Shown here one piece after another: positions 1 through 64,000 of a DNA stretch of 64,000 nt. Origin of the DNA: Chelatococcus caeni. GTDB taxonomy: Bacteria; Pseudomonadota; Alphaproteobacteria; Rhizobiales; Beijerinckiaceae. Location of the stretch: positions 1-64,000 of the forward strand of contig NZ_JACIEN010000010.1 in assembly GCF_014196925.1 (NCBI RefSeq), given 5' to 3'. The number at the start of each line of letters is the position of its first letter. The stretch's first letter is position 1. Below the pieces are notes generated by a model. That model ran no database searches. It worked only from the letters and a program-made list of their open reading frames with translations, and had not been told where the DNA came from. The translations under genes were made by a program, and so were the position numbers.

Positions 1-1601
1 AGCGACAGGATCATGGTGTTGATGGCGACGGACTTGCCCGAGCCGGTGGTGCCGGCGACGAGCAGGTGCGGCATGCGGGCGAGCTCGGCGATGACGGGCT
101 CGCCGCCGATGGTCTTGCCGAGGCACAGGGCGAGCTTGAGCCGCGTCTGCTCGAAGTCCTGGGAGGCGAGGAGCTCGCGCAGGTAGACGGTCTCGCGCCT
201 GGCGTTGGGCAGCTCGATGCCGATGGCGTTGCGGCCGGGCACGACGGCGACGCGGGCCGAGACGGCGCTCATCGAGCGGGCGATGTCGTCGGCGAGCGAG
301 ATGACGCGCGAGGACTTGGTGCCGGGCGCCGGTTCCAGCTCGTAGAGCGTCACGACGGGGCCCGGGTGGGCATTGATGATCTCGCCCTTGACGCCGAAGT
401 CTTCCAGCGTGCTCTCCAGGAGTGCCGCGTTCTGCTCGATGAACTCGGGCGCATCACCCGTGCCGGTCGAGACCGGAGGTTCGGCAAGCAGCGTCATGGG
501 CGGGAGTTCGAAGGCCTCCGCGGCAGGCGGAGGAGCGGGCTGGCGCGCGGGCACCGGCGCGGTCGCTGCGGCCGGCTTCGGTGCCGCGACGGGCGGGCGC
601 GCCACCTCCCGCCTCGCCACCCTGTTGTCGTTGCCTGGCGGGACGGCGATGGCATTGGCCTTCGGCGCCTCAGGAGTGCGCGGCTCCGGATCGCGTGGCT
701 CGGAGGCGGCGGCAACCTGGAGTGCCGGCTCTTCGGGAAGGCTTTCCTCGACGGCAGGCTCCCGGGCCTGCGTGGGGGCCGCCGTGAAGGCCTGCTCGAT
801 CCCGGTGCTGCCGACGAGCCGCAGGTTCACGCTATAGGCGTGGCTCCACCACGCCTCGACCGTATCCGCAGATACGGCGGCCGGGGCTGCCTGCTCCTCG
901 GACTCCGGTTCATCGGCCCCGGCTTGATGGGTCTCAGGCTCATAATCTTCGGCCGCATACGCCTCCGGTGCGTAAGTCGCAGGCGGTGTTACGACCTCCT
1001 GTTCGACAGAGACCTCCAGGCCGGCCGGCGTCGCCGGAAGCACGGCGGGGCTGCAGTCGAACTCGAAGAAGGCGTGATCGGAAATGGCGACGAAGGGGAC
1101 GTCCTCGCCCTCGGTCAGCTCCATGGGCTCGGCGGATGGCGCCTCGGCCGCGATCTGCTCCTGGCTGAACGACGTCGCGGGCGCATGACCTTCGGCCGAC
1201 GGTGCCTCAGGGGCGACCGGCGCATCGGCCGGCACATCCTCCTGCGGCGGCACGGTCGGCAGGATGCCTTTCCACACCTGCTGGATGAGGTGGTCCGGCG
1301 TGCGGCCGAACTTGACCCGTGTCGTGCCGGCCTTTGGCGCGCCTGGCGCCGGTTCGGCGGCGATCGCCGCTTCCGCCGCGAGGGCCGCTTCCATCTGGCG
1401 CAGCTTGTCGGGCGTGCGCGCATAGCGCACGTGGGTCGGCAGCACGATCGTCGCCGGGTGCGGCGTCAGCTTGGGCGCCGTCGTCGCCGGTTCCTCCGGC
1501 AGGCGGTTGCGCCTCAGCCGGCCTGCGGCCCTGAGCGGGTTGGGCAGGACATCTGCGGCGTCCGTTTCGCTGTTTCGTGAAGGCAGTTCCCGTTTACGCA
1601 T
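1..1601 (-). CDS. ftsK: FtsK/SpoIIIE-type DNA translocase, 5' part (C-terminus outside window)
   Basis: Reading the minus strand from an ATG at 1601 gives an open frame to the window edge (about 533 residues), with an in-frame stop just upstream at 1632-1634. The last residues seen include the Walker A motif GTTGSGKSVAIN, preceded by the FtsK 'beta' region (ALLESTLEDFGVKGEI, then LPNARRETVYLRELL), which is typical of the FtsK motor that pumps DNA at the septum during chromosome segregation. The first 370 or so residues are Ala/Pro/Glu-rich, low-complexity and linker-like. No membrane segments are visible, although canonical FtsK starts with about four. It may be the soluble second FtsK paralogue found in many Rhizobiales, which is inference. 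A 504-aa frame on the opposite strand is a GC-driven shadow. Confidence 0.88.
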   Translation of the reverse strand, partial: MRKRELPSRNSETDAADVLPNPLRAAGRLRRNRLPEEPATTAPKLTPHPATIVLPTHVRYARTPDKLRQMEAALAAEAAIAAEPAPGAPKAGTTRVKFGRTPDHLIQQVWKGILPTVPPQEDVPADAPVAPEAPSAEGHAPATSFSQEQIAAEAPSAEPMELTEGEDVPFVAISDHAFFEFDCSPAVLPATPAGLEVSVEQEVVTPPATYAPEAYAAEDYEPETHQAGADEPESEEQAAPAAVSADTVEAWWSHAYSVNLRLVGSTGIEQAFTAAPTQAREPAVEESLPEEPALQVAAASEPRDPEPRTPEAPKANAIAVPPGNDNRVARREVARPPVAAPKPAAATAPVPARQPAPPPAAEAFELPPMTLLAEPPVSTGTGDAPEFIEQNAALLESTLEDFGVKGEIINAHPGPVVTLYELEPAPGTKSSRVISLADDIARSMSAVSARVAVVPGRNAIGIELPNARRETVYLRELLASQDFEQTRLKLALCLGKTIGGEPVIAELARMPHLLVAGTTGSGKSVAINTMILS

Positions 1602-1726
1602 CGACGCCTGCAGATTCTTCTGGTGACTCTGTCAGGTCGATTCCTACCCGGATCACGGTTAACGGCCGCTAAAACACCGGGTGGCAGGCGCTGCGCCATC
1701 GCTTGCAGTGCGGCGCGGGAGCCCCG

Positions 1727-2524
1727 TCAGTACTTGATGACGCCGAACTGGCGGAACAGGGCGTGGATGCGGTCGGCGTAGATGTTGAAGCTCGGATAGT
1801 CGCCGAGATGGGCCGGGCGCGGGCGTGGCAGCTCCACCTTGATCTCGTCGACGATGCGGCCCGGCGAGGGTGACATGACGAGCACCCGGTCGGACAGCCC
1901 GATGGCTTCCTCGAGGCTGTGGGTGATGAAGAGCACCGTCTTGCCCGTCTCCATCCACAACAGTTCGAGGTCGTGGCGGATCTGCGTGCGGGTGATGGCG
2001 TCGAGCGCCCCGAAAGGCTCGTCCATCATCAGCACCGAAGGATCGTGGATCAGCGCGCGGGCGATCGACACGCGCTGCCGCATGCCGCCGGAGAGCTGCT
2101 TGGGATAGCGATCGGCGGCATGGGCGATACCGAGCTTCTCGAACAGCTCCATCGCCCGCGCCCGCGCCGGCTCCATCGGCAGGCCGCGGATCTCGGCCTG
2201 CAGCAACACGTTGTCGAGCGCGGTGCGGAAGTCGAGCAGCAGGTGGTCCTGGAAGACGATGCCGATGTCCGTCAGCGGCCTGTCGAGGGGCGCGCCGTTG
2301 ACGACGACCGCACCCGTCGACAGGGGCTGCAGCCCGGCTGCGATGAGCATCAGGGTGCTCTTGCCGCAGCCGGAGGGGCCGATGAGGCTGACGAACTCCC
2401 CCTTGCCGATGGCGAAGGAGACATCATCGACGGCCGTGAAGCCGCCGAAGGTCTTGACGACGTTCCTCCCCTCGATGGAGGCGGCGTCGGCGGCTTTTGT
2501 CCTGTCGGCGATCGGGGCATTCAT
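1727..2524 (-). CDS. ABC transporter ATP-binding protein, nitrate/sulfonate/taurine class
   Basis: 265-residue ATPase with Walker A GPSGCGKST, Q-loop VFQDHLLLDFRT, signature LSGGMRQRVSIARAL, Walker B VLMMDEPFGALD and the switch His in FITHSLEEA. The wording matches the SsuB/TauB/NrtD family. It energises import of a small organic solute by the permease (3632-4453) with the binding protein (2554-3552); the gene order is permease, binding protein, ATPase. An ATG at 2524 was chosen because conserved ABC sequence begins about 20 residues later and because the longer frame overlaps the binding-protein gene. The substrate is not determined by sequence. The adjacent IclR regulator and divergent catabolic operon suggest a carbon source rather than sulfonate. 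Confidence 0.9.
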   Translation of the reverse strand: MNAPIADRTKAADAASIEGRNVVKTFGGFTAVDDVSFAIGKGEFVSLIGPSGCGKSTLMLIAAGLQPLSTGAVVVNGAPLDRPLTDIGIVFQDHLLLDFRTALDNVLLQAEIRGLPMEPARARAMELFEKLGIAHAADRYPKQLSGGMRQRVSIARALIHDPSVLMMDEPFGALDAITRTQIRHDLELLWMETGKTVLFITHSLEEAIGLSDRVLVMSPSPGRIVDEIKVELPRPRPAHLGDYPSFNIYADRIHALFRQFGVIKY

Positions 2525-2553
2525 CGTCTTCACCTGCCGCGGGTCCGGGACCG

Positions 2554-3552
2554 TCACTCGCAGGCCGGGGCGTCGGCCGGCAGGAGGGTTGTGGTGTAGT
2601 AGTCGGTGATCGGCTTGTCCTTGGGCAGGCCGAGATAGGTCGTCAGCAGCGTGTAGGTCGTCTCCCAGTTCTTTTCCGGCACCTCGCCGAGGTGCTTGGC
2701 GCCGGGGGCGCACATCAGCTTGAAGACGACGTCGAACTGCTTGCCGATCTGCTCCTTCGTCACCGACGGGAACTGCTCGAGCACCGCCGCGGCCGCCTCG
2801 TCCGGGTTCTTGCGCGCTGCGGCCCAGCCGGCGAGGCTCGCGGCCACGAACTTCTTGTAGAGGTCGGCATCCTTCTCGATGCGATCGTCGCGGGCGATGA
2901 TCGACAGGCCGACGGTGGGCACGCCGACGTCGCGGTAGAAGAGGTCCGTCACCTCGAAGCCGCGGTCGCGCATCTGGATGGACTGGTAGTCGGCCCCGCC
3001 GAGGATGGCGTCCACCTTCTTCTCGAGCACGGCGCCGACGAAGGCGCCGGGATCGATGTTGACGATATTGACCTTCGTCTTGTCGATGTTGTTGGCGGCG
3101 AGGATGGCCTCGAGCAGCGTCGTCTGCGCCGTGCCGGGCTGGACGGCGAGGGTCTTGCCGATCAGGTCCTGCGGCGTGTTGATGCCCATTTCCTTCAGCG
3201 AGATGATGGCGAAGCCGTTGGTCTGCAGGATGGGGGCGACGATCTTCACCGGCGCGCCCTTGGTGCGCAGCTGCATGGCGGCCGGCGCGTCGGCGAAGCC
3301 GACGTCGGTCTGCCCTGTCGCCACCTGCTGCGCAGTGGTGCCGGAGCCCTTGCCCTCCTCGATGGTGAGGTCGATGCCCGCCTTCTCGTAGAGCCCGAGC
3401 TTCTTGGCATACATGAAGCCGGCATTCGGCCCCGCCGCCAGGAAGTTGAGCGTCAGCTTCATCGGGGTGAGCTTCTCCTGCGCCCCGGCCCCGGTTTGCC
3501 CCATGCCCAGCGCCAGCGCGGCGGCTGCGGCGATCAGCATTGCCTTCCTCAT
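2554..3552 (-). CDS. ABC transporter substrate-binding protein, NMT1/THI5-like
   Basis: 332 residues with a clear Sec signal peptide (MRKAMLIAAAAALALGMG, cleavage near GAGA-QEK). The mature part has features of the NMT1/THI5-like SsuA/TauA superfamily: early MKLTLNFLAAGPNAG, EGKGSGTTAQQVATGQTDVGFAD in the ligand-binding lobe, and KTLAVQPGTAQTTLLEAIL. It should bind the ligand in the periplasm and deliver it to the permease encoded immediately upstream in the same transcript. Members of this family bind pyrimidine precursors, sulfonates, aromatic acids or phthalates, and I cannot choose among these. Start and signal peptide agree, and the gap to the permease gene is about 80 bp. Confidence 0.9.
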   Translation of the reverse strand: MRKAMLIAAAAALALGMGQTGAGAQEKLTPMKLTLNFLAAGPNAGFMYAKKLGLYEKAGIDLTIEEGKGSGTTAQQVATGQTDVGFADAPAAMQLRTKGAPVKIVAPILQTNGFAIISLKEMGINTPQDLIGKTLAVQPGTAQTTLLEAILAANNIDKTKVNIVNIDPGAFVGAVLEKKVDAILGGADYQSIQMRDRGFEVTDLFYRDVGVPTVGLSIIARDDRIEKDADLYKKFVAASLAGWAAARKNPDEAAAAVLEQFPSVTKEQIGKQFDVVFKLMCAPGAKHLGEVPEKNWETTYTLLTTYLGLPKDKPITDYYTTTLLPADAPACE

Positions 3553-3631
3553 CCTGTCCTCCTTTCGATCGTGTTGTGTCCCCGCCCGTCTCGTGCGGGC
3601 GGTTGGTGAGCGGGCCTCCCGGCCCGGCGTC

Positions 3632-4453
3632 TCAGCCCTTGCGCTGCCAGGGCATCAGCAGGCCCTCCAGCATCTCGACGGCGTAGCTGAAGAGGATGCC
3701 GATGACGCTGAGCGCAACGAGGCAGGCGAAGATGAGCGGCATGTCGAGGAAGCTCGTGCCGCGCAGCAGGAGATAGCCAAGCCCGGCATTGGCGCCGACG
3801 AACTCGCCGACGATGGCCCCCGTGGCCGCGAAGACGATCGACACTTTGAGCCCGGAGAAGATGTAGCTCAGCGCCGCCGGCACGCGCACGTAGCGGAAGG
3901 TCTGCCAGCCGCTCGCGCCCATGGACTTCGTGAGATAGAGCACCCGCTCGTCGAGGGCGCGGAAGCCGCTCATGCTGGCGACCAGCGTCGGGAAGAAACA
4001 GAGCAGGAAGGTGAGCAGCACCTTCGGAAACAACCCGAAGCCGAACCAGACGACGAAGAGCGGCGCGATGGCGATCTTCGGCACCAGCTGGAAGAAGACG
4101 ATGATCGGATAGACCGCCTTCTCGAGCAGCCGCACCGAGACGATGAGGAAGCCGAGCGGGATCGAGATCACCGTCGCCATCAGGAAGCCGAGGAGGATCT
4201 CCTTTGCCGTCACGAGCGTGTGCTCGAAGATGAGCGCATGCGCCTCGACGAGCTTGGCGAGGAAGGCCGATGGCACCGGCAGGATATATTCCGGGATCTC
4301 CAGCACCGGCACTGCCCACTCCCAGAGGAGGAGCAGGACGGCGAAGCTCGCGAGCGGCCAGGCCGCGGCGGCGAGCCAGCCGCGGGCACGCGCCGCAAGG
4401 CCGGGACCTTGCGCGGCGGGCAGGGCGGCATGTTGCGTGTCGGCGACCATCAT
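3632..4453 (-). CDS. ABC transporter permease, SsuC/TauC-like
   Basis: 273 residues with about six hydrophobic segments, and the EAA-type cytoplasmic loop seen around LTKSMGASGWQTFRYVRVPAA, as in the SsuC/TauC/NrtB inner-membrane permeases. An ATG at 4453 (MMVAD) was chosen because its first bases overlap the stop codon of the IclR gene by 4 bp (ATGA), a classic sign of translational coupling. The regulator is therefore co-transcribed with the transporter (IclR, permease, binding protein, ATPase), so the regulator probably controls its own transporter. The longer upstream frame is the shadow of iclR. Confidence 0.9.
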   Translation of the reverse strand: MMVADTQHAALPAAQGPGLAARARGWLAAAAWPLASFAVLLLLWEWAVPVLEIPEYILPVPSAFLAKLVEAHALIFEHTLVTAKEILLGFLMATVISIPLGFLIVSVRLLEKAVYPIIVFFQLVPKIAIAPLFVVWFGFGLFPKVLLTFLLCFFPTLVASMSGFRALDERVLYLTKSMGASGWQTFRYVRVPAALSYIFSGLKVSIVFAATGAIVGEFVGANAGLGYLLLRGTSFLDMPLIFACLVALSVIGILFSYAVEMLEGLLMPWQRKG

Positions 4454-5301
4454 CCGGCCCTCAGCTGATGCGGTGGGATGTTGCGCTCGTCGGCCGGCGC
4501 GACGGCGGCCAGCCGGCGCGGCTGGCGCTTGCGCAGCGGCCACAGCTGCGCCATCTCGCGCGCGGCCTCGAAGAGCGCGGCGGCGATCGCCTCGTGCCGG
4601 TCCGCGCCGAGGCGCACGAGCGGGCCGGCGACGGAAAGCGTGCCGGCGGCCGGCGCCGTCGGGTCCTCGTCCGCCCGGAAGGCGACCGCGAGGGCCACGG
4701 TGCCGGGCTCGCCCTCCTCGACGGCGAGCGCATAGCCGCGCCCCCGTGTCTCGTCGAGATGGCGGCGCAATTCGTCGACGGTTCTCAGGCGCCGCGGGCC
4801 GAGCGCCGTTCCGGTCTCGAAGCCGCGGGCGCAGACGATGCGCAGCGCCTCGCTCTCGGGCAAGGTGGCGAGCCAGGCCTTGCCGGTCGCCGTCGTGTGC
4901 AGCACGACCTCCTGGCCCATGTCCGGCTCGTAGCGCAGCCCGGCGGTCGCGCCTTGCGCCCGCGCCACCCAGACGAGGCGCTCGCCCTCGACGACGGACA
5001 GGCGGCAATATTCGCCTGTGCGCCGCGCCAGCCGGTCGAGCACCACCTGGCCGACATCCGGCAGGCCACGCGCATCGAGATTGCGGAAGGCGAGGATGGA
5101 GAGGTGCAGCGTCAGGCCGTAGCCCTGCGTTGCCGGATCCTGCGCGACATAGCCCCGCTCCACGAGGGTGGTCAGCATGCGGTGCGTCGCGCTCTTGGGC
5201 ATGCCGATGCGCTCCGCGAGCACGCCGAGCTCGATCGGCTCCGGCTCTCCGGCAAGAGCCTCGATGAGGCTGAGGCAGCGATCGACGGCAGCGACGGTCA
5301 T
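4450..5301 (-). CDS. IclR-family transcriptional regulator
   Basis: 283 residues. The N-terminal winged helix-turn-helix (residues 1-65, with VLAERIGMPKSATHRMLTTL) is followed by an IclR effector domain (GEYCRLSVVEGERLVWVARA, then HTTATGKAWLA near residue 145). IclR proteins bind small organic acids and either repress or activate divergent catabolic operons. It is the first gene of the minus-strand transporter operon and faces the DUF4286-SDR-hydratase operon across a 173-bp divergent region that contains a TGGAA-N5-TTCCA operator. The C-terminal 40 residues are Arg/Pro-rich and not part of the family fold. The ligand is unknown. Confidence 0.92.
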   Translation of the reverse strand: MTVAAVDRCLSLIEALAGEPEPIELGVLAERIGMPKSATHRMLTTLVERGYVAQDPATQGYGLTLHLSILAFRNLDARGLPDVGQVVLDRLARRTGEYCRLSVVEGERLVWVARAQGATAGLRYEPDMGQEVVLHTTATGKAWLATLPESEALRIVCARGFETGTALGPRRLRTVDELRRHLDETRGRGYALAVEEGEPGTVALAVAFRADEDPTAPAAGTLSVAGPLVRLGADRHEAIAAALFEAAREMAQLWPLRKRQPRRLAAVAPADERNIPPHQLRAG

Positions 5302-5329
5302 GCGGGTCCCGGGTCCGTTTCCCTTTGGG

Positions 5330-5362
5330 TGGAACGATAAACCAATTTGGAATTGCGTTCCA
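5330..5362. promoter_or_regulatory. IclR-type operator in the divergent region
   Basis: 5348-5362 reads TGGAATTGCGTTCCA, a TGGAA-N5-TTCCA palindrome that fits the published IclR-family consensus (TGGAAATNATTTCCA). A second, weaker TGGAA half-site begins at 5330, and CCAATTTGG lies between at 5342-5350. TATAGC at 5381-5386, 17 bp after TTCCAG, could be the -10 of the plus-strand operon, which would place bound IclR over the -35. The palindrome is directly visible; its use by this regulator is inference. Confidence 0.6.
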
Positions 5363-5474
5363 GTTTTGTTGTCTGCTAGCTATAGCGGCAGCCGGCGCGG
5401 CAAGTCAATCCGCGGCGCGGCGGGCATGCCGAGCGCTCCATGGCGCGGGGGCGAGCCGACGGGAGGAAGAGACG

Positions 5475-6176
5475 ATGGGCCTTGCTGGACGGGGGGCAGT
5501 CGCCATCTGGCACGACATCGCGCCCGAGGGGCGGGAGGAGTTCTATGCCTGGCACGGCATCGAGCACATGCCCGAGCGCGTCGCCATCCCGGGCTTCCTG
5601 CGCGGGCGCCGCTACGTCGCCAGCGCGGCCGACCTTGAATTCTTCAACCTCTACGAGGCGCGCGACCACGCGACCGTGACCGGCCCGGACTACGCGGCCC
5701 GCCTCAACGCGCCGACGCCGTGGACGCTGAAGGCGGTGAAGCACTTCCGCTCGGTCGCCCGCTCCATCTGCCGCGTTGCCGTCAGCCTCGGCCGCGGCGA
5801 GGGCGGCCTCGCGGCCACCGTCCGCTATGACGTGGAGGATGCATCGGCCGAGGCCCATCTCGCCTCGATGCGCGACCGGCTCCTGCCGGGCCTTGCCGCA
5901 CAGCCGGGTATCGCCGGTGTGCACCTGCTCGTCGCCGATGCCGAGGCGAGCGCCGTCGAGAATGCCGAGCGCAAGGCGCGCGCCGAGCCCAACCGCATCC
6001 CGCGCTGGATCGTGGTGGTCGAGGGCTGGGGCGACGAGGCGCCCTTCGCCGCCTTCTGCCAGGACCAGCTGACTCTTAATCAGCTGCTCGCGCCTGGCGT
6101 GGTCGGGACGCCGCAACTCGGGCTCTACCGGCTGCAGGCGGTGTGCCAGCGTCCGCTCGCGGGAGAGGGCGCATGA
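5475..6176 (+). CDS. DUF4286-family protein (dimeric alpha/beta barrel type)
   Basis: 233 residues. The N-terminal part contains WHDIAPEGREEFYAWHGIEH and PERVAIPGFLRGRRYV, the hallmark of DUF4286 proteins, which resemble EthD/ABM ferredoxin-like barrels. The second half looks like a second, degenerate copy of such a fold. The ATG at 5475 follows a good ribosome binding site (GGAGGAAGAG). It is the first gene of a three-gene operon and overlaps the downstream SDR by 4 bp (ATGA). No catalytic function is established for the family. Its place before a dehydrogenase and a hydratase suggests a small isomerase or stress-type monooxygenase role in degrading an organic acid, but that is only context. 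Confidence 0.8.
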   Translation: MGLAGRGAVAIWHDIAPEGREEFYAWHGIEHMPERVAIPGFLRGRRYVASAADLEFFNLYEARDHATVTGPDYAARLNAPTPWTLKAVKHFRSVARSICRVAVSLGRGEGGLAATVRYDVEDASAEAHLASMRDRLLPGLAAQPGIAGVHLLVADAEASAVENAERKARAEPNRIPRWIVVVEGWGDEAPFAAFCQDQLTLNQLLAPGVVGTPQLGLYRLQAVCQRPLAGEGA

Positions 6177-6931
6177 TCCGTTACGACCTTGCCGGCCGCA
6201 CGGCCATCGTCACCGGCGGGGCCGGCGGCATCGGCCGGGCCGTCGCCTCGGCCCTCATCGCCTCGGGCGCGCGCGTCAGCCTGTGGGATCGCGACGCGGC
6301 GGCGCTCGCAGCGGCCGCGGCGGAGCTCGGCGGCAAGCCGGATCGCCGCGTGGTCGACATCACCGATGCCGGGGCGGTGGACGAGGCGGCGCGGCAGTGC
6401 CACGCGCAGTGGGGCCGCATCGACATCCTCGTCAACAACGCCGGCATACTCGGCGAGGTGAAGCCGGTGTGGGAGACGGACCCAGACGATTTCCGCCGCG
6501 TCCTGGAGGTCAACCTCGTCGGGGCCTATCTCGTGATGCGTGCGGTGGTCGCGCTGATGCGCGGCCAGGCCGCGCGGCCGATGCGCGGCCATGTGGTCAA
6601 TGTCGCCTCCATCCAGGGCAAGGAGGGCATGCCGCGCGCCGGCGCCTACAGCGCCTCCAAGGCGGGGCTCATCGCCTTGACGAAGAGCGTCGCCAAGGAG
6701 ACGGCCGAGGAAGCGATCAGCGTCACCTGCATCACGCCCGCCGCCGCCGAGACCAGCATGGCGAAGGAGCTGACGAGCGAACGGCGGGCCGAGATCCTCG
6801 CCCGCATTCCGATGCACCGCTTCGTCGCCGTCGAGGAGATCGCCCGGCTGGTGCTGTGGCTGTCATCCGACGATTGCTCCTTCTCCACCGGCGGCGTCTT
6901 CGACATCTCCGGCGGCCGCGCCACCTATTGA
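6173..6931 (+). CDS. Short-chain dehydrogenase/reductase (SDR)
   Basis: 252 residues, classical SDR. It has the Rossmann glycine motif TGGAGGIG (residues 13-20), NNAG in strand 4, the catalytic Tyr-Lys in YSASK with an upstream Ser in NVASIQG, and a C-terminal dimer segment ending in GGVFDISGG. It should oxidise or reduce a hydroxy acid or sugar-derived alcohol with NAD(P). The start ATG at 6173 overlaps the preceding stop, so translation is coupled. With a 2-keto-4-pentenoate hydratase-type enzyme next door, the set resembles pathways that turn a hydroxy acid into a keto acid and then process it (compare the non-phosphorylative L-fuconate/L-rhamnonate routes). The exact substrate is unknown. 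Confidence 0.9.
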   Translation: MIRYDLAGRTAIVTGGAGGIGRAVASALIASGARVSLWDRDAAALAAAAAELGGKPDRRVVDITDAGAVDEAARQCHAQWGRIDILVNNAGILGEVKPVWETDPDDFRRVLEVNLVGAYLVMRAVVALMRGQAARPMRGHVVNVASIQGKEGMPRAGAYSASKAGLIALTKSVAKETAEEAISVTCITPAAAETSMAKELTSERRAEILARIPMHRFVAVEEIARLVLWLSSDDCSFSTGGVFDISGGRATY

Positions 6932-6939
6932 GGACGCCG

Positions 6940-7689
6940 ATGCCGCCGGAGATCCCACGCCTCGCCACCTTTGCCGAGGCGCTTCTCGATGCCCGCCGGC
7001 GCGCCGTGCCCGCCGCCTGCGTGGCACAAGACCTGCCGCGCGATGCGGCCGAGGGCTATGCCGTGCAGGCGCTCGTCGCCCACCGTCAGGGTGCGGAGAT
7101 TGCCGGCTGGAAGGTGGCCCTCGCGGATGGCACGCCCGTGGCTGCGCCGTTGCTCGGCCCGCTCCTCCCGCCGGGCCACCGCCTGACCGGCGGCAGTGGT
7201 CCCGATGCCATCGAGGTCGAGATCGCCTTCCGGCTCTGTCGTGACCTGCCGCCCCGGGCCGGAGGGTATGTGCGCGACGAGGTCATCTCGGCGGTGGGTG
7301 GTGTGCTCATCGGCATCGAGATCGTTGCGAGCCGCCTCGCCGAGGGGGCGACCGCGCCGTTTCCGGCCTTCCTGGCCGACAATCTCGGCAACGGCGGCTT
7401 CGTGGCGGGCGAGCCCGTGCCGCTCGCATCGCTCGACGGGCTACCGGACCTGCACTGCCGTGTGTCGCGCGACGGTACCGTCATCCACGACGCGACCGGT
7501 GGTCATCCGGCGAGGGATCCCCTTGCGCCGCTGCTCGCCTGGGCGAACGCCCAGTGCGACGCACTGGGCGGGCTGCGTGCAGGCCAGATCGTCACCACCG
7601 GCAGCCTTGTTGGCCTTCTCCACTGCGCGCGCCCCTACGCCCTCGAAGCGAGCATCGAACGCCTCGGCCGCCTCGTTCTGACGGCCTGA
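6940..7689 (+). CDS. 2-keto-4-pentenoate hydratase / FAH-superfamily enzyme
   Basis: 249 residues resembling the MhpD/DmpE hydratase branch of the fumarylacetoacetate hydrolase superfamily. Visible features are GWKVAL near residue 57, the acidic metal-binding pattern IEVEIAFRLCRDLPP, GIEIVASR, ADNLGNGGFV (family ADN motif) and the C-terminal GQIVTTGSLVG. These enzymes need Mg or Mn and hydrate 2-hydroxypenta-2,4-dienoate-like enols or decarboxylate related acids. The ATG at 6940 lies 8 bp after the SDR stop codon with GAGGA just before it. It is the last gene of the operon; the next gene (BCCT transporter) starts 156 bp later and probably has its own promoter. Confidence 0.86.
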   Translation: MPPEIPRLATFAEALLDARRRAVPAACVAQDLPRDAAEGYAVQALVAHRQGAEIAGWKVALADGTPVAAPLLGPLLPPGHRLTGGSGPDAIEVEIAFRLCRDLPPRAGGYVRDEVISAVGGVLIGIEIVASRLAEGATAPFPAFLADNLGNGGFVAGEPVPLASLDGLPDLHCRVSRDGTVIHDATGGHPARDPLAPLLAWANAQCDALGGLRAGQIVTTGSLVGLLHCARPYALEASIERLGRLVLTA

Positions 7690-7845
7690 CACGAGGCGTC
7701 GGGTCGTTTCTACACCGTTACGCACAAGTATCCGCTTTTCTCCCAAAAAATGACGTGCGCGTGTAGCATAGTTCAGCGGCTACGCATGCGCGTTGACGTT
7801 GTGTAGTGCCTTTGCACTGCTCGCGCGGGAGGAGAGGGGATTGCC

Positions 7846-9876
7846 ATGGCTGAACAAGAGCCGCAGGCCGGAAACGGTCGCGCATCGACATTCAACATCA
7901 ATCCACCCGTGTTTTTCGGCGCCGCCGCCATCATTCTCGCCTTCGTCGTGCTCGGTGCCGCGGCGCCGACAGCCGCCGAAGCCTTCTTCAAGCTCCTGCA
8001 GAGCGCGGTGCTCGGCACCTTCGGCTGGTTCTACATCCTGTCCGTGGCCATCTTCCTCGCCTGCATCCTCATCCTGGGCTTCAGCCGGTACGGCATGCTC
8101 AAGCTGGGGCCCGACGAGGCCGAGCCGGATTTCCCCTATCTGACCTGGGTCTCCATGCTCTTTGCGGCGGGCATGGGCATCGGCCTCATGTTCTTCGCCG
8201 TCGGCGAGCCGATGATGCACTTCTCGGCGCCGCCGGAGGCCGAGCCGCGCACCATTGCCGCCCAGCGCGAGGCGATGCTCATCACCTTCTTCCACTGGGG
8301 CATCCACGCCTGGGCCATCTATGCCGTCGTCGGGCTGTCGCTGGCCTATTTCAGCTACCGCTACAACCTGCCGCTGACCCTGCGCTCGGGCCTCTATCCC
8401 CTGCTCAAGGAGCGCATCACGGGACCCATCGGCCATATCGTCGACATCTTCGCCATCACCGGCACGGTGTTCGGCATCGCGACGTCGCTCGGCTTCGGCG
8501 TGCTGCAGATCAACGCCGGGCTCGGCTATCTCGTCGGCCTGCCGGTGAACGAGACGGTGCAGGTGGTGCTCATCGTCTGCATCACCGCCGTCGCCACGCT
8601 GTCGGTCGTCACCGGGCTCGACAGGGGCGTGCGCCGGCTGAGCGAGCTCAACCTCACGCTCGCCGTCCTCCTGATGTTCTTCGTGCTCTTCATCGGGCCC
8701 ACGGCCCAGCTGATGCGCGATTTCGTGCAGAACATCGGGCTCTATCTCGACCGCTTCCTGCTCAAGACCTTCAACATCTACGCCTATGAGCCGCGGCCGT
8801 GGATCGACGCCTGGACGCTGTTCTACTGGGCCTGGTGGATCTCCTGGTCGCCCTTCGTCGGCATGTTCATCGCCCGCATCTCGCGCGGGCGCACGGTGCG
8901 CGAGTTCGTCACCGCCGTCCTCTTCGTGCCGGTGGGCTTCACCTTCCTGTGGCTCACGGTCTTCGGCAATTCGGCCATGATCATCGACACCACGGTGGCC
9001 AACGGCGCGCTGGCCGATGCGGTTGCCGCGGACGTCTCGGTGGCCCTGTTCCGGTTCCTCGACTATCTGCCGCTCAGCGTGGTGACGTCGACCATCGCGG
9101 TGGCGCTGGTGTCGGTCTTCTTCGTCACCTCCTCGGATTCGGGCTCGCTTGTCGTCGACACGATCGCCGCCGGCGGCGCGACCGACACGCCCGCCATCCA
9201 GCGTGTCTTCTGGTGCGCCATGGAGGGCATCGTCGCCATCGTCCTCCTTCTGGCGGGCGGCCTTTCGGCGTTGCAGACGGCGACCATCGCCAGCGCGCTG
9301 CCCTTCTCCGTCATCATGCTCATCCTCTGCTGGGGCCTGTTCCGCGGCATGAACGCGGATCTCGCGCGGCGGGCCGCATACCAGCGTCCGGCGGCCTCCT
9401 ATCCTGCGGCGGGCCTCTCGTGGCAGAAGCGGCTCGGCCTTCTCCTCAACGTGCCGGGCCGCGCGGAGGTCGCCACTTTCGTCGAGACGGTCGCGGTGCC
9501 GGCCTTCGAGGCCGTGGCCGAGGAGATGCGCGGGCGCGACCTCGAGGCGCGGGTCGAGCGCGACGGGGAGGGTTGCGTGAGCCTTGTCGTGCCGGCCGAG
9601 GACGTGCGCGACTTCGTCTACGGGGTGAGCCGGATGTCGCAGCGCCTTCCCGTCTTTTCAGCCCTCGACGCGGCGCAGGCGGACGAGCGCCACGAGGCCC
9701 GCACTTTCTTCAGTGACGGCAGCCGCGGCTATGACATCATGGGCATGACGCGGGAGCAGGTCATCATCGACGTGCTCGCCCAGTTCGAGCGCTACCAGCG
9801 CCAGGTGCAGTCGCAGAAGGCCGCGCTCTACGCCGGGGCGCCCGAACATACGATCGAGCAGCGGGGCGCCGGCTAA
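7846..9876 (+). CDS. BCCT-family transporter (BetT-like, with long cytosolic tail)
   Basis: 676 residues. About 12 membrane spans lie between residues 20 and 510, followed by a hydrophilic C-terminal domain of about 150 residues, as in proton-coupled BetT-type choline carriers. The family Trp-rich signature is visible around residue 325 ([18 protein letters not shown]) and the early motif [16 protein letters not shown] matches the BCCT glycine/Met stretch. It should import a quaternary ammonium compound such as choline, betaine or carnitine. A strong ribosome binding site (GGAGGAGAGG) precedes ATG 7846. The upstream 156 bp hold a possible -35 TTGACG at 7793. A lactonase-like amidohydrolase follows 69 bp downstream, probably in the same transcript. 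Confidence 0.93.
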
Positions 9877-9945
9877 CCGCCTTGCCCCCGGGCCGGCGCG
9901 GTGCGACAACCCCGCAGCGCCAGCCCCGGAGCCAGCGAGAGGACC

Positions 9946-10797
9946 ATGAGCGGACGCATCGACGCCCACCATCACTTCTGGAATCCGCAGGAAGCGGACT
10001 ATCCCTGGATGGCGCCGGACGCGCTCGCCCCCATCCGCCGGCCGTTCGGTCCGCAGGACATGGCCCCGCTCATCGCCGCCGCCGGCATCACGCGGACGGT
10101 CCTCGTCCAGACGCGCTCCGACATGGAGGAGACGCGCAGGTTCCTCGCCCAGGCGCAGGACAACGCCTTCATCGCCGGCGTCGTCGGCTGGGTCGACCTG
10201 ACGGGGCCGGACGTCGCGGGCGCCGTCGGGCAGCTGCGCCGGGCTCCGGGCGGCGCCTTTCTCAAGGGCATCCGCCACCAGGCGCACGACGAGGACGACG
10301 CGGACTGGCTCGCCCGGCCGGATGTGATCGCGGGCATCGCCGCGGTCGGCCACGAGGGTCTCGCCTATGACCTTCTGGTGCGCGAGCGCGAACTGCCCGC
10401 CGCGCTCCGCTGCGTGGACGCCAACCCGAACGTGCGCTTCGTGCTCGACCACATGGCCAAGCCGCGCATCGCCGAGGGCGCGATGGAGCCCTGGAGCGCG
10501 CTGATGGCCGAACTGGCGGCGCGCCCCAACGTCTGGTGCAAGGTCTCCGGCCTCGTGACGGAGGCGGATTGGGACCGCTGGACGCCGCAGGACCTGGCGC
10601 CCTATGTCGCGCGCGCCATCGCCCTCTTCGGCTCCGAGCGCCTCATCTTCGGCTCCGACTGGCCGGTCTGCCTGCTCGCCGCCGATTACGCGCGCGTGGT
10701 GCTCACCGCCGAGGAGCTGCTCGCGCCGCTCGGCGAGTACGGACGGTCGCGGGTCTTCGGCGGCAATGCCGCGCAGGTCTACCAGCTGGCGGGATGA
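9946..10797 (+). CDS. Amidohydrolase family 2, sugar lactonase-like (COG3618)
   Basis: 283 residues. The opening RIDAHHHFWNP is the metal-binding HxHFW motif of COG3618 amidohydrolases (L-fucono-1,5-lactonase, L-rhamnono-1,4-lactonase, 2-pyrone-4,6-dicarboxylate lactonase). Later features fit the TIM-barrel fold: FLKGIRHQ, FVLDHMAKP, WCKVSGL and the Asp of IFGSDWPVC. It probably hydrolyses a lactone in the cytoplasm. ATG 9946 was chosen over 9901 because GAGAGG sits just before it and the family starts exactly at the MxxxxDAHHHFW pattern. It lies behind the BCCT transporter and 28 bp from a convergent Lrp gene. Confidence 0.88.
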   Translation: MSGRIDAHHHFWNPQEADYPWMAPDALAPIRRPFGPQDMAPLIAAAGITRTVLVQTRSDMEETRRFLAQAQDNAFIAGVVGWVDLTGPDVAGAVGQLRRAPGGAFLKGIRHQAHDEDDADWLARPDVIAGIAAVGHEGLAYDLLVRERELPAALRCVDANPNVRFVLDHMAKPRIAEGAMEPWSALMAELAARPNVWCKVSGLVTEADWDRWTPQDLAPYVARAIALFGSERLIFGSDWPVCLLAADYARVVLTAEELLAPLGEYGRSRVFGGNAAQVYQLAG

Positions 10798-10825
10798 GAC
10801 GGGCGGGGAGCCGTCCCTGCTGCCG

Positions 10826-11320
10826 TCAGTCCTCCTCGCGGAAGAGGGTGGTGAGGGGATATTCCGTGCGCACGAAGGGCGACTTCAGCACGATGTAGCT
10901 GAAGTAGTTGGCGATGCCGACGTTGCGCTCGATGATCCGGTCCATCACCTCCTGGTAGTGCAGCACGCCGCGGGTGATGAACCGGACGAGATAGTCGTAG
11001 CCGCCGCTGACGAGGTGACATTCCATCACCTCGTCGACCGTGCGGATGAAGGATTCGAAGCGCACGAAATCCTCCCGCCGGTGGTCGTGCAGCGTCATCT
11101 CCGTGAAGACCATGACCGTCTGGCCGAGCTTGGCGAGATTGATCGTGGCGCCGTAGGCGGCGATGTAGCGTGCCGCCTCGAGCCGCTTCACCCGCTGCAG
11201 GCACGGGCTCGGCGACAGCCCGACCGCCTCGGCCAGCGCCACATTGGTCATGCGTCCGTTCTTCTGCAGCTCAACGAGGATGTTGAGGTCGATGCGGTCG
11301 AGCTTCGGGGCGCCGGTCAT
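10826..11320 (-). CDS. Lrp/AsnC-family transcriptional regulator
   Basis: 164 residues. The N-terminal helix-turn-helix (LDRIDLNILVELQKNG, then ALAEAVGLSPSPCLQRVKRL) and the RAM ligand-binding domain (VMECHLVSGGYDYLVRF near residue 100) are complete, at the usual length for the family. Lrp-type regulators sense amino acids or related acids. It lies downstream of a HAD hydrolase on the same strand (31-bp gap), so the two are probably co-transcribed. ATG 11320 gives the standard N-terminus; the longer upstream frame is a shadow of the HAD gene. The C-terminal extension SPFVRTEYPL is common in the proline/aromatic-responsive subgroup. Confidence 0.92.
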   Translation of the reverse strand: MTGAPKLDRIDLNILVELQKNGRMTNVALAEAVGLSPSPCLQRVKRLEAARYIAAYGATINLAKLGQTVMVFTEMTLHDHRREDFVRFESFIRTVDEVMECHLVSGGYDYLVRFITRGVLHYQEVMDRIIERNVGIANYFSYIVLKSPFVRTEYPLTTLFREED

Positions 11321-11351
11321 CGGCTCGTGGTCTCCGGGAAAAGCGCGGGGC

Positions 11352-12074
11352 TCAGCCGCGCAGGGCGTCCTGATGGGCCTTTGCCATTTCGGCCATGCTG
11401 GCGAAATGGAAATCGTAGCGGGCGTCGCCGTCCGGCGGCATCGTCGCGCCCCAGCCGCCCTCGTTGCGCCGCCGGTCGATCCAGGCTGAGGCGAGGCCGA
11501 CGGTCTTGGCCGGCACATGGTCGTGGAAGAGGCTCTGGGCCGTGTGCAGGATGTCCGCCTTGCCGTAGCCGAGGCCGGCGAGCTGTTCCAGCATATAGGC
11601 GAAGTTGCGCGGGTTCGGCTTGTAGGAGCCGATGTCCTCAGCCGTATAGACGGCGTCGAAGGTGACGCCGAGCTTCTCGTTGCTGCGCGCGAAGCTGGCG
11701 TGATCGACGTTGGAGAGGATGACGAGCTTGTAGAACTTCTGCAGGTACTGGAGGGCCGAGGCCGAATCCGGGAAGGCCGGCCAGTCGCCGACGGAAAGGC
11801 CGAAGCGCCGGTCATCCTCGGCGCTCGCAGCGATGCCCCATTCGTCCGCGATCCGCCGATGCACGCGGGTGAGAAGGTCGGAATAGAGCATGTCGGGCGT
11901 CTCGGCCTGCTGGCTGCTCTCGTGCCGTGCGAAGGTCTCCAGCACCTCGTCGCGTGCGCGGGCGCGCCCGCCCTTCTCGACGAGTGGCTGCAGCGCCGTG
12001 TGGATGCCGCTCTCCCAGTCGATCAGCGTGCCGTAGCAATCGAAGGTCAGCACCTTGAAGTCGGTCAGTTTCAT
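11352..12074 (-). CDS. HAD-superfamily hydrolase, haloacid dehalogenase type II-like
   Basis: 240 residues. HAD motif I is visible as FDCYGTLIDW (nucleophile Asp), motif II as ILSNVDHASF, and motif III as SYKPNPRNFAYML with the lysine. The cap domain lies between residues 15 and 95. Proteins with this pattern are annotated as type II L-2-haloacid dehalogenases, but many family members are phosphatases and the substrate cannot be fixed here. In true dehalogenases the second motif commonly reads SNG, so phosphatase or another hydrolase is at least as likely. It is upstream of and probably co-transcribed with the Lrp gene. ATG 12074 gives a normal N-terminus. Confidence 0.85.
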   Translation of the reverse strand: MKLTDFKVLTFDCYGTLIDWESGIHTALQPLVEKGGRARARDEVLETFARHESSQQAETPDMLYSDLLTRVHRRIADEWGIAASAEDDRRFGLSVGDWPAFPDSASALQYLQKFYKLVILSNVDHASFARSNEKLGVTFDAVYTAEDIGSYKPNPRNFAYMLEQLAGLGYGKADILHTAQSLFHDHVPAKTVGLASAWIDRRRNEGGWGATMPPDGDARYDFHFASMAEMAKAHQDALRG

Positions 12075-12238
12075 GGGGCACTCCGCTTTCTGCCCGCCGG
12101 TGCGAGCTCCGGTTGACGATTGACGAAGGTTAGAGGCGTGGGCCGGCGCATGCCCTCCGCGGCTATGCCACCTCTCCGGCAGGATGTGCTGAAGCTCGGC
12201 CCGAATTGGCATCAACTGCTGCGTGGTCCATTGCCCGC

Positions 12239-13153
12239 TCACGCCGCATCGCGGCTGGCCGGGGACATGGCGCTTCGCGCGCAGTCGGTGAGGCGCACGA
12301 GCCCGGCGGGCACATGGGCGTCGCGCCGCCGCACCAGCACGGTCACGGCGCGGGCGCTGCCGGCGGGCAGGGCGTGCGTCGCAATCCGCCCCGCGGCGCG
12401 GGCCGGCTCCACCACGGCGCGGGGCAGCAGGCTGATGCCGACCCCGGCCGCGACGCAGCCGATGATGCCGTCGAGCGTGCCGAACTCGAGATGGCGGACC
12501 TCGACGACGCCGGCCGTGGCGATGAGCGCCTCGAAGCGCCGTCGATAGCTGCAGCCGGTGCGAAAGACGATGAGCTTTGCCTGTTCGGCCGCTGGCGTGG
12601 CGTCGGGAGAGGGCGACAGCCAGCGGGGCGGCCCCTGCCAGGGGGCGGTGACGAGGACGAGTTCCTCCTCCACCATCGGCTCCGCCACGAGCGCCGCATG
12701 GGCCACCGGCCCGACGACGAAGGCGGCGGCGAGGTCGCCGTCGAGCACCTTGCCGATCAGGGCCTCGCTGGTCCCGGTCTCCACATGCAGGTCGACCCGC
12801 GGGCAGGCGCGGGCGAAGGCGGCAAGGATGGACGGGAGGCGCAGCGCCGCCGTGGTCTCCAGCGAGCCGATGCGCAGCGCGCCGGAAGGGTCGGTGCCGT
12901 CGTCGCGCACCGCCTCGCGCGCTTCCGCGAGCAGCTGGCCGACGCGCAGGGCATAGGGCATGAGGCGCTCGCCGGCCGGTGTCAGGCGCACGCCGCGGCT
13001 GTGCCGCGTAAACAGCGCCTCGCCGATCTCCGCCTCGAGGGCGCGGATGCGGGCCGTGACGTTGGACTGGACCGTGTTGAGCGCCGCCGCGGCGCGCCCG
13101 ATGCCGCCATGCCGGGCCGCGGCGAGGAAGAAGGCGAGATCGCTGCTGTTCAT
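12239..13153 (-). CDS. LysR-family transcriptional regulator
   Basis: 304 residues. The N-terminal LysR winged helix-turn-helix is complete (LAFFLAAARHGGIGRAAAAL, then VQSNVTARIRALEAEIG), followed by a periplasmic-binding-like effector domain with GALRIGSLETTAA and GVGISLLPRAVVEPA. It resembles the CynR/CbbR/GltR branch. It is not divergent from an obvious target: the same-strand neighbour upstream is irr and the downstream neighbour is the HAD gene, 164 bp away. Its target is therefore not evident from context. Confidence 0.9.
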   Translation of the reverse strand: MNSSDLAFFLAAARHGGIGRAAAALNTVQSNVTARIRALEAEIGEALFTRHSRGVRLTPAGERLMPYALRVGQLLAEAREAVRDDGTDPSGALRIGSLETTAALRLPSILAAFARACPRVDLHVETGTSEALIGKVLDGDLAAAFVVGPVAHAALVAEPMVEEELVLVTAPWQGPPRWLSPSPDATPAAEQAKLIVFRTGCSYRRRFEALIATAGVVEVRHLEFGTLDGIIGCVAAGVGISLLPRAVVEPARAAGRIATHALPAGSARAVTVLVRRRDAHVPAGLVRLTDCARSAMSPASRDAA

Positions 13154-13227
13154 GACGGTTGACCCAAGGCATCTCTTCGCAAGATGCCTTGCAGTTCAAT
13201 CCATCACGCGGGAGGCGTCAATCGCGC

Positions 13228-13767
13228 TCAGGCTTCGCCGCTGGTGCGCGCCAGGGCCAGGCGGTCGCGCCGGCGCACGCGCACGATCACCTCGACGTCG
13301 CGCAGCTCGAAATGCGCGGGCACGTTCGGCACCACCCGCACGTCGAGCTCGCCGGGCGGGATGTCGACCAGCACCTGCTCGTCCTCGATGAAGTAATGGT
13401 GATGATCGGTGACGTTGGTGTCGAAATAGCTCTTGGTGCCGTCCAGGGCGAGCTGCTTGAGGAGCCCCGCTTCCGTGAACTGGTGCAGCGTGTTGTAGAC
13501 CGTGGCGAGCGACACGGCCGCCTTGGCGCGGGTCGCCTCCTCGTAGAGCATCTCGGCGGAGACGTGGCGGTGGCCCTTGGCGAAGAGCAGCCAGCCGAGC
13601 ATCAGGCGCTGGCGCGTGGGCCGCAGGCCGACCTTGCGCAGGCGCTCGCGCATGTCGTGGAAGGCGCAGCCCGCCATGGGCGAACGCGGGGCGCGGTCGA
13701 GCATGGCGCGCAGGTTGATGTCGCCGGCCGCGCCGCGATCACCGAACATCCGCTGCTGATCCGCCAT
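13228..13767 (-). CDS. irr: Irr, heme/iron response regulator of the Fur superfamily
   Basis: 179 residues. The core is very close to rhizobial Irr: LRPTRQRLMLGWLLFAKG, HVSAEMLYEEATRAK, SLATVYNTLHQFTEAGLL and the histidine cluster TNVTDHHHYFIED. Irr represses heme synthesis and other iron-using genes under iron limitation and is destabilised by heme. ATG 13767 was chosen because GGAGGT lies 7 nt upstream; the longer start at 13833 would fall in the promoter. The N-terminal heme regulatory motif reads GCAFHD (Cys34), without the Pro that follows Cys in Bradyrhizobium japonicum Irr, while the histidine site is intact. An ICE-like sequence lies upstream. Confidence 0.93.
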   Translation of the reverse strand: MADQQRMFGDRGAAGDINLRAMLDRAPRSPMAGCAFHDMRERLRKVGLRPTRQRLMLGWLLFAKGHRHVSAEMLYEEATRAKAAVSLATVYNTLHQFTEAGLLKQLALDGTKSYFDTNVTDHHHYFIEDEQVLVDIPPGELDVRVVPNVPAHFELRDVEVIVRVRRRDRLALARTSGEA

Positions 13768-13831
13768 GACGCTACCTCCGATGCAATTCCGGAAACACTC
13801 AATTTCGCCGATATCGGCCGATGGAAGCTCC

Positions 13832-13858
13832 ATACTAGAACATGTTTCGCCAAGTCAA
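13832..13858 (-). promoter_or_regulatory. Possible irr promoter
   Basis: On the minus strand TTGACT (13858-13853) and TAGTAT (13837-13832) form a sigma70-like pair, with a somewhat short 15-bp spacer. Transcription would start around 13825, leaving a leader of about 55 nt before the ATG at 13767. This excludes the alternative start at 13833. The surrounding bases are noticeably more AT-rich than the genes. Confidence 0.4.
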
Positions 13859-13895
13859 ACGCCGAATATCGGGCGCTTTGGCATAGTCATTTAAG

Positions 13896-13912
13896 TTTTT
13901 AATCATTCTAAA
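13896..13912. promoter_or_regulatory. Imperfect iron control element (ICE) upstream of irr
   Basis: The minus strand reads TTTAGAATGATTAAAAA. The Irr-binding ICE consensus is TTTAGAA-N3-TTCTAAA, so the first half-site is perfect and the second matches 5 of 7. It sits about 40 bp upstream of the proposed irr -35 in an AT-rich island, where Irr or another iron regulator could feed back on irr. Both flanking genes read on the minus strand and the other (fdhA) ends before it, so irr is the only plausible target. Confidence 0.4.
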
Positions 13913-13954
13913 TTAAATAGAGGGGCCTTGTCCCTGCAATAACAACGAGATTGT

Positions 13955-13980
13955 CGCCGGCAGGTTCGAGCCTGCCGGCG
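13955..13980 (-). terminator. Hairpin downstream of the formate dehydrogenase operon
   Basis: A perfect 10-bp GC stem (CGCCGGCAGG with CCTGCCGGCG) closes a 6-nt loop, 34 bp after the fdhA stop codon. The minus-strand tail is only weakly T-rich, so it may work as a Rho-assisted or RNA-stabilising hairpin rather than a strong intrinsic terminator. Confidence 0.45.
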
Positions 13981-14013
13981 GCGCCATGCCGCAGCCGCAG
14001 GTGACGCATGTCA

Positions 14014-17000
14014 TCAGCCTGCAGGCGTGATGCGCGCGGCGCAGAACTTGAACTCGGGAATCTTGCCGAAGGGGTCGAGCTGCGGGTTGGTGAGCACGTT
14101 CGCCGGTGCTTCGCCGTAGCAGAAGGGAATGAAGATCATGCCTTCCGCGACCTGCCGGTCGGCCATCAGGCGCAGGGTGATCGTGCCGCGCCGGGTCTCG
14201 ACGCGCACCATCTCGCCGGCTGTGAGGCCGCGTCGGCCGATCTCGCCTGGATGCATGGCGACCATCGCCTCCGGCTCGATGGCGTCGAGCACGCTCGAGC
14301 GGCGGGACATGGAGCCGGTGTGCCAGTGCTCGAGGAGCCGCCCCGTCGTCAGTACGAGGGGGAACTCGGCATCCGGAAGTTCGTCGGGCGGGGACAGGTC
14401 CGCCGGTACCAGCCGCGCCCGCCCGTCCTTCGTCGGATAGCCCTGCGCGAAGAGGATCTCCGTCCCCGGCGCATCGTCGGCCGGCGCCGGATAGGTCACC
14501 GAGCCTTCGCGCTCGACGCGCTCCCACGAGATATGGGCGAGCGACGGCATCACCGAGCGCATCTCTTCGTAGACCTCGCCGACATCGGCATAGGTCCAGC
14601 CGAGGCCGAGGCGGTTGGCGATCTCGATGATGAGCGCGACGTCCTGCCGCGCCTTGCCCGGCAGCGGCACGGCCGGCCGGCCGAGCTGCACCTGCCGGTT
14701 GGTATTGGTGTAGGTGCCGAGCTTTTCGGCGTGGGCGGAGGCCGGCAGCACGACGTCGGCGTGCCAGGCGGTCTCCGTGAGAAAGATGTCCTGCACCACG
14801 AGGTGCTCGAGCCTGGCCAGCGCTTCACGCGCGTGGATCTGGTCCGGGTCCGACATCGCCGGGTTCTCACCCATGATGTACATGGCCCGGATGCTGCCCT
14901 CGTGGATCGCGTCGATGATCTCGACGACGGTGAGCCCGCGCACCGGATCGAGCGGTCGGCTCCACAGGTCCTCGAAGCGGGCCCGGATGTCGCCATCCGC
15001 CACGCTCTGGTAGTCGGGCAAGACCATGGGAATGAGCCCGGCGTCGGAGGCACCCTGCACGTTGTTCTGCCCGCGCAGCGGATGGAGGCCCGTGCCCGGT
15101 CGCCCGATCTGGCCGGTGATGAGGGCGAGCGCGATGAGGCAGCGTGAATTGTCGGTGCCGTGCACGTGCTGCGACACGCCCATGCCCCAGAAGATGATGG
15201 AGCGCTCGGCGCGCGCATAGGTGCGCGCCACGGTGCGGATGGTCTCGGCCGGGATGCCGCAGACCGGCTCCATCGCCTCGGGCGTGAAGGCGGCGACCTT
15301 CTCCCTGAGCGCCGCGAAGCCGTCCACATGGCCCTGGATGTACTGCTCGTCGTAGAGCTTTTCGTCGATGATGACGTTGAGCATGGCGTTGAGCAGCGCG
15401 ACGTCGGTGCCCGGCTTGAAGCGCAGGGCATGCGTCGCGTGGCGCATCAGGTCCTGCCCGCGCGGGTCGGCGACGATCAGCGTCGCTCCGCCCTTCGCCG
15501 CCTGCTTGAAATAGGTGGCGGCGACAGGGTGGTTCTGCGCCGGCCGCGCGCCGATGACGAGGATGCAGTCGGCCTCCAGCGCCGCATTGAACGGCGCCGA
15601 GACGGCGGCGGAACCGACGCCCTCCATCAGCGCCGCGACGGAGGAGGCGTGGCACAGCCGCGTGCAATGGTCGACGTTGTTGGTGCCGAAGCCCTGCCGC
15701 ACCAGCTTCTGGAAGAGATAGGCCTCCTCGTTGGAGCCCTTGGCCGAGCCGAAGCCCGCGAGCGCGCCCGGCCCGTGCGCATCGAGAATGCGCTTCAGCC
15801 CGCCGGCCGCGCGGTCGAGCGCCTCCTCCCACGTCGCCTCGCGGAAGACCGCCCACGGGTTGGCGGGATCGACGACGATGTCGCCGCGCTTCGGCGCATC
15901 CTCGCGCCGCACCAGCGGCACCGTGAGCCGGTGCGGATGGCGGATGTAGTCGTGGCCGAAGCGGCCCTTGACGCACAGGCGGTTCTCGTTGGCCGGGCCG
16001 TTGCGCCCGTCCACCTGCACGATGGTGTCGTCCTTCACGGCGACGCGCGTCAGGCAGCCGACGCCGCACCACGGGCAGACGCTGTCGACATGCCGGTCCG
16101 CCACCACCGTGCGCTGCTGTGCCGCCGCGTCCATCAGCGATTTCTCGAAGAGCGCGCCCGTTGGGCAGGCCTGCACGCATTCCCCGCAGGCGACGCAGGT
16201 GGAGGTGCCCATCGGCTCGGCGATGTCGAAGACCGGGCGCGCGTCGAGCCCGCGGAAGGCCATGCCGATGACATCGTTGACCTGCACCTCGCGGCAGGCC
16301 CGCGCGCACAGGCCGCAGGCGATGCAGGCATCCAGATTGACGGCGATGGCCGCGTGGCTCGCATCGTGCAGGGGCTGGGCGAGAAGGGCGTGGTTGGGCA
16401 GCGCCGAGCCGTCCCCCGCCCGCAGCGGAAGGGCCTGATCCTCCCCCGCATGGGGGAGGTGGCGCCGCGGATGCGGCGACGGAGGGGGTATGCGGTTGGC
16501 GCCGGAACTGCCGTTCCCGGCCTCGACCCCACCCGTCTCGGTCCTTCGGACCGATCCACCCTCCCCTGGAGGGGAGGGATCGGCGCCGCTGTTCTCGTGG
16601 GCTACGATCTCGGCAACTTGGACGGGGGAGACCGCGCGCCCGTTCGCGAAGCGGCTCGCCGTGACGCCGACGCGCTCCGCCCATTGCCAGAACGGGGCAT
16701 CCGGATCGGGCGCCGCCTCGCGCGCCGGCAGGTCGGCGAGGAGCAGCTCGAAGACCATCGCGCGGGCCTTCTCGGCCCGGTGCGAGGCCGAGTGCACCAC
16801 CATGCCCGGCGTCGGCTTGCGGATGCAGGAGGCGGCGAGCACGCGCTCCCCCTCGATCTCCACCATGCAGGCGCGGCAGTTGCCGTCCGGCCGGTAGCCC
16901 GGCTCGGGCAGGTGGCAGAGGTGGGGAATGTCGGTGCCGGCGCGCCTTGCCGCCTGCCACACGGTTTCGCCGGGCAGGGCCGTGATCTCGCGCCCGTCGA

Positions 17001-17034
17001 GCGTGAAGCGGATGGGGGCCTTTGTCTCGCTCAT
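14014..17034 (-). CDS. fdhA: NAD-dependent formate dehydrogenase, alpha subunit (Mo/W-bis-MGD), with repeat-derived insert
   Basis: 1006 residues. An N-terminal [2Fe-2S] domain (Cys40, 53, 56, 70) is followed by two [4Fe-4S] ferredoxin motifs (CIACGLCARAC from residue 237, then CVACGECVQACPTG), the CPWCGVGC cluster site from residue 320, and the catalytic domain with Cys461 in RLCHASS where other enzymes carry Sec or Cys. It oxidises formate to CO2 and passes electrons to the beta subunit. The layout is that of Methylorubrum extorquens Fdh1A. Residues about 151-201 are translated from a dispersed repeat (16434-16582) between the 2Fe-2S and ferredoxin domains, and the frame stays open. Its ATG overlaps the beta-subunit stop by 4 bp. 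No fdhD or fdhE is seen nearby. Confidence 0.95.
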   Translation of the reverse strand: MSETKAPIRFTLDGREITALPGETVWQAARRAGTDIPHLCHLPEPGYRPDGNCRACMVEIEGERVLAASCIRKPTPGMVVHSASHRAEKARAMVFELLLADLPAREAAPDPDAPFWQWAERVGVTASRFANGRAVSPVQVAEIVAHENSGADPSPPGEGGSVRRTETGGVEAGNGSSGANRIPPPSPHPRRHLPHAGEDQALPLRAGDGSALPNHALLAQPLHDASHAAIAVNLDACIACGLCARACREVQVNDVIGMAFRGLDARPVFDIAEPMGTSTCVACGECVQACPTGALFEKSLMDAAAQQRTVVADRHVDSVCPWCGVGCLTRVAVKDDTIVQVDGRNGPANENRLCVKGRFGHDYIRHPHRLTVPLVRREDAPKRGDIVVDPANPWAVFREATWEEALDRAAGGLKRILDAHGPGALAGFGSAKGSNEEAYLFQKLVRQGFGTNNVDHCTRLCHASSVAALMEGVGSAAVSAPFNAALEADCILVIGARPAQNHPVAATYFKQAAKGGATLIVADPRGQDLMRHATHALRFKPGTDVALLNAMLNVIIDEKLYDEQYIQGHVDGFAALREKVAAFTPEAMEPVCGIPAETIRTVARTYARAERSIIFWGMGVSQHVHGTDNSRCLIALALITGQIGRPGTGLHPLRGQNNVQGASDAGLIPMVLPDYQSVADGDIRARFEDLWSRPLDPVRGLTVVEIIDAIHEGSIRAMYIMGENPAMSDPDQIHAREALARLEHLVVQDIFLTETAWHADVVLPASAHAEKLGTYTNTNRQVQLGRPAVPLPGKARQDVALIIEIANRLGLGWTYADVGEVYEEMRSVMPSLAHISWERVEREGSVTYPAPADDAPGTEILFAQGYPTKDGRARLVPADLSPPDELPDAEFPLVLTTGRLLEHWHTGSMSRRSSVLDAIEPEAMVAMHPGEIGRRGLTAGEMVRVETRRGTITLRLMADRQVAEGMIFIPFCYGEAPANVLTNPQLDPFGKIPEFKFCAARITPAG
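16434..16582 (-). repeat. Dispersed palindromic repeat (family A) inside fdhA, read in frame
   Basis: A roughly 149-bp element with hairpin ends (CTCCCC...GGGGAG on one side, CTCCCCC...GGGGGAG on the other). Its 41-bp core at 16526-16566 is identical, base for base, to 30125-30165 in an intergenic region, and the far ends also match (GCGGCGCCACCTCCCCC and GGGGGAGGATCAGGCC). Within fdhA it is translated as the peptide GEGGSVRRTETGGV plus about 35 further residues with no stop. The 41-bp core contains the palindrome CGGTCCGAAGGACCG. Confidence 0.9.
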
Positions 17035-18734
17035 CGTGCCGCTCCCGCCGCCGTGCCGTTGAAGAAGGCGAGGATCGAGCGCACCGGATTGGGCGCCGCC
17101 TGGCCGAGGCCGCAGATGGAAGCGTCACGCATCGCGGCGGAGAGGTCCTCCATCAGGTCGCGATCCCACTCGCCGGCTTCGATGAGGCGCACCATCTTGT
17201 CGGCGCCGGCGCGACAGGGCGTGCACTGGCCGCAGCTCTCGGCACGGAAGAAGCGCATGAGGTTGAGCGCGACGGCCCTGAGGTCGTCCCTGTCGGAGAG
17301 CACGACGACGGCATGGCTGCCGACGAAGGCGCCGTGCGGGTCGAGCGAGCCGAAGTCGAGCGGCACGTCGGCGAGGGCGGCGGGCAGGATGCCGCCGGAG
17401 GCGCCGCCGGGCAGATAGGCGGCGAAAGCGTGTCCCTCGGCCATGCCGCCGCAGAACTCGTCGATCAATTCGCGCGCCGTGATGCCCGCCGGCGCGACCT
17501 TGACGCCCGGCTCGCGCACGCGGCCGGAGACGGAGAAGGAGCGCAGACCCTTGTGCCCCCGCCGACCCTCGGCCGTGAACCAGTCGGCGCCGCGCGACAG
17601 GATGTCGGGGATCCAGGCGAGCGTCTCGACATTGTGGTTGAGCGTCGGGCGGCCGAAGAGGCCGACCTCGGCGATATAGGGCGGCCGGTGGCGCGGCAGG
17701 CCGCGCTTGCCTTCGATCGACTCGATCATCGCCGATTCTTCGCCGCAGATATAGGCGCCGGCGCCGCGCCTCAGCACGATGAAGCCGGGGGCGACGAGCC
17801 CCGCGCCTTCGAGCGCCGCGATCTCGCGCTTCAGGATCTTGCGCACGGCCGGATATTCGTCGCGCAGGTAGATGTAGATGCGCTCCACGCCCACCGCCCA
17901 GGCGGCGATCAGCATGCCCTCCAGCATGCGGTGCGGCGTGCGCTCCAGCCACCAGCGGTCCTTGAAGGTGCCGGGCTCGCCCTCGTCGGCGTTCACCGTC
18001 ATGAGCCGTGGAGCCGGCTGCGCCGCCACGGCCGCCCATTTGCGCCCGGCCGGGAAGCCCGCGCCACCGAGCCCGCGCAGGCCGGCGTCCGACAGCGCGG
18101 CGATCGTCTCCTCGCGGCTTTTCGCCCCGCTCTGGCAGGAGACGAAGGCGCGGTAGCCGCCAGCCTCGAGACAGGCGCTCAGCGTCTCGTACTCCGGCAC
18201 CTTCGCGTCGGTCGCACCTTCGGCCGCGAGCGCGGCGACCGTCGCGACCGTGGCGTGATCGACCGCCCGCTGTCCCACCTGCGCCGCAGGCGCCGTGGCG
18301 CAGCGGCCGATGCAGGGCGCGCGCACGACGCGCACTTCTTGCGGATCGACCGTGTCGGCGAGTGCCGCGACGAGGTCCTCGGCGCCGGCCAGCATGCAGG
18401 AGACGCTGTCGCAGACGCGGACGGTGACCGGCGGCAGGTCCGGCGCATCGTCGGCGATGACATCGAAATGGTGGTAGAAGCTCGCGACCTCGAAGACCTC
18501 GGCCTGGGCGAGGCCCATGGCCGCGGCGAGCGCATGGAGGTGGCGCGGGCGCAGCGCGCCGAAACGGTCCTGCAGGAGATGCAGATATTCGATCAGTCGG
18601 TCGCGCTGGAGCGGCGTCTCCGTGATGATGGCGCGCACCTCGCCGAGCGCGGCCTCGTCGAGCGGGCGGCCCTTGCCGACACTTGCCCGGCCCTTGCCGC
18701 GGGGCCTCGCCATCACCGCTTCGTCGTCGCTCAT
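17031..18734 (-). CDS. fdhB: NAD-dependent formate dehydrogenase, beta subunit (NuoE-NuoF fusion)
   Basis: 567 residues. The first 160 or so are NuoE-like with a thioredoxin-fold [2Fe-2S] site (VCDSVSC and APCIGRC). The rest is NuoF-like with the FMN/NADH region GGAGFPAGRKWAA and NADEGEPGTFKDR, then GAGAYICGEESAMIESIEG, and a C-terminal [4Fe-4S] site ESCGQCTPCRAG with a later Cys in DASICGLGQ. It transfers electrons from the alpha subunit to NAD+. The fused form matches Fdh1B of Methylorubrum extorquens. ATG 18734 gives a short basic N-terminus before the NuoE fold; the upstream extension is compositional shadow. It is the first gene of the two-gene operon, so its promoter must lie in 18735-19279. 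Confidence 0.94.
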   Translation of the reverse strand: MSDDEAVMARPRGKGRASVGKGRPLDEAALGEVRAIITETPLQRDRLIEYLHLLQDRFGALRPRHLHALAAAMGLAQAEVFEVASFYHHFDVIADDAPDLPPVTVRVCDSVSCMLAGAEDLVAALADTVDPQEVRVVRAPCIGRCATAPAAQVGQRAVDHATVATVAALAAEGATDAKVPEYETLSACLEAGGYRAFVSCQSGAKSREETIAALSDAGLRGLGGAGFPAGRKWAAVAAQPAPRLMTVNADEGEPGTFKDRWWLERTPHRMLEGMLIAAWAVGVERIYIYLRDEYPAVRKILKREIAALEGAGLVAPGFIVLRRGAGAYICGEESAMIESIEGKRGLPRHRPPYIAEVGLFGRPTLNHNVETLAWIPDILSRGADWFTAEGRRGHKGLRSFSVSGRVREPGVKVAPAGITARELIDEFCGGMAEGHAFAAYLPGGASGGILPAALADVPLDFGSLDPHGAFVGSHAVVVLSDRDDLRAVALNLMRFFRAESCGQCTPCRAGADKMVRLIEAGEWDRDLMEDLSAAMRDASICGLGQAAPNPVRSILAFFNGTAAGAAR

Positions 18735-18948
18735 TCCCTGTCGCTCTCCGCCGTCCGGGTCGCAGGCCGGATCGCTTTTCTGGTGCGATTCCAGACTGGT
18801 AGCACGCCGCCGGGGCGAGATCACGATTTCTTGCGGGAGCGGCGACCGATGCTGCCGGGGGAGTGCAGGTCCCACCGCCATGCCCGCGCCTACACGGCCG
18901 TCCGGCTGGCGCGGATGAAAACGGAAAGGGGCCACAACCTCCCCGCCC

Positions 18949-19038
18949 GTCATGGCCGCGCTTGTCGCGGCCATCCACGCCTTCCGGCGGCGCGCAGGCG
19001 TGGGTGGCATGGATGCCCGCGACAAGCGCGGGCATGAC
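18949..19038. repeat. Inverted repeat of two GC-rich hairpins between fdhB and pabB
   Basis: The left arm GTCATGGCCGCGCTTGTCGC continues to CCATCCACGCC. The right arm (GGCGTGGGTGGCATGGATGC to GGGCATGAC) is its imperfect reverse complement, and each arm also folds on itself around CTTG or CAAG. This is the GTCATGGCC/CTTGTC type of repeat widespread between genes in alphaproteobacteria. It occupies the middle of the 545-bp divergent region 18735-19279, which must also hold the promoters of the fdh and pab operons. I could not place those with confidence, and small open frames here look non-coding. Confidence 0.7.
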
Positions 19039-19279
19039 GGCGGAGACGGCCGGAAGACCATGTCAGCGCCGTGTGTCCTGTCCACGCCCCAAAGTGACGG
19101 CACCCGTTTCACACGCGAGATCGACGCGTTGAAGCCAAGCGGTCGAACCTCGACCGGGCAGCCGTGCGCTCGTCGCAGGCATCCACGCCCGTTCTCCGAC
19201 AGCCGGGGCTTGCGGACCGCCGGCGCGCGATCATAAATGCCGGCTCAGGAACCAGGCTGGGGGACGTCGGGCAGGGCCC

Positions 19280-20677
19280 ATGCAGATACGTGTTCTCGAC
19301 GGCCTTGATCCTGTGGACGCGGCGGCGCGCCTCGCGCCGCTCGGGCACCTGACCTTCCTCGACAGTGCCCGCGACGGCGGCCTCGGCCGTTACGCCTATG
19401 TGGCCGCCGATCCGTTCGGCATCTTCTCGGTGCGCGACGGGCGCTGCTTCTGGGATGGGGAGCGTCTCGGCGAGCCTTTCGTCCCGGCGCTGAAGGCGCG
19501 CCTTGCCGCTTTCCGGCAGGACAGGCTGGCGGACCTGCCGCCCTTCCAGGGCGGGGCGGCCGGCTTCCTCGCCTACGATCTCGCGCGCGCCTTCGAGAGG
19601 CTGCCCCCGCCGGCGGCCGGGGCTGGCGCGGTGCCCGAGGCGGTGCTGCCCTTCTACGACGTCGTCCTTGCCTTCGACCTCGCCGCCCCCCGCGCCTTCC
19701 TCGTCTCCACCGGCTGGCCCGAGACCGACCCCGCCTTGCGTGAGCGGCGCGCCGGGCAGCGGGCGGAGGCCTTTCTCGACCGGCTGCGGCAGCCGGCACC
19801 GCCAATGCGCGGCAATCCGGCGATCGCCTCCGATGCCTGGGTCGCGGACTTCCCGCGTGACGATTATCTCGCCCTCGTGCGTCGCACCGTCGACTACATC
19901 CTGGCGGGCGACATCTTCCAGGCTTGCCTCGCCCAGCGCTTCGAGGCCCCTCTGCCGCCGGGCTTCGACGGCTGGGCCTTCTACCGGCGCCTGCGCTCGG
20001 TCAATGCGGCGCCGTTCGGCGCCTGGCTCGACTACGACGAGATCAAGGTCGCCTCCTCGTCGCCGGAACGGTTTCTGCGGCTCGACCGAGGCCACGTCGA
20101 GACGCGGCCGATCAAGGGCACCGCACCGCGCAGCGCCGACCCGCAGGAGGATGCCGCCCTCGCGGCGGCGCTCGCCGCTTCCGAGAAGGACCGGGCCGAG
20201 AACCTGATGATCGTCGATCTTCTGCGCAACGACCTCTCGCGCGTCTGCCGGCCGGGCAGCGTGCTGGAGCCGGCGCTGTGTGCGCTGGAGAGCTATGCCA
20301 ACGTGCATCACCTCGTCTCGACCGTGACGGGCGAGCTCGAGGCCGGGCGCGATGCCGTCGATCTCATCGCCGCGACCTTTCCGGGCGGGTCCATCTCCGG
20401 TGCGCCGAAGATCCGCGCCATGGAGATCATCGCCGAGCTCGAGCGCCACGCCCGCGGCGTCTTCTGCGGGGCCATCGGCTTCATCGGCTTTTCCGGCGAC
20501 ATGGACCTCAACATCGCCATCCGCACGGTGACGCTCGCCGGCGGCAGGGCCGTGGTGCAGGCGGGCGGCGGCATCACCATGCTCTCCGACCCGCCGGCGG
20601 AATATGAAGAGACGATGGTGAAGGCCCGTCGTATCTTCGAGGCCTTCGCCGGTTTGGCAGCAGGCGAGGCGGCGTGA
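19280..20677 (+). CDS. pabB: Aminodeoxychorismate synthase component I
   Basis: 465 residues of the chorismate-binding family. The PIKGT motif (ETRPIKGTAPRS, near residue 278) carries the Lys that marks aminodeoxychorismate synthase, where anthranilate synthase has Ala (PIAGT). Further family blocks are DIFQACLAQRF, ENLMIVDLLRNDLSRV, HHLVSTVTGEL, FPGGSISGAPKIRAMEII and RTVTLAGG. It aminates chorismate with ammonia from PabA for p-aminobenzoate and folate. ATG 19280 follows a weak GGGCAGGG ribosome binding site. It is the first gene of a tight pabB-pabA-pabC operon, with a 3-nt gap to pabA. Confidence 0.93.
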   Translation: MQIRVLDGLDPVDAAARLAPLGHLTFLDSARDGGLGRYAYVAADPFGIFSVRDGRCFWDGERLGEPFVPALKARLAAFRQDRLADLPPFQGGAAGFLAYDLARAFERLPPPAAGAGAVPEAVLPFYDVVLAFDLAAPRAFLVSTGWPETDPALRERRAGQRAEAFLDRLRQPAPPMRGNPAIASDAWVADFPRDDYLALVRRTVDYILAGDIFQACLAQRFEAPLPPGFDGWAFYRRLRSVNAAPFGAWLDYDEIKVASSSPERFLRLDRGHVETRPIKGTAPRSADPQEDAALAAALAASEKDRAENLMIVDLLRNDLSRVCRPGSVLEPALCALESYANVHHLVSTVTGELEAGRDAVDLIAATFPGGSISGAPKIRAMEIIAELERHARGVFCGAIGFIGFSGDMDLNIAIRTVTLAGGRAVVQAGGGITMLSDPPAEYEETMVKARRIFEAFAGLAAGEAA

Positions 20678-20680
20678 GCC

Positions 20681-21286
20681 ATGATCGTCGTCATCGACAA
20701 TTACGATTCCTTCGTCTTCAACATCGCGCGCTACCTGCGCGAGCTCGGCCGCGAGGTGACGGTCGTGCGCAACGATGCGGTGGATGTCGAAGGGCTGGCC
20801 GCCATGCGTCCCGCCGCGATCGTCCTCTCGCCGGGGCCGTGCACGCCCACGGAGGCCGGCGTCTCCTGCGAGGTCGTGCGCACCTTTTCCGGGCGGGTGC
20901 CGCTCCTCGGCATCTGCCTCGGCCACCAGTGCATCGGCGAGGTCTTCGGCGGGCAGGTGGTGCGCGCCCGGGTGCCGATGCACGGGCGTGCGGCGCCGGC
21001 GCTGCACGAAGGGGAGGGGCTCTTCGCCGGCCTGCCGCAGCCGCTCGCCGTCGGGCGCTACCATTCCCTGATCGTCACGCTCGACGATGAAGCCGGGCCG
21101 TTGTGCGTGACGGCCCGCTCGCCCGAAGGCGAGATCATGGCGCTCGCGCACCGCGCGCATCCGACCTACGGCATCCAGTTCCATCCCGAATCCGTGCTGA
21201 CGCCGCAGGGCAAGGCGCTGCTCGCCAATTTTCTCGCCGCCGCCGAGCGGTTCGCCGCCAACGGGGAGGGCATATGTTCGTCCTGA
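20681..21286 (+). CDS. pabA: Aminodeoxychorismate synthase component II, glutamine amidotransferase
   Basis: 201 residues, class I glutamine amidotransferase. VIDNYDSFVFNIARYL opens the fold. The nucleophile Cys lies in GICLGHQCIGE, and the catalytic His-Glu pair in IQFHPESVLTPQG. It supplies ammonia from glutamine to PabB; in many bacteria the same protein also serves TrpE. The gene starts 3 nt after pabB ends, and its last 13 bp overlap the start of pabC, so the three are translationally coupled. Confidence 0.94.
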   Translation: MIVVIDNYDSFVFNIARYLRELGREVTVVRNDAVDVEGLAAMRPAAIVLSPGPCTPTEAGVSCEVVRTFSGRVPLLGICLGHQCIGEVFGGQVVRARVPMHGRAAPALHEGEGLFAGLPQPLAVGRYHSLIVTLDDEAGPLCVTARSPEGEIMALAHRAHPTYGIQFHPESVLTPQGKALLANFLAAAERFAANGEGICSS

Positions 21287-22143
21287 ACGGCGAGATCCAT
21301 GAAGGCACCACGGCCGCGCTCGACCTGCGCGACCGCGGCCTGACGCTTGGCGACGGCCTGTTCGAGACCATCCTCGTCGTCTCCGGCCGCCCCTTCATGC
21401 TCGACGCGCACCTCGACCGGCTCTGTTCTGCCGCGGCCGAGCTTCGCCTGCCAGTGGAGCGCGAAGCGTTTGTCCGCGCGGTTGCCATGCTGCTGGCCGA
21501 AGCCGCCGCCGGCGATTGTGCGCTGCGCCTTGCCGTGACGCGCGGCCCCGGTGCCCGCGGGCTGCGCATTCCCGCCGATGCGGCGCCGAACCTCCTCGTC
21601 ACCATGGCGCCGTGGCAGCCGTCGATGGCCTTCACCGAGATCGCGCTCGCCACCGTCGGCATCCGCCGCAACGAGACCTCGCCGCTGTCGCGGATGAAGA
21701 CGCTCGCCTATCTCGACAACGTGCTGGCGCTGGAGGAGGCCGCGGCCCGGGGCGCCGACGATGCCCTTGTCCTCAACACGGGGGCGCGCGTGGCCGCGAC
21801 GAGCATGGCCAATCTCTTCATCATCCAGGGAAGCGGGCTCCTGACCCCGCCCGTCCGTGACGGCGTGCTGCCCGGCACGCTGCGGGCCTTCCTCCTCGCG
21901 CAGGCGGCGAAAGCGGGACTTGCAGCGCGCGAAGCCCCGCTCGCGCCGGAGGACCTCTTCGAGGCCGATGCCGTTCTCGCCACCAACAGCCTGCGCCTCG
22001 TCATGCAGGCGGCGGCGCTCGATGGGCGCCCCCTGCCACGCCGCGCGGAAAAGACGGCGGCGGCCCTGCGCGGGCTGGTCCGCGAGGCCATCTCCGCAGC
22101 CTGCGGCCGCGATCCCTTCGCAGCCGGTTCTGCCGTGGGATGA
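21274..22143 (+). CDS. pabC: Aminodeoxychorismate lyase / class IV aminotransferase
   Basis: 289 residues of the PLP-dependent fold type IV family. It shows GLTLGDGLFETILV near the start, the PLP Lys in SRMKTLAYLDNVLA, and the C-terminal ATNSLRLVMQ block. In this operon position it should convert 4-amino-4-deoxychorismate to p-aminobenzoate and pyruvate, completing the pathway begun by PabB and PabA. D-amino acid or branched-chain aminotransferase is the alternative for the fold, but the context favours PabC. ATG 21274 overlaps pabA by 13 bp and is preceded by ACGGGGAGGG. Confidence 0.9.
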   Translation: MFVLNGEIHEGTTAALDLRDRGLTLGDGLFETILVVSGRPFMLDAHLDRLCSAAAELRLPVEREAFVRAVAMLLAEAAAGDCALRLAVTRGPGARGLRIPADAAPNLLVTMAPWQPSMAFTEIALATVGIRRNETSPLSRMKTLAYLDNVLALEEAAARGADDALVLNTGARVAATSMANLFIIQGSGLLTPPVRDGVLPGTLRAFLLAQAAKAGLAAREAPLAPEDLFEADAVLATNSLRLVMQAAALDGRPLPRRAEKTAAALRGLVREAISAACGRDPFAAGSAVG

Positions 22144-22261
22144 CACGGAGGCCCGCAAGGGATTATGCTGCGTCAGCAGGTCGCAGCTCGACGTGACCAG
22201 CGCAGAAGGGGGCAGCGCCATCTCGGGCCTCGCGACCGCCACGGTTTGCGGAGGCAGAGCC

Positions 22262-23050
22262 ATGGTCTTCCATGTCATTTCCGGGCCCAACGACGACGTC
22301 CACGTTCCCGCGGTTCGCAAGATCACGGTCGGTGACCTCTGGCAGGCGCTCGCACGCGGGCTCGAGGACTTCCGGGAAATGCCGAGCCACCTGCCTTTCC
22401 TCATCATCATCTATCCCGTGATGGGGCTGCTGCTCGGGCGGGCGACCTACGACAACAACCTGATGCCGCTGGTCTATCCGCTCATCACCGGCTTCGCGCT
22501 GATCGGTCCCTTCGCCGCCATCGGCCTCTATGAGATGAGCAAGCGGCGCGAGCAGGGCCTCGACACCTCGTGGAAGCACGCCTTCGACGTGCTGCGCTCG
22601 CCCTCCATCTGGGCAATCGGCGCGCTGGCGGTGGCGCTGATGGCGATCTTCTTCGTCTGGGTCACCACCGCCCATGCCATCTACCAGTCGATCTTCGGCA
22701 TCGATGCGCCAAAGCCCATGAACGAGTTCTTCGCCACTATCCTCGGCACGCCCGAGGGGCTGCGCCTCATCGTGATCGGCAATATCGTCGGGCTCGGCTT
22801 CGCCCTCGTCGTGCTGCTCCTCAGCGCCGTCTCCTTCCCCATGCTGGTCGACCGGGACGTGGGCGCGGCCGTGGCGGTGGCGACCTCGATCAAGGCGGCC
22901 CTTGTCAACCCGATCCCCATCCTCGTCTGGGGTCTCGTGGTCGCGATCAGCCTGCTCGCCGGCGCGCTGCCGCTCTTCGTCGGCCTCGCCGTCGTCCTGC
23001 CGGTGCTGGGCCACGCCACGTGGCACCTCTACCGCAAGCTGGTGGTCTGA
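22262..23050 (+). CDS. DUF2189 integral membrane protein
   Basis: 262 residues with about six membrane spans. The N-terminal amphipathic lead (VPAVRKITVGDLWQALARGL) precedes hydrophobic hairpins with the family blocks YPVMGLLLGRATYDNNLMPL, ITGFALIGPFAAIGLYEMSK and SFPMLVDRDVGAAVAVATSI. DUF2189 proteins are widespread in proteobacteria, often near respiratory genes, and have no known activity. It lies alone between the pab operon (118 bp upstream) and a metal ATPase (117 bp downstream). ATG 22262 matches the family start. Confidence 0.9.
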   Translation: MVFHVISGPNDDVHVPAVRKITVGDLWQALARGLEDFREMPSHLPFLIIIYPVMGLLLGRATYDNNLMPLVYPLITGFALIGPFAAIGLYEMSKRREQGLDTSWKHAFDVLRSPSIWAIGALAVALMAIFFVWVTTAHAIYQSIFGIDAPKPMNEFFATILGTPEGLRLIVIGNIVGLGFALVVLLLSAVSFPMLVDRDVGAAVAVATSIKAALVNPIPILVWGLVVAISLLAGALPLFVGLAVVLPVLGHATWHLYRKLVV

Positions 23051-23104
23051 GCGGACCGCAGGGCGGCCATGCGCGCCCTGCGATCGAAAAGCGCCGGATG
23101 CCGT

Positions 23105-23135
23105 TTGACCCTGTAGTCGCTACAGGAATTATGGT
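23105..23135 (+). promoter_or_regulatory. MerR-family-type promoter with 19-bp spacer before the metal ATPase
   Basis: -35 TTGACC (23105-23110) and -10 TATGGT (23130-23135) are separated by 19 bp, the overlong spacing corrected by MerR-family activators. The spacer carries a perfect dyad, CCTGTAG-TCG-CTACAGG (23110-23126), as in CueR, ZntR, CadR or PbrR operators. Transcription would start near 23142, just before the ATG at 23168. No merR-type gene is in the window, so the regulator would act in trans. Confidence 0.78.
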
Positions 23136-23167
23136 GCCTGCCTGACCAGAAACGGACGGGCAGGTTC

Positions 23168-25411
23168 ATGCACACCGGCACCCATTCCACTGCGCATCTT
23201 CCGCAAGAAGCAGGCGGCTGCTGCGGCCATCACCACGCTCATGGCGAGCACGACCACGGGGCCCCCTCCGGCGGGGCCTCGCCGGCGGCCTTCACCTGGC
23301 GCGTCGAGGGGATGGACTGCGCGAGCTGCGTCGCGACCATCGACAAGGCGCTGTCGCGGCTGCCGGGTGTCTCGGGCGTCTCCGTTTCGCTCGCCCGCGA
23401 GACCGTCTCGCTGGACCTGGGCAACGGCACGAGCACCGGCGAGATCGAAGCGCTGCTCGGCCGCCTCGGCTATCGCGCCGCGCGCCTCGCGTCACCGGCG
23501 ACGCCGGGCGCAGCGACGCCGGCCGAGCCCCGCCGGGCCGCGTCACCGTCCTGGTGGGCGACCGGCAAGGGCCGCATCGCCATTGCGGCCGGGCTTCTCC
23601 TCCTCGTTGCCTACGGCGTCAGCCTGGCCGATGCGCGCCTCGCCGATGCCGCCTTCATCGTGGCGAGCCTCGTCGCCGCCGCGCCCATCGCCCGGACCGC
23701 GCTGCGCAAGGCCGTGGCCGGCGCGCCCATGACCATCGACATGCTGATGACGGTTGCCGTCATCGGCGCGCTCGTCATCGGCGCGGTGGAGGAGGCGGCC
23801 ATCGTCGTCTTCCTCTTCTCCGTCGGCGAGGTGCTGGAGGGCGTGGCGGCCGAGAAGGCCCGCTCCGGCATCCGTGCCCTTGCCGCCCTTGTCCCGCAGA
23901 CGGCCCTGCGCGAGACCGGTGGCCGGCTCGAAGGCGTGCCGGCCGAGGCCCTCGCCATCGGCGACGTCGTCGTGGTGCGCCCCGGCGACAGGGTGCCCGC
24001 CGATGGCGTCGTCCTCGAGGGGCGCTCGAGCCTCGACGAGGCGCCGATCACGGGCGAATCCGTGCCCGTCGCCAAGGGACCGGGGGACAAGGTCTTCGCC
24101 GGTGCCATCAACGCCGAGGCGGCCCTGCGCGTGACGGTGGAGGCGGGCGCCGCCGACAACCTCATCGCGCGCATCGTGCGCCTCGTCGAGGAGGCGCAGG
24201 ACGCCAAGGCGCCCACCGCCCGCTTCATCGACGATTTCGCCCGCTGGTACATGCCGCTCATCGTGGCGCTCGCCGCCGCGGTGGCGGTGGCGCCGCCGCT
24301 CGTCGCCGGCGGGGACTGGATGACGTGGATCTACCGCGGCCTGACGCTGCTGCTCATCGGCTGCCCCTGCGCGCTCGTCATCTCCGTACCCGCGGCCATG
24401 GCCTCGTCGTTGTCCTCGGCAGCGCGCAATGGCCTGCTCGTCAAGGGCGGCGCCGTCATCGAGCGGCTGGCGGGCATCGATACGGTGGCCTTCGACAAGA
24501 CGGGCACGCTGACCGTCGGCCGCCCGGTCGTCACCGACATCGTGCCCGTCGGCAGCCGTGACGCCGCCGGCCTCCTCGCCCTCGCCGCCGCGGTCGAGAG
24601 CCATTCCAGCCACCCGCTCGCCGCAGCCGTCGCGGCGCGTGCCGAAAGGGACGGCGTCCAGCCACCAGCGGCCTCGGATGTGCGCGCCCTGCCCGGCAGG
24701 GGCATGGAAGGAACGGTCGACGGCACACGCGTCTTCATCGGCGCGCCGCCCTTCGCCGCCGAAAGGGCGTCGCCCGACGACGCCTTGCGCGCGTCGATCG
24801 CGCGGCTGGAAGGCGAGGGCAAGACGGTCGTCGTCATCGTCGCCGGTGCCGAGGCGGCCGGGCTGCTCGCCCTGCGCGACGAGCCCCGGGCCGATGCGGC
24901 CGAGGCGGTCGCGGAACTCGGCGCGCTCGGCGTCGGCAGCCTCATGCTGAGCGGCGACAATCCGCGCACAGCGGCGGCCATCGCCGGCGCGCTGGGTGTC
25001 GAGGCAAGGGGCGGCATGTTGCCGGCGGACAAGGCCGCGGCCATCGGCGAGCTCGCCGCCCGGCGGCGCATCGCCATGGTCGGCGACGGCATCAACGATG
25101 CGCCGGCGCTGGCGCGGGCCCATGTCGGCATTGCCATGGGCGGCGGCACCGATGTGGCGCTCGAAGCCGCCGATGCGGCCCTGCTGCACGACCGGGTGCG
25201 CGACGTGCCGGTGCTGCTGCGCCTTTCGCGCGCGACCATGACCAACGTGCGCCAGAACATCGCCGTCGCCCTCGGGCTCAAGGCGCTCTTCCTCGTCACC
25301 ACGGTCGTCGGCGCGACGGGCCTGTGGATGGCCCTCCTCGCCGATACCGGCGCGACCGTGCTCGTCACGCTCAACGCCCTGAGGCTACTTGCGTTCTTCC
25401 GGAGGGCGTGA
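23168..25411 (+). CDS. Heavy-metal-translocating P1B-type ATPase (Zn/Cd/Pb type)
   Basis: 747 residues. The N-terminus is Cys/His-rich (GGCCGHHHAHGEHDHG) and is followed by one heavy-metal-associated domain with GMDCASC (about residue 49). The P-type core has TGES, the intramembrane CPC motif in IGCPCALVISVPAA, the phosphorylation site DKTGTLT, the SHPLA motif and the hinge GDGINDAPALA. A CPC with a His-rich tail and a downstream late-span Asp (LADTGATVLVTLNALRLL) fits the Zn2+/Cd2+/Pb2+ exporter subgroup (ZntA/CadA) rather than Cu. It should export toxic divalent metal from the cytoplasm, induced through the MerR-type promoter just upstream. Confidence 0.94.
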   Translation: MHTGTHSTAHLPQEAGGCCGHHHAHGEHDHGAPSGGASPAAFTWRVEGMDCASCVATIDKALSRLPGVSGVSVSLARETVSLDLGNGTSTGEIEALLGRLGYRAARLASPATPGAATPAEPRRAASPSWWATGKGRIAIAAGLLLLVAYGVSLADARLADAAFIVASLVAAAPIARTALRKAVAGAPMTIDMLMTVAVIGALVIGAVEEAAIVVFLFSVGEVLEGVAAEKARSGIRALAALVPQTALRETGGRLEGVPAEALAIGDVVVVRPGDRVPADGVVLEGRSSLDEAPITGESVPVAKGPGDKVFAGAINAEAALRVTVEAGAADNLIARIVRLVEEAQDAKAPTARFIDDFARWYMPLIVALAAAVAVAPPLVAGGDWMTWIYRGLTLLLIGCPCALVISVPAAMASSLSSAARNGLLVKGGAVIERLAGIDTVAFDKTGTLTVGRPVVTDIVPVGSRDAAGLLALAAAVESHSSHPLAAAVAARAERDGVQPPAASDVRALPGRGMEGTVDGTRVFIGAPPFAAERASPDDALRASIARLEGEGKTVVVIVAGAEAAGLLALRDEPRADAAEAVAELGALGVGSLMLSGDNPRTAAAIAGALGVEARGGMLPADKAAAIGELAARRRIAMVGDGINDAPALARAHVGIAMGGGTDVALEAADAALLHDRVRDVPVLLRLSRATMTNVRQNIAVALGLKALFLVTTVVGATGLWMALLADTGATVLVTLNALRLLAFFRRA

Positions 25412-25434
25412 CGCCGAGAAGGTACGCCGCCCTT

Positions 25435-25535
25435 TCCCTCCCCCCTTGCGGGGGAGGACAGGGAGGGGGGGCAGCTTGGCGGGCCGCAGTGCGCCTGCGT
25501 CACGACCCTCACCCCCACAGGGGTACGGGAGCCCC
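25435..25535. repeat. C-rich hairpin repeat (family B), copy 1
   Basis: 25435-25471 starts TCCCTCCCCCCTTGCGGGGG and matches 33772-33808 with only about three differences. Both begin with a hairpin of the form CCCCC-TTGYG-GGGGG. A weaker inverted end (CCCTCACCCCCACAGGGG) follows near 25506-25523. It fills the gap between the P-type ATPase and the convergent cysteine desulfhydrase-like gene and might also act as a transcription barrier for both. Confidence 0.75.
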
Positions 25536-25536
25536 G

Positions 25537-26664
25537 TCAGCAGGGTTGGGTCAGCGCGAGGCCGCAGCCGTCGAGGAAGCGCAGCATCTTCTCGCGCCAG
25601 GGCGCGGTGTCGATCCGGCGCTCGGCGAGCCAGGCCGGGTCGTAGTAGGTGGAGCTGTAGCGCTCGCCCGCGTCGCACAGCAACGTGACGACGGAGCCGC
25701 TGCGGCCGGCGGTCATCATTTCGCTGACGATGGTGGCGACGGCCCACATGTTGGTGCCGGTGGAGCCACCGACGCGCCGGCCGAGGAGTTCGCTCGTCAC
25801 CTGCATGGCTGCGATGCTCGCCGCATCCGGCACGGCGATCATCCGGTCCACCACCTCGGGCACGAAGGACGGCTCGGCGCGCGGCCGGCCGATGCCCTCG
25901 ATGATGCAGTCGCAGCGCTCGAGCTCCCTGAGGCTGCGGTCAGCATAATGGCGGTGGAAGATGGAGCCCTCGGGATCCGCCACGCACAGGCGCGTCGCGT
26001 GCTTCTGGTAGCGGATGTAGCGCCCGAGCGTCGCCGAGGTGCCGCCGGTGCCGGCCCCGCACACGAGCCAGGCCGGGATGGGCGCCGGCTCGAGGCGCAT
26101 CTGCGTGAAGATGGATTCGGCGATGTTGTTGTTGCCGCGCCAGTCCGTCGCCCGCTCCGCATAGGTGAACTGGTCGAGATAGTGGCCGCCGGTTTCCTCT
26201 GCGAGGCGGCGGGCCGTCTCGTAGACGGCCTTCGGATCGTCGACGAAATGGCTCTCGCCGCCATGGAAGGCGATGGCCGCCACCTTCTCCGGCGAGGTCG
26301 AGCGCGGCATCACGGCGATGAAGCGCAGGCCGAGCAGCCGGGCGAAATAGGCTTCCGACACCGCGGTCGAGCCGCTCGAGGCCTCGACCAGCGTCGTCGC
26401 GGGGCCGATGCGGCCGTTGCACAGGCCGTAGAGGATGAGCGAGCGGGCGAGCCGGTGCTTGAGGCTGCCGGTGGGATGGCTCGATTCATCCTTCAGGTAG
26501 AGCGTGATGCCGGGCGCCCTGGGCAGGTCGAGCCGCACCAGATGCGTGTCGGCCGAGCGGTTGAAATCCGCCTCGATGCGGGCAATCGCCTCGTTGAGCC
26601 AGGCGCGGCTGCAGATGCCCGCCGCGAGGGCGGACGGAAGTTCGTCGGCAGGATGGGTTCTCAT
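25537..26664 (-). CDS. PLP-dependent cysteine synthase/desulfhydrase family protein (Cds1-like)
   Basis: 375 residues of the fold-type II PLP family. The PLP lysine is in [12 protein letters not shown] (about residue 69), with [19 protein letters not shown] and the glycine loop [14 protein letters not shown]. Length and blocks such as [18 protein letters not shown] and [18 protein letters not shown] match the actinobacterial/proteobacterial Cds1 group (Mycobacterium Rv3684), which releases H2S from cysteine, rather than CysK. It may guard against excess cysteine or supply sulfide. It stands alone and convergent with the metal ATPase. Confidence 0.88.
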
Positions 26665-26806
26665 GCGGCAAGACTAGTCGTCGATCGGCGCAAAGGGATT
26701 GCTTTGTGGCGCCCGTCCGCCCCGCTCGGGGGAATGGCATTCTCCCCCGGAGCGCCGCCGCGGGTCATCCTTGCGCTTTTGCGGCGCACCATCCGCCGTG
26801 ATCGAT

Positions 26807-26846
26807 AAAAAGCCGCCGGCCGGATGCGTCGGATCCGGCCGGCGGC
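26807..26846 (-). terminator. Strong intrinsic terminator reading leftward
   Basis: A perfect 14-bp stem (GCCGCCGGCCGGAT with ATCCGGCCGGCGGC) closes a 7-nt loop and is followed, on the minus strand, by TTTTTATCGAT. It lies in the 404-bp gap 26665-27068, about 220 bp after the SDR stop codon, and would end that transcript before the Cds1-like gene. A smaller hairpin (AGACCC/GGGTCT, 26879-26896) and a CTCGGGGGA/TCTCCCCCGGAG stem at about 26734-26753 also lie in the gap. I see no gene there. Confidence 0.8.
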
Positions 26847-27068
26847 GGCTGAAGGCTGCGCCCGTTGTGGCGCTTGTCAGACCCCCCTCCGGGTCTTCGC
26901 CGAAAGAAAAAGCATCAACCGTGCCAACTGCGACGCGGCCGGAAAGAGCCGGGTTTCCGTGCGCCTGCCCGGCCTGGACAATGCCGGAGGCGCCCGAAAA
27001 GGCGTCAGCTCATTTCGCAGCTGCACAATGCGGCGGCAGACGAAGCGCCGAAGTGGAGCGGGCCGCGA

Positions 27069-27845
27069 TCAGCTCAGCATCTGGGTATCGCCGCAGATCG
27101 AGATGGCCTGGCCGGAAATGGTGCGTCCGCGCGGGCTCGCGAGGAAGACGATCTGGTCGGCGATCTGCTGTGGGGTGACGTAATCCTTGATCGAGGTGAA
27201 GGAGAAGGCGCGCTCCTCCATCTCCTTGAAGCTCAGGCCGCGCTGCTGGGCCTTGGCCTCCAGCACGCGCCGCTGCCGGTCGCCGGCGACGAGGCCGGGC
27301 AGGATGGCGTTGACGCGGATGCGGTCCCCCCCGAGCTCGATGGCGAGCGACTTGGTGAAGCCGATGACGCCCCATTTCGCGGCGGCGTAGGGCGAGCGCA
27401 GCGCGAAGCCGAGGCGTCCCGCCACCGAGGCGAGATTGACGATGGAGGCGTTGCCGCTCTTCCTGAGGTGCGGCACGGCGAGGCGCGCGCAGTTGAACTG
27501 GCCGGTGAGGCACACGGCGACGCAGCGGTCCCAGTCCTCCGGGTTGATCTCGTCGACCTTGCCTGTCGGCCCGGCGATGCCGGCGTTGTTGACGAGCACG
27601 TCGAGCCCTCCGAGCGCGGCGAGGGCCTCCTCGAACAGCCGTGCGACCGAGGCCCGGTCCGCCACGTCGCAGGTGGAGCGCGTCAGGGCCGGATCGCTCC
27701 CGGCGAGCGCGTCGAGCGCCACCGTGTCGACGTCGCACACATGCACGCGGGCTCCCTCGCGCACGAAGGCGCGGGCGATTTCGAGGCCGATGCCGTTCGC
27801 GCCCGCTGTCACGAGTACACGCAGGCCCTTGATGTCGAGATCCAT
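27069..27845 (-). CDS. Short-chain dehydrogenase/reductase (SDR)
   Basis: 258 residues, classical SDR. It has TAGANGIG as nucleotide-binding loop, NNAG, Ser in NLASVAG, the catalytic YAAAK, and the C-terminal LASPRGRTISGQAISICGD. It shares its strand with the GntR regulator immediately upstream (30-bp gap) and is probably co-transcribed with it, next to a divergent ABC importer and the hydroxyacid dehydrogenase/BKACE genes. A role in oxidising the imported hydroxy compound or a side product is likely, but the substrate is unknown. ATG 27845 is supported by GGAGAGGGCA just upstream. Confidence 0.9.
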   Translation of the reverse strand: MDLDIKGLRVLVTAGANGIGLEIARAFVREGARVHVCDVDTVALDALAGSDPALTRSTCDVADRASVARLFEEALAALGGLDVLVNNAGIAGPTGKVDEINPEDWDRCVAVCLTGQFNCARLAVPHLRKSGNASIVNLASVAGRLGFALRSPYAAAKWGVIGFTKSLAIELGGDRIRVNAILPGLVAGDRQRRVLEAKAQQRGLSFKEMEERAFSFTSIKDYVTPQQIADQIVFLASPRGRTISGQAISICGDTQMLS

Positions 27846-27874
27846 TGCCCTCTCCGTTCCGTCCCTTTGGTTCG

Positions 27875-28573
27875 TCAGTCCGCGAGCTGCCCGCGGGAGA
27901 TGATGAAGTCCGCCGCGTTGCGGATGTCCTCGGCGATGGCGGCGCGGGCCGCCGCGCCGTCCTTCGCGATGATGGCGGCGAGCGCCGCGGCGTGCCGCTC
28001 CCGGGCCCCGCCGCTCGTCAGCCGGTCCGGATTGGCCCTGAGGTCGAGGTTGAGGATCGGCCCGACCTTGAGCCACAGCCCGCGGATGATCTCGACGAGG
28101 ATCGGCGAGCGCGCCGCCCCGTAGATCGCGAAATGCAGGTTCTTGTTGAGCTCGACCGACAGTGGCGCGTCGGGCTTCTCGGCATGGCTCTCCAGCCGGA
28201 AGGCCTCCTCGCAGCGGCCGATGGCGGCCAGGTCCTCGTCGTCGCGCAGCAGCGCCGCCTGCTCGGTGGCATAGCCCTCGATCTCGATGCGCACGCGCGC
28301 CAGGTCGCGGAATTGCTCGGTCGTCATGATCGGCACGCGCACGGCCCGGTTGGGCGCCACTTCGAGCGCCCCGTCCGCCACGAGACGGCTCACCGCCTCG
28401 CGCACCGGCATCATCGAGACGCCGAGCGCCTCGGCCGCGCCGCGCAGCGAGAGCTTGTCGCCCGGCGCGAGGCGGCCGGAGACGAGAAGCTCGCTCAGTT
28501 GCGCATAGGTCCGGTCGCCCAGGGTCTGGCGGGCAAGCGGCGCGATCTCGTTGAGGGCGGGGGCGAGCGGCAA
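27875..28573 (-). CDS. GntR-family regulator, FCD (FadR/VanR) subgroup
   Basis: About 232 residues. The winged helix-turn-helix lies in TYAQLSELLVSGRLAPGDKL to VSMMPVREAVSRLVADGALE, and the all-helical FCD domain has the metal/ligand residues in RVRIEIEGYATEQAA and NLHFAIYGAA. The proposed start is a TTG at 28573 with TTTTGAGG 6 nt upstream. The longer GTG at 28633 would put non-coding-looking, AT-rich sequence and a 12-bp palindrome into the protein. It should sense a carboxylic acid and control itself, the SDR, and the divergent transporter operon starting at 28806. Confidence 0.88.
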   Translation of the reverse strand: MPLAPALNEIAPLARQTLGDRTYAQLSELLVSGRLAPGDKLSLRGAAEALGVSMMPVREAVSRLVADGALEVAPNRAVRVPIMTTEQFRDLARVRIEIEGYATEQAALLRDDEDLAAIGRCEEAFRLESHAEKPDAPLSVELNKNLHFAIYGAARSPILVEIIRGLWLKVGPILNLDLRANPDRLTSGGARERHAAALAAIIAKDGAAARAAIAEDIRNAADFIISRGQLAD

Positions 28574-28623
28574 GGGTAACCTCAAAAAAGACTCGACATC
28601 AGCCGAGACATGGGAAAATCTAA

Positions 28624-28635
28624 CTGTGATCACAG
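28624..28635. promoter_or_regulatory. Palindromic operator candidate for the GntR regulator
   Basis: CTGTGATCACAG is a perfect 12-bp palindrome in the 232-bp region between the GntR gene and the divergent ABC operon. FCD-type GntR proteins usually bind short palindromes of about this size upstream of their own gene. It lies 51 bp upstream of the proposed TTG start. Binding by this regulator is inferred from position only. Confidence 0.45.
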
Positions 28636-28805
28636 ATCACGGCAAGCGCCGAACGCATCCGCTCAGAGATGCGACGCCTGCGGGGCTTCAGGCCCAAGTG
28701 ATTGGAGACGATCGATCGGCCACCGGGTGAGCGCATCGGGCGGCAGGTTGATCGGGGGATGGAAAACCACGCCGCAGGAAGCGGCCAAAGCCCAAGGGGG
28801 AGGTC

Positions 28806-30059
28806 ATGACAGTCAAGGATCATCTGTCCCGTCGCGGTCTGCTGAAGGGGGCGGCCGGCACCGCGCTCGTCGCCGGGCTCGGCATGCCGGCCATCGTGCG
28901 TGCCCAGTCCGACGTCATCCGCTTCGGCCACCTCACCCCGCGCACGGGCTTCCTCGGGCCGCTCGGTGAATATGCGGTCATGGCGGCCGATCTGGCGGTG
29001 GAGGAGATCAACGCCGCGGGCGGCATCCTCGGCCGCAAGGTCGAGATCCTGAAGGAGGATTCGGTCAATCCCCAGACGGCCTCGACCAAGGCCGAGCGCA
29101 TGGTGGAGCGCGACAAGGTGACCTGCATCGTGGGCGAGATCTCCTCGGCCTCCTGCCTCACCATCGCCCAGGTCGCCCAGCGCACGAAGACGCTCTTCGT
29201 CAACACCGGCGGCAATTCGGACGCATTGCGCGGCAAGGACTGCAAGCGCTTCATGTTCCATGTGGAATCGCAGAATTCCATGTATGTGAAATCGGTCGGC
29301 CGCTCGTTCATGCAGGAGGGGCTGGTCAAGGGCAAGAAGTGGTATTCGCTCACCGCCGACTATGCCTTCGGCCACGACCTGCTCTCGGTCGCCAAGCGCT
29401 TCATGGAGGCGAACGGCGGCGAGTTCGCGGGCGACGACCTCGTGCCGACGGACGCGACCGACTTCTCCGCCTATCTCATCAAGATCCGCTCGGCGAGCCC
29501 CGACCTCGTGGTGCTGAACCTCGCCGGCGCGCAGATCACCAACTTCCTCAAGCAATATGCCGAGTTCGGCCTCACCTTCCCGATCGGCGGCTTCGGCTTC
29601 GATACGGCGCTCGCCTGGGCGGCCGGCAAGGGCAATTTCGTCGGCACCTGGCCGGTGGTCTGGCACCATCTCCTCGAGACGCCCGGCTCGAAGGCCTTCA
29701 CCGAAGGCTTCGTCAAGAAATACGGCAAGCCGCCGGAGAACCAGGCCTGGGGCGACTACATCGCGCTCAAGATCATCGCCCAGTCGATGAACGAGCTGAA
29801 ATCGACGGAATCGCTGCAGCTCGTCGAACATTGGGAGAAGGGCGCCAAGTTCGACGTGCTGAAGACGCGCGAGGGCTATTTCCGCGATTTCGACCACCAG
29901 CTCATGCACGAGATGTATGCCGTGACAGCCCTGCCGGCGGACAAGGTTGAGAACCAGTGGGACATCTTCACCTCGTCCGGGCCTGTCCCTGGCCCCGACG
30001 AGCCGCTCGACGCCATCGCCGCGACGCGCGAGGAGAATGCCTGCACCTTCCCGGCGTGA
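28806..30059 (+). CDS. Branched-chain-type ABC transporter substrate-binding protein (Tat-exported)
   Basis: 417 residues. The N-terminus has a twin-arginine signal, LSRRGLLKGAAGTALVAGLG, cleaved near VRA-QSD, so the protein is probably folded before export. The mature part is a LivK-like Peripla_BP_6 protein: IRFGHLTPRTGFLGPLGEY, GRKVEILKEDSVNPQTASTK and SADLVV-type strands such as SPDLVVLNLAGAQ. Family members bind amino acids, amides or other short acids. It begins the transporter operon with permease LivH-like and the fused LivM-LivG-LivF-like protein. ATG 28806 follows GGGGGAGGTC. A repeat element lies between it and the permease gene. Confidence 0.92.
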   Translation: MTVKDHLSRRGLLKGAAGTALVAGLGMPAIVRAQSDVIRFGHLTPRTGFLGPLGEYAVMAADLAVEEINAAGGILGRKVEILKEDSVNPQTASTKAERMVERDKVTCIVGEISSASCLTIAQVAQRTKTLFVNTGGNSDALRGKDCKRFMFHVESQNSMYVKSVGRSFMQEGLVKGKKWYSLTADYAFGHDLLSVAKRFMEANGGEFAGDDLVPTDATDFSAYLIKIRSASPDLVVLNLAGAQITNFLKQYAEFGLTFPIGGFGFDTALAWAAGKGNFVGTWPVVWHHLLETPGSKAFTEGFVKKYGKPPENQAWGDYIALKIIAQSMNELKSTESLQLVEHWEKGAKFDVLKTREGYFRDFDHQLMHEMYAVTALPADKVENQWDIFTSSGPVPGPDEPLDAIAATREENACTFPA

Positions 30060-30109
30060 GGAGGAGCGCAACCGCCTCGCCGTGGGCTGGTTAAACGTGG
30101 TGGCGCGAT

Positions 30110-30256
30110 GATCCCTTCCCTTTGGGGGAGGGTGGATCGGTCCGAAGGACCGAGACGGGTGGGGTTATGGCCGGGATATCGCTTGCGGTGTCCGCCGGTG
30201 GCCCTCTCCGTTGCTGCTTCGCGGCGCCACCTCCCCCTAAGGGGGAGGATCAGGCC
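30110..30256 (+). repeat. Dispersed palindromic repeat (family A), intergenic copy
   Basis: Bounded by GATCCC near 30110 and GGGGGAGGATCAGGCC near 30256, it carries the same 41-bp core (30125-30165) as the element inside fdhA, with 41 of 41 bases identical. The interior (30166-30222) is diverged, and the far hairpin CCTCCCCCTAAGGGGGAGG (30230-30248) matches again. It fills most of the 280-bp gap 30060-30339 and lies inside the transporter operon, where it could fold as RNA and lower expression of the permeases relative to the binding protein. Confidence 0.88.
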
Positions 30257-30339
30257 GCCGGGACGCCAATGCCGATAGAGAGTTCAGGGTATGGCACGCC
30301 CCGCCGCCCAGCCGTTAACGACCGCCGGAGCATGACCTC

Positions 30340-31218
30340 GTGACCTTCACGCTCTTCCTGCAGCAGGTGCTCAACGGCCTGCTCGACGGTGTGTACTACC
30401 TTCTCATCGCGCTCGGCCTGTCGCTGATCTTCTCGCTCGGCGGCATCGTCAACCTGGCGCACGGCGCCTTCTATGCCATCGGTGCCTATCTCACGATCGT
30501 CCTGTCGCCCTATATCGGCTTCGGCGGCTCCTTCGTCGTCTCGCCGGTTGCGGTGGCGCTGCTCGGCGTCCTCATCGAGCGCGTCCTGTTCACGCGCTTC
30601 TACCGCACGGATCCGATCTATTCACTCCTGCTCACCTTCGGCCTCGCCATGGTCGCGGAGCAGGCGCTGCGCATGATCTTCGGCGCGCCGCCCTTGTCCT
30701 ATTCCATCCCGCCGGCCCTGCGCGGGCAGGTGTTCATCGGCGACTTCATCTATTCCTACTACCGCTCGATGCTGCTCGTTGTCGCGGTGGCCTGTATCGC
30801 CGGGCTCTGGTTCCTCCTGCAGAAGACCGCCTTCGGCCGCGTGGTGCGGGCCGGCGTGCAGAACCCGGACATGGTCGGCGCGCTCGGCATCTCGCTGCAG
30901 CCCTACATGTCGGCCGTGGCCGCGCTCGGCATCGGCCTTGCGGGCCTTGCCGGCGTGCTGCTCGCGCCGATCTATTCCGTCCATCCCGCCATGGGCGCGG
31001 AGATCATCACGCCGGCCTTCGTCGTCGTCGTCATCGGCGGCCTCGGCTCCTTCTGGGGCGTCGTCGTCGCGGCGGTGCTCGTCGGCCTCGTCAAGGGACT
31101 GATGGTGGCGGTCGGCTATTCCGCCGGCTCCACGGCCGCCATCTACCTCCTCATGTTCCTCGTCCTCCTGTTCAGGCCGCGCGGCCTGTTCGGCGAGCGC
31201 ATCACCCGCTTCGAGTGA
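30340..31218 (+). CDS. Branched-chain-type ABC transporter permease (LivH-like)
   Basis: 292 residues with about eight membrane spans and LivH signatures: QQVLNGLLDGVYYLLIALGL at the start, IVNLAHGAFYAIGAYL, the EAA-like loop GVQNPDMVGALGIS, and VVVVIGGLGSFWGVVVAAVL. The start is a GTG at 30340, because the nearby ATG at 30332 reads only three codons before a stop. Its stop codon (31216-31218) lies 11 bp before the next ATG, so it is coupled to the downstream fused transporter gene. Confidence 0.92.
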   Translation: MTFTLFLQQVLNGLLDGVYYLLIALGLSLIFSLGGIVNLAHGAFYAIGAYLTIVLSPYIGFGGSFVVSPVAVALLGVLIERVLFTRFYRTDPIYSLLLTFGLAMVAEQALRMIFGAPPLSYSIPPALRGQVFIGDFIYSYYRSMLLVVAVACIAGLWFLLQKTAFGRVVRAGVQNPDMVGALGISLQPYMSAVAALGIGLAGLAGVLLAPIYSVHPAMGAEIITPAFVVVVIGGLGSFWGVVVAAVLVGLVKGLMVAVGYSAGSTAAIYLLMFLVLLFRPRGLFGERITRFE

Positions 31219-31229
31219 GGCGCAGCACA

Positions 31230-33743
31230 ATGCAGAAATATTCCTCGCTCGCCATCGCGGCCGTCGGGCTCATCGTCCTGCCGTCCGTGCTGCTCGCGCT
31301 CGGCCTCACCATGACCTCGGCGGCCGAGGTCGTCATCTTCGCCATCGCCTGCATGGCGCTCAACATCCTCGCCGGCCACACCGGGCTCATCTCCTTCGGC
31401 CATGGCGCCTGGTTCGGCATGGCGGCCTATGTCGCCGGCATTGCCCAGCGCGAGCTCTTCCCGGGCTCGTTCGTGGCGCCCGTCCTCCTCGGCCTCGGCG
31501 CCGTCCTCATCGTCTCGACGGTCTTCGGCTATCTCATCCTGCGCCGGCGCGGCGTCTATTTCTCGCTGATGACCCTGGCGCTCGCCGCCATGCTGCATGT
31601 CGTCGCCTTCCGCTGGACGGAGGTGACCGGCGGCGAGAACGGCCTCGGCGGCATCACGCGCCCGCAATGGTTCGGCATCGATTTCGAGAGCTCCACCGCC
31701 TGGTACTGGTTCGTCGCGGCCGTCGGCTTCCTCGTCGTCGTGCTGCTGTGGCGCTTCCACAACTCGCCCGTCGGCACCGTCCTCGTCGCCATCCGCGAGA
31801 ACGAGCAGCGCGCACGCTTCCTCGGCTATGCGACGAACCGCTACAAGCTCATCGCCTTCGTCGCTTCGGCCGTCATCACCGGCCTTGCCGGCATGCTGCT
31901 GCTCTACAAGAACCGCATGACCTCGGCCGAGCCGATCTCGGTGGCCTTCTCCGGCGAATTGCTCGCCATGGTCGTCATCGGCGGCATGCGCAGCTTCCTC
32001 GGGCCGGCGCTTGGGGCTCTGTTCTTCATCCTCTTCCGTGAATTCCTGTCGATCTACACCGAGAACTGGCTGTTCTGGTTCGGCCTTCTCTTCGTCGCCT
32101 TCATCGTCTTCTCGCCCACCGGCCTCGTCGGTATCGGCGAGCGCCTTCTCGTGCCGTTCCGCAAGAAGACGGAGGAGGCCGCGGCGATGGCGGCGCGCAA
32201 GGTGGAGAACCTGCCGCTGCCGGAGTTCCTGAAGCCGGCCGAGCATTTCAACAGCGCGCTGCTCGAGGCGCGCGGCGTCGTCAAGCACTTCGGCGGCATC
32301 AAGGCCGTCCAGGGCTTCGACATCGCCGTCGAGGACCGCACCCTGCACGCGCTCATCGGCCCCAACGGCGCCGGCAAGACGACGGCCTTCAACCTCCTGT
32401 CCGGCATGTACGTGCCGGATGAAGGCACGATCACGCTCGCCGGCCGCTCCATCGCCGGCATGGCGCCGGAGGCCATCTGCCGAGCCGGCATCGGCCGCTC
32501 GTTCCAGATCACCAATCTCTTCCCGGCGCTCAGCGTCGAGGAGAACATCCGCCTCGCGGTTCAGGCGCGCCACCACGAGCGCTTCAACGTCTTCCGGGAG
32601 GCGCGCGCCATCGCCGAGATCAACGGCGAGACGACCGAGGTCGTGCGCTATCTCGGCGTCGCCGGCATCGAGCGCGCCGAGGCCGGCTCGCTCTCCTACG
32701 GTGGCCAGCGCCTGCTCGACATGGGGCTGGCGCTCGCGACGCGCCCGCGCATGCTGCTCCTCGACGAGCCGCTCGCCGGCCTCGCCGCGGCCGAGCGCGA
32801 GCGCATCGGCAACATCATCAAGCGGCTTTCGGCGGACGTGCCGGTGCTGCTCGTCGAGCACGACATCGACCGCGTCTTCAAGCTCGCCGACCATGTGACG
32901 GTGATGAACGACGGGCGCTTGCTGCTCGACGGCACGGTGGAGGACGCGCGTTCGAGCCCGAGGGTGCAGGAGGTCTATATCGGCTCCGGCGCCGCCCATG
33001 TCGCGGCCAGGCCCCGCGAGACGGCGGCGCGCCCTGAGCCGATCCTGACGCTCCGCGACGTCCACACCTATTATGGCAAGAGCCATATTCTGAACGGCGT
33101 CGGCTTCACCGTGCACGAGAACGAGATCGTGGCGCTGCTCGGCCGCAACGGCGCCGGCAAGTCGACGCTGCTGAAGTCCCTCGTCGGCATCGCCCCGGCT
33201 GCGCGCGGCTCCATCAGCCTCGCGGGCGAGGAACTCCTCGGCCGCCCCTCGGCGGAGGTGGCGCGCCTCGGCATCGGCTATGTGCCGCAGGGGCGGGGGC
33301 TCTTCGCCGGCATGACGGTGGCAGAGAACCTGGAGCTCGGCCGCCTCAAGCGCCGCACCGGCAACGGCATCCACTGGGATCTCGAGCGCATCTACGACTA
33401 TTTCCCGCGCATCCGCGAGCGGCTCGACACGCCGGCGGACTACCTCTCCGGCGGCGAGCAGCAGATGGTTGCCGTGGCGCGGGCACTGTCGGGCGACGTG
33501 CGCGTGCTCCTGCTCGACGAGCCCTTCGAGGGCCTCGCCCCGGCGGTGGTCGAGCAGCTCTTCGAGAGCTTCGATCGCCTGCGCAAGGAGGTCGCCATCA
33601 TCATCGTCGACCATCACCTCGATCTCGCGCTCGCCCTGTCCGACCAGACGGTGGCGCTGGAGCGCGGCGAGGTCATCCACGCCGGCCCGTCGAAGGCGCT
33701 GCGCGAGGATCTCGACCTGCGCCGCAAGGTGCTGTGGTTATGA
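31230..33743 (+). CDS. Fused ABC transporter: LivM-like permease + LivG-like ATPase + LivF-like ATPase
   Basis: 837 residues combining three normally separate proteins. Residues 1-320 are a LivM permease (ALNILAGHTGLISFGHGAWF, with the EAA-like loop ENEQRARFLGYATNRYKL). Residues about 345-590 are LivG-like (Walker A GPNGAGKTT, SLSYGGQRLLDMGLAL, Walker B MLLLDEPLAGLAA). Residues about 605-837 are LivF-like (Walker A GRNGAGKST, YLSGGEQQMVAVARAL, LLLDEPFEGLAP, switch His in VDHHLDLAL). Both ATP sites look intact. ATG 31230 is preferred over GTG 31215 because GAGG lies 9 nt upstream. With LivH and the binding protein it would form a complete importer. Confidence 0.93.
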   Translation: MQKYSSLAIAAVGLIVLPSVLLALGLTMTSAAEVVIFAIACMALNILAGHTGLISFGHGAWFGMAAYVAGIAQRELFPGSFVAPVLLGLGAVLIVSTVFGYLILRRRGVYFSLMTLALAAMLHVVAFRWTEVTGGENGLGGITRPQWFGIDFESSTAWYWFVAAVGFLVVVLLWRFHNSPVGTVLVAIRENEQRARFLGYATNRYKLIAFVASAVITGLAGMLLLYKNRMTSAEPISVAFSGELLAMVVIGGMRSFLGPALGALFFILFREFLSIYTENWLFWFGLLFVAFIVFSPTGLVGIGERLLVPFRKKTEEAAAMAARKVENLPLPEFLKPAEHFNSALLEARGVVKHFGGIKAVQGFDIAVEDRTLHALIGPNGAGKTTAFNLLSGMYVPDEGTITLAGRSIAGMAPEAICRAGIGRSFQITNLFPALSVEENIRLAVQARHHERFNVFREARAIAEINGETTEVVRYLGVAGIERAEAGSLSYGGQRLLDMGLALATRPRMLLLDEPLAGLAAAERERIGNIIKRLSADVPVLLVEHDIDRVFKLADHVTVMNDGRLLLDGTVEDARSSPRVQEVYIGSGAAHVAARPRETAARPEPILTLRDVHTYYGKSHILNGVGFTVHENEIVALLGRNGAGKSTLLKSLVGIAPAARGSISLAGEELLGRPSAEVARLGIGYVPQGRGLFAGMTVAENLELGRLKRRTGNGIHWDLERIYDYFPRIRERLDTPADYLSGGEQQMVAVARALSGDVRVLLLDEPFEGLAPAVVEQLFESFDRLRKEVAIIIVDHHLDLALALSDQTVALERGEVIHAGPSKALREDLDLRRKVLWL

Positions 33744-33771
33744 GGAGGCAGCGGTGCCGAGGGGCAGGCTA

Positions 33772-33880
33772 TCCCTCCCCCCTTGTGGGGGAGGGTAGGG
33801 AGGGGGGGGCGTATGAAGGATGCGATGTCCTTTCGGCAGGACCCCACCCCTGCCCCTCCCCACAAGGGGGAGGGGGCCAG
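33772..33880. repeat. C-rich hairpin repeat (family B), copy 2
   Basis: The left end (33772-33808) nearly matches 25435-25471. The right end, CCCCTCCCCACAAGGGGGAG (about 33856-33875), is an inverted copy of the left, so the whole unit is an imperfect inverted repeat of about 109 bp with a diverged centre. It lies in the 179-bp gap between the transporter fusion and the hydroxyacid dehydrogenase gene. Confidence 0.78.
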
Positions 33881-33922
33881 CCGCTCGCGCTGCTTGAGAA
33901 TTGAGCTGGGAGAACCTGACAC

Positions 33923-34858
33923 ATGCCGACCGCCGCCATCGTGGGAGCAGGCCTCATCGGCCGGGCCTGGGCCATCGTCTTTGCTCGTGCCGGCTGGGAC
34001 GTGCGCCTGTGGGATCCGCATCGGCCGACCCTCGCCGAGGCGCCGGCGCTCATTGCCCGTGAATGCGAGGAACTTGCCCGCCACGGGCTCGTCGACGATG
34101 TGGCAGCCGTCGCCGCCCGGGCGCACGTCGCCGCCTCCCTTGCCGAAGCGGTGGGCGAGGCGGACATCGTGCAGGAGAACGGGCCGGAGAAGGTGGAAGC
34201 CAAGCGCGCCATCTATGCCGATCTCGACCGGCTGGCGCGGCCCGATGCCATGCTCGCCTCCTCGACCTCGGCCATCGTCGCCTCGCTCTTCACCGAGGAT
34301 CTGCCCGGCCGGGCGCGCTGCCTCGTCGCCCATCCCGTCAATCCGCCGCATCTCGTGCCGGTGGTGGAATTGTGCGGCGCGCCCTGGACGGCGTCCGAGA
34401 CGATGGAACGTGCCCGCGCCATCTACGAGGCCGTCGGCCAGGTGCCGGTCACGGTCAGGAACGAGATCGACGGCTTCATCCTCAACCGCCTTCAGGGCGC
34501 GCTGCTGGCCGAGGCCTTCCGCCTGGTCGAGGAGGGCTATGTCTCGCCGCAGGACCTCGACCACACGGTGAAGGATGGGCTCGGCCTGCGCTGGTCCTTC
34601 ATCGGCCCGTTCGAGACCATCGAATTGAATGCTCCCGGCGGCATGGCCGATTACTGCGCACGCTACACCGGCTTCTACAAGCGCCTCGCGGCCGACCCGG
34701 CCCGCCCGGAGGTCTACGACCCGGAGAACGTCGAGAAGGTCCTCGCCGCCTGGCACGGCTCGGGTGATCCGTCCCGCATCGCCGCGCGCAGCGAATGGCG
34801 CAACCGGCGCCTCGCCGCGCTCGCCGCCCACAAGAAGAGCCAGCCCGGTGACCCCTGA
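33923..34858 (+). CDS. 3-hydroxyacyl-CoA dehydrogenase family protein (3-hydroxyacid / carnitine dehydrogenase-like)
   Basis: 311 residues. The N-terminal Rossmann fold opens with AAIVGAGLIGRAWAIVFARA and contains EADIVQENGPE and ASSTSAI, and the helical C-terminal domain holds NEIDGFILNRLQGALLAEAF and DGLGLRWSFIGPFETIELNA. This pattern is shared by L-carnitine dehydrogenase and lambda-crystallin/L-gulonate dehydrogenase, which act on free hydroxy acids rather than CoA esters. The next gene (BKACE) cleaves beta-keto acids, so oxidation of a 3-hydroxy acid such as carnitine is a reasonable model. It lacks the thioesterase domain fused to many rhizobial carnitine dehydrogenases. Confidence 0.85.
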   Translation: MPTAAIVGAGLIGRAWAIVFARAGWDVRLWDPHRPTLAEAPALIARECEELARHGLVDDVAAVAARAHVAASLAEAVGEADIVQENGPEKVEAKRAIYADLDRLARPDAMLASSTSAIVASLFTEDLPGRARCLVAHPVNPPHLVPVVELCGAPWTASETMERARAIYEAVGQVPVTVRNEIDGFILNRLQGALLAEAFRLVEEGYVSPQDLDHTVKDGLGLRWSFIGPFETIELNAPGGMADYCARYTGFYKRLAADPARPEVYDPENVEKVLAAWHGSGDPSRIAARSEWRNRRLAALAAHKKSQPGDP

Positions 34859-34889
34859 TCCTTTTTCCCGACCAGTCGGAGTGTCCATC

Positions 34890-35813
34890 ATGGCCCGTAA
34901 AGTCATCATCACCTGCGCCGTCACCGGCGCCATCCACACGCCCTCCATGTCGCCCGCCTTGCCGGTGACGCCGGAGGAGATCGCGGACGCCGCCATCGGC
35001 GCCGCCGAGGCGGGGGCGGCCATCGTCCACCTGCACGCCCGCAACCCTGAAACCGGCCAGCCCGACCAGTCGGCCGAGGCCTTCGAGCCCTTCCTCAAGA
35101 TCATCAAGCAGCGCTCCGACTGCGTCGTGAACCTCACGACCGGCGGCGCGCCCTACATGACCGTCCAGGAGCGCGTGAAGCCCGCCGCGACGTGGAAGCC
35201 CGAAGTCGCCTCGCTCAACATGGGCTCCATGAACTTCGGCCTCTTCGGCATGCTGAACCGCTTCAAGGACTTCAGGCACGAGTGGGAGGAGAAGCACCTC
35301 GGCAACAAGGACATCGTCTTCCGCAATACCTTCCAGGACATCGAATACGTGCTGCGCACGCTGTCGGATGCCGGCACACGCTTCGAGTTCGAGTGCTACG
35401 ACACGGCCCATCTCTACAACCTGGCGCATTTCCTCGACGCCGGCCTCGTCAAGCCGCCGCTCTTCGTGCAGACGGTCTTTGGTCTCCTCGGCGGCATCGG
35501 CGCCCATCCGGAGGACGTGCAGCACATGAAGCGCACGGCTGACAGGCTCTTCGGCGACAAGTACCAGTGGTCCGTGCTCGGCGCCGGACGCAACCAGTTG
35601 CCGATCGCAGCGATGGCCGCCGCCATGGGCGGCAACGTGCGCGTGGGGCTCGAGGATTCCCTCTGGGCCGGGCCCGGCAGGCTCGCTGAATCGAACGCCG
35701 AACAGGTGCGCCTTGCCCGCCAGATCGTCGAGGGCCTCGGCCTCGAGATCGCGACGCCGGACGAGGCGCGCCAGATCCTCGACCTCAAGGGCGGCGATCA
35801 GGTCGGCTTCTGA
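34890..35813 (+). CDS. BKACE-family beta-keto acid cleavage enzyme (DUF849)
   Basis: 307 residues. The TIM-barrel BKACE family is recognised by KVIITCAVTGAIHTPSMSP, the metal-binding AAIVHLHARNPETGQP (two His), NLTTGGAPYMTV and VRVGLEDSLW near the end with the conserved Glu. These Zn enzymes condense a beta-keto acid with acetyl-CoA, yielding acetoacetate and a CoA ester. Characterised activities include 3-keto-5-aminohexanoate and dehydrocarnitine cleavage. It follows the hydroxyacid dehydrogenase by 31 bp, so one operon is likely. ATG 34890 matches the family start. The exact substrate depends on active-site residues I cannot model here. Confidence 0.9.
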   Translation: MARKVIITCAVTGAIHTPSMSPALPVTPEEIADAAIGAAEAGAAIVHLHARNPETGQPDQSAEAFEPFLKIIKQRSDCVVNLTTGGAPYMTVQERVKPAATWKPEVASLNMGSMNFGLFGMLNRFKDFRHEWEEKHLGNKDIVFRNTFQDIEYVLRTLSDAGTRFEFECYDTAHLYNLAHFLDAGLVKPPLFVQTVFGLLGGIGAHPEDVQHMKRTADRLFGDKYQWSVLGAGRNQLPIAAMAAAMGGNVRVGLEDSLWAGPGRLAESNAEQVRLARQIVEGLGLEIATPDEARQILDLKGGDQVGF

Positions 35814-35927
35814 AGTGTTGCAGCAAAGCCTTATGGCTGTGGCGAAGTTGTGCGGCCTGCCTCTTCTTGCTTGCGCCCGGCAGGTCGCTCATGTCGAATG
35901 GCGCCACCTAAGACTCAAGGAGGTTCC

Positions 35928-36125
35928 ATGCCGCGCTTCGTTGTGGCGCTTGCTGCTACGGGCTTTGCCCTCACGCTCGCCGCCTGCAATCTGTCACGCT
36001 CGGGCGTGGATGGAGACATCCCGTCCGGCACGCCGAAATATGTCGAGGATCAGTTGATGCAAACGCCGCTGCCGCGTGACGATCGCTTCGGCGGTGACGT
36101 GCTGGGCAACGGCCGCGGCTACTGA
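35928..36125 (+). CDS. Small predicted lipoprotein
   Basis: 65 residues beginning with a lipoprotein signal peptide (FVVALAATGFALTLAAC, lipobox LAAC). The short mature part ends RDDRFGGDVLGNGRGY and is Gly/Asp-rich. ATG 35928 has a near-perfect ribosome binding site (AAGGAGGTTCC). A strong terminator follows 53 bp downstream, so it is a one-gene unit or the end of the BKACE operon. I do not recognise a characterised family. Confidence 0.75.
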   Translation: MPRFVVALAATGFALTLAACNLSRSGVDGDIPSGTPKYVEDQLMQTPLPRDDRFGGDVLGNGRGY

Positions 36126-36177
36126 TCCCGCGCGCGGCTGGAAGGCCGATCCACCGTCGGCAATATTCGAGATTCGA

Positions 36178-36211
36178 GAACCCGGAGGTCGCGCCGACCT
36201 CCGGGTTCTTT
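36178..36211 (+). terminator. Intrinsic terminator after the small lipoprotein gene
   Basis: A perfect 14-bp stem (GAACCCGGAGGTCG with CGACCTCCGGGTTC) with a 3-nt loop is followed by TTTCGTTT on the plus strand. It ends immediately before the stop codon of the convergent AceE-like gene (36216), so it could also limit read-through into that gene. Confidence 0.85.
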
Positions 36212-36215
36212 CGTT

Positions 36216-38624
36216 TCAGCCGAGCGCCCTGAGGTGCCGGATCGGCCGGCCGGGTGCCAGCGTCTCGGCGGCCGCGACGATGGCCTGCGTGTCGATGCCG
36301 TAGTGCCGGTAGAGATCGGCGAGGCTGCCCGTCTGGCCGAAATGCTCCACCCCGAGCGAGCGGGTGCGATGGCCGCCGACGGCGCCCAGCCAGGCGAGCG
36401 TCGCCGGGTGGCCGTCAAGCACGCTGACGATGCCGCAATGCGGCGGCAGCTTCTCGAACAGCCGCTCGACATGGCTCCGCGCGTGCACGAGGCCGCGCTC
36501 CCGGGCCCGGCTGGCCGCCGTCCAGCCGGCATTGAGCCGGTCGGCCGAGGTGACGGCGAGCAGGCCGACGTCGCGCCGGTCCTCCGCCATCAGGCCCACC
36601 GCGGCGATGGCTTCCGGCGCGATGGCGCCGGCATAGGCGACGACGATCTCCGCATTCGGCCCCGGCTCGCGCAGCCAGTAGGCCCCGTCGATGATGTCGC
36701 GGGCAAGATCCGCGCTCATCGTGCGCTGCGGCTGGGCGAGAGGCCGCGTTGACAGGCGCAGGTAGACTGAGCCGCCGGTCTCGTCGCGCAGCCATGAGCG
36801 GGCGGCGCTGCCGTCCTCGTCCGCGGCTTCGCCGCTGCGCTGCATGTAGTCGAAGGCAAAGCGCATGATGACGGAAAGCTCGTCGACGAAGGCGGGCTCG
36901 AAGGCCGCGAGCCCGTCCTGCGCCATGCCGATGAGCGGCGTCGCGATCGACTGGTGCGCCCCGCCTTCCGGCGCCAGCGTGATGCCCGCGGGCGTCGCCG
37001 TGAGCAGGAAGCGCGCATCCTGGTAGCAGGCATAGTTCAGCGCATCGAGCCCGCGGGCGATGAAGGGGTCGTAGAGCGTGCCGACGGGCAGGAGCCGCTC
37101 GCCGAACAGGCTGTGCGACAGGCCGAGCGCCGAGAGCATGATGAACAGGTTCATCTCGGCGATGCCGAGCTCCATGTGCTGGCCCTTGGGCGAGAAGTCC
37201 CAGTTGAAGGTCGAGGGAATGCGCTCCTGCCGGAAGGTGTCGGCCATCGCCTCGCGCGCGAAGAGCCCGCGCCGGTTGACCCACGGCCCGAGATTGGTCG
37301 ACACGGTCACGTCCGGGGAGGTGGTGACGATGCGCTCGGCGAGCGCCGTGTCCGAGCGGGCGAGCTCGTTGAGCACGAGGCCGAAGCCCTGCTGGGTCGA
37401 TATCTCCGCCTGCTTCGGCGCTGGCAGCTCCGCCGGCACGGGCACGCGCGGAGCGGTGAGCCGCCGCGCCCCGCGGGCGTTGAACGGCACGGCGTCGAGG
37501 AAGGCCTGCAGCTTGCGCGCATCGACGCCGAGGCCCTCGAAGTGGTCCCACTCGTGCCCCGGGCGGATGTTCATCGCCTTGCGGAAGCCCTCCATCTGGG
37601 CCGGCGTCATCAGCCCGGAATGGTTGTCCTTGTGCCCGGCGAGCGGCAGGCCGAAGCCCTTGATCGTATAGGCGATGAAGACGACCGGCTTGTCGTGCGC
37701 CTTCGCCGCCTCGAAGGCCGCGATGAGCGAGGGCAGGTCATGGCCGGCGAGGTTCGTCATCAGCCGTGCCAGCGCCTCGTCGCTGCGCCGCTCGATGAGC
37801 GCGGTGACCGGCCCCTGGTCGCCGATGTCGTCGAGGAGGCGCTTGCGCCAGGCCGCGCCGCCCTGGAAGGTCAGCGCCGAATAGAGCTGGTTGGGGCAGG
37901 TGTCGATCCAGCGCCGCAGCGCCTCGCCGCCCTTCTCGCGAAAGGCCTCCTCCAGCAGCGAGCCGTATTTCAGCGTCACCACCTCCCAGCCGAAGGCCGA
38001 GAATAGCGCCTCGAAACGCGAGAACAGCCCCTCGCGGATGACGGCATCGAGGCTCTGGCGGTTGTAGTCGATGATCCACCAGCAGTTGCGGAGGCCCTGT
38101 TTCCAGCCCTCGAGCAAGGCCTCGAAGATGTTGCCCTCGTCCATCTCGGCGTCGCCGATGAGGGCGACCATGCGCCCCTCCGGCCAGTCCTTCGCCCAGC
38201 CGTGCGCCTTGACGTAGTCCTGCACCAGCGAGGCGAACAGCGTCTGCGCCACGCCGAGCCCGACCGAGCCCGTGGAGAAGTCGACGTCGTCGATGTCCTT
38301 GGTGCGCGAGGGGTAGGACTGCGCGCCCTTGTAGGCGCGGAAATCGGCGAGCTTCTCCTTGCTCTGGTGGCCGAGGAGATACTGGATGGCGTGGAAGATG
38401 GGGCTCGCGTGCGGCTTCACCGCCACCCGGTCTTGCGGCCTCAAGGCCGAGAAGTAGAGCGCCGTCATGATGGTGGCGAGCGAGGCGGAGGAGGCCTGGT
38501 GCCCGCCGATCTTGAGCCCGTCCTCGTTGTCCCGCAGGTGGTTGGCGTTGTGGATGGTCCACGTCGCCAGCCACAGCACCTTCTTCTCCAGCGCGGAGAG
38601 ATGGGCGAGGCGCTCGTCCGTCAT
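36216..38624 (-). CDS. AceE-like homodimeric 2-oxoacid dehydrogenase E1 / transketolase-family protein
   Basis: 802 residues. Thiamine diphosphate-binding elements are visible as GDAEMDEGNIFEALLEGWKQ and WIIDYNRQSLDA. The N-terminal block IHNANHLRDNEDGLKIGGHQ, PHASPIFHAIQYLLG, and the pyrimidine domain with MELGIAEMNLFIMLSALGLS are those of the AceE-like homodimeric E1 rather than classical transketolase. No E2 or E3 gene is adjacent, so it may work with subunits elsewhere or non-oxidatively. The divergent gene is an Lrp regulator across a 136-bp region with TGGCAA repeats, which suggests an amino-acid-derived 2-oxo acid as signal or substrate. Confidence 0.85.
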   Translation of the reverse strand: MTDERLAHLSALEKKVLWLATWTIHNANHLRDNEDGLKIGGHQASSASLATIMTALYFSALRPQDRVAVKPHASPIFHAIQYLLGHQSKEKLADFRAYKGAQSYPSRTKDIDDVDFSTGSVGLGVAQTLFASLVQDYVKAHGWAKDWPEGRMVALIGDAEMDEGNIFEALLEGWKQGLRNCWWIIDYNRQSLDAVIREGLFSRFEALFSAFGWEVVTLKYGSLLEEAFREKGGEALRRWIDTCPNQLYSALTFQGGAAWRKRLLDDIGDQGPVTALIERRSDEALARLMTNLAGHDLPSLIAAFEAAKAHDKPVVFIAYTIKGFGLPLAGHKDNHSGLMTPAQMEGFRKAMNIRPGHEWDHFEGLGVDARKLQAFLDAVPFNARGARRLTAPRVPVPAELPAPKQAEISTQQGFGLVLNELARSDTALAERIVTTSPDVTVSTNLGPWVNRRGLFAREAMADTFRQERIPSTFNWDFSPKGQHMELGIAEMNLFIMLSALGLSHSLFGERLLPVGTLYDPFIARGLDALNYACYQDARFLLTATPAGITLAPEGGAHQSIATPLIGMAQDGLAAFEPAFVDELSVIMRFAFDYMQRSGEAADEDGSAARSWLRDETGGSVYLRLSTRPLAQPQRTMSADLARDIIDGAYWLREPGPNAEIVVAYAGAIAPEAIAAVGLMAEDRRDVGLLAVTSADRLNAGWTAASRARERGLVHARSHVERLFEKLPPHCGIVSVLDGHPATLAWLGAVGGHRTRSLGVEHFGQTGSLADLYRHYGIDTQAIVAAAETLAPGRPIRHLRALG

Positions 38625-38687
38625 GGCAGTCCCTCTGTCGTTCTGGGCGGCGGCGGCCGCGACAGGGTTAGCCTAGGGCGCGCAACG

Positions 38688-38733
38688 TGGCATAACTTGC
38701 CAAATTTGCCAGCGCACGTTCAAATCATGGCAA
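38688..38733. promoter_or_regulatory. Lrp-type operator candidate (TGGCA/TTGCCA repeats)
   Basis: TGGCATAACTTGCCA (38688-38702) is an inverted repeat. A second TTTGCCA follows at 38705-38711 and TGGCAA at 38728-38733, at roughly one-helical-turn spacing in an AT-rich island. Arrays of degenerate half-sites between a divergent Lrp gene and its target are usual for this family. The repeat is seen; the binding is inferred. Confidence 0.5.
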
Positions 38734-38760
38734 TTATAGAGAGAAGATCTGGCTCCTGCG

Positions 38761-39237
38761 ATGAAAAAACGCCACGTCGTCCTCGACGACATCGACCGGC
38801 GCATCCTCGCCGCCCTGCAGGCGGACGGGCGCACGACCATCCAGGCGCTGGCGGAGCGGGTCGGCCTCACCACCTCGCCCTGCCTGCGCCGCGTGCGCCT
38901 GCTCGAGGAGGCCGGCGTCATCCGGGGCTATGTCGCGGTGGTCGACCAGGCAGCCGTCGACCTGCGGGTCAGCGTCTTCATCTCCATCAAGCTCGAGCGC
39001 CAGCGCGAGGAGGAGCTCGACCGCTTCGCCGCCACCGTCTCCCGCTGGCCCGAGGTGATGGAATGCTACCTCATGACCGGCCAGCGCGATTACCTGATGC
39101 GCGTGGTCTGCGCCGACCTGCCGGCCTACGAGCGCTTCCTCAAGGAGAAGCTGACGCGCCTCGACGGGGTCGCCTCCATCGAGTCGAGCTTCGCGCTGGA
39201 GCAGGTCAAGCACACCCACGTGCTGCCCCTGCGCTGA
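38761..39237 (+). CDS. Lrp/AsnC-family transcriptional regulator
   Basis: 158 residues. The helix-turn-helix is in LDDIDRRILAALQADGRTTI to RVGLTTSPCLRRVRLLEEAG, and the RAM sensing domain contains EVMECYLMTGQRDYLMRVV. It is divergent from the AceE-like gene and is probably its specific regulator and autoregulator. ATG 38761 is the only start that keeps the full DNA-binding domain without entering the operator. It ends 8 bp before the convergent LysR gene. Confidence 0.92.
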   Translation: MKKRHVVLDDIDRRILAALQADGRTTIQALAERVGLTTSPCLRRVRLLEEAGVIRGYVAVVDQAAVDLRVSVFISIKLERQREEELDRFAATVSRWPEVMECYLMTGQRDYLMRVVCADLPAYERFLKEKLTRLDGVASIESSFALEQVKHTHVLPLR

Positions 39238-39244
39238 TGGCCGC

Positions 39245-40135
39245 TCACCGGAAGCGCTGCACGTGCTCGATGAGCGCGCGCAGCTTCGGGGCGACGTTGC
39301 GGCGGCTCGGGTAGTACAGGTAGAAGCCGGCGAAGCGCGGGCAGAAATCTTCCAGGAGAGGAACGAGCTCGCCCCGCTCGATGAAGGGACGAAAGCTCTC
39401 TTCCATGCCGAAGGTGATCCCGGCGCCGGCAAGGGCGAGCTTGATCATCAGCGCCATGTCGTTCGTCGTGATCTCCGGCGCGACGGCGACGCTGAACTCC
39501 TTGCCGTCCTCGGCGAACTCCCACCGGTAGGGCACGACCCGCGGGGCCGGGCGCCAGCCGATGCAGCGGTGGCGGGCGAGCGCGGCCGGATGCGACGGCA
39601 GGCCGAAGCGGTCGCGATAGGCCGGCGCGCAGACCGCGAGCTGCCGCTCGTCCCCGGCGATCGACACGGCGATCATGTCCTGCTCGATCACCTCGCCCAG
39701 CCTGACACCGGCGTCGTAGCCCTCGGCGACGATGTCGAACTCCTCGTCCGTCACCGTGATGTCGAGCTGGATCTCGGGATTGTCCTCGGCGAAGCGCGCC
39801 AGGAAGGGCCCGGACAGGAAGCGCTCCGCGATCGAGGAGACGGCGAGCCGCAACTGGCCGCGCGGCCCCGCCCGCAGGTTCCCGGTCGCCTCGACGGCGG
39901 TGCGCATGTCGGCGATCGCCGGGGCCACCTGCGCATGGAGGCGCTCGCCCGCCTCCGTCAGGCTGACGCTGCGCGTCGTGCGCTGCACGAGGGCGATGCC
40001 GAGCGTCTCCTCGAGCCGCCGGATGGTCTGGCTGACCGCCGAGCGGGTGACGCCCAGGCGGTCCGCCGCAGCCCGAAAACTGCGCTCCTCCGCCACGAGT
40101 ACGAAGACGGCGAGGGCATTGAGGTCCGGCTGCAT
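39245..40135 (-). CDS. LysR-family transcriptional regulator
   Basis: 296 residues. The N-terminal helix-turn-helix (VFVLVAEERSFRAAADRLGV, then SAVSQTIRRLEETLGIALVQ) and a substrate-binding domain (GQLRLAVSSIAERFL, EGYDAGVRLGE, YLYYPSRRNVAPKLRAL) match the CrgA/DsdC-like branch that controls oxidoreductases. It is divergent from the SDR-CMD-Atu4866 operon. Between them ATT-N9-AAT at 40144-40158 contains the T-N11-A pattern that LysR proteins prefer. Control of the operon is therefore probable. Confidence 0.92.
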   Translation of the reverse strand: MQPDLNALAVFVLVAEERSFRAAADRLGVTRSAVSQTIRRLEETLGIALVQRTTRSVSLTEAGERLHAQVAPAIADMRTAVEATGNLRAGPRGQLRLAVSSIAERFLSGPFLARFAEDNPEIQLDITVTDEEFDIVAEGYDAGVRLGEVIEQDMIAVSIAGDERQLAVCAPAYRDRFGLPSHPAALARHRCIGWRPAPRVVPYRWEFAEDGKEFSVAVAPEITTNDMALMIKLALAGAGITFGMEESFRPFIERGELVPLLEDFCPRFAGFYLYYPSRRNVAPKLRALIEHVQRFR

Positions 40136-40255
40136 TGGTTAGAATTTCTTTCCGCAATGGCAACGAATGAGCATGTTATCGCAACAATGGGGCAGTCCTA
40201 CCTTGGTGGCAACCGCCGCATGGCGGCCGAACACCAACGGAAACGGGAGATTTGC

Positions 40256-40981
40256 ATGTCCCTCGACAAGGTCGTCCTCATCACCGGCGCATCGAGCGGC
40301 ATCGGTGCCGCCATTGCCCGGGAGCTCGGCGCTGCCGGCGCCAAGGTCGCGCTGGGCGCCCGCCGCACCGACCGGATGGAGGCCCTCGCCGAAGAGATCC
40401 GGTCGACGGGCGGGGCGGCGATGGTGCGCCGCCTCGACGTCACCGACCGCGCCGATGTCGCCGCCTTTGCCGAGGCCGCGCGCGAGACCTTCGGCCGCGT
40501 CGACGTCATCGTCAACAACGCCGGCGTCATGCCGCTCTCGCTGATGGCTTCGCTGAAGGTCGACGAGTGGGACCGCATGGTCGACGTCAACATCAAGGGC
40601 GTGCTCTACGGCATCGCCGCCGTGCTGCCCGAGATGACCGGCCGCGGCTCCGGCCACATCATCAACATCGCCTCCATCGGCGCGCTCGCCGTCTCGCCCA
40701 CGGCCGCCGTCTATTGTGCCACGAAATATGCCGTGCGGGCCATCTCGGACGGCCTCAGGCAGGAGCACGACAGCATCCGCGTCACCTGCATCCATCCGGG
40801 CGTGGTCGAGAGCGAACTCGCCGATTCGATCACCGACCCCGTGGCGGCCGAGGCGATGAAGACCTATCGCGCCATCGCCCTCAAGCCCGACGCCATCGGC
40901 CGGGCCGTCCGCTACGCCATCGAGCAGCCGGACGATGTCGACGTCAACGAGATCGTCGTCCGCCCGACGGCGACCAGGTGA
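40256..40981 (+). CDS. Short-chain dehydrogenase/reductase (SDR)
   Basis: 241 residues. Classical SDR features: TGASSGIG near residue 10, NNAG, IINIASIGALA, and the catalytic YCATK. The ending DDVDVNEIVVRPTAT is typical of the YdfG-like NADP-dependent subgroup that reduces small carbonyls or oxidises hydroxy acids. ATG 40256 has CGGGAG upstream. It is the first gene of an operon with a carboxymuconolactone decarboxylase-family protein and an Atu4866-domain protein. The substrate is not known. Confidence 0.92.
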   Translation: MSLDKVVLITGASSGIGAAIARELGAAGAKVALGARRTDRMEALAEEIRSTGGAAMVRRLDVTDRADVAAFAEAARETFGRVDVIVNNAGVMPLSLMASLKVDEWDRMVDVNIKGVLYGIAAVLPEMTGRGSGHIINIASIGALAVSPTAAVYCATKYAVRAISDGLRQEHDSIRVTCIHPGVVESELADSITDPVAAEAMKTYRAIALKPDAIGRAVRYAIEQPDDVDVNEIVVRPTATR

Positions 40982-40992
40982 GGGAGGCGAGA

Positions 40993-41472
40993 ATGACCTT
41001 TGCTGCACGTTCGACGTATGGGCCGGCCGCCGCGGCGTTCCTGCTCGCCGCGGCCCCGGGGGCTGCGGTTGCCGAGACGACGCAGGAGCGCCTGCGGCGC
41101 GGCGATGCCGTCGTCAGGGGCCTGAACAACGGTGCCCCGCAGGCCGTGCTGGAGGGCATGCGGCGGGAGTTCCCGTTCCTCGCCGAAGCGACGGAGGGCT
41201 ATGCGCTGGGCGATGTCTGGTCCCGGCCCGGCCTCGACAACCGCACGCGCCAGCTCGCCGCCGTCGCAGCCTTCGCCGCCATGGGTGAGCCTGGCTTCAT
41301 GAAGGTCCATGCCGGCTACGCGCTCAACATCGGCGTCTCCGAGGAAGAGCTGAAGGAGATCATCTACATGGTGACCGTGCCGGCCGGCTTTCCCCGGGCG
41401 ATCGCCGCCTCCCGGGCCCTGGCGGAGCTGTTCGCCGAGCGCGCCGCTTCCGGCCGCAGCCCCGAGGAGTGA
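40993..41472 (+). CDS. Exported carboxymuconolactone decarboxylase (CMD)-family protein
   Basis: 159 residues. Residues 1-28 form a signal peptide (AAAFLLAAAPGAAVA, then ETT), unusual for CMD proteins, which are generally cytoplasmic. The remainder has the CMD/AhpD-like helical fold: LGDVWSRPGLDNRTRQLAAV, KVHAGYALNIGVSEEELKEI. No CxxC pair as in AhpD is visible, so a peroxidase role is unlikely and gamma-CMD-like chemistry or a binding role is possible. A strong ribosome binding site (AGGGAGGCGAG) precedes ATG 40993, 11 bp after the SDR gene. Confidence 0.85.
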   Translation: MTFAARSTYGPAAAAFLLAAAPGAAVAETTQERLRRGDAVVRGLNNGAPQAVLEGMRREFPFLAEATEGYALGDVWSRPGLDNRTRQLAAVAAFAAMGEPGFMKVHAGYALNIGVSEEELKEIIYMVTVPAGFPRAIAASRALAELFAERAASGRSPEE

Positions 41473-41476
41473 TGCC

Positions 41477-41833
41477 ATGAACCATCGCCTGACGCTTTTC
41501 GCCGCCGCGCTGCTCGCAGGCGCGGCACTCCTCCCAGCCCAGAAAGGCCTTGCCCAGATGACCCCGCAACCGGAGCAGCCGGTGGCCCCGCCGGCCGAGA
41601 GCCACCCTTACGTCGGCATGTGGGTCACCGCCGACGGCCACATTCGCCACAACCTGCTGCCGAACGGCCGCTATGACGAGGCGCGCGGCGCCCGCGAGAG
41701 CGCCTATCAGGGCCGCTACGAGGTGCGCGGCAACCACATCGACTATTGGGACGATACCGGCTTCACCGCCGACGGCGAGTTCATCGACGGCGTCCTCCAT
41801 CACGGCGGGATGATCCTCTACCGGAAGGAGTAG
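41477..41833 (+). CDS. Atu4866-domain protein, exported
   Basis: 118 residues. A signal peptide (LTLFAAALLAGAALLPA) is followed by a Pro-rich linker and a compact beta domain with YVGMWVTADGHIRHNLLPNG and YQGRYEVRGNHIDYWDDTGF, the signature of the Agrobacterium Atu4866 family. Atu4866 proteins often sit beside SDR and CMD genes, as here (4-bp gap to CMD), but no activity is known. The pattern of small barrel plus oxidoreductase suggests ligand handling in the periplasm. Confidence 0.85.
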   Translation: MNHRLTLFAAALLAGAALLPAQKGLAQMTPQPEQPVAPPAESHPYVGMWVTADGHIRHNLLPNGRYDEARGARESAYQGRYEVRGNHIDYWDDTGFTADGEFIDGVLHHGGMILYRKE

Positions 41834-41902
41834 CGTCCGACGCGGCGCCCCGCCGCAGCGGGCGGCGGGCTCGACGGCGTCTGAAAGCGTGAAAGGGAAA
41901 GC

Positions 41903-41987
41903 TGGTGCGGGCGGTCGGACTCGAACCGACAAGGATTGCTCCGGCGGATTTTGAGTCCGCTGCGTCTACCAATTCCGCCACGCCCGC
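41903..41987 (-). tRNA. tRNA-Leu (anticodon CAA)
   Basis: On the minus strand the acceptor stem GCGGGCG/CGCCCGC, D-arm GGCGGAATTGGTAGACGC, anticodon stem-loop GCGGA-CTCAAAA-TCCGC (anticodon CAA, reading UUG), a long variable arm and the T-arm GTCGGTTCGAGTCCGAC give a complete type II tRNA with encoded CCA (41903-41905). The rest of the gap 41834-42151 holds no other gene that I can support. Confidence 0.95.
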
Positions 41988-42151
41988 ACATTTCCGCCGG
42001 CGTGAGCCGGGGCGCGGCGGATCATAGCGGCGGCGCAACGCCGGTCAATGCATTAGAAAGGATTGCCACGACATATCGATGTGCGAGGCTTTGTGCCGGT
42101 GCGGCTCGTTGGCCGATGGACAAGCGCCCGCCCGCCCGGTAAGCGAAGCCG

Positions 42152-42733
42152 ATGTTCCGACGCCTCTACGACTGGACGCTCTCACTCGCCGGCCGGCCCC
42201 GCGCCACCTGGGCCCTCGGCGCGGTTTCCTTTTCGGAGAGCTCGTTCTTTCCCGTGCCGCCCGACGTCGTCTTGGTGCCGATGGCGCTGGCGCGGCCGGA
42301 CCGGGCCTGGTTCTACGCCATGGTCTGCACGGTCACCTCGGTCGCCGGCGGCCTCCTCGGCTATGCGATCGGGGCCTTGCTGTACGATTCGCTCGGGCTG
42401 TGGCTCATCCAGCTCTACGGCTACGGCGACAAGGTGGAGACCTTCCGCAGCGCCTATGCGGAATACGGGCACTGGGTCATCCTGCTGAAGGGGCTCACAC
42501 CGATCCCCTACAAGCTCGTCACCATCACCTCGGGTTTTGCCGGCTACGACCTCTTCTGGTTCATGCTCCTGTCCATCGTGACGCGCGGCGCCCGCTTCTA
42601 CCTCGTCGCCGGGGTGATGCACCGCTTCGGCGGCCCCATCCGGCGCCTGCTCGACGAGCACCTGACGCTGGTGGCGTCCATCGTCATCGTGGGCATCGTC
42701 GGCGGCTTCGCCGCCGCGGTCCTTCTCTTCTGA
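42152..42733 (+). CDS. YqaA/DedA-family inner membrane protein
   Basis: 193 residues with four to five membrane spans. It shows the YqaA-type SNARE-associated/DedA pattern FSESSFFPVPPDVVLVPMAL and ILLKGLTPIPYKLVTITSGF, with the conserved charged and Pro-Gly residues typical of this small branch. DedA proteins handle undecaprenyl-phosphate or lipid flipping and membrane homeostasis, and YqaA itself is uncharacterised. ATG 42152 follows a weak ribosome binding site. It is followed by dsbB on the same strand, and this YqaA-DsbB pairing is a common alphaproteobacterial arrangement. Confidence 0.88.
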   Translation: MFRRLYDWTLSLAGRPRATWALGAVSFSESSFFPVPPDVVLVPMALARPDRAWFYAMVCTVTSVAGGLLGYAIGALLYDSLGLWLIQLYGYGDKVETFRSAYAEYGHWVILLKGLTPIPYKLVTITSGFAGYDLFWFMLLSIVTRGARFYLVAGVMHRFGGPIRRLLDEHLTLVASIVIVGIVGGFAAAVLLF

Positions 42734-42842
42734 CGCCGGTGGCTTCAGCCGATCGTGAGATGCAACCCGATGTGACCTGTGGCCATCTGCGCCACATGGA
42801 AGGACAAGGCGTCCGGGACGGCGCCGACGGAGGACGAGGCGG

Positions 42843-43364
42843 ATGAACGCACTGGCCGAGTTTCTGGCGAGCCCGCGGCGCGTCGCGCTCGCCGTCCTCC
42901 TCGCCGCGGCCGCGACCATCGGCGGCGCGCTCGTCTTCGAGCACGGCTTCGGCCTGCGGCCGTGCCCGCTCTGCCTCATGCAGCGCAATCCCTATTATGT
43001 GGCGATGCCCATCGCCCTCGGCCTCGCCCTGCTGCCGCCCCGGCCGGCACTGGAGCGGGCGAGCGGCGTCGGCCTGCTGCTGCTCGCCGTCGTCTTCCTC
43101 GTCAGCGCGGGCCTCGGCGCCTATCACGCGGGCGTCGAATGGGGCTGGTGGCTCGGGCCGAGCGACTGCGCCGGCACGGGCGGGGCGAGCCCCGAGGCGG
43201 TCGGCGACTTCCTGCAGAGCCTGCAGGGCGTGCGCGTCGTCAGCTGCACGGAGGCGGCCTGGCGCTTTCTGGGGCTGTCGCTGGCGGGCTGGAACGTGCT
43301 GATCTCGCTGGCCATTGCGGCCGTGGCGGCGCTCGGCGCGAAGGCGGCGCTGACGCGCGGCTGA
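42843..43364 (+). CDS. dsbB: Disulfide bond formation protein DsbB
   Basis: 173 residues with four membrane spans. The first redox pair is CPLC (Cys41, Cys44), in GFGLRPCPLCLMQRNPYY. The second periplasmic pair is in SDCAGTG and VVSCTEAAW. DsbB reoxidises DsbA and passes electrons to quinone. ATG 42843 sits directly after GGAGGACGAGGCGG, and its stop codon (TGA) abuts the stop of the convergent HNH gene with no spacing. Confidence 0.9.
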   Translation: MNALAEFLASPRRVALAVLLAAAATIGGALVFEHGFGLRPCPLCLMQRNPYYVAMPIALGLALLPPRPALERASGVGLLLLAVVFLVSAGLGAYHAGVEWGWWLGPSDCAGTGGASPEAVGDFLQSLQGVRVVSCTEAAWRFLGLSLAGWNVLISLAIAAVAALGAKAALTRG

Positions 43365-43937
43365 TCAGGGCTCGAGTTCGGTATCCCAGTAGAGATAGTC
43401 TAGCCAGCTGTCGTGCAGGTAGTTGGGCGGGAACTGGCGGCCGTTGTGGTGCAGGTCCTGCACGCTCGGGGCGTAGGGCAGCTGGCCGGGCCACATCCCG
43501 ACATCCTCGGGCAGGCGGTCGCTCTTCTGCAGGTTGCACGGGGAACAGGCGGTGACGACGTTGTCCCAGGTGGTCTGCCCGCCCTTCGACCGGGGAATGA
43601 GATGGTCGAATGTGAGGTCTTCGCGGGAGCCGCAATATTGGCAGGTGAAACGATCGCGCAGGAAAACGTTGAACCGGGTGAAGGCGGGTTGTCGTGACGG
43701 TTTGACGTAGGTCTTGAGGCAGACGACCGAGGGCAGGCGCATCTCGAAGCTCGGACTTCGGACCGTTCGGTCGTAGTGCGAGAGGATGTTGACCCGCTCG
43801 AGGAAGACCGCCTTGATGGTGTCCTGCCAGCCCCAGAGCGAAAGCGGGTAGTAGCTCAACGGCCTGTAATCGGCGTTGAGCACTAGGGCCGGACAGGCAT
43901 CCGGCGACACCGTCGATTGAGGCACGTGCACCGTCAC
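43365..43937 (-). CDS. HNH endonuclease-domain protein
   Basis: 190 residues. The C-terminal zinc-binding HNH domain reads CQYCGSREDLTFDHLIPRSK, then NVVTACSPCNLQKSDRL: two Cys pairs, catalytic Asp-His (FDH) and the Asn. The N-terminal half (LNADYRPLSYYPLSLWGWQD) is a conserved DNA-associated domain of chromosomal HNH proteins in alphaproteobacteria. GTG 43937 was chosen because GCGGAGG lies 5 nt upstream; a longer GTG at 43967 would add ten residues. Its role is unknown. It is a lone chromosomal gene without a restriction methylase or phage neighbours, so a housekeeping repair or editing role is likelier than restriction. Confidence 0.88.
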   Translation of the reverse strand: MTVHVPQSTVSPDACPALVLNADYRPLSYYPLSLWGWQDTIKAVFLERVNILSHYDRTVRSPSFEMRLPSVVCLKTYVKPSRQPAFTRFNVFLRDRFTCQYCGSREDLTFDHLIPRSKGGQTTWDNVVTACSPCNLQKSDRLPEDVGMWPGQLPYAPSVQDLHHNGRQFPPNYLHDSWLDYLYWDTELEP

Positions 43938-44084
43938 GGGGGCCTCCGCTGGTTGGGGACCTCGCACGTGACGTGCGAATCCGTCAGCAGAGATAGTCTA
44001 TAAACCGTGTGACGGGCTTGTGAAGCGCCAAGATGGAGGCAAGGGGCTGCGTCATTGCCGCAGCCGCGCCTTGGCGGGCCACCC

Positions 44085-44966
44085 TCAGCGGGTCGGAACC
44101 GGGTGTTCGCCCCGATAGTCGTAGAAGCCGCGCTTCGTCTTGCGGCCGAGCCAGCCGGCCTCGACATATTTCACGAGGAGCGGGCAGGGGCGGTACTTCG
44201 AATCGGCCAGGCCGTCGTAGAGCACCTGCATGATCGACAGGCAGGTGTCGAGGCCGATGAAGTCGGCGAGCTGCAGCGGCCCCATCGGATGATTGGCGCC
44301 GAGGCGCATGGCGGTGTCGATCGATTCGACCGAACCCACGCCCTCGTAGAGGGTGTAGATCGCCTCGTTGATCATCGGCAAAAGGATGCGGTTGACGATG
44401 AAGGCCGGGAAATCCTCGGCCAGCGTGGCCGTCTTGCCGAGATTGGCGACGAACGCCTTCGTGGCCTCGAAGGTCGGGTCCTCGGTGGCGATGCCGCGGA
44501 TGATCTCGACGAGCTGCATCACCGGCACGGGATTCATGAAATGAATGCCGATGAAGCGCTCCGGCCGGTCGGTCGTGGAGGCGAGGCGGGTGATGGAGAT
44601 GGATGAGGTGTTGGTGCCGATGATGGTTTCAGGCGGCAGGGCGGGACAGAGCGCCTCGAAGATCTTGCGCTTCGTCTCCTCGTTCTCCGTCGCCGCCTCG
44701 ATGACGATGTCGCAGCGGGCGAGGGCCTCGTAGGTGAGGGCCGGCGTGATGTGCGCCAGCGCCTTCTGCTTCTCGGCCTCGGTGATCTGGCCTTTCGATT
44801 CCTGGCGGGAGAGATTGCCGTTGATGGTCGCAAGCCCGGCGTTGATGCGCTCCTCGCTCAAGTCGTTGAGCGCGACGTCGTAACCGGCGAGCGCGCAGAC
44901 ATGGGCGATGCCGTTGCCCATCTGCCCTGCGCCGATGATGCCTACTGTCCGGATCCGCTGAGACAT
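44085..44966 (-). CDS. hbd: 3-hydroxybutyryl-CoA dehydrogenase
   Basis: 293 residues. The NAD-binding motif [20 protein letters not shown] is followed by [20 protein letters not shown], and the catalytic domain has [19 protein letters not shown] (His-Glu) and [20 protein letters not shown]. It oxidises (S)-3-hydroxybutyryl-CoA in short-chain fatty acid and polyhydroxybutyrate turnover. It follows etfB-etfA on the same strand, which fits electron-transfer flavoprotein use in acyl-CoA oxidation. ATG 44966 was chosen; TTG 44975 is an alternative that adds three residues. Confidence 0.92.
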
Positions 44967-45097
44967 GAAGTCCAATCCATCCCTGTCGATACCTGCCGAC
45001 TTTCGCCGGCCGGCGCGCGTGGCGGCTCTCCAAAGCCGTCAAGCGCGGCAGCCGGGGGCTGTCCCGCGCTCTGTTTTAATCACTCTCCGGGGCGAAC

Positions 45098-45130
45098 GCC
45101 ACGGAAACCGCTCGCGGCGGTTGCCGTGGC
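45098..45130 (-). terminator. Hairpin between etfA and hbd
   Basis: An arm GCCACGGAAACCGC (45098-45111) pairs with GCGGTTGCCGTGGC (45117-45130), with one internal mismatch and a 5-nt loop, right after the etfA stop codon. The minus-strand tail (GTTCGCCCCGG) lacks a T-run, so it may attenuate rather than end transcription, lowering hbd relative to etf. Confidence 0.4.
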
Positions 45131-45137
45131 GCGCGCG

Positions 45138-46082
45138 TCAGCGGCCGATCTTCGCGAGCTCCTCGCCGAGTTCGGGCAGGGCGGTGAAGAGGTCGGCGAC
45201 GAGGCCGTAATCCGCCACCTGGAAGATGGGCGCTTCCTCGTCCTTGTTGATGGCGACGATGACCTTGGAATCCTTCATGCCGGCGAGGTGCTGGATAGCC
45301 CCCGAGATGCCGACGGCGATGTAGAGTTCCGGCGCCACCACCTTGCCGGTCTGGCCCACCTGCCAGTCGTTCGGCGCGTAGCCGGCGTCGACCGCCGCGC
45401 GCGAGGCGCCCATGGCGGCGCCCAGCTTGTCGGCGATGGGCTCGATCACCTTGGTGAAGTTCTCGGCCGAGCCGAGGGCGCGCCCGCCGGAGATGATGAT
45501 CTTGGCGGAGGCGAGCTCGGGACGGTCGGACTTCGACAGTTCCTCGCCCTTGAACGAGGAGAGGGCCGGATCCTGCCCGGCGGCGACCTGCTCGACCGGC
45601 GCCGAGCCGCCCTGGCCGGCGGCCTGGAAGGCGGCGGTGCGCACGGTGATGACCTTCTTGGCCTCGCTCGTCTCGACCGTCTGGATGGCGTTGCCGGCAT
45701 AGATCGGCCGCTCGAACGTGTTCGGCGAGACGACCTTGGTGATCTCCGACACCTGCATGACGTCGAGGAGGGCCGCGACGCGGGGCATGACGTTCTTGCC
45801 CGTCGTCGTGCCGGGCGCGACGAGGGCGTCATAGCCGCCCGCGAGCGACACGATGAGGTCGGCGAGCGGCTCGGCGAGGCGGTGCTCGTAGAGCGGCGCA
45901 TCGGCGAGAAGCACCTTCTCGACGCCCTCGAGCTTGGCGGCAGCCTCGGCCACGGCGCCGCAGCCGGCGCCGGCGACGAGGACGTGCACCGGCCCGCCGA
46001 GCGCCTTGGCCGCGGTGAGCGCCTTGGCGGTGGCGTCGTTGAGGGTCTTGTTGTCGTGCTTGGCGAGAAGCAGCGTCGTCAT
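45138..46082 (-). CDS. etfA: Electron transfer flavoprotein alpha subunit
   Basis: 314 residues. The C-terminal FAD domain is complete, with [60 protein letters not shown] and [20 protein letters not shown], the universal EtfA signature. It forms a heterodimer with EtfB and shuttles electrons from acyl-CoA dehydrogenases to ETF:quinone oxidoreductase. It begins 1 nt after the etfB stop, so the two are coupled. Confidence 0.95.
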
Positions 46083-46083
46083 C

Positions 46084-46833
46084 TTAGAGAACTCCCGCCT
46101 CGTCCTTGAGTTTCTGCACGAGCTCGGCGACCGAGCCCACCTTGACGCCGGCCTGGCGCACGGGCGGCTCCGCCGTCTTCAGCACCTTGAGGCGCGGCGA
46201 CACGTCGACGCCGAGCGTCTCGGGGCTCGTCTCGTCGATCGGCTTCTTCTTCGCCTTCATGATGTTCGGCAGCGAAGCGTAGCGCGGCTCGTTGAGGCGC
46301 AGGTCCGTCGTCACGATGGCCGGCAGCTTCAGCGTCAGCGTCTGCAGGCCGCCGTCGATCTCGCGCGTCACGTCCACGGAGCCGTCGCCGATCACGACCT
46401 TGGAGGCGAAGGTGCCCTGCGACCAGCCGAGGAGGGCGGCGAGCATCTGGCCCGTCTGGTTGGCGTCGTCGTCGATCGCCTGCTTGCCCATGATGACGAG
46501 GCCGGGCGCTTCCTGCTCGATGACCTTCTTCAGCACCTTGGCGACGCCGAGCGGCTCGGTGGCGACGTCGGTCTTGACGAGGATGCCGCGGTCGGCGCCC
46601 ATGGCAAGGCCGGTGCGGATGGTCTCGGCCGCCTGCTGCGGGCCGATCGACACGACGACGATCTCGCTCGCCTTGCCCGCCTCCTTGAGGCGGATGGCCT
46701 CCTCGACGGCGATCTCGTCGAAGGGGTTCATCGACATCTTCACATTGGCGAGCTCGACACCCGAGCCGTCCGCCTTGACGCGGATCTTGACGTTGTAGTC
46801 TACGACCCGCTTCACGGGCACCAGGATCTTCAT
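46084..46833 (-). CDS. etfB: Electron transfer flavoprotein beta subunit
   Basis: 249 residues. It opens [20 protein letters not shown] and contains [40 protein letters not shown] and [20 protein letters not shown], matching EtfB including the AMP-binding region. It is the first gene of an etfB-etfA-hbd operon that links beta-oxidation to the respiratory chain. ATG 46833 has the usual family N-terminus and a plausible GGACT ribosome binding site. Confidence 0.95.
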
Positions 46834-46989
46834 CGACTTGAGTCCTTTCGACCGAGGACCGACATGGGACGCCCTGCCGTCATGTGGCGGTGCAGCAAAG
46901 CTGCGCGACCGCCTGCCGCATCAACAGGCAACTTGCGTGGCGGGGGACCGTAACGAGCGCCGTTCGGGCTTGTCAACGCCGACGAGCGG

Positions 46990-47703
46990 CTAGGCGTCTC
47001 CGGTCTCGCGCGGCCCGTCGGCGATGCCGAGCAGCGGCTGGTCGCGGCGGCGCAACATGACGACCAGCACGGCCCCCATCGCAAAGCCGCCGATATGCGC
47101 GTACCAGCCGACCGAATCGTCCGACGCGGTGAGGGCCTGGAAGAGCTGGAAGGCAAACCACACGCCGATGGCCCAGTAGGCCCGCAGCCGAAGCGGGATG
47201 CGCGCGAAGAAGAGGCCCCACAGCCGGACGCGCGGATGCAGGATGAGATAGGCCGCGACGACGCCCGAGACCGCGCCCGAGGCGCCGACGAGCGGCCGTT
47301 CCGAGCCGGGGACGGCGAAGGCATGCGCTAGGCCCGCCGCGGTGCCGCACAGGAGGAAGAACAGGATGAAGCGGGCGTGCCCCATCGCGTCCTCGACATT
47401 GTCGCCGAAGACCCAGAGGAACAGCATGTTGCCGGCGAGGTGCAGGAAGGAGACGTGCAGGAAGAGGCTCGTCAGCAGCGTCGCCGGCTCCGGCACGAGC
47501 GGCAGCCCCTCCGGCAGGGAAAGGGCGCCGAAGAGCACGCCCGGAATGACGCCGAGCCCGGCGATGGCCCAGTCCGCCGGCAGGATGTCAGGATCGGCGA
47601 GAATCAGCAGGTAGCCGAGAATGCAGATGACGAGGAGCGCATAGGTGGCGTAAGGCGCCCTGAGATTGCGCATCGGCACGCCATCGTGCAGCGGCACAAA
47701 CAT
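46990..47703 (-). CDS. Rhomboid-family intramembrane serine protease
   Basis: 237 residues with about six membrane spans. The active-site Ser is in VGASGAVSGVVAAY, the His in YAHIGGFAMGA, and the LHVSFLHLAGNMLFLWVFGD loop is the conserved rhomboid block between spans 1 and 2. It should cleave transmembrane proteins within the membrane; the substrate is unknown. ATG 47703 gives a typical start. It lies between the etf genes and pduO on the same strand. Confidence 0.9.
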   Translation of the reverse strand: MFVPLHDGVPMRNLRAPYATYALLVICILGYLLILADPDILPADWAIAGLGVIPGVLFGALSLPEGLPLVPEPATLLTSLFLHVSFLHLAGNMLFLWVFGDNVEDAMGHARFILFFLLCGTAAGLAHAFAVPGSERPLVGASGAVSGVVAAYLILHPRVRLWGLFFARIPLRLRAYWAIGVWFAFQLFQALTASDDSVGWYAHIGGFAMGAVLVVMLRRRDQPLLGIADGPRETGDA

Positions 47704-47755
47704 GTGGAGCGCTCCGGCCCGGGGACGATCGGCGGCAGCGCCGCTCCCGGTACGC

Positions 47756-48334
47756 TCAGCGGTTCTGCCCGGGTATCCATAGCACGTCCGCCGCGCCCTT
47801 GTCGTTGGCGTAGCGTGCGGCGACGAAGAGGAAATCCGACAGGCGGTTGAGATATTTGACGACCGCCGGCGTCACCGGCTCGTCCGCGCGCGCGGCGAGC
47901 GCGGTCGCCTGGCGCTCGGCCCGCCGGCAGACGGTGCGGGCAAGGTGCAGCGCCGCCGCCGCTGGGCTGCCGCCGGGCAGGACGAAGGAGCGCAGCGGCG
48001 ACAGATGCGCGTTCAGCTGGTCGATCTCACCTTCGAGCCGCGCCACCTGCGCGTCGAGGATGCGCAGCGGCTCGTAGGGCAGCGGCTTGCCGTCGTCCGG
48101 CGTCGAGAGATCGGCCCCGAGATCGAACAGGTCGTTCTGGATGCGCGCGAGCATGGCATCGAGCTCGGCATCCGCGCCCGTGTGCAGCCGCGCGAGCCCG
48201 ATGCAGGCGTTCGCCTCGTCCACCGTGCCGTAGGCCTCGACCCTGAGGTCGTACTTCGGCCGCCGCGCGCCCGTGGCGAGGCCCGTGGTGCCGTCGTCAC
48301 CGGTGCGGGTATAGATGCGGTTGAGGCGGACCAT
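47756..48334 (-). CDS. Cob(I)yrinic acid a,c-diamide adenosyltransferase, PduO type
   Basis: 192 residues. The ATP-binding motif RTGDDGTTGLATGARRPKYD is the PduO signature, followed by VEAYGTVDEANACIGLAR and the C-terminal RTVCRRAERQATALA and YLNRLSDFLFVAARYAN. It adds the adenosyl group to corrinoids for adenosylcobalamin-dependent enzymes such as methylmalonyl-CoA mutase. It is separated from the PagL-like gene by 6 bp. Confidence 0.92.
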   Translation of the reverse strand: MVRLNRIYTRTGDDGTTGLATGARRPKYDLRVEAYGTVDEANACIGLARLHTGADAELDAMLARIQNDLFDLGADLSTPDDGKPLPYEPLRILDAQVARLEGEIDQLNAHLSPLRSFVLPGGSPAAAALHLARTVCRRAERQATALAARADEPVTPAVVKYLNRLSDFLFVAARYANDKGAADVLWIPGQNR

Positions 48335-48340
48335 GGCCCC

Positions 48341-48952
48341 TCAGAAATGGTAGCTCAGCTTCGCACCGACATTGGTGAGGCCGCGATTGTCGTCGCACAG
48401 CCCGCCGTTGGAAAGATGCTCCACGGTGGCCAGCACGCTCCAGTTGGCGTCGAAGCGATAGCCGATGGACGCCGCCTCGCGGAACAGGAACCGGCAGCCG
48501 AGGGCGTCGCGCCCGTCCGGCACCACGTCGCCCACCTTGCCGTTGTGCACGGCGCCGCCGAAATCGAGTTCGATGAACAGCGCGTCCGTGATGTCGGCAT
48601 GCCAGTTGAGGCCGGCGAAGACATAGCTCGTCTTGCCGCCGGTGTTGACGCTGACGCCGGCGTTGAAGGCGGGCAGCAGCATGTCGATGAGCGGATCGGG
48701 ATTCGACCAGGGCTTGGCAAAGACGATCTCGCCCATGATGTCGACCGAGCCGTCCTCCTTGCCGCCCGGGTCGTGCGCGAGCACGCCGAGCCGCAGCTGC
48801 GAGACGAAGCTCGACAGGCTGTGGGACGTATCCGGAGCCTGGTAGATGGCCGGGGCGGGCGGCTCGAGGAGATCGGCGGCCTGCGCCGGAAGGCCCCAGA
48901 GGAACACGGCCGGCAGGAGAAGAGCAGCCCGAATGGAGCGGAGCAGGATCAT
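48341..48952 (-). CDS. PagL-like lipid A 3-O-deacylase (acyloxyacyl hydrolase)
   Basis: 203 residues. A signal peptide (RAALLLPAVFLWGLPAQA) precedes an 8-stranded outer-membrane beta-barrel pattern of alternating hydrophobic residues. The catalytic His and Ser are in VEHLSNGGLCDDNRGLTNVG, with the terminal Phe of outer-membrane proteins. PagL removes the 3-hydroxyacyl chain from lipid A and so remodels the outer membrane. ATG 48952 gives the signal peptide at the N-terminus; a longer frame to 49027 would prefix a second hydrophobic stretch. It lies 6 bp from pduO, in what looks like one transcript. Confidence 0.82.
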   Translation of the reverse strand: MILLRSIRAALLLPAVFLWGLPAQAADLLEPPAPAIYQAPDTSHSLSSFVSQLRLGVLAHDPGGKEDGSVDIMGEIVFAKPWSNPDPLIDMLLPAFNAGVSVNTGGKTSYVFAGLNWHADITDALFIELDFGGAVHNGKVGDVVPDGRDALGCRFLFREAASIGYRFDANWSVLATVEHLSNGGLCDDNRGLTNVGAKLSYHF

Positions 48953-49155
48953 CGGCACCAACGTCGCGAATGCCAGAAATGACAGGCGACCCGGGACGGA
49001 GCCTGCCAGCGAGGAGCGAACCAGCACCCCTCCCGCTCAGAGGCATGCCTGATCGTGATGAAATGGCATAAAGCGGAGCTGATCGCCGGGCAACCCTGAA
49101 CCGGACATGGTTAGCAAAGTCTTACGCCAGTGTTGCAGATCTGCTGCGGTCGCCG

Positions 49156-49341
49156 TCAGAAGCCGCGCATCCACACGACGAGCATGATGATGATGATGGC
49201 GAGAAACTGCAGCAGCACCCGCAGGCGCATCAGGCGCTGCGAGCGCTCGGGGCTGCCCCCGCGCAGCATGTTGAAGAGCCCGAGGACGAGGACCACGGCG
49301 ACGATGCCGACGGCCACGGAGACGAGTGTATTGGCGGTCAT
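49156..49341 (-). CDS. Small twin-transmembrane protein
   Basis: 61 residues with two membrane helices (VSVAVGIVAVVLVLGLFNML and LQFLAIIIIMLVVWM) joined by a short basic loop GGSPERSQRLMRLR. This is the 'twin transmembrane protein' family with HIG1-like layout often found beside pduO and the etf genes in Rhizobiales. It probably stabilises a respiratory complex, which is inference. It is missed by length cutoffs but shows a clean start, helix pair and stop. Confidence 0.85.
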   Translation of the reverse strand: MTANTLVSVAVGIVAVVLVLGLFNMLRGGSPERSQRLMRLRVLLQFLAIIIIMLVVWMRGF

Positions 49342-49444
49342 GTCTGTGCTTTAGAGCTCCCTTGCGCCGCCTCCAACCCCGCCCGCGCGGCAAGGCGCAG
49401 CGACCGATCGTCTCGCCGCTGCGTCCGGGATCGGCCTTCGTCGG

Positions 49445-52000
49445 TCAATTGCGACGCAGGAGGCGCTCCAGATAGTCGATTTCCTCGCCCGGCCGCGTCG
49501 GATCGCCGAGCCGCCGGCGCAGTTCGTCGAGAATGCGCCGTGCCCGCACCGCCGCTGATTCGTCCGCGCCCGGAATGCGCACGCGGCCGTCGGACCAGTC
49601 GCGATTGCGCGTCGGCCGGCCGAGGGGATCCTCGTTGCGCGGCCCGCCGGGGCCTGTCGCGCCCTGCTGGGGCGGCCCGTCGGAGCCGTCGGCCTGCTGC
49701 GGCTGGCCGTTGCCCTGCATCTGCTGGGCGAGGCCCTGCGCGCCGCGCTGCAGGGCATCGAGCGCCCGTCCCTGGGCATCGACGGCATCGCCGCTCTGCC
49801 CCTGGCCGAGCTGGCCTTCGGCCTCGCGCATCGCCTCCTCGGCCTCGCCGAAGCCGGGCTCGTCCTCAAGGCCGAAGTCGCGCATCCGGCGCCGCAACTC
49901 CTCGAGCCGCTCGCGCAACGCCTGCTGCCGGTCGGTGAGCCCCTGGCCGTCCTCGCCCTGCTGGCCGTCCTGTCCCGGCTGCGCCTGCTGGCCCTGATTC
50001 TCGCCTCGCTGACCCTGCTGGCCGCGCTGGCGCTGTCCGCCCCTGTTCTGCTGCGACCACGGCGCGCTCTGGCGATAGGTGTCGTCGCGCAGGTTGCGCT
50101 GGTCGCGCATCATCTCGTCGAGCTCGTTGAGGGAGCGGTTCATTTCCTGCGAGAACTGGTCGCCGCCCTGGTTGGGCCGCGCGGTCTGCAGGTTCTCCAG
50201 GATATTGCGCAGTTCGTCGAGCAGGCGCTGCGCGTCCGCCGTGGCGCCCTGCCGGGCCAGTTCCTCGAGCCGGTTGAGGAGGTTGTCGAGGTCCTGCGGC
50301 GTCACGGTGCGCGCATTGGCGTCCGGCCGCGCCTGGTTGGTCTGTCCGGGATTCTGCTGCATGCGCTGGGCGAATTCGCGCAGGAAGTTGTTCATCGCCT
50401 GGCGCAGTTCGTCCGTCAGGCGCCTGATCTCCTCCTCGTCCGCCCCGCGCTCCAGCGCCTGGCGCAGCGCCTCTTGGGCGGCGCGAAGATCGCGCTCGGC
50501 CTGCGACATGCCGCCGTCCTCGATCTGCAGCGCCATTGCCCACAGCAGTTCGGCGACGTCGAGGAGCTCTTCGTCGCTCTTGGCGGCAGCAAGGCGCGTG
50601 GAGGCGAGGCCGAGGCCGACATAGATCCCGAGCTCCGGCGTGAAGTCTTCCGGGGCGATGAGCAATGCATCGAGCGCCGTCTGCACCCGGTTGCGCTCGT
50701 CCGGCGCGAGCACGAGGTTGCGGCGCTGCTCGACGAGCGCCTTGGCGAGCGGCTTGGTGAAGGGCCGCTGCGGTAGCACGACGGTCTTCGTCTCGCTGCG
50801 TCCTTCCTGGCCCGCGTGGTCGCGGGCGACCAGCGTCATGGCCACGGTGGCGCCGGCCCAGGGGCTCGCGGACAGATCGTTCGTGGTGCGCGTGTCCTCG
50901 TCCGCCGCCGGGTCGATCGGCAGGGCGAGCGGGATGCGCGGCGGCGGCACCAGCGTACGTGCGCCCTCGCGTCCGAGCGGCGCGACGAGCGCCTCGGCGG
51001 TGTCGATGCCGTAGTCGTCGCGCATGCGGTAGGTGAGGGTGATGCTGCCGCGCGAATTGTTCTGCGGCTCGCCGGAGAAGGCGACCGTCGGCACCATGTC
51101 CGGCGTCGCCTCGATGACCACCCGGCTGGTGCCCGCCTGCGACGAGACCACGAGTTCGTCGTCCGCCTTTACCGTGAAGCGATGCTCGGTGAGCCCGGCG
51201 GGTGCGCCCCCGGCCGGCTTCTCGACGCTCGCCAGGCCACGGCCGGCGGAGACGGAAAGGTCGGCACTGCCGGCCGCCCGCACCACGACCGTGCTGCCGA
51301 CGGGCGCCTTGGCCTGGCGCACGTCGCCGCCGCGCAGGTCGAGCAACAGCGGCGGCAGGCGCGTGTAGTGCGGCGGGTCGATCCAGCCGTCGATGCGGAA
51401 GGCCGGGCCGGTACCCTGCGGCGTCTGCCAGTCGAAGGCGGTCGTCAGGCGCGGCACGACGTCCGAGCCTGCGGCGATGAGCGCCGCCGCGAGCACGACG
51501 ATGAGGCTGCCGCGCACGGCGAAGGGGTCGCGCGCCGCCATGCCCGGGCGCGGCGGCGCGACGCGCATCGAATCGATCGCCGCAGCGGCGCGCTGCCGGT
51601 GCGCGTCCCACAGGGCGAGGGTGCCGGGGTCGCTCGGCGTGCCGGCGAGGCTGTCGGCGAGCGCTGCGGCGGGCCGGTGCGGCGCCGGCGAATCGCGGTC
51701 GATGCGGGCGAGCGCGCGCTGCCGCGTCGGCGGGGAGATGCGCAAGAGCGGGACGAGCGAGGCAAGCAGCACCAGGGCGGCAAGGCCGACCCCGTAGGGC
51801 CGCGCGCCCGTGGGCAGCATGTCCCAGAGGCCGAGGAGCGACAGGATGAGGAAGACGATGACGGTGCCGAGCGGCCACCACAGGGCGGGCCACAGCGCTT
51901 CCCACCACAGGACCAGCCGGGCGCGCGTCGTCAGCGCGCGGAGCCGTTCATCGATCATGGGCCGTGCACGTGCGGGCACTCGTGCCGGGCTTTCGCTCAT
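49445..52000 (-). CDS. TIGR02302 family protein (DUF4175), large membrane-anchored
   Basis: 851 residues. It has N-terminal membrane helices near residues 35-95 (LWWPLGTVIVFLILSLLGLW) and 165-185, a large periplasmic beta-rich part (PAFRIDGWIDPPHYTRLPPL and VPTVAFSGEPQNNSRGSITL), helical segments, and a Gln/Gly-rich tract around residues 640-700 (GQRGENQGQQAQPGQDGQQG). The family is confined to alphaproteobacteria and of unknown function. It lies directly after lysA on the same strand, 83 bp apart, as in many Rhizobiales. A start at MIDERLR (15 residues in) is possible. Confidence 0.9.
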   Translation of the reverse strand: MSESPARVPARARPMIDERLRALTTRARLVLWWEALWPALWWPLGTVIVFLILSLLGLWDMLPTGARPYGVGLAALVLLASLVPLLRISPPTRQRALARIDRDSPAPHRPAAALADSLAGTPSDPGTLALWDAHRQRAAAAIDSMRVAPPRPGMAARDPFAVRGSLIVVLAAALIAAGSDVVPRLTTAFDWQTPQGTGPAFRIDGWIDPPHYTRLPPLLLDLRGGDVRQAKAPVGSTVVVRAAGSADLSVSAGRGLASVEKPAGGAPAGLTEHRFTVKADDELVVSSQAGTSRVVIEATPDMVPTVAFSGEPQNNSRGSITLTYRMRDDYGIDTAEALVAPLGREGARTLVPPPRIPLALPIDPAADEDTRTTNDLSASPWAGATVAMTLVARDHAGQEGRSETKTVVLPQRPFTKPLAKALVEQRRNLVLAPDERNRVQTALDALLIAPEDFTPELGIYVGLGLASTRLAAAKSDEELLDVAELLWAMALQIEDGGMSQAERDLRAAQEALRQALERGADEEEIRRLTDELRQAMNNFLREFAQRMQQNPGQTNQARPDANARTVTPQDLDNLLNRLEELARQGATADAQRLLDELRNILENLQTARPNQGGDQFSQEMNRSLNELDEMMRDQRNLRDDTYRQSAPWSQQNRGGQRQRGQQGQRGENQGQQAQPGQDGQQGEDGQGLTDRQQALRERLEELRRRMRDFGLEDEPGFGEAEEAMREAEGQLGQGQSGDAVDAQGRALDALQRGAQGLAQQMQGNGQPQQADGSDGPPQQGATGPGGPRNEDPLGRPTRNRDWSDGRVRIPGADESAAVRARRILDELRRRLGDPTRPGEEIDYLERLLRRN

Positions 52001-52083
52001 GCGGGTTCTCCACGCGCCGTCTCCGGCACAATGCCCCCACCGGCACGAAGGTTAACATGCCCGGGCGCGACGAGAACCCCGTC

Positions 52084-53361
52084 TCACGCCGATTTGTGGT
52101 TGAGCCAGCCGGGGATTCGGTCGAGGGCGATCATCTCCGCGACGCTCGGGCGCGGCCGCACGACGGCGGCATCGCCACCCCGCACCAGCACCTCCGGCAC
52201 CAGCGGGCGGGTATTGTAGGTGGTGGCCTGCACCGCCCCGTAGGCCCCCGCCGTCATGACGGCGATGAGGTCGCCCGCCTTCACCTCCGGCATCCGGCGC
52301 CCGAGGGCGAGGTAGTCGCCGCTCTCGCACACCGGCCCGACGACGTCGGCCTTGATCTGTCCCGCATCTGGGGCCTGCACCACCGGGATGATGTCGTGGT
52401 GCGCCTCGTAGAGGGTCGGCCGGATGAGGTCGTTCATGCCGGCGTCGACGATGACGAAGGTCTTGCCCTCGCCGTGCTTCACGTAGACCACGCGCGTCAC
52501 GAGGATGCCGGCGTTGCCGGCGATCATGCGGCCGATCTCGAAGACGAGCTCGAGGCCGAGGCCCCTGGTGTGGCGGGTGATGACCTCGGCATAGGCCTTC
52601 GGATCCGGCGGCGGCGGATCGTCGTGGCGATAGGGAATGCCGAGGCCGCCGCCGAAGTCGATGTGGTGCAGCTTGTGGCCCGCCGCCATCAGGTCGCGCG
52701 CCAGCTCGGCGAGCAGGGCTGCTGCGTTGTCGAACGGGGCAAGATCTGTGATCTGGCTGCCGATATGCATGTCCACCCCGCGCACGGCGATGCCGGGCAG
52801 GGCGGCGGCATGGGCATAGACTTCCCGTGCGCGGGAGATCGGGATGCCGAACTTGTTCTCGGACTTGCCGGTCGAGATCTTGGCGTGGGTCTTCGCGTCG
52901 ACGTCCGGATTGACGCGCACCGAGATGGGCGCGACCTGGCCGCGCGACTGCGCCACTTCGGACAGGGCCTCGAGCTCCGGCTCCGATTCGAGGTTGAAGC
53001 ACAGGATGCCGGCGTCGAGCGCCGTCGCCATCTCCTCCTTCGTCTTCGCGACGCCGGAGAAGACGATCTTGTGCGCCGGCACGCCGGCCGCGAGCGCGCG
53101 GGCGAGTTCGCCGGCCGAAACGATGTCCATGCCGGCGCCGAGATCGGCGAGCGTCCTGAGCACCGCCTGATTCGAATTGGCCTTCACGGCGTAGCAGACG
53201 AGTGCCTTCTCGCCGGCGAAAGCCTCCGCGAAGACGCGGTAGTGCCGGCTCAGCGTCTCGGTGGAATAGCAGTAGAACGGCGTCCCGACCTCGGCGGCGA
53301 GACGGGTGAGGTCGACGTCCTCGGCATGGAGAACGTCGTCACGGTAGGAGAAGTGGTGCAT
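52084..53361 (-). CDS. lysA: Diaminopimelate decarboxylase
   Basis: 425 residues. The PLP Lys is in ALVCYAVKANSNQAVLRTLA, the substrate/PLP motifs are in VDMHIGSQITDLAPF and GGGLGIPY, and the catalytic Cys region is GPVCESGDYLALGRRMPEV. It converts meso-diaminopimelate to lysine. It lies between the LptM-like lipoprotein gene (32 bp upstream) and the TIGR02302 gene, a widespread alphaproteobacterial order. In many relatives argH precedes the lipoprotein gene, but here it does not. Confidence 0.95.
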   Translation of the reverse strand: MHHFSYRDDVLHAEDVDLTRLAAEVGTPFYCYSTETLSRHYRVFAEAFAGEKALVCYAVKANSNQAVLRTLADLGAGMDIVSAGELARALAAGVPAHKIVFSGVAKTKEEMATALDAGILCFNLESEPELEALSEVAQSRGQVAPISVRVNPDVDAKTHAKISTGKSENKFGIPISRAREVYAHAAALPGIAVRGVDMHIGSQITDLAPFDNAAALLAELARDLMAAGHKLHHIDFGGGLGIPYRHDDPPPPDPKAYAEVITRHTRGLGLELVFEIGRMIAGNAGILVTRVVYVKHGEGKTFVIVDAGMNDLIRPTLYEAHHDIIPVVQAPDAGQIKADVVGPVCESGDYLALGRRMPEVKAGDLIAVMTAGAYGAVQATTYNTRPLVPEVLVRGGDAAVVRPRPSVAEMIALDRIPGWLNHKSA

Positions 53362-53392
53362 GGCCGGACGGGCCGCCGAAGCGGCCGCTCTT

Positions 53393-53635
53393 TCAAAGGA
53401 TGGCGTCGAGGAAGAAGGGCTCGTTGGGACGCGGCTGCGCGACCGGCTGTTTCCTCGGCGTGCCGACGGGTGAGGGCGTCAGGCTCGCACCGCCGGTCGA
53501 GGTCTTCTCCTCCTGCGCCGGGGCGTTCGGGTCCGGCGGCAGTTCGAGCGCGCCGCGTCGGCCGCAGGCGGCAAGCGCAAGCGCGACGGCGAGGACGACG
53601 GCAAGGGAACGGACGGTGGGCAGCGGTGACGGCAC
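53393..53635 (-). CDS. LptM-like small lipoprotein
   Basis: 80 residues. A signal peptide with lipobox LALAAC (residues about 21-26) is followed by GRRGALELPPDPNAPAQ, the pattern of LptM/YifL proteins, which help fold the LptD-LptE lipopolysaccharide channel. The rest is Pro-rich with a C-terminal FFLDAIL. GTG 53635 was chosen: GGAGAA precedes it, and the protein begins just before the hydrophobic signal. A longer in-frame extension to 54307 overlaps tlpA and is not real. Its position before lysA is conserved. Confidence 0.85.
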   Translation of the reverse strand: MPSPLPTVRSLAVVLAVALALAACGRRGALELPPDPNAPAQEEKTSTGGASLTPSPVGTPRKQPVAQPRPNEPFFLDAIL

Positions 53636-53846
53636 GAAGGCATTCTCCGGGAAAACGGCGCGCACTATAGCGGAAGGATCGCGAAGCGCGAGCCCCAAAC
53701 GCCGGCGATGGTACTGTCGCGCGGCCGAAGGCGCGATCCGCCACCTGCGCCCATCGGCCACGTCTTCGTGAGCGGCGACGGTCTGGATTTCGCCGCCGGC
53801 GCGCACTAATGCGCCCATGAGGTGATTGAGGAGAGGTGACAGACCC

Positions 53847-54497
53847 ATGGCCGAGACCACGCCGCTCATCCGCCGGCCGCTGTTCGTCGTAGCCGTCCTC
53901 GGGGCCGCGGTCCTCGGGGTGGGGCTTGCCCTCACGACGGGCCGGCTCGTCGGCGGCAACGACGCTGCAGCCGCCCAGTGCGAGATGGCGCAGGCGACGC
54001 TCGACCGGCTGCGCCCGCTCGCCAAGGGCGAAGTGGCGGCCGTGAAGGTGCCGTCGACCCCGCAGGCCCTGCCGGCACTCGCCTTCGACGGGCCGGACGG
54101 CAAGCGCCTGACGCTGGCCGATTTCAAGGGCCGCACCGTCCTTCTCAATCTCTGGGCCACCTGGTGCGCGCCGTGCCGCCAGGAGATGCCGGCGCTCGAC
54201 GCCCTCGAGGCCGACCTCGGCGGCGCCGATTTCGAGGTCGTCGCCGTCAATATCGACACGCGCGACCCTGAGAAGCCGCAGGCCTGGCTGAAGGACGCCG
54301 GCATCACGCGCCTCGCCCATTATCGGGACCCGGAAGCGAAGATCTTCCAGGAGCTCAAGTCCGCCGGCAAGGCCTTCGGCATGCCGACGACGCTCGTCGT
54401 CGGGCCGGAGGGCTGTGCCGTTGCCGAACTCGCCGGCCCGGCCGAGTGGCATTCGGACGACGCGGTGGCCTTGATCAAGGCAGCGCTCGGCCGCTAG
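53847..54497 (+). CDS. tlpA: TlpA-family thiol:disulfide oxidoreductase
   Basis: 216 residues. A single N-terminal anchor (FVVAVLGAAVLGVGLALTTG) is followed by a thioredoxin fold with the CAPC active site in LWATWCAPCRQEMPALD and the cis-Pro in GMPTTLVVGPEG. TlpA reduces copper centres and cytochrome c in the periplasm of rhizobia. ATG 53847 has GAGAGG upstream. Its stop codon TAG overlaps the stop codon of the convergent hypothetical gene in the palindrome CTAG (54494-54497). Confidence 0.93.
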   Translation: MAETTPLIRRPLFVVAVLGAAVLGVGLALTTGRLVGGNDAAAAQCEMAQATLDRLRPLAKGEVAAVKVPSTPQALPALAFDGPDGKRLTLADFKGRTVLLNLWATWCAPCRQEMPALDALEADLGGADFEVVAVNIDTRDPEKPQAWLKDAGITRLAHYRDPEAKIFQELKSAGKAFGMPTTLVVGPEGCAVAELAGPAEWHSDDAVALIKAALGR

Positions 54498-54907
54498 CCG
54501 CCTTCGCCGGGGCGTGCCGCGAGGCAGGGATCGAGGATGACGAGGTCCTCGTCCGCCCGCTGGTAGCCGCCCGTCACGGCGACGACCTCGCCCGGCTGCA
54601 TGCCGTTGGTGGAATAGGTGACGCAGAGCACCCGGACGTCCGGCTCCGTGCAGATGCCGAGATAGGCCAGCGCCCCGTCATGCTCGACGAGCGACAGCGG
54701 CCCGACGGCTCCGAAGTCGATGCGGGCCGTCTCCTCCGGATCGGGCGCGTCGCGGATGAGGTCGCGGATCTCGTGGCAAGCGGCCGGTTTCGCCGGCGGC
54801 GCATCGGCCGCGGCGAAGGGGCTCTCGCCCTTGTCCCGGGCGAGGCTTCCCGGCGCGGCGGCCAAGGCCAGCAGAAGGGCCGCAGGAAGCGCTGCACTTT
54901 TCGGCAT
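54494..54907 (-). CDS. Hypothetical exported protein
   Basis: 137 residues with a signal peptide (AALPAALLLALAAAPGSLA). The mature region has paired Cys residues (ACHEIRDLIRD and ICTEPDVRVLCVTYSTNG) and a beta-rich DGALAYLGICTEPDVRVL stretch. GGAGGTGCAC just before ATG 54907 is a good ribosome binding site. It is convergent with tlpA and in the same direction as grxD. I do not recognise the family. The codon use looks like its neighbours. Confidence 0.75.
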   Translation of the reverse strand: MPKSAALPAALLLALAAAPGSLARDKGESPFAAADAPPAKPAACHEIRDLIRDAPDPEETARIDFGAVGPLSLVEHDGALAYLGICTEPDVRVLCVTYSTNGMQPGEVVAVTGGYQRADEDLVILDPCLAARPGEGG

Positions 54908-55001
54908 GTGCACCTCCGTCGCGTCGTAGCCAGGGAAAAGGCACATGAAAAAGGGCACGCCGCTGTGCGACGTGCCCCGTTGCGTTTCGCTATGCCGCGC
55001 G

Positions 55002-55343
55002 TCAGCCCTTCTCGGGCACGCGCACCGCGATGCCCTTGTCGCTGAAGTGGCCCTGCAGCTCGCCCGACTGGAACATCTCGCGCACGATGTCGCAGCCGCC
55101 GACGAACTCGCCCTTCACGTAGAGCTGCGGGATCGTCGGCCAGCTGGAATAGTCCTTGATGCCCTGGCGGATGCCGTCGTCCTCGAGCACGTTGACGCCC
55201 TTGTAGGGCACGCCGAGGTAATCGAGGATCTGCACGACCTGGCCGGAGAACCCGCACATGGGGAACTGCGGGGTGCCCTTCATGAAGAGCACGACGTCGT
55301 TGGTCTTGACCTCGTTGTCGATGAAAGCGTGGGCGTTGCTCAT
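55002..55343 (-). CDS. grxD: Monothiol glutaredoxin, Grx4 family
   Basis: 113 residues. The CGFS active site is in [20 protein letters not shown], with [20 protein letters not shown] and a C-terminal [12 protein letters not shown] glutaredoxins bind [2Fe-2S] with BolA and deliver clusters. ATG 55343 was chosen for family length. It is 47 bp from bolA on the same strand, matching the common bolA-grxD pair. Confidence 0.95.
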
Positions 55344-55390
55344 GATCTTTCCCTGTTCGCGGGGCTCGTCCGTCGACCCGCGGTTCGGCA

Positions 55391-55627
55391 TCAATTGTCG
55401 GGTGCGGCCGTCGTCAATGCAAGGGCGTGGAGCGCCCCGCCCATGCGGCCTTGCAGCGCGGCATAGACCATCTGGTGCTGCTGCACGCGGCTCTTGCCCT
55501 TGAACGACGGCGAGATCACCGTCGCGGCGTAGTGGTCACCATCGCCGGCGAGATCGCGAATCTCCACCGTCGCATCGGGAAGATGCGCCTTGATCAGCTC
55601 TTCGATCTCGTGCGCGTCCATTGCCAT
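55391..55627 (-). CDS. bolA: BolA/IbaG-family protein
   Basis: 78 residues. The BolA fold is seen in [39 protein letters not shown] with the metal-liganding His, and [20 protein letters not shown]. It partners the CGFS glutaredoxin next door in Fe-S cluster handling. ATG 55627 gives the family length; a second ATG at 55621 would shorten it by two residues. The upstream purL ends 36 bp away. Confidence 0.94.
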
Positions 55628-55662
55628 TGCCGCAGCCCCTTCCCTTGTCCCGCCGTGCCAGT

Positions 55663-57876
<2,214 letters not shown>

Positions 57877-58060
57877 CTCGGTTTCCGCTTGGGCTCGGTC
57901 GAAAAGCGCTCGCCCGGCCATAGCCTTTCAGCCCCGCCGAGGCAATCGCCGCGACGGCGAAAAGGTCCGCGGCCGCCTCCGGCGCACCATTTTGGCACAG
58001 CGGCAGCGGCACGGAATTCGCGATCCGTTCACCAACAGTAGTGCGTGGGGAGCGGATCGA

Positions 58061-58489
58061 ATGGCCATGGGATGGATTGGAAGCTTTTCGGATGGTCTGC
58101 GCAAGCGCGCCGACACGCTGCTTGCAGCGGCGCGCATCCTGTGGCCCGTGCTCCTGCTCGCGCCCTGCGGGCTCGTGGCCGAATATGCCCGCGCCGCCAA
58201 CGTGCGCTTCGACATGCAGAGCGTCCTCGACGCCACGGCCCGGCAATTGGTCCACGAGGCGGGGGAGCTCGACCAACTGGCCCTGGAGCGCCGGGCCGGC
58301 CAGATCTTCAGGGCGAATTTCTACGGCCTCGGCGTGACCTGGGTGGAACAGGTCACGGTCGAGAAGGATCTGGCGACGCGCACCCTCACCGTCTCGGCCG
58401 CGGGCCGTGTCGAGACGGGCGTGCTGGGCCTCTTCCGCTACGAGACCATGCCGGTCACGGCTGCGACGCGCGTGTCCTGGGCAATGTAA
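58061..58489 (+). CDS. TadG/TadE-like membrane protein, short
   Basis: 142 residues. One membrane helix near residues 23-43 (LWPVLLLAPCGLVAEYARAA) is followed by the TadG-like NVRFDMQSVLDATARQLVHE, where pilus-associated TadG proteins have xVRxxLQxALDAAAL, and a C-terminal beta segment DLATRTLTVSAAGRVETGVL to LPVTAATRV-like MPVTAATRVSWA. It looks like the N-terminal domain of TadG without its long periplasmic region. Function in Flp/Tad pilus assembly is likely by family, but no other tad genes are here. It lies antisense between purQ and purL. Confidence 0.72.
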   Translation: MAMGWIGSFSDGLRKRADTLLAAARILWPVLLLAPCGLVAEYARAANVRFDMQSVLDATARQLVHEAGELDQLALERRAGQIFRANFYGLGVTWVEQVTVEKDLATRTLTVSAAGRVETGVLGLFRYETMPVTAATRVSWAM

Positions 58490-58526
58490 GCCTGGGCGAT
58501 GTAACCCGGGCCGCGGCCGCCGCGGG

Positions 58527-59210
58527 TCACGCGGCGGCGAGGCTTTCGAACAGGCCGCGCCCGTCCACACCGCCGACGAGGTCGTCGATGAGGTTCTCGG
58601 GGTGCGGCATCATGCCGAGGACGTTGAGATCCTCCGAGAACACGCCGGCGATGTCGTTGAGCGAGCCGTTGGGGTTCGCCGCGCGCGAGACGTTGCCCGC
58701 CGCGTCGCAATAGCGGAAGGCGACGCGCCCCTCCGATTCCAGCTCGTGCAGCGTCTCCTCGTCGCAGACGTAGTTGCCCTCGCCATGGGCGATGCAGACG
58801 TCGATGACCTGGCCGACATGGTAGCGGTTGGTGAAGGCCGTGTCCGCGCGCGCCACCTTGAGGTGCTGGCGCCGGCAGATGAAGTGCAGGTCGGCGTTGC
58901 GCATCAGCACGCCCGGCAGGAGGCCGGATTCGCACAGGATCTGGAAGCCGTTGCAGATGCCGAGCACGAGCCCGCCGCGCCCCGCATGCGCACGGACCGC
59001 GTCCATGATCGGCGCCCGGCTGGCGATCGCGCCGCAGCGCAGATAGTCGCCGTAGGAGAAGCCGCCCGGCAGCACGGCAAGATCGGTGCCCGCCGGCAGG
59101 TCGTGGTCGGCGTGCCAGGCGGAGACGACCGTGGCGCCGGCCTGTCTCAAGGCGCGCGCCACGTCGCCGTCGCGGTTGGAGCCGGGGAAGGTGATGACGG
59201 CCGCTTTCAT
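58527..59210 (-). CDS. purQ: Phosphoribosylformylglycinamidine synthase subunit PurQ
   Basis: 227 residues, class I glutamine amidotransferase. The nucleophile Cys is in LGICNGFQILCESGLLPG, with the catalytic His and Glu in MMPHPENLID. FPGSNRDGDVARALRQAG opens the chain. It supplies ammonia to PurL with PurS as adaptor. It starts 6 bp after purS, so the two are coupled. Confidence 0.95.
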   Translation of the reverse strand: MKAAVITFPGSNRDGDVARALRQAGATVVSAWHADHDLPAGTDLAVLPGGFSYGDYLRCGAIASRAPIMDAVRAHAGRGGLVLGICNGFQILCESGLLPGVLMRNADLHFICRRQHLKVARADTAFTNRYHVGQVIDVCIAHGEGNYVCDEETLHELESEGRVAFRYCDAAGNVSRAANPNGSLNDIAGVFSEDLNVLGMMPHPENLIDDLVGGVDGRGLFESLAAA

Positions 59211-59216
59211 CGCCGC

Positions 59217-59459
59217 TTACTCCGCGAGCTCGATGCGGTAGTTCTCGATGACGGTGTTGGCGAGCAGGCGCTCGCAGGCGTCGCGCAGCACGCTCTCGGC
59301 CTTCGCCTTGTCCGCGCTCTCCACCTCGATGTCGAAGACCTTGCCCTGGCGCACCGTGCCGATGCCCTCGATGCCGAGGGACTTGAGGCCGCCTTCGATG
59401 GCCTTGCCCTGCGGGTCGAGCACGCCTTGCTTGAGGGTCACGGTCACGCGGGCTTTCAT
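59217..59459 (-). CDS. purS: Phosphoribosylformylglycinamidine synthase subunit PurS
   Basis: 80 residues. It reads KARVTVTLKQGVLDPQGKAI, GLKSLGIEGIGTVRQGKVFD and ACERLLANTVIENYRIEL, complete PurS. It is the small subunit that tethers PurL and PurQ. A terminator after purC lies 29 bp upstream, so purS and purQ probably have their own promoter or partial read-through. Confidence 0.95.
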   Translation of the reverse strand: MKARVTVTLKQGVLDPQGKAIEGGLKSLGIEGIGTVRQGKVFDIEVESADKAKAESVLRDACERLLANTVIENYRIELAE

Positions 59460-59487
59460 GGTTCAGGTCTCCGGCACGGGGAAATGG

Positions 59488-59509
59488 AAACGGGGGCCAA
59501 CGGCCCCCG
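59488..59509 (-). terminator. Intrinsic terminator between purC and purS
   Basis: CGGGGGCC pairs with GGCCCCCG around a 3-nt loop, and on the minus strand it is followed by TTTCCATTT. It would limit transcription from purC into purS-purQ. Confidence 0.7.
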
Positions 59510-59547
59510 CTTAATCAAAATCGCGCCTTGCGGCAACTTCTAGCGCG

Positions 59548-60312
59548 TCACTGCACCAGACGCGGGCCGCCGTGGCCGGGCCGCTCGTTCTCGGTAAGGA
59601 TGCCGAGACGGCGGGCGACTTCCGAATAGGCCTCGATCAGGCCGCCCATGTCCTTGCGGAAGCGGTCCTTGTCCATCTTGTCGTTCGACTTGATGTCCCA
59701 CAGGCGGCAGGAGTCGGGCGAGATCTCGTCGGCGACGACGATGCGCATCATGTCGCCTTCCCACATGCGGCCCGTCTCCATCTTGAAGTCGACGAGGCGG
59801 ATGCCGACGCCGAGGAAGAGGCCGGAGAGGAAGTCGTTGACACGGATGGCGAGCGCCATGATGTCGTCGATCTCCTGCGGCGTCGCCCAGCCGAAGGCGG
59901 TGATGTGCTCTTCCGAGACCATCGGGTCATTGAGCGCATCGTTCTTGTAGTAGAACTCGATGATCGAGCGCGGCAGCTGCGTGCCTTCCTCGATGCCGAG
60001 GCGCTGCGACAGCGAGCCCGCGGCGACGTTGCGCACCACCACCTCGAGCGGGATGATCTCGACCTCGCGGATCAGCTGCTCGCGCATGTTCAACCGACGG
60101 ATGAAGTGCGTCGGCACGCCGATGTCGTTGAGGTTCTGGAAGATGTATTCCGAGATGCGGTTGTTCAGAACGCCCTTGCCGTCGATAATCTCGTGCTTCT
60201 TGGCGTTGAATGCGGTCGCATCATCCTTGAAGTGTTGAATGAGCGTGCCCGGCTCGGGGCCCTCGTAGAGCACCTTTGCCTTGCCCTCGTAGATACGACG
60301 GCGACGGTTCAT
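59548..60312 (-). CDS. purC: Phosphoribosylaminoimidazole-succinocarboxamide synthase
   Basis: 254 residues. The SAICAR synthetase pattern is full length: [60 protein letters not shown] and [10 protein letters not shown]. It makes SAICAR in step 8 of purine synthesis. ATG 60312 was chosen because [18 protein letters not shown] is the usual rhizobial start; a longer frame to 60513 is not conserved-looking. Confidence 0.95.
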
Positions 60313-60680
60313 CGGCGTATACCGTGTTTTGAGAAAGTCCATCGGGGGTGCCGTGGCTCCATACAAAAGGTCCGCGGCTCGAAGCGGGCGGGGACCGGTT
60401 CGAGGCTCTTTGTGCTTGCGGACATAGCCCTCGCCCGCGAGGCGCAACCTAGCCGATTGCGCACTGAAGCACAACGACTGCGCCCGCGTTGCGGACGCGC
60501 CATGGGCCATCACTCACCTTCATGTGGGGCGTTGCCGCATGCGTTGCAAGCGAGCACCGTCCGGTGTCTGATGGAAGGAAAGTGGAGGAGGCGCGATTTG
60601 AGCCCGATTTGGGCTGGCGCTTCAGCGTCGTGCCATCTATATCGCCGCCTGAGCGACCGCATGAGGGAGAGTTGAGCCCG
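60313..60680. other. 368-bp divergent region between purC and the ATPase inhibitor gene
   Basis: No gene can be supported here. Open frames on both strands look compositional. The region must carry the purC promoter (a GTATAC box lies at 60315-60320 on the minus strand) and the promoter of the zeta gene (CTATATC near 60637-60643 on the plus strand). No clear hairpin or riboswitch-like fold was seen; a PurR-like operator was looked for and not found. Confidence 0.4.
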
Positions 60681-61001
60681 ATGACGACCTTCGACAAGCG
60701 CGAAGAGGCCTTCGAGAAGAAGTTTGCGCACGACGAGGAGCTGCGCTTCAAGGCGACGGCCCGGCGCAACAAGCTGCTCGGGCTCTGGGCGGCGCAGCAG
60801 CTCGGCAAGTCCGGGCCGGACGCCGAGGCCTATGCCAAGAGCGTTGTTCTCGCCGATTTCGAGGAAGCGGGCGACGACGATGTCTTCCGCAAGGTGCGGG
60901 CCGATTTCGACGCCGCCGGCGTCGGCCAGTCCGACCACCAGATCCGTCGCACCATGACCGAGCTGATGGCCCAGGCCATCGAGGAAGTCAAAGGCCAGTA
61001 A
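60681..61001 (+). CDS. F1 ATPase inhibitor zeta subunit (DUF1476)
   Basis: 106 residues, all-helical, with FDKREEAFEKKFAHDEELRF, RNKLLGLWAAQQLGKSG and AYAKSVVLADFEEAGDDDVF. This is the alphaproteobacterial zeta protein that blocks ATP hydrolysis by F1FO. ATG 60681 follows GGGAGAG and matches the family N-terminus. It is the first gene before an aldolase-like gene on the same strand. Confidence 0.92.
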   Translation: MTTFDKREEAFEKKFAHDEELRFKATARRNKLLGLWAAQQLGKSGPDAEAYAKSVVLADFEEAGDDDVFRKVRADFDAAGVGQSDHQIRRTMTELMAQAIEEVKGQ

Positions 61002-61035
61002 GGCCGCCGCTGCTGCCGACTTGTGGGGGGACGCC

Positions 61036-61806
61036 ATGTCGATCCATGGGGATTTCGCCAGCCGGCTCGCTGCCGGCGAGCCGCTGTTCTCCGCCTGGGT
61101 CGGCAGCCGGGAACCGGCGGTCGCCGCCGTGCTCGCCCGTGAGGCCTTCGACCTCGTCACGCTGGACATGCAGCACGGCGCCGTCGACATCGACGCCGCC
61201 ATCCGCGGCATCCAGCTCGTCGCCGGCGCCGGCAAGCCGGCGGTCGTGCGCATCCCCGTCGGCGATTTCCAGGCGACCTCGCGCATGCTCGACGCCGGCG
61301 CCGCCGCCGTCATCGCGCCGATGGTGAATTCCGCCGCCGATGCGCGGGCCTTTGCGGCCTTCGCCAAGTTCCCGCCGCTCGGCGAGCGCAGCTGGGGGCC
61401 GCATGCGGCGCTCGCGCTGTCGGGTCTGGCGCCGAAGGACTATCTCGCCCGCGCCAACGGTCTCACCGGCGCGGTGGCGATGATCGAGACGCGGGCGGCG
61501 CTCGACGCGCTCGACGACATCCTCGCGGTCGAGGGCATCGATGCCGTCTTCATCGGCCCGTCCGACCTGTCGATTGCCCTCAGCGGCGGGCGTGAGCTCG
61601 AGCCGGAATCGGCGGCCGTCGACGAAGCGATCGACCACGTGCTTGCCCGCGCCAAGGCGGCCGGCAAGGCGGTCTGGGCCTATGCGGGCTCGCCGGAGCG
61701 CGCGGCGGCCTTCGCGCGCAAGGGCATCGTCGTCTCCGCCATCGGCAGCGACACGGTCTTCCTGCGCCAGGGCGCGCAGGCGGCGCTCGCGGCTGTCGGG
61801 CGCTGA
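61036..61806 (+). CDS. HpcH/HpaI-family aldolase
   Basis: 256 residues. The family blocks are LFSAWVGSREPAVAAVLARE, FDLVTLDMQHGAVDID, GERSWGPHAAL, MIETRAALDALDDILAVEGI with the metal-binding Glu, and FIGPSDLSIALSGG with the Asp. These class II aldolases cleave or make 2-keto-3-deoxy-type acids and 4-hydroxy-2-oxo acids using pyruvate. ATG 61036 is preferred over TTG 61021 because GGGGGGAC precedes it. It is convergent with the carboxylesterase gene, and the specific substrate is unknown. Confidence 0.9.
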   Translation: MSIHGDFASRLAAGEPLFSAWVGSREPAVAAVLAREAFDLVTLDMQHGAVDIDAAIRGIQLVAGAGKPAVVRIPVGDFQATSRMLDAGAAAVIAPMVNSAADARAFAAFAKFPPLGERSWGPHAALALSGLAPKDYLARANGLTGAVAMIETRAALDALDDILAVEGIDAVFIGPSDLSIALSGGRELEPESAAVDEAIDHVLARAKAAGKAVWAYAGSPERAAAFARKGIVVSAIGSDTVFLRQGAQAALAAVGR

Positions 61807-62490
61807 TCAGGCCGGGTAGGGCAGGCCGAAGGCGCGCGCGAGGAACAGGCCGCCCTGGCGCAGCCCCTCGCCGTCGATGCCGTGCCCGATGCCGGGCGAC
61901 AGATGCCACTCGGCCGGTACCTCGAGGCTCGACAGGGCCTGCGACGAAAAGAACAGCGCCTCGACCGGGATGACCTCGTCGGCATCGCCGTGCACCAGCA
62001 GCACCGGCGGCCGGGCGCGGATCTCCTCCCGCATTTCCTCGGGCGCCGCGCCGCTCGGCCCCACCAGCATGCCGGAATAGCCGACGATCGCGGCCGGCGC
62101 TTTGCGCCGCCTGAGGCCCACGTGCAATGCCATCATGGTGCCCTGGCTGAAGCCGACGAGGGCGAGCTGGTCCTCGCTCAGCCTGTGCCGCGCCAGCTCG
62201 GCATCGAGGAAGGCGTCGAGGCCGGGCCCGGCATGATTGACGCCGCGCCAGCGCTCGTCCGGATCGCGGAAGGTGAGGGGAAACCACTGCCGCCCCATGG
62301 GCGACATGCCGCAGGGCTCCGGCGCGTGCGGGGAGACGAAGGCCGCGTCCGGCAGCCAGCGCTGCCACTGGCGGCCGATGTCGATGAGGTCGTTGCCGTC
62401 CGCGCCGTAGCCGTGCAGGAAGACGACGAGCTGGCGCGCGGTGCCCGATCGCGCGGCAAGGCGCGGCCCATCTATCGTTCGCTGGTCCAT
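61807..62490 (-). CDS. Phospholipase/carboxylesterase-family hydrolase
   Basis: 227 residues, alpha/beta hydrolase. The nucleophile Ser is in LVGFSQGTMMALHVGL, the Asp in VHGDADEVIPVEALF and the His in PGIGHGIDGEGL; the oxyanion region is FLHGYGADGNDLIDIGRQW. The family includes YpfH-type esterases and short-chain lysophospholipases. ATG 62490 has GGGACGACGAC upstream; the extension to 62550 is unlikely. It lies back to back with the AlkA gene. Confidence 0.88.
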   Translation of the reverse strand: MDQRTIDGPRLAARSGTARQLVVFLHGYGADGNDLIDIGRQWQRWLPDAAFVSPHAPEPCGMSPMGRQWFPLTFRDPDERWRGVNHAGPGLDAFLDAELARHRLSEDQLALVGFSQGTMMALHVGLRRRKAPAAIVGYSGMLVGPSGAAPEEMREEIRARPPVLLVHGDADEVIPVEALFFSSQALSSLEVPAEWHLSPGIGHGIDGEGLRQGGLFLARAFGLPYPA

Positions 62491-62571
62491 GTCGTCGTCC
62501 CGTGCGGCTCGTGGTGGCATTTCCCGCTGATTAGCGAATCGTGCCGGCACGGTCGAGCGATTCGCGTCGGC

Positions 62572-63240
62572 TCACGTAGCGTCGGCGCCGAGCACCGGCG
62601 CACCCTCGCGGCCCTGGCGCGCGATGCGGTAATAGGCCCACAGCACCCGTGCGGCGACACCGCGGAAGGGTTGCCAGCGTTCCTCGGCGATGGCGCGCAG
62701 CGCCTTCTCGCGCGGGCGCTCGTCGAGCGCGAGCGCAAGGCGCGCGGCCTCCTGCAAGGCGAGGTCGCCGGCCGGGAAGATGTCGGGATGACCGAGGCAG
62801 AAGAGGAGGTAGATCTCCGCGGTCCACGGGCCGATGCCCTTCACCGCCGTGAGCGTGGCGATGGCCTCGTCCGGCGCCATCGCGCCGAGCGCCTCGATCG
62901 GCAGATGCCCTTCGGCGATGGCGAGGGCGACGGCGCGCAGGCCGCGCATCTTCGGGAGCGAGAGCCCGCAGGCGCGCAGATCCGCATCGCTTGCAGCGAG
63001 GAAGGCGAGGGACTCGAGCGGGTCGAAGCGCGCCGTGACCCGCGCCCAGATGGCATTGGCGCTGGCGACGGACACCTGCTGGGCGACGATGATGCCGGCG
63101 AGCCCGGCAAAGCCCGGATCGCGCAGGCGCAGCGGCGGCCGCGCGCCGGCCTCGACCAGCTCGCCGATCAGCGGGTCGGCGGCGATGAGGCCGGTGAGGG
63201 CATGGTCGAGCGCCGTCTCGCCGTCGATGATGCGCGGCAT
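62572..63240 (-). CDS. alkA: DNA-3-methyladenine glycosylase II, short AlkA type
   Basis: 222 residues. The helix-hairpin-helix motif is in VKGIGPWTAEIYLLFCLG, and the catalytic Asp in DIFPAGDLALQEAARL. It lacks the N-terminal TBP-like domain of E. coli AlkA (282 residues), as in the compact AlkA2/Mpg-like form common in alphaproteobacteria. It removes alkylated purines in base-excision repair. ATG 63240 matches this family. It is divergent from gluQRS with a 40-bp gap. Confidence 0.9.
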   Translation of the reverse strand: MPRIIDGETALDHALTGLIAADPLIGELVEAGARPPLRLRDPGFAGLAGIIVAQQVSVASANAIWARVTARFDPLESLAFLAASDADLRACGLSLPKMRGLRAVALAIAEGHLPIEALGAMAPDEAIATLTAVKGIGPWTAEIYLLFCLGHPDIFPAGDLALQEAARLALALDERPREKALRAIAEERWQPFRGVAARVLWAYYRIARQGREGAPVLGADAT

Positions 63241-63280
63241 CGGATAACCTCGGCATGATTCGAATCGTGGTCGTTTCATC

Positions 63281-64000
63281 ATGACGCATGCGGCAGTGGG
63301 GGCGAAGACGACACCCGTTTTGCGCTTTGCGCCGAGCCCCAATGGCTTCCTCCACCTCGGGCACGCCTATTCGGCGCTGCTCAACGCGGCGCTCGCCCGC
63401 CGGCTGGGCGGGCGCCTGCTGCTGCGCATCGAGGACATCGACCCGACGCGCTGCCGCCCGGAGTTCGAGCAGGCCATCTACGAGGACCTCGCCTGGCTCG
63501 GCCTTGCATGGGAGGAGCCGGTGCGCCGCCAGTCGGATCACATGGACGACTACGGGGCGGCGCTGGCGAAGCTGCGCGAGATGGGCCTCGTCTATCCGTG
63601 TTTCGCCAGCCGCCAGGAGATCCGGACGGCCATTGCCGAACGGGAGCGCACCGAGGGCCGGCCCTGGCCGCGCGATCCCGATGGGGCGCCGCTCTATCCC
63701 GGCCTCGCCCGGCGGCTGCAGGCCGGTGAGGTCGCCCGCCGTCTCGCCGCCGGCGAACCGCACGCCCTGCGGCTCGACATGGCGGGGGCCCTGGGCCGCC
63801 TTGCAGCATCCGGTCGCGACCTGACCTTCGTCGCCTTCGATCCCGACGGTGGCGAGCGGGTCGTCTCCGCCGATCCCGCGCGCTGGGGCGACGTGGTGCT
63901 CGCGCGCAAGGAGGTGCCGACAAGCTATCACCTGTCGGTGGTCGTCGACGACGCGCTGCAGGGCGTGACGCATGTCGTGCGCGGACGCGACCTCGAGGCG
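63281..64000 (+). CDS. gluQRS: Glutamyl-Q tRNA(Asp) synthetase, 5' part (runs off the window)
   Basis: 240 residues to the window end, with the class I synthetase entry PVLRFAPSPNGFLHLGHAYS (HLGH in place of HIGH), LLLRIEDIDPTRCRPEFEQA, YEDLAWLGLAWEEPVRRQSD, SDHMDDYGAALAKL and REVVRGRDL-like THVVRGRDLEA. This is the truncated GluRS paralogue that glutamylates queuosine in tRNA(Asp). ATG 63281 is the first in frame. The family is about 290-300 residues, so roughly 50 residues are missing. Confidence 0.9.
   Translation, partial: MTHAAVGAKTTPVLRFAPSPNGFLHLGHAYSALLNAALARRLGGRLLLRIEDIDPTRCRPEFEQAIYEDLAWLGLAWEEPVRRQSDHMDDYGAALAKLREMGLVYPCFASRQEIRTAIAERERTEGRPWPRDPDGAPLYPGLARRLQAGEVARRLAAGEPHALRLDMAGALGRLAASGRDLTFVAFDPDGGERVVSADPARWGDVVLARKEVPTSYHLSVVVDDALQGVTHVVRGRDLEA

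Follow-up and report, generated by a model that had tools for sequence, protein, structure and literature searches.

A MerR-type promoter upstream of a zntA-like gene of Chelatococcus caeni, very probably under the trans control of an unlinked ZntR/CadR-like regulator

The part of PMC1526738 on which we draw describes the spacer-distortion mechanism of MerR-family regulators. It attributes to the Escherichia coli zntA promoter (PzntA) an overlong 20-bp spacer that carries a dyad with CTGGAG half-sites. According to the same excerpt, zntR lies mostly apart from zntA, no ZntR sites precede zntR, and cadR and cadA are usually arranged as a divergon. The E. coli zntR and zntA genes are unlinked, at 3,438,705 and 3,606,451, approximately 167 kb apart. 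For Brucella, a portion of PMC10800456 describes inverted repeats in the intergenic region shared by zntR and zntA and reports that zntA transcripts were approximately 30-fold lower in a zntR deletion mutant of B. ovis. Here, we describe the MerR-type promoter of a zntA-like gene in C. caeni, for which an unlinked ZntR/CadR-like protein, designated L002, is very probably the trans-acting regulator. This reading is based on the anatomy of the promoter, its conservation, a genome-wide count that returned two sites, the match of the recognition helix, and the pattern of linkage among relatives.

Promoter and pump gene

The window analyzed is a stretch of 64,000 nucleotides (positions 1 to 64000) contained in contig C10 (67,852 bp) of the C. 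caeni genome (G000; 5,433,240 bp in 19 contigs, with completeness listed as 100). Three further genomes of the same genus (G001, G002, and G003) were compared with it, and gene linkage was surveyed in 60 genomes, 36 from the same family and 24 from the same order.

The earlier note had reported TTGACC and TATGGT 19 bp apart with a perfect CCTGTAG-TCG-CTACAGG dyad between them, and we confirmed both the coordinates and the arms. The -35 element, TTGACC, occupies positions 23105 to 23110 of the forward strand. The operator dyad, the predicted site of a trans-encoded ZntR/CadR-like regulator, follows at 23110 to 23126, and the -10 element, TATGGT, lies at 23130 to 23135, so that the complete string reads TTGACC-CTGTAGTCGCTACAGGAAT-TATGGT. 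The 7-bp arms pair perfectly (7-3-7), and the first C of the dyad doubles as the last base of TTGACC. In MerR-type promoters the boxes are 19 to 20 bp apart and an inverted repeat is centered in the spacer; this is the arrangement found here, with an overlong spacer of 19 bp. The dyad is centered on position 23118, and seven bases (23111 to 23117) separate the -35 box from the center. An excerpt of PMC5045206 gives the same distance for CueR/CadR-type sites, in which 7 bp separate the dyad center from the -35 box, counted from the 3' end of the box.

TTGACC and TATGGT, allowing any spacer from 10 to 24 bp, occur together only once in the window; the mean in 100 shuffles was 0.01, with a match in 1 of the 100. 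We also used a custom composite score comprising the -35 element, the dyad, and the -10 element. The zntA promoter obtained the maximum score of 16. Among 400 first-order simulations, each 600 bp long, none scored above 12, a value attained by 10 of them, and when both strands of the 64-kb window were scanned, one other place passed the filter (score of at least 13 and spacer of 19 to 20 bp), with a score of 13. G000, G001, and G003 share the same boxes, dyad arms, and spacing and differ in the flanking bases. The promoter upstream of the zntA-like gene is a real MerR-type element, and it is very probably functional.

The ATG of the ATPase gene lies 32 bp past the end of the -10 element (23135). 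The gene spans positions 23168 to 25411 of the forward strand and encodes a P1B-type ATPase of 747 amino acids, predicted to export Zn, Cd, and Pb, with a His-rich N terminus, one HMA domain, and a CPC motif that was identified by eye. The HMA, E1-E2 ATPase, and hydrolase domains were all found. The protein exceeded the NCBIfam cut-offs for heavy-metal ATPases (TIGR01525, 596 of 346 bits) and cadmium ATPases (TIGR01512, 517 of 313.5 bits) and was just above that of the copper subfamily (TIGR01511, 405 of 397 bits). The earlier assignment of the promoter to a Zn/Cd/Pb-type pump gene is supported. The ZntA-level cut-offs were not reached (PRK11033, 808 of 1005 bits; P_type_ZntA, 732 of 1240 bits), and we therefore call the pump ZntA-like; its metal is a prediction. 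Between the end of the preceding DUF2189 gene (23050) and the promoter, a hairpin with perfect 8-bp arms (GCAGGGCG/CGCCCTGC; 23058 to 23081) and no T run was read by eye. It may insulate zntA against upstream transcription.

Candidate regulator and operator sites

Profile searches of G000 placed no MerR-family match on contig C10 (0 of 8 for PF13411 and 0 of 9 for PF00376), which bears out the earlier observation that the window lacks a MerR gene. Eight genes, L001 to L008, exceeded the PF13411 (MerR_1) cut-off. Two PF00376 matches under the cut-off were set aside by eye as a ParA-like protein with a helix-turn-helix (L024) and a small excisionase-like protein (L025).

The sole divalent-metal-type (ZntR/CadR-like) sensor among the eight is L002, encoded at 101547 to 101993 of contig C2. 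It contains an N-terminal MerR helix-turn-helix domain and a MerR-DNA-bind domain, both over cut-off. Its best solved relative is CadR, and Cys85, Cys120, and Cys128 align with three cysteines of CadR as well as with three of E. coli ZntR. Divalent-metal sensors of the MerR family carry one cysteine in the dimerization helix and two in the metal loop, and L002 has this set of three. The adjacent pair of metal-loop cysteines of the E. coli type is absent, Gly121 replacing the second cysteine of ZntR. L002 falls below every NCBIfam equivalog cut-off listed (CueR, 110 of 147; CadR-PbrR, 108.5 of 151; ZntR, 88.7 of 168 and 96.8 of 143), so its metal can only be inferred, and its proposed binding, activation, and autorepression are likewise predictions from homology. 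Orthologues in G001 and G003 are 95% and 91% identical, and their contigs differ from those of zntA.

The curated NCBIfam comparison took in six of the eight MerR_1 genes. L004 exceeded the CueR cut-off, and its neighbor is a copper-ATPase-like gene preceded by CTTCCCA/TGGGAAG-type sites. L005 exceeded the SoxR cut-off; neither L004 nor L005 was retained as regulator of zntA. L003 and L006, small MerR-type proteins beside different dyads, were rejected as well, as were L001, L007, and L008, which by eye are unlike metal sensors. Two of these surroundings have features of their own. Two CueR-like promoters precede the copper-ATPase-like gene and cueR (positions 34000 to 37157 of contig C6), standing back to back on opposite strands, approximately 50 bp apart, at about 1988 to 2097 of that region; one has the dyad CTTCCCA-TCA-TGGGAAG, and the other has one mismatch. 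L006 (region 246415 to 249609 of contig C1), a MerR-type protein related to SoxR, reaches 55 of the 117 bits that the SoxR cut-off requires. Two cysteines lie close to the C terminus of L006, and the dyad TTGACCTCAAGTGAACTTGAAG stands in front of it.

The exact pattern CTGTA-N5-TACAG occurs at two places in the 5,433,240 bp of G000: the zntA promoter and the promoter of L002 itself. The latter site is the dyad TCCATATCTGTA-GCCTT-TACAGATATGGA, with 12 of 12 positions paired. Under a first-order model based on the composition of the window, 0.09 occurrences would be expected per genome; this model is only a rough guide, because the reversed control pattern was found 18 times against 2.5 predicted, an underestimate for some patterns. 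Chance does not account for both sites falling in the promoters of zntA and L002. G001 also has two sites only, at its zntA and its zntR. In G003 the exact pattern occurs only at zntA, both half-sites of the zntR dyad having changed, and G002 has a single occurrence at a different locus, beside another MerR-family gene whose product is 47% identical to L002. The dyad upstream of L002 has no MerR-type -35/-10 arrangement around it and, from its placement, appears positioned for repression, not activation.

The genome search for CCTGTAG-N3-CTACAGG suggested by the earlier note returned a perfect match only at 23110 to 23126. With up to two mismatches there are eight places in the genome, and these inexact matches carry little meaning, because the reversed control gives 62 per strand. 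The pattern TTGACN-CTGTAG-N3-CTACAG, again with up to two mismatches, was found in G000 at the zntA promoter only and at no other metal gene; inexact matches to it in the other 59 genomes were not counted, the reversed control often being as frequent. Among the 10 TTGACY-N17-21-TANRNT sites of G000, only that at 23105 of C10 contains a CTGTAG/CTACAG dyad. The suggestion that the pump might share its control with other metal genes thus found no support: there is one promoter-type site (up to two mismatches), and the other exact CTGTA-N5-TACAG stands before L002.

A gene for a CobW/COG0523-type GTPase (PF02492 and PF07683) comes after L002 (region L202; 96000 to 106000 of contig C2). It is preceded by TGTAATGTTACAACGTTACATT (5480 to 5501 of L202), which we take to resemble a Zur box; L002 would therefore lie beside a probable zinc-starvation gene.

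We propose that, without metal, an L002 dimer on the dyad of the 19-bp spacer would keep the zntA promoter weak or repressed. A divalent metal (Zn, probably also Cd and Pb) would bind the three cysteines of L002 and thereby distort the spacer, allowing sigma-70 RNA polymerase to engage both boxes. L002 would probably also act as its own repressor, by way of the TCCATATCTGTA-GCCTT-TACAGATATGGA dyad that closely precedes the start of its gene.

Half-site bases, linkage, and rival explanations

The portion of PMC5045206 that we used correlates residue 14 of the MerR domain with half-site bases, pairing E with G and T, K with C, and D with G; V14 goes with T on the opposite arm, and proline is absent from its Table 2. 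L002 alone among the eight MerR_1 genes of G000 has Glu14 (L004 has Lys), and the CTGTAG half-site of the zntA operator agrees with the published pairing of E14 with G and T. A MerR protein with a matching recognition helix, which the earlier note had made a test of its proposal, is therefore encoded in the genome. With the matching site in the promoter of L002 as well, the earlier view that the pump is controlled in trans is very probably right.

We compared residue 14 with the operator in 88 regulators with a core-like operator, a set whose related rows are not independent. G was present in both half-sites for 40 of the 50 E14 regulators, in one for 9, and in neither for 1; the 38 regulators with other residues had G in both half-sites in no case and in one half-site in a single case. 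This count left out L083, L085, and L125 (length or helix), L079, L124, L134, L135, and L165 (whose dyads lack the core form), and every row in which no promoter was called, including the own-genus regulators L056, L057, L058, and L120. V14 regulators (13 rows) had A in both half-sites at 11 of 12 called sites. P14 regulators had C in both half-sites at 14 of 21 sites in a first set (in one at 4 and in neither at 3) and C/C at 50 of the 51 sites called from 53 rows in a second family set. The latter comprised 60 regions from the best 68 of 114 matches; L300 duplicates the G022 regulator (L059), and L261 has no helix call. The 51st site, L243, reads G/G, lacks the core form, and is probably spurious. 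Residue 14 thus seems to follow the middle base of the half-site: CTGTAG goes with E, CTATAG with V, and CTCTAG apparently with P. Shared phylogeny is a possible cause of the pairing, because well-supported branches provide only two independent E/G pairs and one P/C pair. Among the best matches listed by our literature search we found no proline-C rule, which does not imply that none is in print. Close relatives in which the pair is either linked or unlinked, and whose operator half-sites follow a single helix residue (E-G, P-C, V-A), form a clean set for testing the co-change of MerR regulators and their sites.

Linkage was scored as a regulator match with an E value of up to 1e-20 within 3 kb of a ZntA orthologue of at least 50% identity. 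In the 60 genomes of the family and order, a regulator lies this close to 18 of 25 orthologues, with residue 14 being Pro in 10, Glu in 7, and Ala in 1. The earlier statement that the activator usually adjoins the pump thus stands for these relatives, but not for E. coli, in which the genes are unlinked, and the excerpt of PMC1526738 describes them as mostly apart. The seven unlinked orthologues are those of G000, G001, G003, G005 (C65, a contig of 4,999 bp), G009, G041, and G054. The first three have a full-score promoter. That of G041 (L211) has the CTATAG-type promoter TTGAAG-CTATAGTAACTAGAGGTCC-TATGTA (score 12, the edge of the simulated null), and that of G005:C65 (L213) has the CTATAG-type promoter TTGACC-CTATAGCAGCTGGAGGTCC-TAGATT (score 13). 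Because these two retain such promoters, unlinked pumps with MerR promoters are not restricted to the genus, and trans control may have had more than one origin. Upstream of the G009:C198 orthologue (L214) is the CueR-like dyad CTTCCCA-TCA-TTGGAAC (score 12), and this pump has possibly switched to copper control. No convincing MerR-type promoter was found in the 571 bases upstream of the G054 gene (L212; best score 11, no -35 box), for which another kind of control is possible. From the regulator side, a P-type ATPase motif was found near 14 of 80 loci, of which 25 had incomplete flanking DNA, and a second set had a ZntA match within 30 of 60 regions. This weaker linkage indicates that relatives of L002 often serve other transporters.

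Could another MerR protein of G000 work the zntA promoter? L003 to L006, that is, CueR (L004), SoxR (L005), and L003 and L006, are the remaining regulators of usual size. Cross-talk within the MerR family is known and counts in favor of one of them. However, the copper-ATPase-like gene by L004 has CTTCCCA/TGGGAAG-type sites, L003 and L006 adjoin other dyads, and Glu14 is absent from every other MerR_1 protein of the genome, so we consider this very unlikely. There is some residual chance that a regulator gene was missed in an assembly of 19 contigs. We regard it as extremely unlikely that the promoter is a relic whose adjacent regulator was lost, leaving zntA weakly constitutive. The linkage of 18 of 25 relatives does suggest that a neighbor may have been lost or moved, but three genomes agree in boxes, arms, and spacing despite differing flanks, and a matching regulator that shares the half-site is still encoded. 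The unlinked zntA genes of G041 and G005:C65 also keep MerR-type promoters (scores of 12 and 13), an indication that trans control is ordinary.

L002 might also not be the inherited partner of zntA: the pump gene would have kept the promoter of a lost neighbor, and L002, as a ZntR of another lineage with close kin that bind CTCTAG, would have captured it with a Glu14 that it already had or acquired. The pumps of G000, G001, and G003 are sister to those of G018 and G021 (100/99), and grouping them with the pumps of G022, G008, and G034 was rejected (P = 1.6e-8); the G018 and G021 regulators lie on a different branch of the ZntR trees, with support of 100/98 for the dividing branch in one of them. 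The nearest relatives of L002 by path outside the genus carry Pro14. The closest of these (L242/L121), 67% identical to L002, has CTCTAG and is divergent to a Cation_efflux-family gene, not an ATPase gene. Nevertheless, AU tests on the ZntR trees, which span only about 120 columns, did not reject grouping with inherited partners (P = 0.0545, 0.113, 0.104, and 0.565), and the tree with a P value of 0.565 has a likelihood slightly above that of the free tree. A regulator swap was therefore tested but not established, and we consider it unlikely. Doubtful, if conceivable, is the fuller proposal that a ZntR of the other branch (kin CTCTAG/Pro14) took over a distant, orphaned zntA promoter, the operator becoming fully CTGTAG/CTACAG along with the regulator's own promoter, and that, more broadly, residue 14 largely sets the middle base (E-G, V-A, P-C). 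If true, the takeover would be a natural protein-DNA co-change between unlinked loci. Because the AU tests do not reject trees with inherited Glu14 partners, plain separation of an inherited zntR-zntA pair suffices as an explanation. In three genomes of the genus, the two genes have come apart and the operator has been retained.

Comparison with known systems

The pairing of zntA with L002 is well supported and mostly ordinary, a distant regulator being already known from E. coli. What it offers is a concrete regulator, with its operator, for an orphan metal promoter; the prediction combines a criterion of two sites per genome with a published recognition code. Among the best matches listed by our literature search, nothing concerned zntR or zntA of Chelatococcus, which does not imply absence from print.

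As in E. coli, the predicted activator of the ZntA pump is an unlinked MerR-family protein, and a dyad lies in an overlong spacer. Unlike PzntA, the promoter described here has a 19-bp spacer and CTGTAG half-sites, and a dyad stands in front of the regulator gene; the second adjacent cysteine of E. coli ZntR is not conserved in L002. The 19-bp spacer, the three CadR-aligned cysteines, and the combination of E14 with G/T are shared with the CadR/PbrR-cadA/pbrA systems of Pseudomonas and Cupriavidus. A site before the regulator gene that appears placed for repression is what the excerpt of PMC1526738 describes for CadR. In contrast to the CadR/CadA divergon, L002 and zntA are unlinked, and L002 is below the CadR-PbrR equivalog cut-off. 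Brucella likewise pairs an alphaproteobacterial MerR-type ZntR with ZntA, but from a shared intergenic region, whereas the C. caeni genes lie on different contigs. The linked zntR-zntA loci of relatives (for example, G022, G013, and G035) have an orthologous pump of 50 to 65% identity, a homologous regulator, and a MerR-type promoter; they often combine CTCTAG with Pro14, whereas C. caeni combines CTGTAG with Glu14 at unlinked loci.
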